From Muribaculaceae bacterium (lineage in GTDB: Bacteria; Bacteroidota; Bacteroidia; Bacteroidales; Muribaculaceae), in NCBI GenBank assembly GCA_017964485.1, contig JAGCRW010000029.1:1-40618 (forward strand): DNA of 40,618 bases. Reading direction: 5' to 3'. The notes below the pieces were generated by a model that was given only the letters and a program-made list of their open reading frames with translations, was not told where the DNA came from and did no database searches. The translations under genes and the position numbers were made by a program. Below, one piece after another: positions 1 through 40,618 of the stretch. The stretch's first letter is position 1; each line of letters opens with the position of its first letter.

Positions 1-17
1 AAGGTATACCTTTGCAA

Positions 18-68
18 CCTGTCAGGGGCTTCCTTCCGGCCTGCGGCCTTCAGACAACCCCTGACAGG
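18..68. repeat. GC-rich inverted repeat
   Basis: A perfect 11-bp inverted repeat (CCTGTCAGGGG at 18-28 and its complement at 58-68) encloses a GC-rich loop that itself contains GGCC-TGC-GGCC (39-49). No T-run follows on either side, so it is not a clear intrinsic terminator. A TACCTTTG promoter-like box (7-14) lies just before it. It could be a REP-like element or the end of an upstream transcript. Confidence 0.5.
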
Positions 69-176
69 AATAAAAACGAAATAGTCAACTCCCTTTAGGG
101 ATAAGTTTAATCGAGTCGACTTTTAAAAGGTGAAAAACTGATAAAAACAGTCAACCAAAATCAGGCAATCACAAAA

Positions 177-239
177 CTGTCCCAAGTGTCCCAAACGACC
201 CAAGTGTCTCAAATGATTCAATTTTCTCAAGTGACTCAA
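177..239. repeat. 9-bp tandem repeat, seven units
   Basis: Seven consecutive 9-mers, all ending in CAA (CTGTCCCAA, GTGTCCCAA, ACGACCCAA, GTGTCTCAA, ATGATTCAA, TTTTCTCAA, GTGACTCAA), lie in the AT-rich spacer upstream of thrS. Conservation is limited to the YCAA half. An antisense open frame across it (HLxxL-type peptide) is a by-product of the periodicity. Confidence 0.75.
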
Positions 240-382
240 GCGCCCCCGGTGTCTAATGAAATTGTTTTTAATCGTACTTAATCGTTTGAAAATTTTTTTC
301 ATTTTTGTCCCACGAGGTTCTGATGGAGCATTTTTATGTTGTAAAGCTTTTGCATAGTGCAATTTGCATTGATGTTGAAAAA

Positions 383-410
383 AACTGACAACTGATAACT
401 GATAACTGAA
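383..410. repeat. 7-bp tandem repeat AACTGAY, four units
   Basis: Four tandem heptamers (AACTGAC, AACTGAT, AACTGAT, AACTGAA) end 10 bp before the thrS -7 box, so they occupy the spacer and the place where a -33 element should be. Copy-number change here would alter promoter geometry. Confidence 0.7.
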
Positions 411-420
411 AACTTTTTAC

Positions 421-428
421 TACCTTTG
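421..428 (+). promoter_or_regulatory. thrS promoter, -7 box
   Basis: TACCTTTG matches the Bacteroidetes -7 consensus TAnnTTTG. Predicted transcription start is about 433, giving a leader of roughly 58 nt before thrS. No convincing -33 TTTG is seen; heptamer repeats fill that position. A short GTGC/GCAC hairpin lies in the leader. Confidence 0.65.
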
Positions 429-491
429 CGGCTTGATTTAGAACGTGCTTTTGTATGGCACAAGTATTAACGCAAACATTTACAATAATTT

Positions 492-2426
492 ATGATTAAC
501 ATTAAATTTCCTGACGGAAGTGTAAGAGAGTATGAGAGTGGGGTAACTCCACTGCAAGTTGCTGAGAGCATTAGCTCTGGGCTGGCACGTAACGTGTTGG
601 CTGCCAGCGTAAACGATGTTGAATGGGACATATCTCGACCAATTTGTAACGACGGTGAGATAAAACTCTTCAAGTGGGACGACCCCGAGGGCAAGCACGC
701 CTTCTGGCACACTTCGGCACACTTGCTTGCCGAGGCTTTGCAAGAACTTTATCCTGGTGTTCAATTTGGTATTGGTCCAGCTATCGAGAATGGTTTCTAC
801 TACGACATCGATCCAGGTGACAACGAAATCACTCAGGCCGATTTCCCAAAAATCGAGAAGAAAATGGCCGAGCTGGTGGCTAAGAAAGAAGAGGTGGTTC
901 GCGCCGACATCACGAAGGCCGACGCCCTTAAATTCTTTGGCGATACTGGCCAAACCTACAAAATAGAGCTTATCAACGACCTGCAAGACGGTACTATCAG
1001 CACCTACACTCAAGGTGCGTTCACCGACCTTTGCCGTGGTCCTCACATCCCCAACACCGCCCCTATCAAGGCAGTGAAGGTCCTCTCACTTGCTGGCGCT
1101 TACTGGCGTGGCGACGAGACCCGCAAGCAGATGCTTCGCGTGTACGGCATCTCGTTCCCCAAAAAATCGATGCTCGACGAATATCTGGTTTTCCTTGAGG
1201 AGGCCAAGAAGCGTGACCACCGCAAGATTGGTAAGGAGATGGAGCTCTTCGCATTCTCACAGCGAGTTGGTCAGGGCTTGCCACTGTGGCTACCTAAGGG
1301 TGCCGCTCTGCGCAACCGCTTGCAAGACTATCTCGCCAAGATTCAAAAGAAATATGGCTACGAGCAGGTTATCACTCCACACATAGGCAACAAGAACCTG
1401 TATGTGACCAGCGGTCACTACGCAAAATATGGAAAGGACTCGTTCCAACCCATCCACACTCCTGAGGAAGGCGAGGAATATATGCTCAAACCTATGAACT
1501 GTCCTCACCACTGCGAGATTTACCGCACCTCGCCACGCAGTTACAAAGACCTGCCACTGCGTTTTGCCGAGTTCGGTACCGTATATCGCTATGAGCAAAG
1601 TGGCGAGCTTCACGGATTGACCCGCGTGCGCTCGTTCACACAAGACGACGCCCACCTGTTCTGTACTCCCGAGCAGCTCAAGCAGGAGTTCCTGAGCGTG
1701 ATGGACATCATCAACCACATCTTGGGTGTGTTTGGTTTTGAATATGAGGCACAAATTTCGCTTCGCGATCCCAATAACAAGGAGAAATATGTGGGCAGCG
1801 ACGAGAACTGGGAGCGTGCCGAGCGCGCCATCGTCGAAGCTTGCGAGGAAAAAGGTCTTCCCGCAAAGCAGGTTGAAGGCGAGGCTGCATTCTATGGCCC
1901 AAAACTTGACTTCATGGTTAAGGACGCTCTGGGTCGCCGTTGGCAGTTGGGCACCATCCAGGTTGACTACAACCTGCCTGAGCGCTTTGAGCTGGAATAC
2001 ACCGGTAGCGACAACGCCAAGCACCGCCCAATCATGATTCACCGCGCGCCATTTGGCTCGCTCGAGCGTTTCGTGGCTGTGCTGCTTGAGCACACTGTGG
2101 GCAAGCTGCCATTGTGGCTGGCTCCTGAACAGGTAGTGGTACTGCCCATCAGCGAAAAGTACAACGAATATGCAAAACACGTTGCACAGGTCCTCAACGA
2201 CGCCGAAGTGCGTACGATCATTGATGACCGAAACGAGAAAATCGGCAAGAAAATTCGCGACAATGAGCTCAAAAGAATACCATATTTGCTCATTGTATGT
2301 GAAAAAGAAGCTGCAAATGAAGAAGTTTCGGTAAGAAAACAGGGCGGAATTGATAAAGGTTCAGAAAAAATTACTACCTTTGCAGCCGAAATCACTCAAG
2401 AAGTGAACGAAATGATAAACTTATAA
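492..2426 (+). CDS. thrS: threonyl-tRNA synthetase
   Basis: Class II aminoacyl-tRNA synthetase that charges tRNA-Thr in the cytoplasm. The 644-residue protein has the usual full-length layout: an N-terminal TGS domain (about 1-60), an editing domain with the HxxxH motif at H73/H77, a catalytic core with the zinc-ligand segment NCPHHCEIY, motif 2 around [15 protein letters not shown], motif 3 [11 protein letters not shown], and a C-terminal anticodon-binding domain. The ATG at 492 gives a natural TGS start ([10 protein letters not shown]). It is the first gene of a translation operon, 9 nt ahead of infC, and its 3' end carries an internal promoter. No anomalies were seen. Confidence 0.97.
2350..2382 (+). 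promoter_or_regulatory. internal promoter for infC inside thrS
   Basis: TTG (2350-2352), 22 nt, TACCTTTG (2375-2382) inside the last codons of thrS. Predicted start of transcription is about 2387, 49 nt before infC. It would let infC-rpmI-rplT be made independently of thrS. Confidence 0.5.
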
Positions 2427-2435
2427 CATTACTGA

Positions 2436-3128
2436 ATGCAGAAAAAACCTTTTTGGAGTGGCCCTAAAAAGCCAATGAACGGTGGCCCTAACAAGGGGAA
2501 AAACCGTAATCAGCGAGGTGGCAAGCAGCACAAAGAAGAGCTCGCCATCAACGACGAAATCCGTGCTCCCGAAGTGCGACTTGTGGGTGACAATGTGGAA
2601 GAGGGCATCTACCCTATCCTCAAAGCGCTCAAGATTGCTGAGGAACAGGAACTGGACCTCATCGAGATTGCACCAATGGCACAGCCTCCTGTGTGCAAGA
2701 TTATGGACTATCAGAAGTATCAGTTCCAGCAGCGCAAGAAGCTCAAGGAGCAAAAGGCCAAGGCCACTAAGGTTGTTGTCAAGGAGATAAGATTCGGACC
2801 ACAAACCGATGAGCATGACTACAACTTCAAGCTCAAGCACGCCATCGGTTTCTTGAAGGAAGGCGCTAAAGTAAAGAGCTATGTGTTCTTCAAAGGACGC
2901 TCAATCCTCTTCAAGGAGCAAGGCGAAGTGCTGCTTCTCAGATTTGCCAACGACCTCGAGGACTATGCAAAGGTTGATCAGATGCCGGTGCTCGAAGGCA
3001 AGCGCATGACTATCATGCTCTCGCCAAAGAAGCAAACCTCGAAGAAGAAGGATGCCGACAAGCCCAAGGACGATTCTCCAAAGGCAGCACCTGCCCCCGA
3101 GGCGCCCGAAGCACCAGCTCAAGATTGA
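2436..3128 (+). CDS. infC: translation initiation factor IF-3
   Basis: IF-3 binds the 30S subunit and controls start-codon and initiator-tRNA selection. The conserved N-domain start is at [14 protein letters not shown] (about residues 38-51), followed by the helical linker rich in Lys/Gln and the C-domain ending near [16 protein letters not shown]. The protein is 230 residues, longer than the usual ~180, because of a basic Asn/Gly/Lys N-terminal extension (1-37) and a Lys/Pro/Ala-rich C-terminal tail (about 195-230), both low-complexity. It uses a plain ATG rather than the rare AUU of enterobacterial infC. It follows thrS by 9 nt and precedes rpmI. Confidence 0.95.
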
Positions 3129-3142
3129 CGGTTCTGCATCAT

Positions 3143-3216
3143 GGCTAAGCTCCCACACAGCGCTTAGCCTTTGAAACGAAAAAATGGGGCATTAGGCTTG
3201 GTAAGTGCCTAGTCCC
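3143..3216 (+). promoter_or_regulatory. two stacked hairpins in the infC-rpmI spacer (possible r-protein leader)
   Basis: First hairpin: GGCTAAGC (3143-3150) with GCTTAGCC (3162-3169), a perfect 8-bp stem. Second: TAGGC with GCCTA, extended outward by GGG/CCC, spanning about 3187-3216. Neither is followed by a T-run. By analogy with L20-controlled leaders of infC-rpmI-rplT operons in other phyla, this may be a binding site for L20 or L35; that role is inference. Confidence 0.4.
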
Positions 3217-3252
3217 TTGATTAATAACAATTTTTTAAAAACAAATTCAAAA

Positions 3253-3450
3253 ATGCCAAAAGTTAAGACTAATTCCGGTGCCAAAAAAAGGTTTACCTTT
3301 ACCGGAACAGGGAAGATTAAAAGAAAGCATGCTTACAAGAGTCACATCTTGACAAAGAAGACTAAGAAGCAGAAGAGAAACCTCACTAAGGTGAGCATCG
3401 TTGACAAAGCTAACCTCAACTCCATCCGCGAGTTGCTCGTTAAGAAATAA
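3253..3450 (+). CDS. rpmI: 50S ribosomal protein L35
   Basis: L35 is a small basic protein of the large ribosomal subunit. The 65-residue product begins [14 protein letters not shown] and is rich in Lys, as the family is. A longer frame opens at a GTG at 3205, but its extra residues do not resemble L35 and overlap the hairpin region, so the ATG at 3253 is chosen. It lies between infC and rplT, the classic order, with an A-rich stretch just upstream of the ATG rather than a Shine-Dalgarno site. Confidence 0.95.
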
Positions 3451-3584
3451 TCAAGCGACATCAACCAAGTAAAGTTTCTAAACACTTTTAATCAACAAGA
3501 GATTTTTATCATTTTTATTAACCGAATGCTTAGCACAAAAGAGCAGTAATTGCTGCCGCTAACGTTCACAATTCATTTAAAAAA

Positions 3585-3938
3585 ATGCCAAGATCAGTAA
3601 ATCACGTTGCTTCAAGAGCAAAACGTAAAAAGATTCTTAAACTTACAAGAGGTTATTTCGGCGCACGCAAGAACGTCTGGACCGTTGCCAAGAACACTTG
3701 GGAGAAGGGTTTGACCTACGCTTATCGCGACCGCAAGAACAAGAAACGTAACTTCCGCGCTCTGTGGATTCAGCGTATCAACGCTGCCGCACGCTTGGAG
3801 GACCTTTCTTACTCTAAGTTGATGGGCTTGATTCACAAGTCGGGTATCGAGATCAACCGCAAGGTGCTCGCCGACCTGGCCATGAACAACCCAGAGGCTT
3901 TCAAGGCTATCGTCGAGAAGGCCAAGAACGCTCAGTAA
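3585..3938 (+). CDS. rplT: 50S ribosomal protein L20
   Basis: L20 binds 23S rRNA early in large-subunit assembly and in several phyla represses its own operon. The 117-residue protein starts [18 protein letters not shown] and has the basic helical N-terminus and the globular C-domain ([20 protein letters not shown]) typical of the family at full length. It is the last gene of the operon; a strong hairpin terminator follows 52 nt after the stop. Confidence 0.97.
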
Positions 3939-3990
3939 TCAAAGGATTATCATAACGAGCAACAACCGCGAGTAAACTTACCTCAAAAAG

Positions 3991-4031
3991 ATGGACTTCC
4001 TCTCTCTCACGAGATGAAGTTCATTTTTTTT
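3991..4031 (+). terminator. terminator of the thrS-rplT operon
   Basis: ATGGACTTC (3991-3999) pairs with GAAGTTCAT (4016-4024) with one G-U pair, followed at once by a run of T (4024-4031). Confidence 0.85.
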
Positions 4032-4070
4032 GCCTTTTTGAGGCATTTTGTGAGAAAAAATGCCAGAAAA

Positions 4071-4102
4071 TTTGGAAATTTCTTTTTTTGATAGTAATTT
4101 TG
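4071..4102 (+). promoter_or_regulatory. strong promoter for a non-coding RNA
   Basis: TTTG (4071-4074), 20 nt, TAATTTTG (4095-4102): a full match to the Bacteroidetes housekeeping promoter. No protein gene follows on this strand before the terminator at 4318-4362. Confidence 0.8.
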
Positions 4103-4106
4103 CGAT

Positions 4107-4362
4107 AATAAAATAGGTCATTGACTTAATGCCGCATCAAAGCTGATTGGGATACTCTTCAAATTTTTCATGAAATGCCGAGAAAAGTATTCTTGTCAAT
4201 GGCGGGCCTCAACCTTAACCGGTGTCTTCGCGACCAGAGGATTACAAAGACTTGGATACCCTCAAATCCTGTTTTTATCGGAGTTTCATCACATCCCTTT
4301 GATGTGGCTTTATCATAAAAGGATGCTACCCAGCAATATTGCTTAGGTAGCATCCTTTCTTT
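4107..4362 (+). ncRNA. ncRNA candidate downstream of rplT, Bacteroidales-1 type (possible 6S-like RNA)
   Basis: A ~250-nt transcript unit bounded by its own promoter (4071-4102) and an intrinsic terminator (4318-4362). The Bacteroidales-1 RNA motif is known to lie downstream of the L20 gene, with exactly such a promoter and terminator, and has been discussed as the 6S RNA of this group; the identification here rests on position, bounds and structure, not on a covariance match. A rod-like element is visible: the segment near 4149-4160 pairs with about 4181-4192 around an inner stem, and CACATC/GATGTG forms a small hairpin near 4290-4306. A ~58-codon frame inside it runs into the terminator stem and looks fortuitous. 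Confidence 0.65.
4318..4362. terminator. two-way terminator between ncRNA and barrel gene
   Basis: A perfect 13-bp stem (4318-4330 with 4346-4358) has a loop that contains the self-complementary AGCAATATTGCT. T-rich DNA follows on both strands, so it can end both the plus-strand ncRNA and the minus-strand gene whose stop is at 4384. Confidence 0.88.
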
Positions 4363-4383
4363 ATTATTGTAACAGCGCTTTAT

Positions 4384-5082
4384 CTACTTGAGCCTGATGT
4401 TGTAGCCTAAAGTTACCATTATCGACATTGACGATGAACCCTGGAAAGGGTCGGTCTTGTGGTTGCGGAACACGTCGTTTAGACCATAATAGAAGCGGCC
4501 CTCAAGGTTGATGGCATGCTTGGGAGCAATGTTGACTTCTATGCCCAAGCCTGCCGATATGCCATAGTCGAAGCGGCGATGCACTGGCTCGACATACTGC
4601 TCCAACTGGCGATAAGAATTAGCAAGTTCCTCAATCGAAGCAGCATTCTCGTAGTCGAAGTTACTCGAAGTCTTCTCCCCTATCATTATGCCAATCTCAG
4701 GACCAGCATTGAAGAAGAACCGCGCCTTATCGCTGCCAAAGAAGATGTGCGTGAGTAACGGAACCTGAATATAGGTAAACTGTCGGCTGAAACTATAACC
4801 CTCGAGCGGCTTGAAGTCCTCTTTCCAGCCTCGCTGCTCAAGGTTGACCTCACCAATAAGTCCAAAATGGTTCTCTTCGATATACCTCACGCTGGCACCA
4901 ATCACCATGCCGCCAATCATCTTCTGCGGCACCGATGGTTGGAAGTTAACTCTCGACAGACTCATGCCTCCCTTCGCCCCTACGCTGACATTATGGTCGC
5001 TGAAGTCAAGCGCATGAGCCATGCTACCACTCACCATGAGCAGCACCACGAACAAAGCGTATGTGAAGCAGCGATTATTCAT
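4384..5082 (-). CDS. outer-membrane beta-barrel protein (PorT-like)
   Basis: A 232-residue protein with a signal peptide (MNNRCFTYALFVVLLM... cleavage after about AHA, residue 24) and alternating amphipathic strands: GAKGGMSLSRVNF, GGMVIGASVRYI, GLIGEVNLEQRGW, and a final strand ending in YNIRLK. This matches the Bacteroidetes family of small PorT-type outer-membrane barrels of 8-10 strands. Its ATG lies inside the last codons of the upstream LysM gene (8-nt overlap, ATGAATAA), which suggests translational coupling and a shared envelope role. The exact function is unknown; PorT itself works in type IX secretion, but nothing here proves that for this copy. Confidence 0.75.
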   Translation of the reverse strand: MNNRCFTYALFVVLLMVSGSMAHALDFSDHNVSVGAKGGMSLSRVNFQPSVPQKMIGGMVIGASVRYIEENHFGLIGEVNLEQRGWKEDFKPLEGYSFSRQFTYIQVPLLTHIFFGSDKARFFFNAGPEIGIMIGEKTSSNFDYENAASIEELANSYRQLEQYVEPVHRRFDYGISAGLGIEVNIAPKHAINLEGRFYYGLNDVFRNHKTDPFQGSSSMSIMVTLGYNIRLK

Positions 5083-7042
5083 TCAAGTCGGTAATCGTGA
5101 GCTCTTTTTTAGGAGTGAGATTTATAATGCGCACCGACTTGTTGATATATCCAGTCCAGTTATTGGCACGCTCAGAGAAGAAATTGGTCTGTATGCCTTT
5201 ATAAGCCGAGGCCTTCTCGCCCGGTGTGACATCATTGATGTAAGCGTTTACCAAGAACATGCCCACATCAAATCCAAAGACGCTCATGTTAGGAGTGCTA
5301 GTAGAAACCTTTGTGCCATAGCGCTTCACATACTTGTTGCTTAAAGCTTTAACCTCGGAATTGTCGGGCAGGAAGAAGCGAGAATAAATATGAGTGTCAA
5401 TAGCCATGAACTCGTCTTTGTGCTTCTTGATATACATAGTGTACTCTGGATGCCCCAGGAGCTCCAAGCGGCAGTCAACGCGTGTGCCCTTGGCCTCAAT
5501 TATGCCGGTAGCAAACTTGTTGAAGAACGCCTCTTTGCCATTGGCTGGGATGAACAAGTACTTCGTCGCGGGGTCAAGATATCTTGAGAGTGTCTTGCCT
5601 GTGAGCTCACTGGCGATGGTCAATGTCTTATGGGGATGCTTGCTCACATTGGCATATTTCTTTATCTCTTCATAGATGTCCTTAGATGCCTCGCTGGGGT
5701 CATCAAGGAACACAAGCTCATAGTCCTGGAATTGTGTCTTGAGCATCTCGATTATCGAGGCATTGAGGTAAGGCGAGGGAATGTTTACCTGCATAGAACG
5801 CTGGTTGCTGATATAGTCCTCACTTTGAGTATAGAAGCAGTTAAGGATATCAATGTTGTTCTTCTGGCCATAGGCAAGAATGCGCTTCAGCTGGTCGCTC
5901 TCAGATGGCGCGATGATGATGTCGCTCTTCTTAAGTGCATCAAGCGAGAGAATGCTGTCGGTAATGCCTGGACTGAGCTTCGTGTCATAGACATTGATGT
6001 TCAGTGGCTTGGTGAGTTTGCCACCTAGACTGTCAAGCGCCATCACAAAGCCATTGAAGAAGTCATCATAGTCGCGGGCGTTCTTGTTGCGATTGGCCAT
6101 ATCGGTCTGGAACGGCAGGATAATGCTGATGTTCACACTATTGTCCTTGTTGGGCAAGTGCACATCATTGTAAACCTCATCAAACTTATCCTTATAGTTA
6201 TTCTCAAGCTGCTCCTCGGTCATGGTTGAGGTGTTTACCACCTGCTTGTCTATAGCATCACGAGGGATGTAAATGGTTTTACCCTTCTTGAGTTTTGACA
6301 CTTCGGGATTAGCGTCTTTAAGCACCTTCACGCTGATGCCATTGGCGGCAGCCACACTCTCGTAGGTGTCGCCAGCTGTAACGACATAAGGAATGAATTG
6401 CTTGATATCCTTCTGAACGATAATGTCTTTAGTAGTATTAGGCAGAATCATCACCACATCGTCAACCTGCAGATTGGCGCTTGCGATGCCAGGGTTAAGC
6501 TCTATAAGCTTCTCGATGGTGGTGTTATAAGCCTTAGCAATACCATAGAGCGTCTCACCGCTCTTGATGGTGTGATACACTATCTTGTTGGCTGTGGGCT
6601 TAGCGGGAATGACAAGCTGGTCGCCCACCTTGAGACCATAAGCGATAGAGGGATTTGCAGCAAGCAACTCGCCCTCAGTGACGCCGTAGGTACGTGAGAT
6701 GCCATACACGCTCTCGCCACTCTTCACGGTGTGAGTCACCACATCGCCTGCAACCGTCTTCTTGTTGCCCGACGATTGCTTTGTGTCGTTATTGAACTCA
6801 CTAACTGGCAAGAAAAGCAACTGCTTCTTGGCTACGCCGTTGCGTGCCGACGGGTTGTATTTCAAGACAAGGTCTTTGTTGACACCAATCTTCTTGGAAA
6901 TATCTTGCACCGTCTCGTTCTTCTTTACCTCATAATAATAATAGGTCTCGTTACCTAGTTTCTTAGTAGGTAAATTCAACTTAGCGCTCAGAGTGCAGGT
7001 GGCTGCAACAAGCAATATTGCTAATGTTAATATCTTCTTCAT
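5075..7042 (-). CDS. LysM-repeat protein with periplasmic-binding-like domain
   Basis: A 655-residue exported protein (signal peptide about 1-20). Four LysM modules, which bind peptidoglycan N-acetylglucosamine chains, lie at about 36-80, 104-148, 154-200 and 217-262 (for example HTVKSGESVYGISRTYGV and HTIKSGETLYGIAKAYNT). The C-terminal part (about 295-645, starting NISIILPFQTDMANRN) resembles a type I periplasmic-binding/receptor-family ligand fold, as found in Bacteroidetes LysM proteins annotated near amino-acid-binding domains. It probably sits in the periplasm anchored to the wall. It is co-transcribed and overlaps with the barrel gene. Ligand unknown. Confidence 0.75.
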   Translation of the reverse strand: MKKILTLAILLVAATCTLSAKLNLPTKKLGNETYYYYEVKKNETVQDISKKIGVNKDLVLKYNPSARNGVAKKQLLFLPVSEFNNDTKQSSGNKKTVAGDVVTHTVKSGESVYGISRTYGVTEGELLAANPSIAYGLKVGDQLVIPAKPTANKIVYHTIKSGETLYGIAKAYNTTIEKLIELNPGIASANLQVDDVVMILPNTTKDIIVQKDIKQFIPYVVTAGDTYESVAAANGISVKVLKDANPEVSKLKKGKTIYIPRDAIDKQVVNTSTMTEEQLENNYKDKFDEVYNDVHLPNKDNSVNISIILPFQTDMANRNKNARDYDDFFNGFVMALDSLGGKLTKPLNINVYDTKLSPGITDSILSLDALKKSDIIIAPSESDQLKRILAYGQKNNIDILNCFYTQSEDYISNQRSMQVNIPSPYLNASIIEMLKTQFQDYELVFLDDPSEASKDIYEEIKKYANVSKHPHKTLTIASELTGKTLSRYLDPATKYLFIPANGKEAFFNKFATGIIEAKGTRVDCRLELLGHPEYTMYIKKHKDEFMAIDTHIYSRFFLPDNSEVKALSNKYVKRYGTKVSTSTPNMSVFGFDVGMFLVNAYINDVTPGEKASAYKGIQTNFFSERANNWTGYINKSVRIINLTPKKELTITDLNE

Positions 7043-7115
7043 AATTATCGTTGTTTCTTATTGACAATCACATTAATTACGTTGTTCTATTTGGGGAAAG
7101 GAACAAATTTATGTG

Positions 7116-7146
7116 CAAAAATAGTGCAAACCGAGCGCATAACAAA
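7116..7146 (-). promoter_or_regulatory. promoter of the LysM-barrel operon, within a dispersed repeat
   Basis: On the minus strand TTTG (7146-7143), 19 nt, TATTTTTG (7123-7116). Predicted start is near 7111, about 70 nt before the gene. A second -7-like box (TAAATTTG, 7111-7104) follows. It forms the left arm of the repeat at 7116-7200. Confidence 0.7.
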
Positions 7147-7200
7147 ATAATAAACGAAGTTTTTTTATTTTTTATACCGAGGTGCAGCCTATTTTATCCA
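7116..7200. repeat. promoter-bearing dispersed repeat, copy 1
   Basis: The left arm (7116-7147) reads CAAAAATA-GTGCAAACCGAGCG-...-CAAAA; the right arm (7177-7200) reads CCGAGGTGCAGCCTA-TTTTATCCA. The arms are imperfect inverted repeats around an A/T-rich centre that can also pair with itself. The same two arms recur at 33365-33435. Confidence 0.65.
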
Positions 7201-7279
7201 ACGATAATGCAAAAAGCATTTTCAGCAAAAAAGATAGCATTTTTTACACTTTTTCGGCATGAGATGTGTGAGAGATTAA

Positions 7280-7942
7280 TTACCATGCAATCGGCGCCTT
7301 GCCGTGGCGACGCAGGTAATCATTTGCAAGCGAGAAGTGGTGGTTGCCAAAGAAACCACGATAGGCGCTCAAGGGTGACGGATGCGGAGAGGTAAGCACT
7401 AGGTGACGTGTGCGGTCGATGAAACTGCCCTTGCGTATGGCGTAGCTGCCCCACAGGATGAAGACCAGATGCTCACGGCGGGTGGCAAGGTGCGCTATTA
7501 CCTCGTCGGTAAACAGTTCCCAGCCACGGTTCTGGTGCGAGCCTGCACGGTGCGCCTGCACTGTAAGTGTGGAGTTGAGCAGCAGCACACCCTGTCGTGC
7601 CCAACGGCTAAGGTCGCCACTTGCAGGAATGGGCGCTCCAGTGTCGTCGTGAATTTCCTTGAATATGTTTTGCAGCGACGGCGGGAACGGCACACCATCG
7701 TTCACCGAAAAGCAAAGGCCATTGGCCTGGCCATCATCATGATATGGATCTTGACCAAGTATCACTACCTTCACGTCATTAAACGGTGTTGCATCAAATG
7801 CTGCAAAGATTTGCCGTCCAGGCGGGAACACCCGAGTGGTGCGGTACTGCTCACGCACAAAATCCGTGAGCTTAACAAAATAATCCTTCTCCCAAACATC
7901 GGCAAGCTCGTTGCGCCAACTTTCCTCAATTCGCACTGTCAT
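7280..7942 (-). CDS. ung: uracil-DNA glycosylase, family 1
   Basis: Removes uracil from DNA as the first step of base excision repair. The 220-residue protein has the family 1 water-activating motif GQDPYH at 63-68 (catalytic Asp65), the PPSLQNIFKEI segment, the uracil-binding LLLNSTLTV region (about 119-127), and the DNA-intercalating HPSPLSAYRGFFG loop near residue 186. Length and motif order are those of classical Ung. The start at 7942 gives a normal N-terminus. It is a single gene between the envelope operon and tRNA-Arg. Confidence 0.96.
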   Translation of the reverse strand: MTVRIEESWRNELADVWEKDYFVKLTDFVREQYRTTRVFPPGRQIFAAFDATPFNDVKVVILGQDPYHDDGQANGLCFSVNDGVPFPPSLQNIFKEIHDDTGAPIPASGDLSRWARQGVLLLNSTLTVQAHRAGSHQNRGWELFTDEVIAHLATRREHLVFILWGSYAIRKGSFIDRTRHLVLTSPHPSPLSAYRGFFGNHHFSLANDYLRRHGKAPIAW

Positions 7943-8000
7943 AACCTAAACCTAATAATATAAATAATGTGTAGCAAGCGCTAAATTACCAGTAATCATT

Positions 8001-8032
8001 TTTGCAAAGATACAAATAATTCACTACTTTTG
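8001..8032 (+). promoter_or_regulatory. tRNA-Arg promoter
   Basis: TTTG (8001-8004), 20 nt, TACTTTTG (8025-8032); the tRNA begins 28 nt further on. Confidence 0.82.
8005..8012 (-). promoter_or_regulatory. possible ung promoter, -7 box
   Basis: TATCTTTG on the minus strand; predicted start near 8000, ~58 nt upstream of ung. No -33 element at the right distance. It directly abuts the -33 box of the divergent tRNA-Arg promoter (8001-8004), so the two promoters would compete for polymerase. Confidence 0.45.
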
Positions 8033-8060
8033 CACCGCATTTGTCAAAAAATGCGCGACT

Positions 8061-8132
8061 GGGCCCATAGTTCAATGGATAGAATAACGGATTCCGGTTC
8101 CTTCGATTGGGGTTCGACTCCCCATGGGCCTA
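8061..8132 (+). tRNA. tRNA-Arg (anticodon CCG)
   Basis: A 72-nt cloverleaf: acceptor 8061-8067 with 8125-8131, D-arm GTTC/GAAT, anticodon CCG at 8094-8096 in loop TTCCGGT, T-arm TGGGG-TTCGACT-CCCCA, discriminator A at 8132. CCA is not encoded. The anticodon stem (8087-8091/8099-8103) has one C-U mismatch at its second pair, and the first acceptor pair is G-U. A terminator follows 8 nt later. Confidence 0.92.
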
Positions 8133-8140
8133 CAAAAAAA

Positions 8141-8176
8141 GCCTTGAACCCTTAACAGGGATTCAAGACTTTTTTT
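8141..8176. terminator. two-way terminator after tRNA-Arg
   Basis: CTTGAACCC/GGGATTCAAG stem flanked by seven A (8134-8140) on one side and seven T (8170-8176) on the other, so it serves the tRNA (plus) and the converging lipoprotein gene (minus). Confidence 0.85.
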
Positions 8177-8193
8177 AGTGTCTTTAATTGCTA

Positions 8194-8730
8194 TTACTTC
8201 ATACTGAAAGTAAGGAATTTAATCTTGCTGATAACCTCCTCAAAAGCATTAAACACTTTCTTGGTTTCTTTATCCAGACCTGACGAGAAATCCTTAGCCT
8301 TGTCTACATTGAGGAAATAGACACATCTCCTACTGGTAGCAAACGAAACCATTTCAGAAGAAATTGGCTTATCGGCTTTCTTATAGACAGATGAAATCAA
8401 AGATTCTTTAGAGGTAAAATATAGAGCGCCATTCTTGTTGCCAAACCAGAACTGAGTGCCACTGCCATCGTTATAGCAAAATCCGTCACCTCTTTCTACG
8501 ATAGTTGAAGAAGGGCGTCCATAGTCGTAGCCAAAGTCATCATCCTCTTCTTCTTCAACTACTTCTTCATCAAAGTCTTCGTCAACAGCAGTATCATCCT
8601 CAATGAATTCTGGCTCATCTGAGAATGAAGCAAAGCTTGGTGTGTCAAGATTCTGTATCAACTCAGCTATTCTCTGAGCAGTATTGTCCTTGCTCTCAAC
8701 GGCAAACATTATATCTAATGGTTCTGCCAA
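8194..8730 (-). pseudogene. C-terminal part of the amber-split lipoprotein gene
   Basis: 178 codons in the same frame as the gene upstream, separated from it only by one TAG at 8731-8733. The first codon after TAG is TTG, and the first ATG is seven codons later (8709), with no obvious separate promoter. The product has a long acidic stretch (about 42-68, Glu/Asp runs) and a folded-looking part (GDGFCYNDGSGTQFWFGNKN onward) with no signal peptide, as expected for the distal part of one larger secreted protein. Without readthrough or internal initiation it is not translated. A sequencing error is also possible. Confidence 0.7.
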
Positions 8731-9711
8731 CTACCCCGCGAAATTGCCATCAATATCACCGATTATCTTAAGATAAGCATCATATATTTCTCTAAATTCC
8801 GATGGAATTTGATCAAACAAATCCACGTCCTTTAATGTTGTGTTGATAAATTTGGAACATTTTGGTCCATCAATATTAGCGGCAATTCCTGCAAGAGCAT
8901 CCTCTGGAATAGTCTCAACAGCTTTCTCATCTATCTCTCTGAGCATCTCCTTCATATTGTCAATCTTCTCCTTCACGTCAACATCCTCTGAATCGGCCCA
9001 GTACTCGAAGTCGCAGATGCCATCACTGCAAGTGCCATCGATGCCCAAAATCATCTTCCTCATGTCGCCAAGAGTCTCTTTCAATTGAGGTGCTTGATTC
9101 TCGGCCATTTCCATCACTTCTTTAGGAATAATCGACAAGTCGGCATATAAGCAAGCAAAAGACTTAGAGTCACATACTTTCTCAAAAAGATTATTGTCTC
9201 CAAGGTCGCCCTCATATTCTTGACCCATAATCTTCTTTATCTCCTTTTTGGCATCGCCAGCGGTAGCCAAAATTATTACCAATGCATCACCATTAACGGC
9301 TATGGCCGAATTCCCTTCAGCAAAATAATCAAAACCGTCACCTTCTTTGTCGATTTCAAGTTTTGCATTGTCCTCAAACCATGCTTTTACTTTCTCTTGA
9401 TCGTCAACCTTGGCAACAGCGCCGAAGGTGAAATTTGAACCTTTGCCACGTCCAAAAATGTAAATAGGATCCTTGACATCAATTCCCATCTCTTTTATTG
9501 ATGCAGCATCTTCACCGAGATATTCCTCAATGTCTTCCATCAACTTGTCAGCATCAACATCAGTTTGGTCAATGAATGCTTTGACGTCGATTTTACCAAC
9601 AACTTTACTGTCGGCGGGTATATACTTCTTGTGCTTCTCGCTACATGACGTGAACATCACAAGAGCGACAACAATTGCCGACAAGAACACTAATCTTTTG
9701 ATTTTTTCCAT
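8731..9711 (-). CDS. DUF4836-like lipoprotein, N-terminal part ending at an in-frame amber codon
   Basis: 326 residues with a lipoprotein signal (LVMFTSC, lipid Cys23) followed by a domain that opens HKKYIPADSKVVGKIDVKAF, the pattern of Bacteroidetes lipoproteins of the DUF4836 kind (families of about 500 residues; assignment tentative). The frame stops at TAG (8731-8733) in the middle of what looks like continuous protein (DIDGNFAG-stop-LAEPLDIMFAVE), and the same frame continues 178 codons to 8194. Joined length (505 residues) fits the family. Most likely a nonsense-mutated gene; the truncated lipoprotein may still be made and exported to the periplasm or outer membrane. Confidence 0.7.
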   Translation of the reverse strand: MEKIKRLVFLSAIVVALVMFTSCSEKHKKYIPADSKVVGKIDVKAFIDQTDVDADKLMEDIEEYLGEDAASIKEMGIDVKDPIYIFGRGKGSNFTFGAVAKVDDQEKVKAWFEDNAKLEIDKEGDGFDYFAEGNSAIAVNGDALVIILATAGDAKKEIKKIMGQEYEGDLGDNNLFEKVCDSKSFACLYADLSIIPKEVMEMAENQAPQLKETLGDMRKMILGIDGTCSDGICDFEYWADSEDVDVKEKIDNMKEMLREIDEKAVETIPEDALAGIAANIDGPKCSKFINTTLKDVDLFDQIPSEFREIYDAYLKIIGDIDGNFAG

Positions 9712-9751
9712 TGTAAAAACGATTTTAGTTTATAATTCTTCTTTTTCGCCA

Positions 9752-9782
9752 CAAAAGTAATCAAAACTACTTTAAATAACAA
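9752..9782 (-). promoter_or_regulatory. promoter of the split lipoprotein gene
   Basis: On the minus strand TTG (9782-9780), 20 nt, TACTTTTG (9759-9752); predicted start near 9747, ~36 nt before the ATG. An intact promoter argues the gene was recently functional. Confidence 0.65.
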
Positions 9783-9819
9783 TAAGAAAAAGAGAAAAAT
9801 AATTGATATTCTCAATTTC

Positions 9820-10530
9820 TTATAAATTCAAGTAAAAATCTCTCGTAAGGTCGATATATTGTTTAGAGTAAGATGCATCGGCATGCCTGATGATAAGTTG
9901 CACTTCCTTAGATTCTGTAGGGCATTTCACTAGCTCCCACATCAGGCGTTTAGGTGCTGCGCCTTCTACTGGCACAACCCTAGCGAGACGCTTAATCGAC
10001 ATGGCGGCTTTAACCACGCAAGTCCTAATGTATAGTTCTTGCTCAACAGGTGAGATAAAAGACAATGTGCCGTCGTCGGCAAGCATCAACTTTGAGTTAC
10101 TGATAAGTTGCTCTATAGTGAGAGATACTGAGTGGCGTGCAAGGTTTCGGCTCTTGTCGGGAGCCATCACGTTTTCGGTAAAGAATGGCGGGTTGGAGAC
10201 TATTAGATCAAAAGGATCTTGAGCGGCAAAGTTGTTGAAGTCGGCATACAAGGCTTCTACCCTGTTACTCCATGGCGAATTGGCGATGTTGATATTAGCT
10301 TCATCAATAGCATTTTGGTCAATGTCGATTGCAGTGATAGCTGCATTGTGATTTCGCTGGGCAACCATCAGCGCGATAAGTCCGCATCCAGTGCCCACGT
10401 CAAGCACCCGCTTTGCGCCAGCTACTTCGCACCATGTGCCCAGCAACACGCCATCGGTACCAACCTTCATCGCTGTCTTGTCGTTGAGAAGGTTGAACTG
10501 CTTAAATCGGAATATTTTTTCTCTTGCCAT
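9820..10530 (-). CDS. trmN6: tRNA1(Val) (adenine(37)-N6)-methyltransferase
   Basis: A Rossmann-fold SAM-dependent methyltransferase of the YfiC/TrmN6 family, which makes m6A37 in tRNA-Val. Visible motifs are the family opening FRFKQFNLLNDKTAMKVGTD (residues 7-26), the SAM-binding VLDVGTGCG (42-50), the acidic ribose-binding ITAIDID (about 65-71), and the amino-methyltransferase catalytic NPPF (113-116). Length 236 is normal. It is divergent from the small secreted gene at 10592. The family also holds close relatives acting on other substrates, so tRNA-Val is inferred from homology. Confidence 0.9.
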   Translation of the reverse strand: MAREKIFRFKQFNLLNDKTAMKVGTDGVLLGTWCEVAGAKRVLDVGTGCGLIALMVAQRNHNAAITAIDIDQNAIDEANINIANSPWSNRVEALYADFNNFAAQDPFDLIVSNPPFFTENVMAPDKSRNLARHSVSLTIEQLISNSKLMLADDGTLSFISPVEQELYIRTCVVKAAMSIKRLARVVPVEGAAPKRLMWELVKCPTESKEVQLIIRHADASYSKQYIDLTRDFYLNL

Positions 10531-10532
10531 TC

Positions 10533-10563
10533 TTGCAAAAACACAATAAAATGATTACATTTG
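10533..10563 (+). promoter_or_regulatory. promoter of the 186-residue secreted protein
   Basis: TTG (10533-10535), 20 nt, TACATTTG (10556-10563); leader ~23 nt. On the opposite strand TAACTTTG (10571-10564) is a possible -7 box for trmN6, immediately adjacent. Confidence 0.65.
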
Positions 10564-10591
10564 CAAAGTTAATATTAAAATTCAAATTGTC

Positions 10592-11152
10592 ATGAAGAAA
10601 TTAATCATTGTTTTATTATTATTGGCCGCCACCCTAATCTCGACAAGTGCACAGAAAGTGAACACTTTTCCTTCAACTAACGACATGTTCAAGGTTATTA
10701 CCTACCGTTACATAACTCTTAAAAACGAGACAAAGGACGCTAAGGCTGCACAGAATTTCTACACCCCAATCTTCAAGAAATATGGCTACACCCATGAGTT
10801 GCCTGGCGACGGCTACGGCGGACCTTGCAGCATCATCGACGGATTCTACAAGGGAGGATACATCAACAAGAAGAAAGCAAACATGTTTGTCCCCACCAAG
10901 AAGAAAAGTGCAAGCGTGATTTTCATGTCGGCTTGCAACGACGGTGGAGAGGGCGACTATGGCTATCTTAACATCACGCTCACTGTCTATGACAAAGCGC
11001 TTGCTAACAAGATTCTTGCAAATGTCAAAGCCTCTGGGTTTAAGCAAAGTCGCGATGACAAGGACCTATATTGCAACGGAAACAAGGAAGTGAGATATGA
11101 CTACAACCCCGAAGAAAAAGCCTACAACTTCTACTACTCCATCGCTGAATAG
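10592..11152 (+). CDS. small exported protein of unknown function
   Basis: 186 residues with a clear signal peptide (MKKLIIVLLLLAATLISTSA, cleavage after residue 20). I do not recognise a family. The mature part is rich in Lys, Tyr and Gly, with a GDGYGGPCSIIDGFYKGGY segment (about 70-90) and three Cys (C77, C112, C171). It has its own promoter and is 45 nt upstream of the zinc-ribbon gene on the same strand, so the two may be co-transcribed. Probably periplasmic. Confidence 0.7.
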   Translation: MKKLIIVLLLLAATLISTSAQKVNTFPSTNDMFKVITYRYITLKNETKDAKAAQNFYTPIFKKYGYTHELPGDGYGGPCSIIDGFYKGGYINKKKANMFVPTKKKSASVIFMSACNDGGEGDYGYLNITLTVYDKALANKILANVKASGFKQSRDDKDLYCNGNKEVRYDYNPEEKAYNFYYSIAE

Positions 11153-11197
11153 CCAATATTAGCCTATTTCATAAAATCATCCTTTAGCAACTTTATC

Positions 11198-11668
11198 ATG
11201 GAACCAAAACTACTGGTCTTTTTTGACAACGACATTAATGCCCAGGACATCAAGTCAATACTTAATGACTCTGGCATTGAATGTATACTGCAGAACGAGA
11301 TGAAAACTTCGGTAAATGTAATGTCAGAGTCTGCTGAAGAAGGTGTGGCAGTATATGTTGACAAAAAAGACTATCCTAAGGCAAAGGAAATTCTCGACAC
11401 TTATGAGGAAAAACTCGAGGAAAACCTCAAATGGTGCCCAGAATGCGGAAGCGAAGATGTAAAGGTGAGCGTTGTGCATGTGAAATATAAACCACGATGG
11501 GTGTTTATTCTATGTATACTGATTTCTATAGCATGCACAGTTCTGTCTTTCATCTATAGTGGTGCAATTATTTTACCAGGCTTATTATTTTATATAGCTG
11601 TTATTGCACTCATCTTAGGCTACGACAAGAAGGCATTTCACTGCAACAAATGCGGATGCGACTTCTAA
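11198..11668 (+). CDS. DUF2007-like membrane protein with split zinc ribbon
   Basis: 156 residues. The N-terminal ~70 residues (LLVFFDNDINAQDIKSILNDSGI ... AVYVDKKDYPKAKEIL) have the pattern of the DUF2007 'putative signal transducing' domain, a ferredoxin-like fold. Then come CPECGSED (about 78-85), two hydrophobic helices (about 102-122 and 124-144) and a C-terminal CNKCGCDF. The two CxxC pairs at either side of the membrane hairpin can form one zinc site on the cytoplasmic face. The ligand or partner is unknown. A strong terminator follows. Confidence 0.7.
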   Translation: MEPKLLVFFDNDINAQDIKSILNDSGIECILQNEMKTSVNVMSESAEEGVAVYVDKKDYPKAKEILDTYEEKLEENLKWCPECGSEDVKVSVVHVKYKPRWVFILCILISIACTVLSFIYSGAIILPGLLFYIAVIALILGYDKKAFHCNKCGCDF

Positions 11669-11691
11669 TTGCATTTTAATATACAATATAC

Positions 11692-11728
11692 AACAAAAGC
11701 CTTCGCAAGTGCGAGGGCTTTTGTTCTT
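11692..11728. terminator. terminator after the zinc-ribbon gene
   Basis: AACAAAAGCC-TTCGCA / TGCGA-GGGCTTTTGTT, a long near-perfect stem with T-rich DNA following on the plus strand and also symmetric for the minus strand. Confidence 0.88.
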
Positions 11729-11729
11729 C

Positions 11730-11748
11730 TGCGGAAAGACAGGGATTC
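11730..11748 (-). repeat. displaced copy of the tRNA-Ser 3' end (att-like)
   Basis: TGCGGAAAGACAGGGATTC is an exact 19-bp direct repeat of 11910-11928, which covers the last ~17 nt of tRNA-Ser plus 2 bp beyond. It lies 180 bp downstream of the tRNA's 3' end. No integrase remains in between. Either an integration footprint or a decayed second tRNA copy. Confidence 0.6.
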
Positions 11749-11864
11749 ACTAAGGTGCATCCCTTGCGCTCTCGCGGGAGAGGTGCTAAAGCATTTTTGC
11801 TGGCACTTTGTGCTTATCAGTTTTTTATTGTGTGTTCTCATTCAAGTAAACTTGAAGCGACACA

Positions 11865-11898
11865 AAATAAAAAACTGGTTGAGAGCTCTCTCAACCAG
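11865..11898 (-). terminator. tRNA-Ser terminator
   Basis: Palindrome CTGGTTGAGAG-CT-CTCTCAACCAG (11875-11898), followed on the minus strand by T6ATTT (11874-11865), 14 nt after the tRNA 3' end. Confidence 0.87.
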
Positions 11899-11911
11899 CC
11901 TAAATGCTTTG

Positions 11912-11998
11912 CGGAAAGACAGGGATTCGAACCCTGGAACCCCGAAAGGGGTTAACGGTTTTCGAGACCGCCCCGTTCGACCACTCCGGCATCTTTCC
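11912..11998 (-). tRNA. tRNA-Ser (anticodon CGA)
   Basis: An 87-nt class II tRNA with acceptor GGAAAGA/TCTTTCC, discriminator G, anticodon loop CTCGAAA giving CGA, a long variable arm (AACCCC-TTTC-GGGGTT) and T-arm around GGTTCGAAT. CCA is not encoded. Reading frames across it on either strand are not genes. Confidence 0.94.
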
Positions 11999-12091
11999 AA
12001 TGGTCGTTTTTCATTTTTGATAAAATGCTCACGCTCGCAAGGCACCGAGCAAACTCGAGCTTTGACTCGCTTAATCGCATTTTTGCGGGTG

Positions 12092-12123
12092 CAAAGTTAG
12101 TATATTTTTCTTAAACTGAGCAA
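12092..12123 (-). promoter_or_regulatory. tRNA-Ser promoter
   Basis: On the minus strand TTG (12123-12121), 21 nt, TAACTTTG (12099-12092); the precursor would carry a ~90-nt 5' leader removed by RNase P. Confidence 0.6.
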
Positions 12124-12140
12124 GATTTTGCTGAAAATCT

Positions 12141-12785
12141 TTACAAAATATAGAGACTTTCGATAGCTTTTAGCGGGTCTTGTGCTTTAAAGACGTAGTT
12201 TCCTGCCACCAGCACATCAGCACCTGCCTCAGCCAGTTTTTTTCCTGTGACATCATTCACGCCACCATCCACCTCAATCACAGCCTTTGAGCCTGTCTCG
12301 GCGATGAGTGCGCGTAACTCTTTTACCTTGTTGAGTGTGTTAGGAATAAACTTCTGACCGCCAAAACCTGGGTTCACCGACATAAGCAACACCAAGTCAA
12401 GTTGAGCAACGATGTCACGAAGGAGGCATACTGGTGTAGCGGGATTTAAAGTAACGCCCGCCTTCATGCCTGCGTCATGAATCTGCTGCACCACTCGGTC
12501 GAGGTGATTACACACTTCATAATGCACGTTCATAATCTCGGCACCGCAGTCGCGCACCTCGTTAACAAACTTCTGGGGCTCCACAATCATCAGGTGTACG
12601 TCTAGCGGCTTTTTGCACAATTGCTGCACATATTTTATCACTGGGAAACCGAATGAGATATTTGGCACAAACACGCCATCCATCACGTCGAGGTGAAGCA
12701 TCTGCGCTTTGCTCGCGTTTATCATCTCTAAGTCGCGGGCAAGGTTGCCGAAATCGGCACTAAGTAGTGAAGGAGAAACGATCAT
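12141..12785 (-). CDS. rpe: ribulose-phosphate 3-epimerase
   Basis: Interconverts ribulose-5-phosphate and xylulose-5-phosphate in the pentose phosphate pathway. The 214-residue TIM barrel shows the metal-site residues: H31 and D33 in LHLDVMDG, the second His in DVHLMI (about 65-70), and Asp in IEVDGGV (about 175-181), plus the flexible MSVNPGFGGQ loop (about 140-149) and phosphate-binding AGNYVF. The start IVSPSLLSADF is canonical. It is downstream of the DedA gene on the same strand (57-nt gap containing direct repeats) and probably co-transcribed. Confidence 0.96.
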   Translation of the reverse strand: MIVSPSLLSADFGNLARDLEMINASKAQMLHLDVMDGVFVPNISFGFPVIKYVQQLCKKPLDVHLMIVEPQKFVNEVRDCGAEIMNVHYEVCNHLDRVVQQIHDAGMKAGVTLNPATPVCLLRDIVAQLDLVLLMSVNPGFGGQKFIPNTLNKVKELRALIAETGSKAVIEVDGGVNDVTGKKLAEAGADVLVAGNYVFKAQDPLKAIESLYIL

Positions 12786-12786
12786 A

Positions 12787-12812
12787 TTAAGTGTTAAGTT
12801 TTAAGTGTTAAG
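12787..12812. repeat. direct repeat TTAAGTGTTAAG, two copies
   Basis: The 12-mer occurs at 12787-12798 and 12801-12812, just upstream of the rpe start codon. The DNA between the DedA gene and rpe is otherwise simple-sequence-like. Confidence 0.6.
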
Positions 12813-12842
12813 TAAGAAGTATGAAGAACGAAGTGCAAAGGA

Positions 12843-13637
12843 CTAAGCATCTATTTTCTCATCGCTGCCTTGTGATTTCTCTATGCTTTTATTCTTCTTG
12901 TTTTTGTAAACTCTATAGCCAATGTAGGCCAAAGCGCATCCCAACAGTATGAAGCCGGCAATCTTAAGGTAGTTGCTGTAATGCTCAAGTTGGGCGAAGA
13001 GTTGGCTGTCGTCGGGCACTATGCGATAGAGGAGATAGCCCAGCAACGCCAATACCACGTTCCACAGCCCAGCGCCAAGCACGGTGTAGAAGCTAAAGGT
13101 GCCCAAGTTCATGCGCGACAAGCCTGCGGGAATTGAGATAAGGTGTCGCACAGCGGGCAAAAGACGCCCAAAGAAGATGGAAATCGAACCTTTTCGCCTA
13201 AAATAGTCCTCAGCATGCTCCAGTTTCTCGCGGTTGAGCAAGAACAAGTGCCCCACCTTGCTATCGGCAAAGGCGTAAAATACTGGTCGGCCAATGAGCA
13301 TCGATAGGCCGTAGTTAATCGCCGAACCAAGATAAGCGCCCACTGTGGCAGTGACAATCACGAGCCAAAAATCGAGGCTACTGTTGGCCTGCAGAGAGAA
13401 ATAGGCTGCTGGCGGCACCACAACTTCGCTGGGGAGCGGAACTATTGAACTTTCAATTGCCATAAGCAGGATGATAGTCCAGTAGTTCATGTGGTCCTTA
13501 AACCAATAGTAAAGTTTCTCGGTCCACGACGGCTCAGCGGTTGCTGTTTGTGCGGCATCTTGAGCAAAACAAGCGTCGCTCATCAGCACAATCGCTACCA
13601 ATGCGAGCAGGAATATTATCGTTTTTTTATGATTCAT
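12843..13637 (-). CDS. DedA/VTT-family membrane protein
   Basis: 264 residues. The SNARE-associated (VTT/DedA) core has ESSIVPLPSEVVVPPAAYF (about 62-80) near its first membrane segment and the family signature FFGRLLPAVRHLISIPAGLSRM (about 155-176), whose Arg residues are essential in characterised DedA proteins. Such proteins act in lipid-carrier or phospholipid flipping and support envelope integrity. An unusual feature is an N-terminal cleavable-looking signal (MNHKKTIIFLLALVAIVLMSDACFA) before the first canonical helix. The C-terminus is a Lys/Asp-rich cytoplasmic tail. A TAACTTTG -7 box lies at 13670-13663. Confidence 0.87.
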   Translation of the reverse strand: MNHKKTIIFLLALVAIVLMSDACFAQDAAQTATAEPSWTEKLYYWFKDHMNYWTIILLMAIESSIVPLPSEVVVPPAAYFSLQANSSLDFWLVIVTATVGAYLGSAINYGLSMLIGRPVFYAFADSKVGHLFLLNREKLEHAEDYFRRKGSISIFFGRLLPAVRHLISIPAGLSRMNLGTFSFYTVLGAGLWNVVLALLGYLLYRIVPDDSQLFAQLEHYSNYLKIAGFILLGCALAYIGYRVYKNKKNKSIEKSQGSDEKIDA

Positions 13638-13681
13638 TTCGTCGTTCCTGAATTTGCGACTGCAAAGTTACAACTTTTTTG

Positions 13682-14284
13682 TCATACTTCATAACCTAAA
13701 CCTCGAAACATATCGCGATAAGCCTCAGCTTTCTTTTCGAGCGATATAGGATAAGCTCTTGACGAGGAAGGCATTCGGTGAAGGTCGAAATCATGCTCGT
13801 GATAAGAGCAATGCACCATTTCGCCCGTCTTAGGCAGTTCTACCCCAGCCTTCTCGGCTATCACGCCAGTGGCTTTCTCACCAGCGGTGACAATGACGCG
13901 GAGGGTGGGACATCTTTTGAAAAACACATCGAGGTCGATGGTCTCCACTATGTCGAGGAACTTGTCACTAGCGTTATCCTTTAGACGTCGCACCCTAGTG
14001 GCAGTGTCGTAGAGGGCAATCTTGCGCTCCGTGAGGAACGCCTTGAGCCGGGGCAGGTCGAAACGCTTCTCGGCCTCAATCCAAAAATGGTTCTTGTCAC
14101 CATAGAAGATAAGGCCCATGATTCGCCACATGTCGTTGATTTTATTGGGGTAATAGAACTCCATCGACCACCTCTCAGGCTTAGGTGGAAAAGTGCCAAG
14201 CATCAACACAACCGCCCCAACAGGAACGAAAGGTTCAAATGGGTGCTGCTCTTCTTTTATCTTGTCTATTGTTTCTTTGATCAT
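13682..14284 (-). CDS. uracil-DNA glycosylase superfamily protein
   Basis: 200 residues. MLGTFPPKPERW (about 28-39) replaces the GQDPYH loop and MPSSSRAYP (about 172-180) occupies the place of the HPSP leucine-loop motif, the pattern of SMUG/Mug-like members of the UDG superfamily. Probably removes uracil or another damaged base, but the substrate is not established; the catalytic Asp of Ung is absent. A longer frame would begin at a TTG (14299), which lies inside the -7 promoter box, so the ATG at 14284 is taken as the start. Divergent from hydE. Confidence 0.75.
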   Translation of the reverse strand: MIKETIDKIKEEQHPFEPFVPVGAVVLMLGTFPPKPERWSMEFYYPNKINDMWRIMGLIFYGDKNHFWIEAEKRFDLPRLKAFLTERKIALYDTATRVRRLKDNASDKFLDIVETIDLDVFFKRCPTLRVIVTAGEKATGVIAEKAGVELPKTGEMVHCSYHEHDFDLHRMPSSSRAYPISLEKKAEAYRDMFRGLGYEV

Positions 14285-14288
14285 AGTG

Positions 14289-14296
14289 CAAAAATA
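14289..14296 (-). promoter_or_regulatory. -7 box of the UDG-like gene
   Basis: TATTTTTG on the minus strand, ending 5 bp before the ATG at 14284; predicted start coincides with the start codon. No -33 box seen. Confidence 0.5.
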
Positions 14297-14344
14297 CAAT
14301 TAATTCTTATAATAAAAAAAGAGTAAAAAGAAAATCATTTATTA

Positions 14345-14376
14345 TTTGCTCTATATAAGTCTTTTTTGTACTTTTG
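14345..14376 (+). promoter_or_regulatory. hydEGF promoter
   Basis: TTTG (14345-14348), 20 nt, TACTTTTG (14369-14376). Predicted transcription start near 14381 is only ~4 nt before the hydE ATG (14385), so the mRNA would be almost leaderless. It decides the start: the upstream ATG at 14346 lies within the promoter. Confidence 0.8.
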
Positions 14377-14384
14377 CAGGTTGC

Positions 14385-15425
14385 ATGAGAGAACTTGTTG
14401 ACATCTTGCGGACGAAGCAGCATTTGGATAGCTCAGGCTACAGAACGCTGCTCGAGTGTGACGACGAGAGCGTTGTCGCCTACCTGCATCAGCAGGCGCG
14501 CAAGGTTGCCGACGAGGTGTTTGACAAGGGAATATTTGTGCGCGGACTCGTGGAGCTGACTAACGTTTGTCGCAACGACTGCTACTACTGCGGCATACGC
14601 AAAAGCAACACGAAGGTGGATCGTTACTTGTTAACCACCGAGCAGGTGATGCAAAGCTGCCAGCAGGGCTACGAACTGGGGTTCAAGACCTTTGTGCTGC
14701 AAGGCGGCGAGCTCCCCAATGACAAAGCCCCTTGGCTTGTGAAACTGGTGAGCAAGATAAAGCAACGGTGGAGCGATTGCGCCATCACCTTGTCGCTTGG
14801 CGAGTGGCCTAGACAGGTCTATGAAGCTTTACGCAAGGCAGGTGCCAACCGCTATCTGCTTCGTCATGAGAGCCATAATGCTGAGCATTACGCTAAGTTG
14901 CACCCCACCGAAATGTCGCTCAATAACCGCTTTCAGTGCTTAGAGTGGCTTAAAGAACTTGGCTATCAAGTAGGCACTGGCATTATGGTGGGGAGTCCGT
15001 GGCAAACCATTGACAACCTCGTGGAGGACATTGAGTTCATTGAGAATTTTGAGCCCGAAATGATTGGACTAGGACCATTCGTGCCTCAGCACGACACGCC
15101 ACTTGGCAAATTTGCCACCGGTAGCGCCGAGTTGACCTGCAAGCTCTACAGCATCTTCCGCCTGATATTCCCTAATGCTCTTATTCCAAGCACTACGGCG
15201 CTCAACACCATTGACCCCAACGGCAGGACAAAGGGAATTATGGCTGGCGCCAATGTGGTGATGCCCAACCTCTCTCCTGCCAACGTGAGAGCCAGCTACG
15301 CCCTTTACGATGGTAAAGCCATCACCAATGCCGAAGCCGCCGAAGGAATAGCGCATCTAGAGACTCAACTCGCCACTATAGGTTATCATATCAACTGGAA
15401 CCGCGGCGATTATAATAAACGATAA
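14385..15425 (+). CDS. hydE: [FeFe]-hydrogenase H-cluster maturase HydE (radical SAM)
   Basis: Radical-SAM enzyme of H-cluster assembly, working on the organometallic precursor delivered by HydG. The 346-residue protein has the radical-SAM cluster motif CRNDCYYC (Cys at about 62, 66, 69) in the HydE-typical context RGLVELTN-CRNDCYYCGIRKSN, then the barrel segments LQGGELPND and GTGIMVGSPWQT, and the late GLGPFVPQHDTPL, all characteristic of HydE rather than BioB. First gene of a three-gene maturation operon; hydG follows after 21 nt. No missing key residue. Confidence 0.95.
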   Translation: MRELVDILRTKQHLDSSGYRTLLECDDESVVAYLHQQARKVADEVFDKGIFVRGLVELTNVCRNDCYYCGIRKSNTKVDRYLLTTEQVMQSCQQGYELGFKTFVLQGGELPNDKAPWLVKLVSKIKQRWSDCAITLSLGEWPRQVYEALRKAGANRYLLRHESHNAEHYAKLHPTEMSLNNRFQCLEWLKELGYQVGTGIMVGSPWQTIDNLVEDIEFIENFEPEMIGLGPFVPQHDTPLGKFATGSAELTCKLYSIFRLIFPNALIPSTTALNTIDPNGRTKGIMAGANVVMPNLSPANVRASYALYDGKAITNAEAAEGIAHLETQLATIGYHINWNRGDYNKR

Positions 15426-15446
15426 ACCATAAACAAAAACGATACA

Positions 15447-16862
15447 ATGTATAATCCCAAATCATCTCACGCCGAGGAGTTTATTGACCACGGCGAAATT
15501 ATGGAGACGCTGGAATATGCTGCCAAGAACCGCAGCAACCGCGCTCTTATTGAAGAAATAATAAACAAAGCCGCCACTTGCAAGGGACTCACCCACCGCG
15601 AGGCAGCCGTGTTGCTTGAGTGTGACCAAGCCGACTTGGTGGAACGTTTCGAGAACCTTGCCCGCGAAGTTAAGCAGAAACTTTACGGCAACCGCATTGT
15701 GCTCTTTGCGCCGCTTTATTTGTCTAATTACTGCGTAAACGGCTGTGTATATTGCCCTTATCACGGCAAAAACCGCACTATCCCCCGCAAGAAACTGTCG
15801 CAAGAGGAGATACGTCAAGAGGTCATCGCCTTGCAGCAGATGGGTCACAAACGCCTTGCCCTCGAGGCTGGCGAGCACCCCAAGATCAACCCAATAGAGT
15901 ATATCCTCGAATCGATAAAGACGATATATGACACTAAGGTGGGCAACGGCGCCATTCGTCGCGTGAATGTGAACATCGCAGCCACTACTGTTGAAAATTA
16001 CCGCAAACTCAAAGAGGCGGGCATCGGCACTTATATCCTCTTCCAGGAGACTTATAACAAGGAGAATTACGAGAAGCTACACCCAACAGGACCAAAGAGC
16101 GACTACTGCTACCACACCGAGGCGATGGACCGCGCTATGGAAGGCGGATGCGACGATGTGGGAATTGGCGTACTCTATGGCCTGACGACCTATCGCTACG
16201 ACCTCGTGGGACTGCTTATGCATGCCGAGCACCTTGAGGCGCGAATGGGTGTGGGGCCACACACCATCAGCGTACCACGCATCTGTCCTGCCGACGATAT
16301 CTCTCTCGACGAGTTCCCCGATGTGCTGCCCGATGATATCTTCTGCAAGATTGTCGCCATCATACGCCTTGCCGCACCCTATACCGGCATGATTATCTCC
16401 ACCCGCGAGTCGCAAAAGGTGAGAGAGAAAGTGCTAGACCTAGGAATCTCGCAGATTAGTGGCGGCTCACGCACCAGCGTAGGCGGCTACACCACTGAGG
16501 AGCGACAGGACGACACGGCACAGTTTGACGTTAGCGACCAGCGCAGCCTCGATGAGGTAATTGCTTGGTTGCTTGACATCAACTACTTGCCAAGCTTCTG
16601 CACAGCTTGCTATCGTGAGGGACGCACTGGCGACCGCTTCATGTCGCTCGTGAAACGTGGCAAGATAAGCTACTGCTGTACTCCCAACGCGATGATTACC
16701 CTCAAAGAATACCTCGAGGACTATGCTAGCCCCGCTACCCGAGAAAAAGGCGAGGCACTCATTCGCCGCGAACTCGAGAAACTGCCCGATGACCGCATCC
16801 GCAATCTCGCAAACCGCCGCCTTATCGACATTGCCAACGGGGAGAGGGATTTCAGATTCTAA
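15447..16862 (+). CDS. hydG: [FeFe]-hydrogenase H-cluster maturase HydG (tyrosine lyase)
   Basis: Radical-SAM tyrosine lyase that makes the CO and CN ligands of the H-cluster and builds the Fe(CO)2(CN) synthon. The 471-residue protein has the N-terminal CxxxCxxC motif CVNGCVYC (about 95-102) and the HydG-specific C-terminal auxiliary-cluster motif CTACYREGRTGDRFMSL ... CC (about 389-412), which separates it from ThiH. GGSRTSVGGY is the typical late barrel segment. Length normal. A 19-bp stem hairpin lies between it and hydF. Confidence 0.96.
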   Translation: MYNPKSSHAEEFIDHGEIMETLEYAAKNRSNRALIEEIINKAATCKGLTHREAAVLLECDQADLVERFENLAREVKQKLYGNRIVLFAPLYLSNYCVNGCVYCPYHGKNRTIPRKKLSQEEIRQEVIALQQMGHKRLALEAGEHPKINPIEYILESIKTIYDTKVGNGAIRRVNVNIAATTVENYRKLKEAGIGTYILFQETYNKENYEKLHPTGPKSDYCYHTEAMDRAMEGGCDDVGIGVLYGLTTYRYDLVGLLMHAEHLEARMGVGPHTISVPRICPADDISLDEFPDVLPDDIFCKIVAIIRLAAPYTGMIISTRESQKVREKVLDLGISQISGGSRTSVGGYTTEERQDDTAQFDVSDQRSLDEVIAWLLDINYLPSFCTACYREGRTGDRFMSLVKRGKISYCCTPNAMITLKEYLEDYASPATREKGEALIRRELEKLPDDRIRNLANRRLIDIANGERDFRF

Positions 16863-16864
16863 AA

Positions 16865-16905
16865 TCGTTTAGTATGTTGCGTTGGTAACGCAACACGCTA
16901 AACGA
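16865..16905 (+). promoter_or_regulatory. long hairpin between hydG and hydF
   Basis: Arms 16865-16883 and 16887-16905 pair over 19 positions with a single A-C mismatch and one G-U; the loop is GGT. No T-run follows, so it is not an intrinsic terminator. It could stabilise the hydEG mRNA 3' end, be a processing site, or dampen transcription into hydF (inference). Confidence 0.75.
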
Positions 16906-16925
16906 CAAACTATAAGGCACTAATA

Positions 16926-18113
16926 ATGAACTCCGCACCACAATCACTCAGGCGCCATATCGCTATCTTTGGTCGCCGCAACGTGGGCAAGTCATCCTTG
17001 CTCAACGCCATCACAGGTCAGCAGGTTGCCATAGTCTCACCCGAGGCTGGCACAACCACCGACCCCGTGAACCGCGCCATGGAGATTCTGCCTCTGGGTC
17101 CTTGTCTGCTCATCGACACTGCTGGTTTTGATGATGTGGGCATCGTGGGCGAACTCCGCAACGAGCGCACACATAAAGTGCTCGATCAAGCCGATTTAGC
17201 GATTTTGGTGCTTGACCAAGCCATCGATTTAAGCATAGAAAAACAGTGGCTTGATAAGTTGCAACGCCTTGAGATTCCCACCGTTGTGGTACTCAATAAA
17301 GTGGATGCTATTGGCAATATTGAAAGTTTATTTGAGAGTTGTGCAAAATATTTGGGCATCACGCCGATTGCTGTGAGCGCCAAAAAGCATGAGGGAATTG
17401 ACGAGCTACGCAAGGCTCTTGCCCATGCCGCTGGTGATGACGAGGAAACAAGTCTCACAGCCGACCTTGCCAAACCTGGGGACATAGTGCTGCTCGTGAT
17501 GCCTCAAGACCCACAGGCACCAAAAGGACGACTCATTTTGCCTCAAGTGCAGACAATCCGCGACTTGCTTGACAAGCATTGTATAATTGTGAGTTGTGGA
17601 GTTGACACACTAGAGAATAGCCTCAACTCGCTGCGTGAGCCACCCACACTCATCATCACTGATTCACAAGTTTTTGCTCAAGTCTATGAAAAGAAGCCCG
17701 AAGGCAGCCTTCTCACCTCATTCTCGGTGCTGATGGCTGGCTCAAAAGGCAATATGGATGCGCTTATTGAAGGTGCAAAGGCCATTGACCGCCTCACCCC
17801 ACAGTCGCGCGTGCTAATCGCAGAGGCATGCACCCATGCCCCAATGAGTGAGGACATAGGTAGAGAGAAGATTCCACGCATGATTCGGAAGAAATATGGC
17901 GCGAACATCGCCTTCGACATTCACGCTGGCAAGGACTACCCTGCCGACTTGGAAAAATATGACCTGATAGTGCACTGCGGGGCGTGCATGTTCAACCGTC
18001 GCCTGATGCTTTCACGCATAGTGCGCGCACAAGAGCAAGGTGTGCCAATCACCAACTACGGCCTCGCCATCGCTCATCTGCAAGGCATCCTTGACAAAGT
18101 ATCACTGCCGTAA
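16926..18113 (+). CDS. hydF: [FeFe]-hydrogenase H-cluster maturation GTPase HydF
   Basis: Scaffold GTPase that assembles the 2Fe subcluster and delivers it to apo-HydA. The 395-residue protein has an N-terminal GTPase domain with P-loop GRRNVGKSS (about 17-25), switch DTAGFDD (about 65-71) and NKVD (about 126-129), then a dimerisation region and the C-terminal cluster-binding motif CTH (about 300) ... HCGAC (about 346-350). Full length. Last gene of the maturation operon, 63 nt after hydG, ending at a two-way terminator shared with the converging hydrogenase genes. Confidence 0.96.
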   Translation: MNSAPQSLRRHIAIFGRRNVGKSSLLNAITGQQVAIVSPEAGTTTDPVNRAMEILPLGPCLLIDTAGFDDVGIVGELRNERTHKVLDQADLAILVLDQAIDLSIEKQWLDKLQRLEIPTVVVLNKVDAIGNIESLFESCAKYLGITPIAVSAKKHEGIDELRKALAHAAGDDEETSLTADLAKPGDIVLLVMPQDPQAPKGRLILPQVQTIRDLLDKHCIIVSCGVDTLENSLNSLREPPTLIITDSQVFAQVYEKKPEGSLLTSFSVLMAGSKGNMDALIEGAKAIDRLTPQSRVLIAEACTHAPMSEDIGREKIPRMIRKKYGANIAFDIHAGKDYPADLEKYDLIVHCGACMFNRRLMLSRIVRAQEQGVPITNYGLAIAHLQGILDKVSLP

Positions 18114-18119
18114 TTCAAA

Positions 18120-18150
18120 AAATAAAGTAACCTACTTGGTTACTTTATTT
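18120..18150. terminator. two-way terminator between hydF and the second hydrogenase
   Basis: Perfect 13-bp stem AAATAAAGTAACC/GGTTACTTTATTT with loop TACTT, lying 6 nt after hydF and 3 nt after the stop of the converging gene. Confidence 0.9.
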
Positions 18151-18153
18151 ATG

Positions 18154-19947
18154 TTAATCAGAAAGAATCGACTTATCTCTGAAGTGGGTGTGTAGGAGTT
18201 TATGTGCCTTTTTACCCAGTGGCTCGCCAAGAAACTCTTCATACACCTTTCTCACCGCAGGGCTTTCATGGCTCTTGCGCACCATCCTTGTGACATCGGT
18301 TGCATACATAGCTCGCTGCCTAGCCTCAAGTACCGAGATGTCACCGTGGTGATAAGGCTGACCAGTGCCACCAACGCATCCACCAGGACAAGACATTACC
18401 TCAATGAGATGATAGTCGAGTTCGCCTGCGCGGAGTTTGTCCATCACGATGCGCGCATTGTTAAGTGTATGTACCACACACACCTTCAGTTCAAATCCAT
18501 CTATGTCGATTGTTGCCTCGCGAATACCGTCCATACCACGAACTTGAGAAAACTCCAACTTAGGCAACTGTTTGCCAGTAAATGTCTCATAAGCAGTTCG
18601 CAACACAGCCTCAGTCACGCCACCTGTGGTGCCAAAGATATGTCCTGCGCCAGTAGCATTGCCGAGAGGATCATCAAACGTTCCGTCGGGCAATGAAGCA
18701 AAGTCAATACCCTGATTTTTAATCATTTCAGCCAACTCTAGTGTGGTGATGCTGCAATCCACATCAGGGATGCCATCATAGATAAACTCATCACGCGCAC
18801 ACTCATATTTCTTGGCCACACAGGGCATTATTGAGATTACCGAGATATTCTCGCTTGGAATGCCTATTTTCTCTGCCCAATATGATTTGGCAAGCGTTCC
18901 AAACATCTGCGCCGGCGACTTGCAGGTAGAGGGATATTCGCGCAGGTCAGGATAGTCGTTCTCAAAGAAATTAACCCATGCCGGACAACACGACGTTGTC
19001 ATAGGCAACTTCACATCAGGGTCTCCAGCCATTTTGCGCTTGAGGCGGTCAATGAGCTCGGCGCTCTCTTCCATAATGGTGAAATCGGCTCCGAAATTAG
19101 TGTCAAACACGTAGTCAAATCCCAATTGCCGTAATGCAGTAATCATCTTCCCCGTCACAACTGTGCCTGGCGCCATTCCAAACTCCTCGCCAAGCGCAAA
19201 TCGCACAGCTGGCGCAGTTTGAGCGATGACAAGTTTGTCGATATTATTAATATCGGCAAGCACATCATTGATTGAGTTGCGCTCGTCAAGCACACCAATG
19301 GGGCCATCGATAGCGTCGAACTTACATTTTGTTTTACACTTACCACAACATGTACACTTGTAAGGGTTTATCGTATGAGTCTGCTTAACAACTCCATCAA
19401 TGGCATTCACCGGACAATTACGCTTGCAGGCAGTGCATCCTCGGCATTTCTCAGAGTCAATAGCGTAGGACAGCACATTCAAGAACCGCTTGCCGCCAAT
19501 CTCGTAGATATAGTGATTGAGCATCGAGTCAAGCGACACGGGGCGTTTGAATGAGCTCCATTGCTGTGACTCCACCTCTATGTGGTGTGCCGCCACTTCA
19601 ACGTATCTCAACTCATCAACGAGCTCGCCGCGCACCACATGTTTCTCGACAATCACGTTCACATCTTCAGGACTAACGTGAGTATAAGTTATGTTGTCGG
19701 GAAGAATGCGCACGATGGGGCCCTTTGCACAGAAACCGAAGCATCCCGAAGTCACCACATCAACCATATCGTCGATGCCGTGGGCATGCAACATCACCTT
19801 GAAGAGATTGATAATGCGCTCACTGTCATTTTTGCGACAGCCTTTACCCGAGCAACACTGCACCTGGACATACTCATGGGCTTTCAATCCATATTTTTGT
19901 CCATTTTCAATTGTTTGTGGCTCAGAGTTTATTTGTCTATCTGGCAT
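18154..19947 (-). CDS. second [FeFe]-hydrogenase with HydB-like ends and HydA-like catalytic domain
   Basis: 597 residues. Domains in order: thioredoxin-like [2Fe-2S] domain (about 25-116; Cys32, 37, 69, 73 in CCSGKGC ... GCFGFC), a linker, two [4Fe-4S] motifs (Cys168/171/174/178 and 198/201/204/208), then the H-cluster domain (from about 235) with TSCCPAW, MPCVAKKYE and EVMSCPGGCVGG. All four H-cluster Cys and the proton-relay Cys are present, so it should be active. The first domain and the ferredoxin domain resemble the two ends of HydB, and the catalytic domain resembles HydA next door, so it looks like a HydB that lost its flavin/NAD part and gained an H domain. There is no plant-type ferredoxin domain. 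Last gene of the hydrogenase operon, 70 nt after hydC. Physiological partner unknown. Confidence 0.9.
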   Translation of the reverse strand: MPDRQINSEPQTIENGQKYGLKAHEYVQVQCCSGKGCRKNDSERIINLFKVMLHAHGIDDMVDVVTSGCFGFCAKGPIVRILPDNITYTHVSPEDVNVIVEKHVVRGELVDELRYVEVAAHHIEVESQQWSSFKRPVSLDSMLNHYIYEIGGKRFLNVLSYAIDSEKCRGCTACKRNCPVNAIDGVVKQTHTINPYKCTCCGKCKTKCKFDAIDGPIGVLDERNSINDVLADINNIDKLVIAQTAPAVRFALGEEFGMAPGTVVTGKMITALRQLGFDYVFDTNFGADFTIMEESAELIDRLKRKMAGDPDVKLPMTTSCCPAWVNFFENDYPDLREYPSTCKSPAQMFGTLAKSYWAEKIGIPSENISVISIMPCVAKKYECARDEFIYDGIPDVDCSITTLELAEMIKNQGIDFASLPDGTFDDPLGNATGAGHIFGTTGGVTEAVLRTAYETFTGKQLPKLEFSQVRGMDGIREATIDIDGFELKVCVVHTLNNARIVMDKLRAGELDYHLIEVMSCPGGCVGGTGQPYHHGDISVLEARQRAMYATDVTRMVRKSHESPAVRKVYEEFLGEPLGKKAHKLLHTHFRDKSILSD

Positions 19948-19963
19948 ATCGTATGTTTATTTA

Positions 19964-19995
19964 AAACGGTCATGCCATCGCGGGCATGACCGTTT
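19964..19995 (-). terminator. hairpin between hydC and the second hydrogenase
   Basis: Perfect 13-bp stem AAACGGTCATGCC/GGCATGACCGTTT with a 6-nt loop. On the minus strand it is followed by only a short TTTT, so it is likely a partial terminator or mRNA-processing hairpin that sets the level of the last gene. Confidence 0.7.
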
Positions 19996-20017
19996 ATTAT
20001 ATTAAGGTGTGGAAAAA

Positions 20018-20506
20018 TTAATTATCCACCTCTTCGAGAATCTTCTGAACATCCTTAGGCTGGAGACGTCCGTAAACCTTCTCGCCAATGGTTACTACTG
20101 GTGCAAGACCGCAGGCACCCACGCAGCGTAGGCAGTCAAGAGAGAACTTGCCGTCAGGGGTTGTCTCTCCCACCTCAATGTTGAGGATGCGCTTGATCTC
20201 CTCGAGCAGTTTCTCAGAACCGCGCACGTAGCAAGCAGTACCGAGGCACACCGAGATTGGGTGCTTGCCCTTAGGTGTCATGGTGAAGAACGAATAGAAT
20301 GTCACAACACCATAAACCTTAGAAGCTGGTATGTTGAGCTTGCGGGCGATGATGCGCTGCATCTCCTCAGGGAGATAGCCGTGCATCGACTGTGCCTCAT
20401 GCAGGATATTGATAAGCTCGCCTGGTTTGTTACCATGCTTGTCGCAGATGGCCTCCACCTGCTCAATGACATTACATGCCAATTTCATTTCTTTTGCTTT
20501 TGCCAT
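20018..20506 (-). CDS. hydC: NuoE-like [2Fe-2S] subunit of the trimeric hydrogenase
   Basis: Thioredoxin-like [2Fe-2S] protein, the HydC/NuoE subunit that passes electrons between HydB and HydA. The 162-residue protein has an N-terminal helical bundle (LINILHEAQSMHGYLPEEM) and the cluster ligands Cys87 and Cys92 (CLGTAC) with Cys128 and Cys132 (CVGAC). Full length for the family. Located 25 nt after hydA and followed by a strong hairpin before the second hydrogenase gene. Confidence 0.93.
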   Translation of the reverse strand: MAKAKEMKLACNVIEQVEAICDKHGNKPGELINILHEAQSMHGYLPEEMQRIIARKLNIPASKVYGVVTFYSFFTMTPKGKHPISVCLGTACYVRGSEKLLEEIKRILNIEVGETTPDGKFSLDCLRCVGACGLAPVVTIGEKVYGRLQPKDVQKILEEVDN

Positions 20507-20531
20507 AATATATAAGAGGTTTTAGCCAAGA

Positions 20532-22292
20532 TTACTTAATAGATTTATCAAAATAATGAGTGTGCAACAAGTGGTGAGACTTCTCGCTCAGAGGCTCGCC
20601 CAAGAATTCCTTGTAGAGCTTCTGGATGTCGGGATTCTCATGACTCTTGCGGATGGGCTTGCCTTCGTCCTCTGCATAGAGAGCATCGCAACGTTGTTGG
20701 ATAACACTGAAGTCGCCATGGTGGTAAGGCTGACCGGCACCGCCGATGCAACCGCCTGGACATGCCATAACCTCAACCACATGGTAATCGAGTTCGCCAG
20801 CGCGAAGTTTGTCCATGATAATGCGAGCGTTGCTCAAGGTGTGGGCTACACAAATCTTGAGGTCGAAACCGTTGATGTCGATTGTTGCCTCACGAATTCC
20901 CTCAAAACCGCGCACTTGGTCAAAGTTGATGCGAGGCAGAGTCTTGCCAGTGTAAACCTCATAAACCGAACGCAAAGCAGCTTCCATCACGCCACCAGTA
21001 ACGCCGAAGATGGCACCAGCACCAGTTGATTCACCGAGAGGACTGTCGAAGTCGCTGTCGGGCAGCTGAGCAAAGTTGATGTTGGCACGCTTGATGAGAC
21101 GAGCAAGCTCGCGGGTCGAGATACTGTAGTCCACATCGGGATTGCCGTTAACCTTGAACTCTTCACGGCCACACTCATACTTCTTAGCCAAGCAAGGCAT
21201 GATAGACACCACCACGAGTTTCTCGCGTGGGATGCCCATCTTCTCTGCCCAATATGTTTTAGCAATTGCACCAAACATCTGAGCTGGAGATTTGGCAGTC
21301 GAAGGATAGTCGAGCAAATCGGGATAGTTGTGCTCAAAGAAGTTCACCCAAGCTGGGCAGCACGAAGTCATGATTGGCAACTTCACGCTCTTGTCGCCAG
21401 CAAGATATTTCTTGAGGCGGTCGAGAATCTCGTAGCCCTCTTCCATGATGGTAAGGTCGGCAGCGAAGTCTGTGTCAAACACATAGTCAAAACCGAGGTC
21501 ACGCAATGCGGTGGCAAGCTTGCCAGTAACGATACCAGGCACGCCAAACTCCTCGCCCAAGGCGAAGCGCACAGCGGGAGCGGGTTGAGCAACAACCACC
21601 TTGTCGGGGTCGGTGATATCGGCCATGAGCTGGTCGGTATAGTCACGCTCGGTGAGAGCGCCCACAGGGCAAACTGCCACACACTGACCGCAATATGTAC
21701 AATCGGTATCTACAAACATGCGGTCGAAGGTTGGAGCGATAGTGGTGTCAAAACCACGACGGATAGCGCCAAGAACGCCTACGCTCTGAACCTCGTTACA
21801 AACTGTCTCGCAACGGCGGCAGTAGATGCACTTCTCCATATTGCGGGTAATAGCAGGAGTAACTTCGTTCTTGCGTTGGCTCTTCTCGCCGTCATTATAA
21901 GGCATCTCACGGATATTCAGGCGCATTACCAAGCGCTGGAGCTCACAATTGCTGCACTTAGGGCAAGTGAGGCAATCATTGGGGTGATCACTAAGTATGA
22001 GCTCGGCAATAGTCTTGCGAGCGCGAATCACGCGTGCCGAATTGGTGTAAACCACCATGTCGGGCATACAAGCAGTGGCGCAAGCAGGTGCCAAGTTGCG
22101 ACGTCCCTCAACCTCTACCACACACAAGCGGCAAGAAGCGGGTTTGTTCTTCACACAAGTGCCTTTGAGATCAATGTGGCACAGTGTGGGGATATCGATG
22201 CCGACAAGTTTACCGGCCTCAAGCAGTGTTGTGCCTTTGGGCACTTCCACTACGTGGTTGTCTATTGTAAGTTTTATCAATTTCTCTTCCAT
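20532..22292 (-). CDS. hydA: [FeFe]-hydrogenase catalytic subunit
   Basis: 586 residues with the multi-cluster layout of HydABC catalytic subunits: a plant-type [2Fe-2S] domain (Cys38, 54, 57, 71; an extra Cys46 in a lengthened loop), the His-ligated cluster motif HPNDCLTCPKCSNC (about 102-115), two [4Fe-4S] motifs (CIYCRRCETVC and CTYCGQCVAVC), and the H domain with TSCCPAW, MPCLAKKYE and EVMACPGGCIGG. All H-cluster Cys are intact. With HydB and HydC it should form a trimer coupling H2 to NAD(H) and ferredoxin, probably by flavin-based bifurcation; the direction in vivo (fermentative H2 release versus uptake) is inference. 21 nt after hydB. Confidence 0.95.
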   Translation of the reverse strand: MEEKLIKLTIDNHVVEVPKGTTLLEAGKLVGIDIPTLCHIDLKGTCVKNKPASCRLCVVEVEGRRNLAPACATACMPDMVVYTNSARVIRARKTIAELILSDHPNDCLTCPKCSNCELQRLVMRLNIREMPYNDGEKSQRKNEVTPAITRNMEKCIYCRRCETVCNEVQSVGVLGAIRRGFDTTIAPTFDRMFVDTDCTYCGQCVAVCPVGALTERDYTDQLMADITDPDKVVVAQPAPAVRFALGEEFGVPGIVTGKLATALRDLGFDYVFDTDFAADLTIMEEGYEILDRLKKYLAGDKSVKLPIMTSCCPAWVNFFEHNYPDLLDYPSTAKSPAQMFGAIAKTYWAEKMGIPREKLVVVSIMPCLAKKYECGREEFKVNGNPDVDYSISTRELARLIKRANINFAQLPDSDFDSPLGESTGAGAIFGVTGGVMEAALRSVYEVYTGKTLPRINFDQVRGFEGIREATIDINGFDLKICVAHTLSNARIIMDKLRAGELDYHVVEVMACPGGCIGGAGQPYHHGDFSVIQQRCDALYAEDEGKPIRKSHENPDIQKLYKEFLGEPLSEKSHHLLHTHYFDKSIK

Positions 22293-22313
22293 GATGAAAA
22301 TAATCGTGTGTCG

Positions 22314-24221
22314 TTAGAAAATTTGAATAGCATCGAAGTGGCAACGCGACTGGCACATACCACAGCGGATGCACTTGAATGGATTAATAACATGAGGTTT
22401 GCGAACATCGCCCATGATAGCGTCGGCAGGGCAGTTGCGTGCACAAGCGCCGCAGCCTTTACACTTCTCGGGGTTAACGGTGTAGGTCAAGAGAGCCTTA
22501 CACTGCTTAGCGCGGCAAGTGTGCTTCTTAACGTGCTCCACATATTCATCATAGAAATTGTCGATAGTTGACAATACAGGGTTTGGAGAGGTCTGGCCAA
22601 GGCCACAGAGTGCAGTGTCTTTGATAGTTGCAGCGAGCGATTTGAGGTGCTCGATGTCGTCCATAGTGCCCTTACCCTCTGTAATGCGTGTCAAAATCTC
22701 CAACATACGCTTGTTACCGATGCGGCAAGGTGTGCATTTGCCACACGACTCGCCAACGGTGAACTCAAGGTAGAACTTGGCAACCGATACCATACAGTCG
22801 TCTTCGTCCATAACAATCATACCACCCGAGCCCATCATTGAGCCAGCGGCTCCAAGGCTCTCGTAGTCAATAGGAATGTCGAGGTGCTTCTCGGTCAAGC
22901 AACCTCCTGAAGGGCCACCAGTTTGAACAGCTTTAAACTTCTTGCCGTTCTTCACGCCACCACCAATGTCGTAGATAATCTCACGCAAGGTAGTGCCCAT
23001 GGGGACCTCAATAAGGCCCACATTATTGATCTTACCTGCCAAAGCAAATACCTTAGTACCCTTTGACTTCTCAGTACCGATAGAAGCAAACCAGTCGGCG
23101 CCCTTAGTAAGAATAATGGGGACATTGGCAAGTGTCTCTACGTTATTAACATTGGTTGGGTATCCCATGTAGCCGCTTTCGGCGGGGAAGGGAGGTTTGA
23201 GAGTTGGCTCACCGCGCTTGCCTTCCATTGAGTGGATAAGAGCAGTCTCCTCACCACAAACGAATGCACCAGCACCATAACGAATCTCGATGTCGAAGTC
23301 GAAATCGCTGCCCATGATTTGCCTGCCAAGCATGCCATACTCACGCGCTTGGTCGATAGCAATCTTAAGGCGGTGCACTGCCAATGGGTACTCGGCACGA
23401 ATATAGATAAGACCCTCGCTTGCACCAATGCAGTAGCCGCACAATGCCATAGCCTCGATCACTGAGTGGGGGTCACCCTCCATAATGGAGCGGTCCATAA
23501 ATGCACCTGGATCACCCTCGTCGGCGTTACAAACCACATACTTATGCTCGGCCAGGTAGTTGCGTGCAAAGCCCCACTTCATACCAGTTGGGAAGCCTGC
23601 GCCACCACGTCCGCGGAGTCCAGACTTTTTGATGATGTCAATAACCTCCTCGGGAGTTTGGCTCTGTAAAGCGTTGGAAAGTGCTGCATAACCGTCGCGT
23701 GCTATGTACTCGGCAATGTTTTCGGGATCAATCAGACCACAGTTACGAAGGGCAACACGCTTCTGTTTACGGTAGAAATCCATGTGCTTAGAATCGCTAA
23801 CATGCTCATTTGTCTTAGGGTCAACATAGAGCAGACGCTCCACGCGGCGACCACCAATAACATGCTCCTTAACGATCTCATCGGCATCCTCGGGCTTCAC
23901 CTGAGTGTAGAAAGTATTGTCAGGCATTACCTTAACAATAGGGCCTTTCTCGCAGAAGCCGAAACATCCGGTTACAATCACATCAACCTTATTGGCAATG
24001 CCATTTGCTTCAATGGCAGCCTTGAGGTTCTCGACAATTTTTGCACTGCTAGAGGCTTTACAGCCAGTACCACCGCAGCAGAGTAACTCAATGTGCTCAG
24101 TTCCCACGGCCAGTCCACAGCATTTTTCACTCTCAGCAGCATAACTCAGTTCACGAACATTCAGGTTCGCCTGAGCTTTTTTCCTGAATTGAATCAAGTC
24201 TTCAAAGTTCAAGGTTTTCAC
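22314..24221 (-). CDS. hydB: NuoF-like flavoprotein subunit of the trimeric hydrogenase
   Basis: 635 residues. N-terminal thioredoxin-like [2Fe-2S] domain (Cys49, 54, 86, 90 in CCGGTGC ... GCFGFC), then the NuoF FMN/NAD(H) domain (GRGGAGFPTG at 204-213, CNADEGDPGAFMDR, FVCGEETALI), the SLBB/4Fe-4S part with SCGKCTPCRIGNKRM, and a C-terminal 2[4Fe-4S] ferredoxin domain (CKGCGACARNCP ... CIRCGMCQSRC). This is the HydB layout of bifurcating hydrogenases. First gene of the operon. Its leader (24222-24310) holds a small CTACC/GGTAG hairpin (24279-24294). Confidence 0.95.
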   Translation of the reverse strand: MKTLNFEDLIQFRKKAQANLNVRELSYAAESEKCCGLAVGTEHIELLCCGGTGCKASSSAKIVENLKAAIEANGIANKVDVIVTGCFGFCEKGPIVKVMPDNTFYTQVKPEDADEIVKEHVIGGRRVERLLYVDPKTNEHVSDSKHMDFYRKQKRVALRNCGLIDPENIAEYIARDGYAALSNALQSQTPEEVIDIIKKSGLRGRGGAGFPTGMKWGFARNYLAEHKYVVCNADEGDPGAFMDRSIMEGDPHSVIEAMALCGYCIGASEGLIYIRAEYPLAVHRLKIAIDQAREYGMLGRQIMGSDFDFDIEIRYGAGAFVCGEETALIHSMEGKRGEPTLKPPFPAESGYMGYPTNVNNVETLANVPIILTKGADWFASIGTEKSKGTKVFALAGKINNVGLIEVPMGTTLREIIYDIGGGVKNGKKFKAVQTGGPSGGCLTEKHLDIPIDYESLGAAGSMMGSGGMIVMDEDDCMVSVAKFYLEFTVGESCGKCTPCRIGNKRMLEILTRITEGKGTMDDIEHLKSLAATIKDTALCGLGQTSPNPVLSTIDNFYDEYVEHVKKHTCRAKQCKALLTYTVNPEKCKGCGACARNCPADAIMGDVRKPHVINPFKCIRCGMCQSRCHFDAIQIF

Positions 24222-24312
24222 TGGGTAAATTTGTTGTTTTAGTTATTAGTTGATATTTAATTAATTTTCTTTAAAATACTACCCTTAAAGGTAGGGTATG
24301 CAAAAAGACTCA

Positions 24313-24320
24313 CAAAGTTA
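24313..24320 (-). promoter_or_regulatory. possible hydBAC promoter, -7 box
   Basis: TAACTTTG on the minus strand; predicted start near 24308, leaving an ~87-nt leader. No good -33 TTTG, which may mean dependence on an activator (inference). No FNR- or Rex-like palindrome was recognised. Confidence 0.45.
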
Positions 24321-24426
24321 CACACATTATTTTAATTAATAGTAAAAAAACGGTGTTTTAACAACTTTTTAAGATTGCTTCTAAGGCTTATAGAAACAGC
24401 ATATATAAAATCATTTCAATAAATAT

Positions 24427-24457
24427 TTTGATATTTCTCAAAGATGCTGTAAATTTG
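24427..24457 (+). promoter_or_regulatory. promoter of the Wza-like lipoprotein
   Basis: TTTG (24427-24430), 19 nt, TAAATTTG (24450-24457); leader ~40 nt. Confidence 0.8.
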
Positions 24458-24501
24458 CAAGCGGATATGATTTTTTGCAATTAATTTAAACTTATAACAA
24501 T

Positions 24502-25305
24502 ATGAAAACAAAATTATTTTTTCTCCTTACACTAGCAGCTCTATTTCTCACCAGCTGCAACTCATCTAAGGACATACCTTACATGATTGGTGCAAACCAA
24601 TTGCCACAAGAAGTACTGCAATCGGCAGCTAAAGCCAGCGACCCAGTGGTCATGCCAGGCGACTTGCTCCAAATCAACGTCATCAGCGGGAACACCGAAG
24701 CAGTAAAACCTTTCAACAAGATTGACTATGTCCACAATATTAGTGGCACCGGCAACCTCAGCAGCGAGAACTCAATGTATAATTATCTCGTTGACGAGAA
24801 AGGCAACATCGATTTTCCACTGCTTGGCACGTTACACGTGGGTGGTATGAGCAAAAGCGCCACCGAGAACTATATCGCCTCACAAATCTACCCTCGCTAC
24901 CTCACAGAGAGACCTTCTGTTGAAGTACGTTTCCTGAACTTCAAAGTGTATATTTTGGGCGAAATAAAGAGTCCTGGAGAAATCAAAGCAACTAATGGCC
25001 GACTTAATCTACTCGAAGCTATCGCAAAAGCTGGTGACCTTACCATTCATGGCCGCCGTGACAACGTGATGATCGTACGCACCAACAGTGACGGCAGCCG
25101 CTCTATCCAAACGGTGAACATGAACGACAAGAACATGATTGTATCACCAAGTTTCAACCTGCAGCAGAACGACATCATCTACATCGAGCCCAACAGTTCA
25201 CGTGCACGACAATCGTGGAACGTACCTCCCGCACTATCGTTAGGCATGTCATCAGTAGGCACACTTATATCTATTGCGACCTTCATCATAACGCTGACGA
25301 AGTAA
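24502..25305 (+). CDS. polysaccharide export lipoprotein (Wza-like)
   Basis: 267 residues. Lipoprotein signal with lipobox LTSC (Cys19), a polysaccharide biosynthesis/export domain (about 50-140; VMPGDLLQINVISG ... NIDFPLLGTLHVGGMS) and an SLBB domain (about 148-235; VYILGEIKSPGEIKATNGRLNLLEAIAKAG). A hydrophobic C-terminal segment (about 243-265) would be the outer-membrane helix. Such proteins form the outer-membrane channel for capsule or exopolysaccharide. Here it stands alone, without a Wzc kinase or glycosyltransferases nearby, with its own promoter and terminator. Confidence 0.9.
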   Translation: MKTKLFFLLTLAALFLTSCNSSKDIPYMIGANQLPQEVLQSAAKASDPVVMPGDLLQINVISGNTEAVKPFNKIDYVHNISGTGNLSSENSMYNYLVDEKGNIDFPLLGTLHVGGMSKSATENYIASQIYPRYLTERPSVEVRFLNFKVYILGEIKSPGEIKATNGRLNLLEAIAKAGDLTIHGRRDNVMIVRTNSDGSRSIQTVNMNDKNMIVSPSFNLQQNDIIYIEPNSSRARQSWNVPPALSLGMSSVGTLISIATFIITLTK

Positions 25306-25331
25306 ACAGAAATAAAAAATCTATAAAAAGT

Positions 25332-25375
25332 GACACCACCCCTCGCATTCTGAGTTGGGTGGTGTCTTTGTTTTT
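25332..25375. terminator. two-way terminator after the Wza-like gene
   Basis: GACACCACCC (25332-25341) pairs perfectly with GGGTGGTGTC (25357-25366); T-rich on the plus side and ACTTTTTAT on the minus side, so it also ends the small-protein transcript. Confidence 0.88.
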
Positions 25376-25413
25376 CCTCTGGGGTAGTTGAACCAGAGTT
25401 GTTTGGTTGGTTT

Positions 25414-25575
25414 TTAATTTGCCACAAAGCCTTCAAGACCTGGCTGGTCAACACCCGATGGGGTGTAAGCTCTAGCAAATTGCTTGAGGAAATTGATTGT
25501 GGAGAGCTTTGGCCCACGCTCTACTTGTTCCTCTTGTGTCTGAAATTTTAATTCTTCGGTGTAGTTTTCTTGCAT
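25414..25575 (-). CDS. 53-residue small protein
   Basis: An ATG at 25575 opens 53 codons (MQENYTEELKFQTQEE ... LEGFVAN) ending in TAA at 25414. Upstream of the ATG the minus strand reads AAAGAAAGG at a fitting distance for a ribosome site, and a perfect terminator follows the stop. The NFLKQFARAY segment in its middle resembles the common C-terminal helix of very small Bacteroidales proteins of unknown function, as far as I can recall. It lies 152 nt downstream of the phosphoethanolamine transferase gene on the same strand. Function unknown; no signal peptide. Confidence 0.6.
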   Translation of the reverse strand: MQENYTEELKFQTQEEQVERGPKLSTINFLKQFARAYTPSGVDQPGLEGFVAN

Positions 25576-25727
25576 AGGCAGCCTTTCTTTAATAAGTTAT
25601 ACACCTTTATAACGCACTTAATTTCCTATTATTATTTCAGATAGATTTATTTTTTCAAAAAAGTTATTAACAAGCTAGAGATAGGTTATTAGTTATATAT
25701 TTTTCTTGGAAGAAAGAATGAAAGAAA

Positions 25728-27425
25728 TCAAGGAAATTGTAGTTTATGCTGCTTGAACTGGTCAATGTCAAGTTGCTTTAGGCCGCAGCTATCAAGTGGC
25801 AGAAAATTGTTGTGGTCGTTGATATAAAGGCGCTTGTGCGGCGTGAAATTCTTGTTACTCAGCGACAGGGCGTCTTTCTTGTAGGGGGAATAAATCCCGC
25901 TCATATCAAGAAGAGTGTGGAACACCACCATATTGGTTGACACAGGAATCGCTTTATGAGCTCGCAACTGAGCCACAGCAACGGGGTAGTTGCTGATATA
26001 GACTTGAGATGTCCACACCAACAGCGGAACGCGGAGTTGGTAATAAGTGGGCAGCGGTGAAGCGTGTAGGAACCTGCCCCTTTCATCATCAAAGATGTCC
26101 TCGCCGTGATCGCTTGTGAAGACAACGGCGCTATTCACCCCCTTAGCGTCAACCAAACGGATGATAGAAGACAACACCTTGTCTGTATTGACTATGGAAT
26201 TGTCATAGGCGTTGATTAGTTCTTTACGATACACCTTTTCGGCCGAAATCACATTATCGGGCTTGAAGACGGCATCATTTTTGGGATAACGGTCTTTATA
26301 GTTGAAGTGCGAGCCATACATATGCACAACAATAAACAACTTGCCGCCATTGTAGTTATCTAATCGCTGTTTCACGCAATCAATCAGTTCATCATCATAA
26401 TTATTGCCTGCAAATGATACCTTATCTTTCAAAAACTTCACCTCATCGGCCTCGCATCCAAATGCATCAATAAACGAGTGGTTGCGACGCTGATTGCTGT
26501 AGAAGGCAGTTTGGTAACCAGCCTCTTTATAGGCACTGATTATTCCTTTTCGGTAATAAAGACTGTCGTATCGCTCACACCCAGAACACGACATGAGCAT
26601 TGGCACGCTTTTGTGGGTAGTGTTTGACATCGTAATTGCGTCACGATACACCACCATGTTAGCAAGTGTACTAGTGCAAGGATTGGTGTTGCGGTTGTAG
26701 CCATATAGACTCCAGTTGTCGGCACGCGATGTTTCTCCAATGACAAGAATATAAATTTCAGGCACAGAATCGTGCCTTAGATTTGTGGCTTGATAAGTAA
26801 AGTATTGTGAAGTGTATTCATAATTTCTTTGTTTTGCAAAGCGGTCAATAGCAATGCCCACATTGTAAGTACCATTAATTGGGAACACATCATCTTGTGC
26901 CTTGAAGCCCTTATCGTTGAAGACATTAATTATCATCAAAATAGCGCCCAACGCCAATAATGGCAATGACCAGATACGCTGACGGCGGCGGAAGCGGTCG
27001 CTAAGCGTTGTCTTGGCACGCCAAGACACAATCGACATGGCAATGCCAAAACCATAAAGCACCACCACAAAAATTACTGCTACCAACAAATTTGACAGCA
27101 ACTCTGTGGCCTCACCAGGATTGGTGGTGAGCACATTAAGGAACATATCCACAGCTATCGGCGACTCGCCATAAAGCCACAAAAGAACAATTTGGAAAGC
27201 ACCCACAAACATAAACCAGAACAGACACCAAAATGGCTTACCTGGCTTCTTGGCTAGTGTGAACATGAAGGCGAAGAATCCCAACGGCAACACAATTTGC
27301 ACGATACGAGTCAACAGCGAAGTCGACTCAGTAAAGAACATAAAAATATTGGGCAATATCGCCAGGAACACGAATAGCCAGTAGATGTATTGCTGATTGG
27401 TGAATATATGTTTTAAACGCTTCAT
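25728..27425 (-). CDS. phosphoethanolamine transferase (EptA-like, sulfatase fold)
   Basis: 565 residues. Membrane helices in the first ~170 residues (about 15-33, 42-58, 65-85, 113-135, 152-168) precede a periplasmic alkaline-phosphatase/sulfatase domain. The nucleophile motif is GETSRADNWSLYGYNRNT (Thr232); later metal ligands include TSDHGEDIF (about 420-430) and a HASP segment. Paired Cys in MSCSGCE fit the disulfides of this family. Adds phosphoethanolamine to lipid A or another glycan, which lowers surface charge and cationic-peptide binding; the exact acceptor is not shown. Confidence 0.88.
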   Translation of the reverse strand: MKRLKHIFTNQQYIYWLFVFLAILPNIFMFFTESTSLLTRIVQIVLPLGFFAFMFTLAKKPGKPFWCLFWFMFVGAFQIVLLWLYGESPIAVDMFLNVLTTNPGEATELLSNLLVAVIFVVVLYGFGIAMSIVSWRAKTTLSDRFRRRQRIWSLPLLALGAILMIINVFNDKGFKAQDDVFPINGTYNVGIAIDRFAKQRNYEYTSQYFTYQATNLRHDSVPEIYILVIGETSRADNWSLYGYNRNTNPCTSTLANMVVYRDAITMSNTTHKSVPMLMSCSGCERYDSLYYRKGIISAYKEAGYQTAFYSNQRRNHSFIDAFGCEADEVKFLKDKVSFAGNNYDDELIDCVKQRLDNYNGGKLFIVVHMYGSHFNYKDRYPKNDAVFKPDNVISAEKVYRKELINAYDNSIVNTDKVLSSIIRLVDAKGVNSAVVFTSDHGEDIFDDERGRFLHASPLPTYYQLRVPLLVWTSQVYISNYPVAVAQLRAHKAIPVSTNMVVFHTLLDMSGIYSPYKKDALSLSNKNFTPHKRLYINDHNNFLPLDSCGLKQLDIDQFKQHKLQFP

Positions 27426-27465
27426 TTAATTTATACCTTGCTTATTGTTGCCTACAAAAAACCTG

Positions 27466-27498
27466 CAAAGTTAATATTTTTTCTTGAAAACGCAGCAA
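27466..27498 (-). promoter_or_regulatory. promoter of the phosphoethanolamine transferase gene
   Basis: On the minus strand TTG (27498-27496), 22 nt, TAACTTTG (27473-27466); leader ~36 nt. Confidence 0.55.
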
Positions 27499-27515
27499 TG
27501 TTGCAAAGTAATGTG

Positions 27516-27523
27516 TAATTTTG
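27516..27523 (+). promoter_or_regulatory. -7 box of the chromate-transporter/folC operon
   Basis: TAATTTTG; predicted start near 27528, ~7 nt before the ATG at 27535. No matching -33 box. Confidence 0.5.
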
Positions 27524-27534
27524 CATAACGAAAT

Positions 27535-28119
27535 ATGTCATTAACTAAAAACATATATCTGCAACTGTGGCTCACGTTCATGAAGATTGGCGCGTTTACC
27601 TTTGGAGGTGGATGGGCAATGATTTCTATTATTGAGCGTGAGATAGTAGACAATCACAAGTGGATTGAGAAAGATGAGTTTCTCGACCTGCTTGCCATTG
27701 CTCAAGCGATGCCAGGCATCTTGGCAGTGAACATTGCCGTTGTAATTGGCGACAGACTCAAAGGCATAAAAGGCAGTATGGCTGCGGCCATCGGCACGAT
27801 ATTGCCTTCGTTTGTGATTATCCTTGCCATTGCCATTTTCCTCACCCCAGATACCATCAAAAACAATGAGGTGCTCACTCGTATATTCAAGGGCATCAGG
27901 CCCGCGGTTGTGGCGCTCATTATTGCTCCGGTAATTACTACCGCCCGTGCTGCCAAAATCAACTGGAAGACCATAATCATTCCTATAACAGTGGCAGGAC
28001 TTATCTACTCGGGGCTGCCAGTGGTGTCAAATCCTATTCTTTATATCATTTTGGGTGGCATTGGTGGCTATATTTACTACACCCATGTCACACTCAAACA
28101 ACGAAAGGAGGGCGAATAA
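27535..28119 (+). CDS. chromate transporter, N-half type subunit
   Basis: 194 residues, a short-chain member of the CHR family. FTFGGGWAMISIIEREIVD (about 22-40) is the family signature in the first half-unit, followed by AIAQAMPGILAVNIAVVIGDRLKG and 5-6 membrane helices. Short-chain ChrA proteins come as a pair of genes whose products are inversely placed in the membrane; the second gene overlaps this one by one base (TAATG). Substrate may be chromate or sulfate-like anions; in anaerobes the true role is uncertain. Confidence 0.88.
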   Translation: MSLTKNIYLQLWLTFMKIGAFTFGGGWAMISIIEREIVDNHKWIEKDEFLDLLAIAQAMPGILAVNIAVVIGDRLKGIKGSMAAAIGTILPSFVIILAIAIFLTPDTIKNNEVLTRIFKGIRPAVVALIIAPVITTARAAKINWKTIIIPITVAGLIYSGLPVVSNPILYIILGGIGGYIYYTHVTLKQRKEGE

Positions 28120-28661
28120 TGAGCATCTACCTAAAACTCATTTGGGCATATCTGAAGATTGGTCTCTTCGGTTTTGGCGGTGGCTATGCCATGCTTTCGC
28201 TGGTGCAGAGCGAAGTGGTTAAAAATGGATGGATTACAAACCAGATGTTCACCGATATTGTCGCCATATCACAGATGACTCCCGGCCCGATAGGCATAAA
28301 TAGCGCAACCTACATTGGATATGTTTCCACCGGCAACGTATTGGGCTCTATAATAGCCACACTCGCAGTGGTGCTGCCACCTTACTTGCTCACACTCTAT
28401 GCTAGTCACTATATCTCTCGCCACAGCGACAGCACCATTATCAAAGGGGCCTTCATGGGACTACGACCAGTTGTTGTGGGACTTATCGCCAGTGCAGCGT
28501 TGCTGCTGATGAACAAAGAAAACTTCGGCATTGCCGGTTCCTCTGAGAATCTCATCTCCATAGCTTTGTGTGTGGCATCGTTCTGTATGGTATATTTCAC
28601 TAAGATTCACCCAATATTTGTAATAATACTTGCTGGAATAGCAGGCTTTTTCCTATTCTAA
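28119..28661 (+). CDS. chromate transporter, second subunit
   Basis: 180 residues, the partner half-unit: IGLFGFGGGYAMLSLVQSEVV (about 13-33), ISQMTPGPIGINSATYIGY, and a hydrophobic C-terminus ending FVIILAGIAGFFLF. The start codon overlaps the stop of the first subunit (TAATG), so translation is coupled and subunits are probably made one to one. folC begins 3 nt after its stop. Confidence 0.88.
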   Translation: MSIYLKLIWAYLKIGLFGFGGGYAMLSLVQSEVVKNGWITNQMFTDIVAISQMTPGPIGINSATYIGYVSTGNVLGSIIATLAVVLPPYLLTLYASHYISRHSDSTIIKGAFMGLRPVVVGLIASAALLLMNKENFGIAGSSENLISIALCVASFCMVYFTKIHPIFVIILAGIAGFFLF

Positions 28662-28664
28662 GAA

Positions 28665-29957
28665 ATGACTTATCAAGAGGCAATCGACTTTCTCTACAAG
28701 CAGCTTCCCGCTTTTGAGCGACAAGGAGCAAGCGGTTACAAACCTGGACTAGGTACAGCTATCGCACTTGACGATTGGCTAGGCAATCCGCACCATGCCT
28801 ACAAATGCATCCATGTGGCTGGGACCAACGGCAAAGGTTCAGTCGCCAACCTGCTTGCTGCCACGCTTCAAGCCAGCGGTTACCATGTGGGGTTGTTTAC
28901 ATCACCGCATCTAGTCGATTTCCGCGAGCGCATTCGTGTCAACGGAAAGATGATCGCCAAACGCACGGTTAGCCGATTTGTTGAGCGATACCTGAAAAGC
29001 AATCTGACATGCGAACCGTCATTCTTTGAACTTACAACAGCTCTGGCATTCGATTATTTCAAACAGCAAAAAGTTGACTATGCCATAATAGAGGTTGGCC
29101 TAGGCGGACGGCTCGACAGCAGCAATATCATAACACCCATATTAAGTGTCATTACAAATATATCGCTTGACCATACGCAATTCTTGGGAAACTCCCTTGC
29201 CGAGATTGCTAGTGAAAAGGCTGGAATTATAAAACCTAATGTGCCCGTAATAATTGGAGAAGCCGACAAAAAGGAGGTTCGCTATGTTTTCGAGCGCACC
29301 GCACAGAAGTGCCACTCCCCTATCATTGTTGCTCAAGACGAGCCTCTTGTAACCAATGCTTCACATAATTCCGACGGCACTTTGCAACTCACAACAGTAG
29401 ACTATGGCAATCTCACCTGCCAACTCGCTGGAGACTACCAGGTAAAGAACTCCAACACCGTCCTTCATGCCATAGATATGCTGAAAAAGATTGGTGTGAA
29501 AATCACAAAAAAGGCTGTTATCAATGCTTTTGCCCATGTATGCCAATACACAGGCTTTATGGCAAGATGGATGGTCGTTGGTAAAGAGCCTACAATAATC
29601 TTCGACGCTGGACACAACGCTGGAGCGTGGAATATTCAATCGAAGCAATTAGCTAACCTCAAATGCGGCAAATTGCACATGGTGCTAGGATTTTCGACCG
29701 ACAAAGACATTGACACAGTCCTAGCCATGATGCCAACCGATGCAACCTACTACTTCACTCAGGCTCAATCGTCACGCTCAATGAAGGCGCAAGACCTCCA
29801 AGCACTCGGAACAAAGCACGGATTAAAAGGAGAAAGCTACCCAAAAGTCCTTGACGCATACAAAACAGCAATTAAAGCCGCCAAAACAAGCGACGCAATC
29901 TTCGTGGGCGGCAGTTTCTATGTCTTAGGAGACTTGTTCAAACACATAAAGATATAA
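28665..29957 (+). CDS. folC: bifunctional folylpolyglutamate/dihydrofolate synthase
   Basis: Mur-ligase-fold enzyme that adds glutamate to dihydropteroate and folates. The 430-residue protein has the P-loop GTNGKGS (53-59), the substrate-loop TSPHLVDFRERI (about 79-90), the Mg-site EVGLGGRLDSSN (about 142-153), the ISLDHTQFLGNSLAEIASEKAGI segment, and the C-domain FDAGHN motif (about 313-318). Length normal. It is the third gene of an operon with the chromate-transporter pair, an odd partner for folate metabolism. Confidence 0.95.
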   Translation: MTYQEAIDFLYKQLPAFERQGASGYKPGLGTAIALDDWLGNPHHAYKCIHVAGTNGKGSVANLLAATLQASGYHVGLFTSPHLVDFRERIRVNGKMIAKRTVSRFVERYLKSNLTCEPSFFELTTALAFDYFKQQKVDYAIIEVGLGGRLDSSNIITPILSVITNISLDHTQFLGNSLAEIASEKAGIIKPNVPVIIGEADKKEVRYVFERTAQKCHSPIIVAQDEPLVTNASHNSDGTLQLTTVDYGNLTCQLAGDYQVKNSNTVLHAIDMLKKIGVKITKKAVINAFAHVCQYTGFMARWMVVGKEPTIIFDAGHNAGAWNIQSKQLANLKCGKLHMVLGFSTDKDIDTVLAMMPTDATYYFTQAQSSRSMKAQDLQALGTKHGLKGESYPKVLDAYKTAIKAAKTSDAIFVGGSFYVLGDLFKHIKI

Positions 29958-29959
29958 AG

Positions 29960-29996
29960 ACTAGACTCGGGGCACAAAACCTCGAGTCTAGTTTTC
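29960..29996. terminator. two-way terminator between folC and rnpB
   Basis: ACTAGACTCG (29960-29969) pairs perfectly with CGAGTCTAGT (29983-29992); T-rich on both strands. Confidence 0.88.
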
Positions 29997-30005
29997 TAAA
30001 AAAGC

Positions 30006-30362
30006 AGTGGAGCTATAAGCCGGGTTATGTGGTCGTTCCCCGTGGGGAGCGCCGCTTGTCATTTATCTGTCTGACGTGTTGCCACGGCAGTATAGCAGTC
30101 TACCCCTCGACAATGGACGAGCAACCCTTAAATGCCGATATACTTGACCTTGCAACTCGCAGGTGGTGCGGCACGCCATGTCGCCGTGGCGCCCGGTGGG
30201 CTCTTACCCCGCCTTTTCACCCTTACCACAAGAAAGTGGCGGTTATTCTCTGTCACCTTAACCCTGAGGTCGCCCCCAGCTTCCCGTTAAGAAATGCGAT
30301 GCTCTGTGTTGCCCGGACTTTCCTCTCGCGCTCTGTTGGCGCGAGCGACAAGCCACTCCACT
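30006..30362 (-). ncRNA. rnpB: RNase P RNA
   Basis: Catalytic RNA of RNase P, which removes tRNA 5' leaders. On the minus strand the conserved P4 strand GAGGAAAGTCCGGGC lies near the 5' end (complement at about 30311-30325) and the 3' end reads CCCGGCTTATAGCTCCACT. Helix P1 is AGTGGAG (5' end, 30362) with CTCCACT (3' end, 30006). About 357 nt, in the range for bacterial type A RNA. A frame across it on the plus strand (30029-30460) is not a gene. Confidence 0.93.
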
Positions 30363-30374
30363 ACTTTTGGGCTG

Positions 30375-30405
30375 CAAAATTACTATATTTTTCTAAACCA
30401 CACAA
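30375..30405 (-). promoter_or_regulatory. rnpB promoter
   Basis: On the minus strand TTG (30405-30403), 20 nt, TAATTTTG (30382-30375); predicted start ~8 nt before the mature 5' end. Confidence 0.78.
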
Positions 30406-30409
30406 CAAT

Positions 30410-30448
30410 AATCGACCAGCAAAACCAATAATTGACTGCTGGTCGATT
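30410..30448 (-). terminator. terminator of the secreted-protein gene
   Basis: AATCGACCAGC (30410-30420) pairs perfectly with GCTGGTCGATT (30438-30448); T-rich on the minus strand. It abuts the rnpB -33 box (30403-30405), an economical junction. Confidence 0.8.
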
Positions 30449-30471
30449 TATTTCGATTAAAAACAGATGTA

Positions 30472-32475
30472 TTATTTCACCTCTTTGCTCACTATTCGTG
30501 AGCCGTCATTAAACTCGGTTATGACAATATTCACGCCATTGAACGGTGTGTCGCTCACAATGCCAGTAGTACTTACATAAGTCACTTTTGTAACCAGCTT
30601 GGTTGATTCGACATTGTCGATAGAGGTTACAATCTCAGCACTAACTGGCATGATGGTGTAGTTGGTGTAATAATCTGAATCACTGTAGTGAACCTTAAGC
30701 GCTGGAGCCTTCATGATTTTGCTCACAGCAGCCTTGAACGAGCGTTGAGGCACTGCAGCATAATCCTCCGCCTCCCAAGGTTCATTAATCTTAAACACGC
30801 TCATTATTTCATAGCGAGTGCCAGAAGCTAGTTGGCTCTGCAACTCGGGGTTAAGACTGAAATCGAGTCTCACCTTCACTGTATCCTCAGAACTACAAAG
30901 GAAAGGTTCGCCATTGATGAGTTTATACCTGCCATGCGCCACACCAAGTTCGTTGCCAAGCGCCTGAATCTTGTCATAGCTCAAATTATAGGTATAAGTT
31001 TGATAATTAGTGAAATCAGGATCGGTAATGCCAGTCGGTGTTGAACTGAGAATCAAGCGAGGATTAGTCGCCACGTCAACCACCTCACCCTTAACAGTGT
31101 TGGGCGCCAACACTTGCATCTGGCGGATGGCGTTGAAGAGTTCTGTGTTATCACCGCAATCAAGGGCAATCCATGTGGGATACCAGTCCTGATACCAGGT
31201 GTAGCCCCACTCTGCGTAGGTATCGACAAGGATTTCGGTAGCATTGTCGGTGACAAGAATCTGGTTGTCAGTCAGCGGCATCACCACATATAGCGAGTCG
31301 GCTATCTTCATATTACCCTCCAAACCTTCATAAGTCACCTTCCACAAACGTGTACCAGGAGCCTCCTCAATCGTGATTGGATAGAGTTGGTAGTTATTGT
31401 TGTAGATTGTCACCATGCCATCGATGTTGTACTTTTCTGTGGGGTCAATAGTAGGATAGTTAATGCCAAACTTGTTAAAGCCTGCGAGTGTAACAGTAGT
31501 TGGGTTACCATATTCGTCTTCCTCGATACTCGTTATAGTGAAGTTGCCTTGAGAATCAATTTCACTAAGAGCTATGCCATTAATTATAACTCGCATGTTC
31601 TCATAGTGGTCACTCATGATATAAGACACATACCCTGTCATGTCGAACGGCTCGGTAAACATATCATCAACAATATTAGCCGCGGCATTGAAATGAGTGG
31701 GCTCTGTAATCTCCACAAGCCCTTTGTAGGTAGTCTTTTTACCAGTCCATCCTGCTGGAATCACTGCACCAACAGGATATTGGCGCACATCACCATAGAC
31801 CATAGCAGCATAGGCATAATAGTCCTCATCGAGTTGCATGAGCCACAGGTAGTTGCCCCACTGATACTGAACAAATGCTTCATTTGTAAACTGGAACTCG
31901 GTGCCGTCGTCAAGACTCTCGAGATTGGCAAGCGAGTCGAGTTTAGTGATATTAGGATCAACGGGATTTGGATCCTCGCCATTAGGGTCATCAATTGGAT
32001 CTTCATCACTAGTAGTAACCACGACAGAAGCAATCTGTGCATTCTTGCTGGTGGAGTGAGTGAACGTCACCGATGAGGTGCTTCCACTCCAAGTGCCCAC
32101 TGCACCATTAACCGAATAGCTGCCCACATTGGCGAGAAGGTCGAAGTATGACGTATTAGCAGCATTTATAACCACATCGGTTATGCTACCACTTTCCACT
32201 GCAAAAGTGATGCTACCGCCCACATAGATACGAAGTGTATAGGTGCCTTGCGAGTTCCACACGCGAGTCTCGGTAGAGCCATTCATGGCAGTGAGACTCA
32301 CGCCATCTACTGTGATTGTGCCTACATCGGTAAGATTCACACCATTGCTCTGTGCAGGAGGAGTTATACCCATAGCCTGCAGTCCAGCAACCGACGAGAA
32401 GTCAAAAGTCACCTCGCCGGCCCAAGCAGCCATAGCCAGTAAAGCCACAGCCACAACAAAAAGAAATTTTCTCAT
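30472..32475 (-). CDS. large secreted protein with type IX-like C-terminal domain
   Basis: 667 residues. Signal peptide (MRKFLFVVAVALLAMAAWA, cleavage ~19), a beta-rich N-terminal domain beginning VTFDFSS (about 20-155) like carbohydrate-binding domains of Bacteroidetes surface proteins, a Pro/Asp/Asn linker (about 156-175), an OB-fold-like part (LDDGTEFQFTNEAFVQYQWGNYLWLMQ), further beta-rich sequence, and a C-terminal ~60 residues (IDNVESTKLVTKVTYVSTTGI ... GSRIVSKEVK) with the look of a type IX secretion sorting tail. No catalytic motif recognised. It begins only 9 nt after nadC, so it is probably expressed from the nadC promoters. Function unknown; likely at the cell surface. Confidence 0.75.
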   Translation of the reverse strand: MRKFLFVVAVALLAMAAWAGEVTFDFSSVAGLQAMGITPPAQSNGVNLTDVGTITVDGVSLTAMNGSTETRVWNSQGTYTLRIYVGGSITFAVESGSITDVVINAANTSYFDLLANVGSYSVNGAVGTWSGSTSSVTFTHSTSKNAQIASVVVTTSDEDPIDDPNGEDPNPVDPNITKLDSLANLESLDDGTEFQFTNEAFVQYQWGNYLWLMQLDEDYYAYAAMVYGDVRQYPVGAVIPAGWTGKKTTYKGLVEITEPTHFNAAANIVDDMFTEPFDMTGYVSYIMSDHYENMRVIINGIALSEIDSQGNFTITSIEEDEYGNPTTVTLAGFNKFGINYPTIDPTEKYNIDGMVTIYNNNYQLYPITIEEAPGTRLWKVTYEGLEGNMKIADSLYVVMPLTDNQILVTDNATEILVDTYAEWGYTWYQDWYPTWIALDCGDNTELFNAIRQMQVLAPNTVKGEVVDVATNPRLILSSTPTGITDPDFTNYQTYTYNLSYDKIQALGNELGVAHGRYKLINGEPFLCSSEDTVKVRLDFSLNPELQSQLASGTRYEIMSVFKINEPWEAEDYAAVPQRSFKAAVSKIMKAPALKVHYSDSDYYTNYTIMPVSAEIVTSIDNVESTKLVTKVTYVSTTGIVSDTPFNGVNIVITEFNDGSRIVSKEVK

Positions 32476-32484
32476 ATCTGACTC

Positions 32485-33333
32485 TTAGAATGCTTTAAAG
32501 CTCATATCGAGCGATTTAACGCTGTGGGTCAATGCTCCAACAGAGATATAATCGACTCCACACTCGCCATAGGAGCGCAGTGTGTCGATGGTAATGCCGC
32601 CGCTTGACTCGGTCTCGACCTGCCCGTCAACTATTTTCACTGCCTCGCGGGTAAGCTCAGGGGTGAAGTTGTCAAACATCACACGGTCAACGCCGCCTGC
32701 TGCAAGCGCTTCACGCAGCTCATCAAGGTTGCGAACTTCAATCTCAATCTTAAGGTCCTTGTCATTCTCTTTGCACCAGCGTTTTGCGCCTTCGATGGCT
32801 GCTGTGATGCCACCAGCGAAATCAACATGATTGTCCTTAAGTAATATCATGTCGAAAAGGCCAATTCGGTGGTTGCAGCCGCCGCCTATCTTCACGGCGT
32901 CCTTCTCCATAATGCGCATGCCAGGAGTGGTCTTGCGGGTATCAAGCACCTTAGTGTGCAGGCCCTCAAGTTCTTTCATGTAACGTGCAGTTACGGTTGC
33001 AATACCGCTCATGCGCTGCATGATATTGAGCATCAAGCGCTCGGTCTGCAGCAACGACTGCACCTTACCCTCTACGATGAAAGCGATGTCGCCAGGCTTC
33101 ACATGGGCTCCATCTTCGATGTAGGTGGTCATCCTCAACTCAGGGTCAAACTTCTCAAACACCTTCTTTGCCATCTCCACACCAGCAAGGATGCCTTCTT
33201 CCTTGACTATCAGGCGCGAGCGCCCCATCTCGTCGGCAGGAATGCTGCACAACGTGGTTGCATCGCCGTCACCAATATCCTCAGCAAACGCCAAGTCAAT
33301 CAACTCATCAATCAATTCGTCTCTTGTTTTCAT
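32485..33333 (-). CDS. nadC: nicotinate-nucleotide diphosphorylase (carboxylating)
   Basis: Quinolinate phosphoribosyltransferase, which makes nicotinate mononucleotide in de novo NAD synthesis. The 282-residue protein has AEDIGDGDATT (about 16-26), TRKTTPGMRIMEKDAVKIGGGCNHRIGLFDMILLKDNH (about 136-173, given here only by key parts: RKTTPG and the HR pair that bind substrate phosphates), the barrel-strand EIEVRNLDEL, and the phosphate-binding ESSGGI and SVGAL segments. Full length. Two promoters of the dispersed repeat lie upstream. nadA and nadB are not in the window. Confidence 0.95.
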   Translation of the reverse strand: MKTRDELIDELIDLAFAEDIGDGDATTLCSIPADEMGRSRLIVKEEGILAGVEMAKKVFEKFDPELRMTTYIEDGAHVKPGDIAFIVEGKVQSLLQTERLMLNIMQRMSGIATVTARYMKELEGLHTKVLDTRKTTPGMRIMEKDAVKIGGGCNHRIGLFDMILLKDNHVDFAGGITAAIEGAKRWCKENDKDLKIEIEVRNLDELREALAAGGVDRVMFDNFTPELTREAVKIVDGQVETESSGGITIDTLRSYGECGVDYISVGALTHSVKSLDMSFKAF

Positions 33334-33364
33334 ATCTTATTTCGTATTAATATTAGTTTTGCCA

Positions 33365-33465
33365 CAAAATTAATGCAAGCCATGAGAAAAACCAAATTTA
33401 TTTGAGTTTTTCCGAGGCGTAGCCTAATTTATCCAAAATTAGTGCAAGTCGAGTGAAATACAAAA
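33365..33465 (-). promoter_or_regulatory. tandem promoters of nadC within promoter-bearing repeat
   Basis: Minus-strand promoter 1: TTTG (33396-33393), 20 nt, TAATTTTG (33372-33365). Promoter 2: TTTG (33464-33461), 19 nt, TAATTTTG (33441-33434). Both are full consensus matches and both sit in 32-bp left-arm units of the dispersed repeat. Predicted leaders are ~27 and ~96 nt. Confidence 0.78.
33365..33465. repeat. promoter-bearing dispersed repeat, copy 2 plus an extra left arm
   Basis: Left arm 33365-33396, right arm CCGAGGCGTAGCCTA-ATTTATCCA at 33412-33435, then a third left arm at 33434-33465 (GTGCAAGTCGAGTG core). Same order and orientation as the element at 7116-7200. Confidence 0.65.
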
Positions 33466-33483
33466 TGAATTATGCATTGTGCA

Positions 33484-33957
33484 TTATTCATGGTGGTAAG
33501 GCTCGCCGCGGAGGATGGTCATCGCGCGATATAGTTGCTCGGTAAAGATGAGGCGTATCATCTCATGAGAAAAGGTCATCGTCGAGAGCGAGATTTTTTC
33601 GTTGGCGCGAGCATATACCTCAGGCGAGAAGCCGTAAGGTCCGCCCACTACAAAGACCAGCCGACGCTGAACAGTAGTCATCTTTTTCTCGATGTAACGA
33701 GCAAATTCCATCGAAGTGAACTGTTTGCCACGCTCATCGAGTAACACTACATGGTCGCTCGTGTCGAGAGCTGCGAGGATGTTGCGCCCCTCGGCAGCCT
33801 TTTGTTGCGACTCAGTGAGGTTTTTGGTGTTCTTGGCGTCGGCAATGTACTGAATCTCAAACGGCACATAGTGCTTAAGCCTTGAGGTATATTCCTCAAT
33901 GCCCTTGCTTAGATAGCCCCCAGCCATCTTCCCCACTACCGCTAGAACAAGCTTCAT
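33484..33957 (-). CDS. rlmH: 23S rRNA (pseudouridine1915-N3)-methyltransferase
   Basis: SPOUT-fold methyltransferase that modifies pseudouridine 1915 in helix 69 of 23S rRNA on 70S ribosomes. 157 residues from the ATG at 33957. The SAM-knot segments are LLDERGKQFTSMEFA (about 71-85) and VVGGPYGFSPEV (about 102-113), and the C-terminus SLSTMTFSHEMIRLIFTEQLYRA ... PYHHE is the family hallmark. A frame open three codons further (TTG at 33966) is rejected because MKLVLAVVGK is the canonical start. 52 nt downstream of the lipid kinase gene, probably co-transcribed. Confidence 0.96.
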   Translation of the reverse strand: MKLVLAVVGKMAGGYLSKGIEEYTSRLKHYVPFEIQYIADAKNTKNLTESQQKAAEGRNILAALDTSDHVVLLDERGKQFTSMEFARYIEKKMTTVQRRLVFVVGGPYGFSPEVYARANEKISLSTMTFSHEMIRLIFTEQLYRAMTILRGEPYHHE

Positions 33958-34009
33958 AAAAGTCAAGTGTTACCTTCCTTTGTTCTTTACACTTTATACT
34001 TTAATAATC

Positions 34010-34891
34010 CTATTTCACGAAAAATTTGATTCCTCCTGGGTGGCAAGTCACTGTCATGTCGGTTATTTGCTCCATTGGCTCACCGTCGATGTGATAAACG
34101 TGAGGCTCTGAAGTGTGAATCTTTATCTCGCGCGCCTTGTAAGTATCCACATGGCGGTTTTTGTGTACTGTCTTAGTGTAGAGGCTGCCGCCAACGATGC
34201 CACACTCTATGCGCTTGAATGGTTTGATGACGGTGATGTCAAGCAATCCATCCTGAATACTGGCATGAGGTGCGATGTAAGCGTTGTTGCCATACTGCGA
34301 CGCATTGGCGCAAGTAATTACAAACACGTCTTCTTCAATGACTTCGCCATCAATCTCAAAGGTGCAGTGGATGGGTTTGTAGTGGGCATATACCTGGAAA
34401 GCCGTCTTCACATAATTGAGCGAGCCGCGCGTGGTGCGCTTGGCATAGCGGTCGGCAATCTCGGCATCGAAGCCCATGCCGCCAGTACAAACAAAAGTCT
34501 TATCGTTGAGTGTACAGTAGTCGCACACTTCTACATGGTCGTTATTTATAATCTCAATCGCCTTCTTCATGTTCATGGGAATCTCCAAATGGCGAGCGAG
34601 GCCATTACCTGAGCCACAAGGAATTATCGCAAGAGCCACATCGCTGTCGGTTAGTGACGAGGCTGCGCCGTTCACGGTGCCGTCACCACCAATGGCTATC
34701 ACGCCGTAATAACTTTCCTTCACAGCTTTAGCCGCAAGGTCGCTTACCCGCATCTCACGAGTCACCAACTCGATCTTCAGGTCAAACTTATCGTGGTCAA
34801 TAATATCTTCCAAAAGTTGTGGCACATGCTCCTTCTTGCTGTTGCCGGAGAAGGGATTGATGATTGCCATAAGTTTTTTACGTTCTTCCAT
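34010..34891 (-). CDS. diacylglycerol kinase-family lipid kinase (YegS/DgkB-like)
   Basis: 293 residues. DAGK catalytic domain with NPFSG (12-16), the nucleotide-binding GGDGT (68-72), the PCGSGNGLAR motif (91-100) and the C-terminal beta-sandwich ending YHIDGEPMEQ ... HPGGIKFFV. Phosphorylates a lipid alcohol such as diacylglycerol or a sphingoid base; Bacteroidales make sphingolipids, so either is possible. Its ATG (34891) coincides with the predicted transcription start, which suggests a leaderless mRNA; a second Met at residue 8 (34870) is a possible alternative. Confidence 0.88.
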   Translation of the reverse strand: MEERKKLMAIINPFSGNSKKEHVPQLLEDIIDHDKFDLKIELVTREMRVSDLAAKAVKESYYGVIAIGGDGTVNGAASSLTDSDVALAIIPCGSGNGLARHLEIPMNMKKAIEIINNDHVEVCDYCTLNDKTFVCTGGMGFDAEIADRYAKRTTRGSLNYVKTAFQVYAHYKPIHCTFEIDGEVIEEDVFVITCANASQYGNNAYIAPHASIQDGLLDITVIKPFKRIECGIVGGSLYTKTVHKNRHVDTYKAREIKIHTSEPHVYHIDGEPMEQITDMTVTCHPGGIKFFVK

Positions 34892-34895
34892 GCCG

Positions 34896-34927
34896 CAAAA
34901 TTAGTACTTTCTCACAACACCACCAAA
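34896..34927 (-). promoter_or_regulatory. promoter of the lipid kinase-rlmH operon
   Basis: On the minus strand TTTG (34927-34924), 20 nt, TAATTTTG (34903-34896), a full consensus match ending 5 bp before the ATG. Confidence 0.8.
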
Positions 34928-34937
34928 ATTTTAAGAT

Positions 34938-35050
34938 AATTAAGGACAAAGTAATAGTTCTCTTTCTTATAAAGGACAATTACCACCGATAAATACTACA
35001 GAGACAATTGTCATTAATTAATAATAAAACCATAACTATTGTTCTTAATT
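34938..35050. repeat. imperfect inverted repeat in the rpmE-lipid kinase spacer
   Basis: AATTAAGGACAA ... ATAGTT (34938-34959) pairs imperfectly with AACTATTGTTCTTAATT (35034-35050). Between them GACAATT occurs twice more, once inside the palindrome GACAATTGTC. No frame of note. Could be a small non-autonomous element or an RNA structure. Confidence 0.4.
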
Positions 35051-35086
35051 GTCTTCTTGGGGTGAGCGGGCGAGATAGGCAAGAGA

Positions 35087-35117
35087 ATAAAAAAACCGCG
35101 GCACATCTGCCACGGTT
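35087..35117 (-). terminator. rpmE terminator
   Basis: On the minus strand AACCGTGGCA-GATG-TGCCGCGGTT, one U-G pair, followed by T7ATT. Confidence 0.87.
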
Positions 35118-35147
35118 CATTAGATCTAACTAACCTTCTTGAAGAGA

Positions 35148-35402
35148 TTATTTCTTCTTGCGATCGCCATAGCGGCTCAAGAACTTATCAACACGACCAG
35201 CGGTGTCAACCAGTTTCTGCTTGCCGGTGAAGAAGGGGTGTGATGAGCTGGTAATCTCAAGTTTTACCAGGGGATAAGTCTTGCCATCAATCTCGATAGT
35301 CTCCTTAGTGTTCACTGTAGAGCGAGTGATGAATACCTCTTCGTTAGACATGTCCTTAAAAGCAACTTCGCGATAGTTGTCAGGATGAATACCTTGTTTC
35401 AT
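35148..35402 (-). CDS. rpmE: 50S ribosomal protein L31, type B
   Basis: 84-residue L31 of the type B kind: it begins [15 protein letters not shown] and lacks the CxxC zinc ligands of type A, with the conserved [12 protein letters not shown] (about 52-63) and [10 protein letters not shown] near the C-terminus. In many bacteria the zinc-free form is used under zinc limitation, but in Bacteroidetes it is commonly the only form. Own promoter; a ~63-nt leader precedes it, containing GTGT/ACAC halves that could form a short control hairpin (inference). Confidence 0.95.
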
Positions 35403-35470
35403 TTTAAATATATATTTAATGTGTTATACAATAACGGCGTTGGTAAGACACCTAAAATTGTAATGGCGCG

Positions 35471-35501
35471 CAAAGGTACAACATTTTTTCGGAACTGCAA
35501 A
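35471..35501 (-). promoter_or_regulatory. rpmE promoter
   Basis: On the minus strand TTTG (35501-35498), 19 nt, TACCTTTG (35478-35471), full consensus match. Confidence 0.82.
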
Positions 35502-35615
35502 ACTTATTTCATAAAACTCGCAAAAAAACTTCATTTTCAGTGCTTATAAGGGTGTCAGAACTGGCGACATAACTTTTTTCTCACATTAATTATAAAAATA
35601 TTGGAAATTTCTATC

Positions 35616-35623
35616 TACATTTG
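35616..35623 (+). promoter_or_regulatory. -7 box of the glycosidase-like/kinase operon
   Basis: TACATTTG; predicted start near 35628. It overlaps a TTG (35621) that would otherwise open the frame, so translation must begin at the ATG at 35627 or 35633. No clear -33 element. Confidence 0.5.
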
Positions 35624-35626
35624 CAC

Positions 35627-38293
35627 ATGAAAATGCACTTGACAGAGAAAATAGGGCATTTCTTGGTGTTGTTGCTCATGGTGGCGCTGGCGACAACACT
35701 ATTGTCGTGCCACAACGATGCGACACCCAAAGATGTGATAACACAGAACGAAAAGTATACTGTAGGCACCGACAAAGTGGTTGAGGGCAAATGGGTTGCC
35801 GAAGCCAAAAGCGCTACTCACCTAGTGACCAACTACCAACTGCCACCCGACTCAATACCTGCCGTCATCAAGCTTCGCCTCGCCATCAACGGCCATGACA
35901 ACGAGCTACGCCCAGGCGAGTACCACTATATTGACTTGACTGACACAGATACCACCATCATTAAGGCCTGCGTGGCAGACAACAAACGTTCGTCGTCACA
36001 AAAAATCGCCTGCCCAAAGGAGATAAAGTTGAAAATCGACCTAAGCCCTATCACAAACGCCCTAAGCGACAAGGGATTTTTCGTCACCCCAACCCACGAC
36101 ACCATCTATGCCGATGACAACAAGGGCGTGTGGGTTACCGCCAATATTGCGTCGCTCGACATTGACGCCTTGCAGTACTCAATAAACACCGAACAGCTCG
36201 TTGGTGTTCCGCCAGCCAGAGACGGCATTTATACCGCCACGATAGACTTATCAACCACAAAGCGCAAAGTCAACAAGGAATGGAAGATAAACTCTCCCAA
36301 CGGCTACTATCCACTGTATGAGTCTCCACAAAAACTGATGGACGTGATTCACAACATGTCGATAGAAGTTATCAGTTCACAGTTTATAGTTGATTCCGTT
36401 CCCCAATTCATGGTCTCTCAAGAGTGCTATGCCATAGCGCTTGCACTTGCCTACTTGGAGCCAGAGAAATCAATGCAGGCCCTCAAGTCGATGGTCACCG
36501 ACAGCATCATCACCAGTGGAGATAGCATTGAGACCTACAACTCCCTTGCCAACAAGATGATTTGGGCGACTGCCGCTTGGAATGTGTATTGCGTCAATGG
36601 CGACAAGGAATGGCTGAAATATGCCTACGACATCATTACCAAGAACCTGGCGATAATCGAGAACTCTGGACTCCTCAATCGCGAGACAGGACTATATCGC
36701 GCAACTTGCCCCTACATGGTGAGCAACATCAACCAATACTACCCACCATGGACGAGTGTTGCCGACGTTTTTGAGACTTCACCCCTGCTCGCCAACGCTA
36801 TTATGGAACACGCCTACCGTGTCGTGGAGATGATGAGCGACGAGTTTGAAATTGCAAACTACAGCCATAAAGCAGAATCACTCAAGGACGCCATCAACCA
36901 CCGCCTATGGGATGAGTTTAAAGGATATTACTCGCAGTACCTCTATGGCGGCACTCTCAACATGATTTCGCCATGCTCCGACAATATGGGGCAGGCACTG
37001 TGCGTACTGTGGGACATTGCCGACGACAACCGAGGCGAGACACTTGTCAACGAGACGCACCTCTCCTACTATGGCATACCGCTCACCTACCCCATCAACA
37101 TGAGCGTGAAACCTGAGTTCAACAATGCCGTAATACCAATGGTTCAGGCGCTATGGAACCTTTCTGCCGCACGCAACGGCAACTTAGCCATGCTGCGACG
37201 TGGAATAGGCGCACAAATCAGGCCACAGGCACTGCTTGCCAGCTGCGACGTGTCAAGCTCGGCGACTACTGGCGCGCCCCTCGACATCTCTTATCCCCGA
37301 GGCAACGCCGCTGGAAACCTCTCAATGATTTATAACGTGATTGCCGGCATGAAATTCCTGCCCAACGGCATAGAGTTTACGCCCAAAGTGCCAATGTGCT
37401 TCCAAGGCAAGAAAACCATCAAGTCGTTCAAATACCGCAATGCCGTGCTCGACATTACCATAAATGGCACAGGCAACGGTCTGAGCAAAATCTCCATCGA
37501 CGGAAAGGACCTTGCCGACAATTTCATCGACGGGAACATGCGTGGGCATCACACGATAGTGATTACCATGAACGACATCCATACTAGCTCAGGAAAAGTT
37601 ACCGTAACTAAAGAATTATCCTATCTGCCAGAGACTCCGCTCTGGCAATGGGACGGATTCTATGGCACTACCTATAACTATAATGGCGATGACGGATATA
37701 AAATACTCATCAACGACGAGGAACGATACTCGATGCGCGACTCGGTGCTAGGCACCCGCGATACCGTGAGCTATCGCAGCTTCTCAATAATGGCAGTCAA
37801 CAAGTTTGGTTCCAGCTACATCTCTAAGCCACACTTCATCACCACTACCGCTTCAGCTTACGAGTTTGCGAAGTACAACCCGCAATTCATCCTCCAGCTG
37901 CCAATGCCAAGAGGTTATATGGGTAGTCCCATCGATATCATAGAAATCTCCGACAATTCCCCCTGGGTTTCAATACCTGTCACCACAACCGAGGCGGGAG
38001 ACTATATAGTTGATGTACTTTACAGTAACGGCAATGTACAGGCTTCACTAGCATCGCCATGTCAAATGCTGGAAGTCACCGCCAACGGACATCTGCAAGG
38101 CGTGGTGGCCACTCCGCCACTTGGCGAGGGACAATGGCTTTGCAAAGCCTACAGCAGCCGCCTCAACATCAGGCTGCTCAAGGGTAGCAATACTCTACAG
38201 CTGCGCCTGCATCGCCCATCACCACAACATGGTCAACCAATCAGCTTGCGCCTCTACCATTTAAGAATAATAAAACGAACTCCCATATCTTAA
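35627..38293 (+). CDS. six-hairpin glycosidase-like lipoprotein
   Basis: 888 residues. N-terminal signal with a lipoprotein Cys (TTLLSC, about residue 28). Residues ~30-220 are beta-rich. Residues ~235-600 look like an (alpha/alpha)6 barrel of the six-hairpin glycosidase group (YESPQKLMDVIHNMS, WATAAWNVYCVNGDKEWLKYAYDI, NRETGLYRATCPY, RLWDEFKGYYSQYL), as in GH63/GH37-type or MGH1-like enzymes. The C-terminal ~280 residues are beta-sandwich-like. The exact GH family and catalytic acids cannot be fixed by eye. It probably acts on glycans in the periplasm or at the outer membrane. The kinase gene starts 18 nt later, so they form an operon. Confidence 0.7.
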   Translation: MKMHLTEKIGHFLVLLLMVALATTLLSCHNDATPKDVITQNEKYTVGTDKVVEGKWVAEAKSATHLVTNYQLPPDSIPAVIKLRLAINGHDNELRPGEYHYIDLTDTDTTIIKACVADNKRSSSQKIACPKEIKLKIDLSPITNALSDKGFFVTPTHDTIYADDNKGVWVTANIASLDIDALQYSINTEQLVGVPPARDGIYTATIDLSTTKRKVNKEWKINSPNGYYPLYESPQKLMDVIHNMSIEVISSQFIVDSVPQFMVSQECYAIALALAYLEPEKSMQALKSMVTDSIITSGDSIETYNSLANKMIWATAAWNVYCVNGDKEWLKYAYDIITKNLAIIENSGLLNRETGLYRATCPYMVSNINQYYPPWTSVADVFETSPLLANAIMEHAYRVVEMMSDEFEIANYSHKAESLKDAINHRLWDEFKGYYSQYLYGGTLNMISPCSDNMGQALCVLWDIADDNRGETLVNETHLSYYGIPLTYPINMSVKPEFNNAVIPMVQALWNLSAARNGNLAMLRRGIGAQIRPQALLASCDVSSSATTGAPLDISYPRGNAAGNLSMIYNVIAGMKFLPNGIEFTPKVPMCFQGKKTIKSFKYRNAVLDITINGTGNGLSKISIDGKDLADNFIDGNMRGHHTIVITMNDIHTSSGKVTVTKELSYLPETPLWQWDGFYGTTYNYNGDDGYKILINDEERYSMRDSVLGTRDTVSYRSFSIMAVNKFGSSYISKPHFITTTASAYEFAKYNPQFILQLPMPRGYMGSPIDIIEISDNSPWVSIPVTTTEAGDYIVDVLYSNGNVQASLASPCQMLEVTANGHLQGVVATPPLGEGQWLCKAYSSRLNIRLLKGSNTLQLRLHRPSPQHGQPISLRLYHLRIIKRTPIS

Positions 38294-38311
38294 CGATACA
38301 ATATATCACTC

Positions 38312-40618
38312 ATGGCAAAGAACTTTTCACATAGATTGAGAACTGCATTAGCAATAACGATGACTATCCTATTTTGCTTAGTCATTGATGTGTCGTGCAA
38401 GAAAAACAATAACGCCTCAGGCGAAATCACTTCCAATAAAGCTGCCTACGATAGCCTGATGCATAAAGCCTACGAGAGCTACAACCGAGCCGACTTCAAT
38501 AAGTCGATTGAACTCACGCGTGAAGCCATGAAGGCGATTACCAAAAACAACAAAGTGGCGATGAGCGATGCCTACGCACAACTGGCAGCATGCTATCAGC
38601 GCATCGGCATGAACGACAACGCGCTCAACAACGCCTTTGCTGGACTGCACATCGATGAGCAGCTCAAGGATAACGAGCGCATCAGCGCGTCCTACAGCAA
38701 CATCGCCAACATCTACCTAGCCGCTCAACGTCCCAACGAGGCAAAGACTCTCATTAACAAAGCCCTTGACCTTGAGAAAAGTATCAAAAAACCTAATAGC
38801 CGCCAACTCTCAAACCGCTATGGCATGGCGGCCGAAATTTACCTCAAGCTCGATGAGCCTGACATGGCATTAGACTATATCAACAAGGCGCTCGCCATCG
38901 ACACTACCGCCAACGACTCGGCGCAGATCATGCGGCGAATATTGACACTCGGCGATATCTATGCCGAAACCGACAGCACCAAGAAAGCGCTCGACAATTA
39001 CAAGCAAGCCATCGAGATGTTTGAGAAAAACGATGACCGATACAACATAATGCTTGCCTACAAGAACCTTGGAGCGCTATATATAAAACTCGGCGACAAG
39101 TCACAAGCTCAGAAATGGCTCAATCAAAGCACCGAAATCGCTACAGAATGCAACGCAAAGAATGTGCTGAAAGAGAACTATCTGCTACTCGCCAACATCA
39201 TGAGCGATAACAACCCAAAGCAGGCTGCAAAATACTTGAGACAGAGCAACAACCTTGCCGACAGCATCTACGATGAGGCAACCAGCAAGCTTACCTCTTA
39301 CTATGCTATGGAGTTCCAAACCAAGGAAAAAGAGCTTAAGATTGAGGAGCAGCAAAACTCAATTACCATTCAGCGACTCATCATCACTGCCGCCACCATC
39401 GCTGCAATCTCGTTGCTCGTGCTGTGCATCGCTTTGTTTGTCATAAATATGCTGAGAGCACGTGCACGCAAAGCCGAGAAGAACGCCGAGCAGCTGCGCG
39501 ACCGTTTCTTCACCAATGTCACCCACGAGTTCCGCACACCACTTACCGTTATCCTGGGTGAAGCCGAAGAACTCAAAAGTGAAGAGAGCGACGAGTCGAA
39601 GCACCCAAAATACAACGCCATAATCAACCAAGGCAACCACTTGTTAAGGCTTGTGAACCAACTCCTCAACATCTCCAAGGTAAGGACAGCGATTGGCAGT
39701 CTGCCCTGGAAACATGGAGACCTGGCAGCACTTGTCAACATGATAGTTGAGAACATGAGTGTGTATGCCGGACGCCAAAACACCACGATAGATTTCACCC
39801 ACGATGAGAGCGACTTCAACATCGACTTCGTGCCAGAATATTGCCACAGCATAGTTACAAACTTGATTTCCAACGCCATAAAATTTGATTCACCCAATGG
39901 TCATATCGCCGTTGATATGAACCGCAAGAAGAACAATGTGGTAATTTCTATCAGCGACCAGGGTTGTGGCATAAAAGAGGAGGAGCTGCCACACATTTTC
40001 GACATGTTCTTCCAGGGAAGTTCCGAGAAATCTGACCTTGGCACTGGCATTGGCCTGGCACTAGTGAAGCAGATGACAGAGGCTATGGATGGAAAAATTG
40101 AGGTGCAAACCAGTGAGGGAGAAGGCACCACTTTTACCATTTCCCTACCCGCCAAGCACAAAAACCGTGAGTATCCCAAGTGGATTCCTAAGATGATCAC
40201 TCCAAGTGCTGACGACTATACCGAACCTGTGCAGGACACTGTAGAAAAAACTTCTTCTGCCGACTCTATTCTTAATAACGACAACAAGCCTATAGCTCTC
40301 GTCGTTGAGGACAATCCCGACGTGGCCACCTACATCGAACATGTGCTGCAGAGCACCTATAATGTGGTTATCGCGCACGACGGCGAGGAAGGCCTCGAGA
40401 AAGCCCGCGAAGTGATCCCCGACATCATCATCTCCGACCTGATGATGCCTAAAATTGACGGTCTGGAAATGTGCCGTAGGTTGCGTGAGGACGAGCTGGT
40501 AAGCCACATTCCAATTATTATCGTTACAGCACGCGACGCCGACAAAGACCGCCTTGAAGGCCTCTCCACAGGAGCCGACGCCTACTTGACAAAGCCCTTT
40601 AAGCGCGACGAACTGATT
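38312..40618 (+). CDS. TPR hybrid sensor histidine kinase/response regulator (3' end cut by window)
   Basis: 769 codons without a stop up to the window edge. An N-terminal signal or anchor (about 11-29, ending VSCKKNNN, lipobox-like), a TPR region (about 45-330; for example AYAQLAACYQRIGMNDNAL, DMALDYINKALAID, AYKNLGALYIKLGDKSQA), a membrane helix (about 355-381), HisKA with the phospho-acceptor His405 in THEFRTPL, HATPase_c with NLISNAIKFD, DQGCGIKEEELPHIFD and GTGIGLAL, then a receiver domain (VVEDNPDVA, phospho-acceptor Asp709 in SDLMMPKIDG, TKPF at ~762). An AraC-type output domain probably follows outside the window, as in Bacteroidetes hybrid two-component systems (inference). Confidence 0.9.
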   Translation, partial: MAKNFSHRLRTALAITMTILFCLVIDVSCKKNNNASGEITSNKAAYDSLMHKAYESYNRADFNKSIELTREAMKAITKNNKVAMSDAYAQLAACYQRIGMNDNALNNAFAGLHIDEQLKDNERISASYSNIANIYLAAQRPNEAKTLINKALDLEKSIKKPNSRQLSNRYGMAAEIYLKLDEPDMALDYINKALAIDTTANDSAQIMRRILTLGDIYAETDSTKKALDNYKQAIEMFEKNDDRYNIMLAYKNLGALYIKLGDKSQAQKWLNQSTEIATECNAKNVLKENYLLLANIMSDNNPKQAAKYLRQSNNLADSIYDEATSKLTSYYAMEFQTKEKELKIEEQQNSITIQRLIITAATIAAISLLVLCIALFVINMLRARARKAEKNAEQLRDRFFTNVTHEFRTPLTVILGEAEELKSEESDESKHPKYNAIINQGNHLLRLVNQLLNISKVRTAIGSLPWKHGDLAALVNMIVENMSVYAGRQNTTIDFTHDESDFNIDFVPEYCHSIVTNLISNAIKFDSPNGHIAVDMNRKKNNVVISISDQGCGIKEEELPHIFDMFFQGSSEKSDLGTGIGLALVKQMTEAMDGKIEVQTSEGEGTTFTISLPAKHKNREYPKWIPKMITPSADDYTEPVQDTVEKTSSADSILNNDNKPIALVVEDNPDVATYIEHVLQSTYNVVIAHDGEEGLEKAREVIPDIIISDLMMPKIDGLEMCRRLREDELVSHIPIIIVTARDADKDRLEGLSTGADAYLTKPFKRDELI

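What the first reader, a model, noticed from the sequence alone, without database searches (positions are those of the whole stretch)
18154..19947. Composite hydrogenase: HydB ends fused to a HydA catalytic domain
Seen: the N-terminal [2Fe-2S] domain (Cys32/37/69/73, GCFGFCxKGPIV) and the 2[4Fe-4S] domain (KCRGCTACKRNCP ... INPYKC) closely match the two ends of the neighbouring HydB (GCFGFCEKGPIV; KCKGCGACARNCP ... INPFKC), while the rest matches the H domain of the neighbouring HydA (APAVRFALGEEFG, TSCCPAWVNFFE, EVMxCPGGCxGG). The linker (about 130-159) even shows weak resemblance to the start of HydB's NuoF part (KRxVxL, YI, LxNxL spacing). Inference: it arose from a HydB-like gene by loss of the FMN/NAD domain and fusion to an H domain, giving a flavin-free enzyme that could draw electrons from ferredoxin or from HydB/HydC. 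All catalytic Cys are kept and no PAS or sensor domain is present, so it is not the usual sensory type.
Basis: partly seen in the sequence, partly recalled or inferred. Interest (0 to 1): 0.78.

Follow-up and report, generated by a model that had tools for sequence, protein, structure and literature searches.

The report
Hydrogenase spliced from two neighbouring subunits
Some uncultured gut bacteria, several of them from ruminants, carry a hydrogen enzyme that looks assembled from pieces of two neighbouring genes of a larger hydrogenase with the flavin/NADH part cut out, so it probably exchanges electrons only with ferredoxin.

Summary
ORF 18154-19947(-) encodes 597 aa: thioredoxin-like [2Fe-2S], 2[4Fe-4S] and a complete group A H-domain, beside hydB-hydA-hydC and hydEGF. 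It is conserved: 57 of 101 genomes of its genus, and 55 loci in a scan of 84,980 species genomes (the two sets overlap), all titled as MAGs or uncultured Bacteroidales. Samples from family, order and phylum gave no full-length copy outside the genus; other phyla were covered only by two short patterns.

Profiles show a collinear mosaic of the neighbours: HydB 25-155, a 16-residue SLBB remnant (HydB 406-421), HydB 571-633, then HydA 205-586. Trees of the three parts place them with this genus's own HydB and HydA. So a duplicated hydBA pair lost the FMN/NAD region, the Zn hinge and HydA's N-terminal clusters.

Best function: a flavin-free, ferredoxin-only hydrogenase, the reverse of the NADH-only S. 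wolfei enzyme, whose HydB lacks the modules kept here. PFOR is common in the genus; Rnf and group B hydrogenase were not detected. The electron partner is inferred, not shown. Closest known design: group A5 CbA5H. New variant of a known kind.

The parts
18154..19947 (-). composite [FeFe]-hydrogenase, 597 aa (whole gene)
   Evidence: related copies
19534..19923 (-). residues 9-138: HydB-derived N-terminal part with thioredoxin-like [2Fe-2S] domain (C32, C37, C69, C73) and the segment before the NuoF part (from HydB 25-155)
   Evidence: Pfam 19-102; hhalign 9-128 vs HydB 25-145, E 3e-47; 125-138 vs HydB 142-155 z 5.98, but 129-141 alone not above shuffles; tree
19492..19539 (-). residues 137-152: linker, 16-residue remnant of the HydB SLBB domain (HydB 406-421)
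   Evidence: 138-152 scores 34.0 vs shuffled 13.4 +/- 3.7, 0 of 500 as high; HydB rows median 36.4, best of 3,834 control ORFs 33.4
19306..19494 (-). residues 152-214: HydB-type ferredoxin domain, two [4Fe-4S] clusters (from HydB 571-633); Zn-hinge cysteines missing
   Evidence: z 13.9; tree; C-x4-C before the Fd in 0 of 54 composites, His plus C-x4-C in 60 of 60 HydB
18157..19314 (-). residues 212-597: H-domain and small-subunit-like tail, from HydA 205-586
   Evidence: junction windows z 7.7-8.5; tree 100/100
19964..19995 (-). perfect 13-bp inverted repeat between hydC and the composite, terminator-like
20018..20506 (-). hydC (NuoE-like)
20532..22292 (-). hydA (donor of the H-domain, residues 205-586)
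   Evidence: NF040763 865.6 bits, cut-off 765
22314..24221 (-). hydB (donor of residues 25-155, 406-421, 571-633)
16926..18113 (+). hydF maturase
   Evidence: TIGR03918
15447..16862 (+). hydG maturase
   Evidence: TIGR03955
14346..15425 (+). hydE maturase
   Evidence: TIGR03956

Best explanation
Origin (well supported): in an ancestor of one lineage of gut Bacteroidales the adjacent hydB-hydA pair was duplicated and the copy shrank by collinear deletions. HydB kept its N-terminal [2Fe-2S] domain, a 16-residue SLBB remnant and its C-terminal 2[4Fe-4S] domain, losing the FMN/NAD-binding part, the NuoF-type [4Fe-4S] domain and the Zn hinge. HydA kept only the H-domain. The rest became one 597-aa gene between hydC and hydF. 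Mechanism (inferred): a soluble, flavin-free [FeFe]-hydrogenase. Reduced ferredoxin, made by pyruvate:ferredoxin oxidoreductase, docks at the HydB-type ferredoxin/[2Fe-2S] end, electrons pass through the two [4Fe-4S] clusters to the H-cluster, and protons become H2. It does alone the ferredoxin half of what HydABC does with ferredoxin plus NADH, so the cell can vent ferredoxin electrons without consuming NADH.
For: Architecture and ligands. Collinear mosaic. Trees. Same gene order without the composite in another family of the order (L152: hydEGF-hydCAB) and in a relative (L150: hydBAC next to hydFGE). Purifying selection. Own transcription unit in relatives: TAnnTTTG in 34 of 36 spacers (4.9 expected), terminator-like hairpins in 18 of 36 (0.8 expected). 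The kept modules handle ferredoxin: in T. maritima HydABC ferredoxin is proposed to exchange with the HydB C-terminal clusters B3/B4, which then approach the [2Fe-2S] clusters B1 (HydB) and C1 (HydC) (PMC9499530). The ferredoxin-independent S. wolfei enzyme is described as lacking a [2Fe-2S] cluster of HydB's N-terminal domain and cluster(s) of its C-terminal domain (PMC6288185; PMC11406978). Setting: PFOR in 85 of 101 genus genomes at E <= 1e-100, 74 over cut-off, and in the window's own genome; RnfC over cut-off in 0 of 101; group B over cut-off in 0 of 101 (three sister-genus proteins as positive controls 513-533 bits, cut-off 450).
Against: No activity, partner or expression data. In bifurcating enzymes these modules work beside a flavin and HydC; B1 lies near C1 and on the far side of the FMN from the path to the H-cluster, so its use in a single chain is unknown, and some authors call this N-terminal cluster a dead end (PMC11406978). 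Losey 2020 warns that the set of Fe-S domains alone does not separate bifurcating from non-bifurcating enzymes (PMC7311640). The junction adds about 7 residues between the last ferredoxin Cys and the H-domain compared with HydA, so cluster distances are not guaranteed; no structure could be predicted. Of 101 genus genomes 25 have neither HydA nor composite at E <= 1e-20 and show no Rnf either, so members may live without this outlet (MAGs are incomplete). The built-in controls for group B gave no positive over cut-off, so that absence rests. The window's own copy lacks the promoter motif found in relatives.
Confidence: 0.6

Rival explanations
1. Alternative catalytic subunit: the HydB-type ends let it dock on HydC or on the HydBC core, making a second form of the bifurcating complex or drawing electrons from it.
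For: hydABC genes lie in the fetched stretch in 43 of the 48 loci with at least 1 kb upstream, within 500 bp in 35. In T. maritima the kept [2Fe-2S] cluster B1 pairs with HydC's cluster C1.
Against: HydA's whole N-terminal part is gone. Terminator-like hairpins and promoter motifs separate it from hydC in relatives.
Confidence: 0.2
2. Ferredoxin is not the partner: electrons come from flavodoxin or another carrier, or the enzyme mainly oxidises H2.
For: Partner choice and direction cannot be read from sequence; [FeFe]-hydrogenases are reversible (recalled).
Against: The kept modules are described as missing from the ferredoxin-independent S. wolfei enzyme; PFOR is common in the genus.
Confidence: 0.13
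3. H2 sensor of the HydS kind that controls hydABC.
For: A second hydrogenase beside hydABC; sensory C3 genes are often found with A3 genes (PMC11406978).
Against: No PAS or C-terminal extra-cluster domain; TSCCP kept in 54 of 54; within the Pfam H-domain one fixed difference from HydA (C342 for A333) at my thresholds of 95% and 90%.
Confidence: 0.04
4. It is simply a member of the known A5 subgroup (CbA5H type).
For: CbA5H is the best-scoring solved chain and its residues 26-267 align with HydB 384-633 (156 bits), so it too looks like HydB's C-terminal half joined to an H-domain; PMC9499530 already notes a domain in CbA5H similar to HydB's Zn domain.
Against: CbA5H is described with a Zn-binding SLBB domain, Fd domain and H-domain and no Trx domain (PMC13397568); the composite has a Trx domain and only 16 residues of SLBB. 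Its H-domain groups with the genus's own HydA at 100/100 (CbA5H itself was not in that tree).
Confidence: 0.02
5. Assembly artefact or decaying gene.
For: All 55 titles are MAGs or uncultured organisms.
Against: Ligand motifs in 54 of 54 near-full copies, same linker in the 29 copies printed; dN/dS at or under 0.05 where computable.
Confidence: 0.01

Closest known systems
HydABC electron-bifurcating hydrogenase (group A3 / Bfu), especially the HydB and HydA beside it
   Same: Source of the segments; residues 196-594 are 67% identical to the local HydA
   Different: No FMN/NAD domain, no NuoF-type [4Fe-4S] domain, no Zn hinge, no HydA N-terminal clusters; single chain
Group A5 [FeFe]-hydrogenase CbA5H (PDB 9rkm, 8zqd; PMC13397568 passages)
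   Same: HydB-like C-terminal half (incl. ferredoxin domain) joined to an H-domain; best-scoring solved chain
   Different: CbA5H keeps a Zn-binding SLBB domain and has no Trx [2Fe-2S] domain as described; here SLBB is 16 residues, Zn ligands are gone, Trx is present
M2-type hydrogenases (Megasphaera MeHydA, Desulfovibrio DdHydAB; PMC12645427 passages)
   Same: 2[4Fe-4S] domain plus H-domain
   Different: Extra HydB-type [2Fe-2S] domain; ferredoxin domain of HydB type
Non-bifurcating NADH-dependent hydrogenases (S. wolfei Hyd1ABC, S. aciditrophicus HydAB, Nyctotherus ovalis fusion; PMC6288185, PMC7311640 passages)
   Same: Non-bifurcating relatives of the same plan; N. ovalis is also a fusion
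   Different: They keep FMN/NADH; S. wolfei HydB lacks the modules the composite keeps
Group B [FeFe]-hydrogenase of Bacteroides (PMC12578642 passages)
   Same: Fermentative H2 outlet in gut Bacteroidales
   Different: Different family: TIGR04105 178.2 bits, cut-off 450

Membership tests
Group A [FeFe]-hydrogenase | TIGR02512 score over curated cut-off and all H-cluster Cys | tested here: met
   469.8 vs 405.95; motifs 54 of 54
NADH-dependent group A6 / HydA of HydABC (NF040763) | score over 765 bits, full N-terminal Fe-S set | tested here: not met
   585.1 bits, match starts at residue 191; neighbour HydA 865.6
HydABC / Bfu bifurcating enzyme | FMN/NAD-binding Complex1_51K domain on the chain | tested here: not met
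   absent from composite, present in HydB 197-368
HydABC / Bfu bifurcating enzyme | Zn hinge (His plus Cys-x4-Cys before the ferredoxin domain) | tested here: not met
   C-x4-C in 0 of 54 composites; His plus C-x4-C in 60 of 60 HydB
Group A5 (CbA5H type) | complete Zn-binding SLBB domain before Fd and H domains | tested here: not met
   only 16 residues of SLBB, no C-x4-C; CbA5H design from passages of PMC13397568
Sensory groups C/D (HydS, M2e/M2f) | PAS and/or C-terminal extra-cluster domain | tested here: not met
   Pfam shows only the SSU tail after the H-domain
Group B [FeFe]-hydrogenase | TIGR04105 over 450 bits | tested here: not met
   178.2 bits
Ferredoxin-dependent monomeric (M2-like) hydrogenase | 2[4Fe-4S] domain directly before the H-domain | tested here: met
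Ferredoxin-dependent monomeric (M2-like) hydrogenase | H2 evolution from reduced ferredoxin alone | not testable with these tools
   needs purified enzyme

The most novel reading that the evidence does not exclude
A natural dismantling of electron bifurcation: evolution cut the flavin out of a bifurcating hydrogenase, kept only the modules of its ferredoxin branch, and wired them to the H-cluster in one chain. This made a ferredoxin-only enzyme that runs beside its parent complex, so one cell can choose between confurcating (ferredoxin plus NADH) and ferredoxin-only H2 production using the same kit of parts. It arose independently of CbA5H, so 'HydB tail plus H-domain' would be a repeated evolutionary route.
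Probability: 0.5. Interest if true: 0.72.

Novelty: new variant of a known kind. Interest (0 to 1): 0.6.

Why it matters
It is a natural part-removal experiment on an electron-bifurcating enzyme: the pieces kept are those described as missing from the ferredoxin-independent S. wolfei enzyme, so the protein asks directly whether HydB's terminal clusters suffice to take electrons from ferredoxin without the flavin. It suggests a H2-producing route in gut Bacteroidales in which Rnf and group B hydrogenase were not detected, and several of these genomes come from ruminants, where H2 feeds methanogens. Schemes that use only the H-domain of [FeFe]-hydrogenases (as the HydDB reference set does, PMC9431212 passages) would probably file it with the bifurcating HydA proteins and so predict the wrong electron donor.

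Tried and rejected
Rejected: sensor, plain A5 member, artefact (see rivals), group B. First thought that linker residues 137-151 came from the end of the NuoF part (HydB 551-565); the profile scan ranked the SLBB stretch far higher (30.7 against 10.6). A viral-contig scan gave no relative. Plasmids: 24 records match, 0 cover 80% of the query. The Fd tree lost 18 of 20 order rows through my pattern and was redone. hhalign of the whole protein reported the N-terminal match and a meaningless second one, not the Fd part; the Fd part rests.

Limits: the genome-contig scan used two short patterns from this linker and ferredoxin domain, so composites with another linker in other phyla would be missed. 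The family (297), order (393) and phylum (395) searches are samples of Bacteroidota; their match lists were cut, but full-length copies rank at the top. Results against my linker reading: window 129-141 scores no better than shuffles (114 of 500 as high), 119-128 alone fits other parts of HydB better, 9-20 is weak (z 3.9, next best 3.5), and 140-160 is ambiguous (15.1 and 14.9 at two places). Linker windows were chosen after seeing the alignment; one search is the separate control (3 of 3,834 control ORFs reach 25, best 33.4; 2 of 64 HydB rows, partial ORFs by position, fall to 12.7 and 0.1). Rows dropped: L032 left out of A1 and of the linker set; L111 and L141 (cut by contig ends) left out of the motif and tree sets; 4 order HydA rows left out of the careful tree, present. 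In one search, 3 of 8 composite dN/dS values could not be computed. One search is a quick tree with weak forks; I rely. In one search the program warned of long branches meeting at the composites, and one order HydB (L153) fell inside the genus clade.

Full report
WHAT IS THERE. The ORF at 18154-19947 on the minus strand (597 aa) has a thioredoxin-like [2Fe-2S] domain, two [4Fe-4S] clusters and a complete H-domain with the small-subunit tail. It scores as group A (TIGR02512 469.8, cut-off 405.95), below the cut-off of the A6/HydA model (585.1, cut-off 765) and far below group B (178.2, cut-off 450). Upstream on the same strand lie hydB, hydA, hydC; downstream, convergent, hydF, hydG, hydE. The genome (a MAG, 90.7% complete) has two PF02906 genes, both here.

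DISTRIBUTION. In 297 genomes of the family (a sample) the full-length protein occurs only in the window's genus, in 30 of its 40 sampled members; apart from the window's own, 13 copies are 81-92% and 16 are 64-66% identical to it. In the genus, 57 of 101 genomes hold it (55 near full, 2 cut by contig ends), 19 hold HydA but no composite, 25 hold neither at E <= 1e-20 (MAGs are incomplete). Of 393 genomes drawn from the order and 395 from the phylum only the window's own gave a full-length hit; no other listed match starts before position 119 of the model. A scan of genome contigs (84,980 species) with two patterns from the linker and ferredoxin part gave 61 loci: 55 composites, and 6 that match only the ferredoxin part or little more, as in HydB. 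All titles are MAGs or uncultured Bacteroidales, Muribaculaceae, Prevotellaceae or Porphyromonadaceae; 7 of the 55 name a host, each a ruminant (roe deer, red deer, goat, sheep; organs named are rumen, reticulum, abomasum, duodenum). That 'RUG' means rumen genomes is recalled. No plasmid record covers 80% of the query.

HOW IT WAS MADE. Profiles of the composite (54 sequences) against genus HydB (40) and HydA (43): composite 9-128 matches HydB 25-145 (hhalign E 3e-47); 125-138 matches HydB 142-155 (z 5.98); 137-152 matches HydB 406-421, in the SLBB domain (34.0 for 138-152 against 13.4 +/- 3.7 for shuffled columns, 0 of 500 as high); 152-166 matches HydB 571-585 (z 4.4); 154-214 matches HydB 573-633 (z 13.9); from about 212 on it matches HydA from 205 (z 7.7-8.5). 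Against this, sub-window 129-141 alone is no better than shuffles (114 of 500) and other short sub-windows are weak or ambiguous. As a separate control the 16-residue linker profile scored a median of 36.4 on 64 HydB rows, while the best of 3,834 other ORFs (602,564 residues) reached 33.4. The pieces tile in the order in which they lie in HydB and HydA, and hydB lies directly before hydA, so a duplicated hydBA pair with deletions explains the gene. The donor's Zn-hinge signature (His plus Cys-x4-Cys) is in 60 of 60 HydB; its Cys-x4-Cys is in 0 of 54 composites.

TREES. H-domain: composites 100/100, composites plus genus HydA 100/100, apart from 16 HydA of the order (quick tree with 20 order rows). 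Trx: composites 100/99, inside a clade of genus HydB plus one order HydB at 96/89, with a long-branch warning. Ferredoxin (56 columns): composites 100/96; all 20 order HydB split from composites plus genus HydB at 96/95; HydA's own ferredoxin domain apart at 100/100. The same gene order without the composite is seen in L152 (another family) and L150 (a relative). Together: most simply one local origin, then descent with losses.

SELECTION AND EXPRESSION. dN/dS against the window is 0.022-0.050 in the 5 of 8 composite comparisons that could be computed (dS near saturation), like hydA and hydB. Ligand motifs are kept in 54 of 54. Within the Pfam H-domain one site is fixed differently between composites and HydA at my thresholds: C342 (54 of 54) against A333 (62 of 63), in STxKSP. 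Of the 36 loci with hydC within 450 bp, 34 spacers hold TAnnTTTG (4.9 expected, at most 12 in 200 shuffles) and 18 a terminator-like hairpin (0.8 expected, 10 shuffles); that TAnnTTTG is the Bacteroidota promoter motif is recalled. So it is probably transcribed on its own in relatives. The window's 70-bp spacer has the hairpin but not the motif.

HOW IT LIKELY WORKS. In T. maritima HydABC the HydB C-terminal clusters B3/B4 sit on a mobile domain with a Zn hinge; the authors propose that they exchange electrons with ferredoxin and come close to the [2Fe-2S] clusters B1 (HydB) and C1 (HydC) (PMC9499530, section 8 and passages). The NADH-dependent, ferredoxin-independent S. wolfei enzyme is described as lacking a [2Fe-2S] cluster of HydB's N-terminal domain and cluster(s) of its C-terminal domain (PMC6288185, PMC11406978, passages). 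The composite is the reverse: it keeps these modules, drops FMN and NAD binding, and joins them to the H-domain. Hence ferredoxin-only H2 production is the best reading. The setting fits: PFOR in 85 of 101 genus genomes (74 over cut-off), RnfC in 0 of 101 with Bacteroides ihuae as positive control, group B over cut-off in 0 of 101 (the built-in controls gave none over cut-off, so the positive controls are three sister-genus proteins at 513-533 bits). Against it: B1 lies away from the path to the H-cluster in HydABC, Losey 2020 warns against reading function from Fe-S domain sets alone (PMC7311640), 25 of 101 genomes show none of these outlets, and nothing has been measured.

WHAT IS KNOWN. The best-scoring solved chain is CbA5H, described as SLBB with Zn + ferredoxin domain + H-domain (PMC13397568, passages). 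Its residues 26-267 align with HydB 384-633 (156 bits); PMC9499530 already notes a similar Zn domain in CbA5H. That CbA5H is a HydB-tail fusion is my inference. The composite differs in having the Trx [2Fe-2S] domain and only 16 residues of SLBB without Zn ligands. The N. ovalis enzyme fuses equivalents of all three subunits but keeps the NADH part (PMC7311640, passages). Eight paper searches (listings) and passages of twelve open papers (with section 8 of PMC9499530) showed no description of this architecture; subscription papers such as Calusinska 2010 and Poudel 2016 were not read.

VERDICT. Observation confirmed, origin shown well, function inferred. New variant of a known kind.

Noticed in passing
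L125:1324-5001: In one MAG hydB and hydA form a single 1226-aa ORF (sequence changes near the end of HydB): either a natural HydB-HydA fusion or a sequencing error.
   Followed up: partly
L104, L132, L135, L140: hydA, hydB or hydC ORFs are split in these loci while the composite next to them is intact; sequencing errors or decay of hydABC.
   Followed up: no
L105, L143, L113, L096, L108: Composite with no hydABC within reach of the stretch; in L105 and L096 it stands near hydFGE.
   Followed up: partly
window 19948-20017: The hydC-composite spacer is only 70 bp here (median 220 with the stop codon in 36 loci) and lacks the promoter motif but has the hairpin.
   Followed up: partly
whole genus (101 genomes): No RnfC and no group B hydrogenase over cut-off although PFOR is common; how members without any group A hydrogenase reoxidise ferredoxin is open.
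   Followed up: partly
window 22314-24221: HydB here is 635 aa; in 18 of the 20 order HydB the match starts at its residue 36-46, while L152 and L153 match from residue 1, so they share an N-terminal extension.
   Followed up: no
window 25728-27425: Phosphoethanolamine-transferase-like protein, far below every MCR cut-off listed.
   Followed up: no
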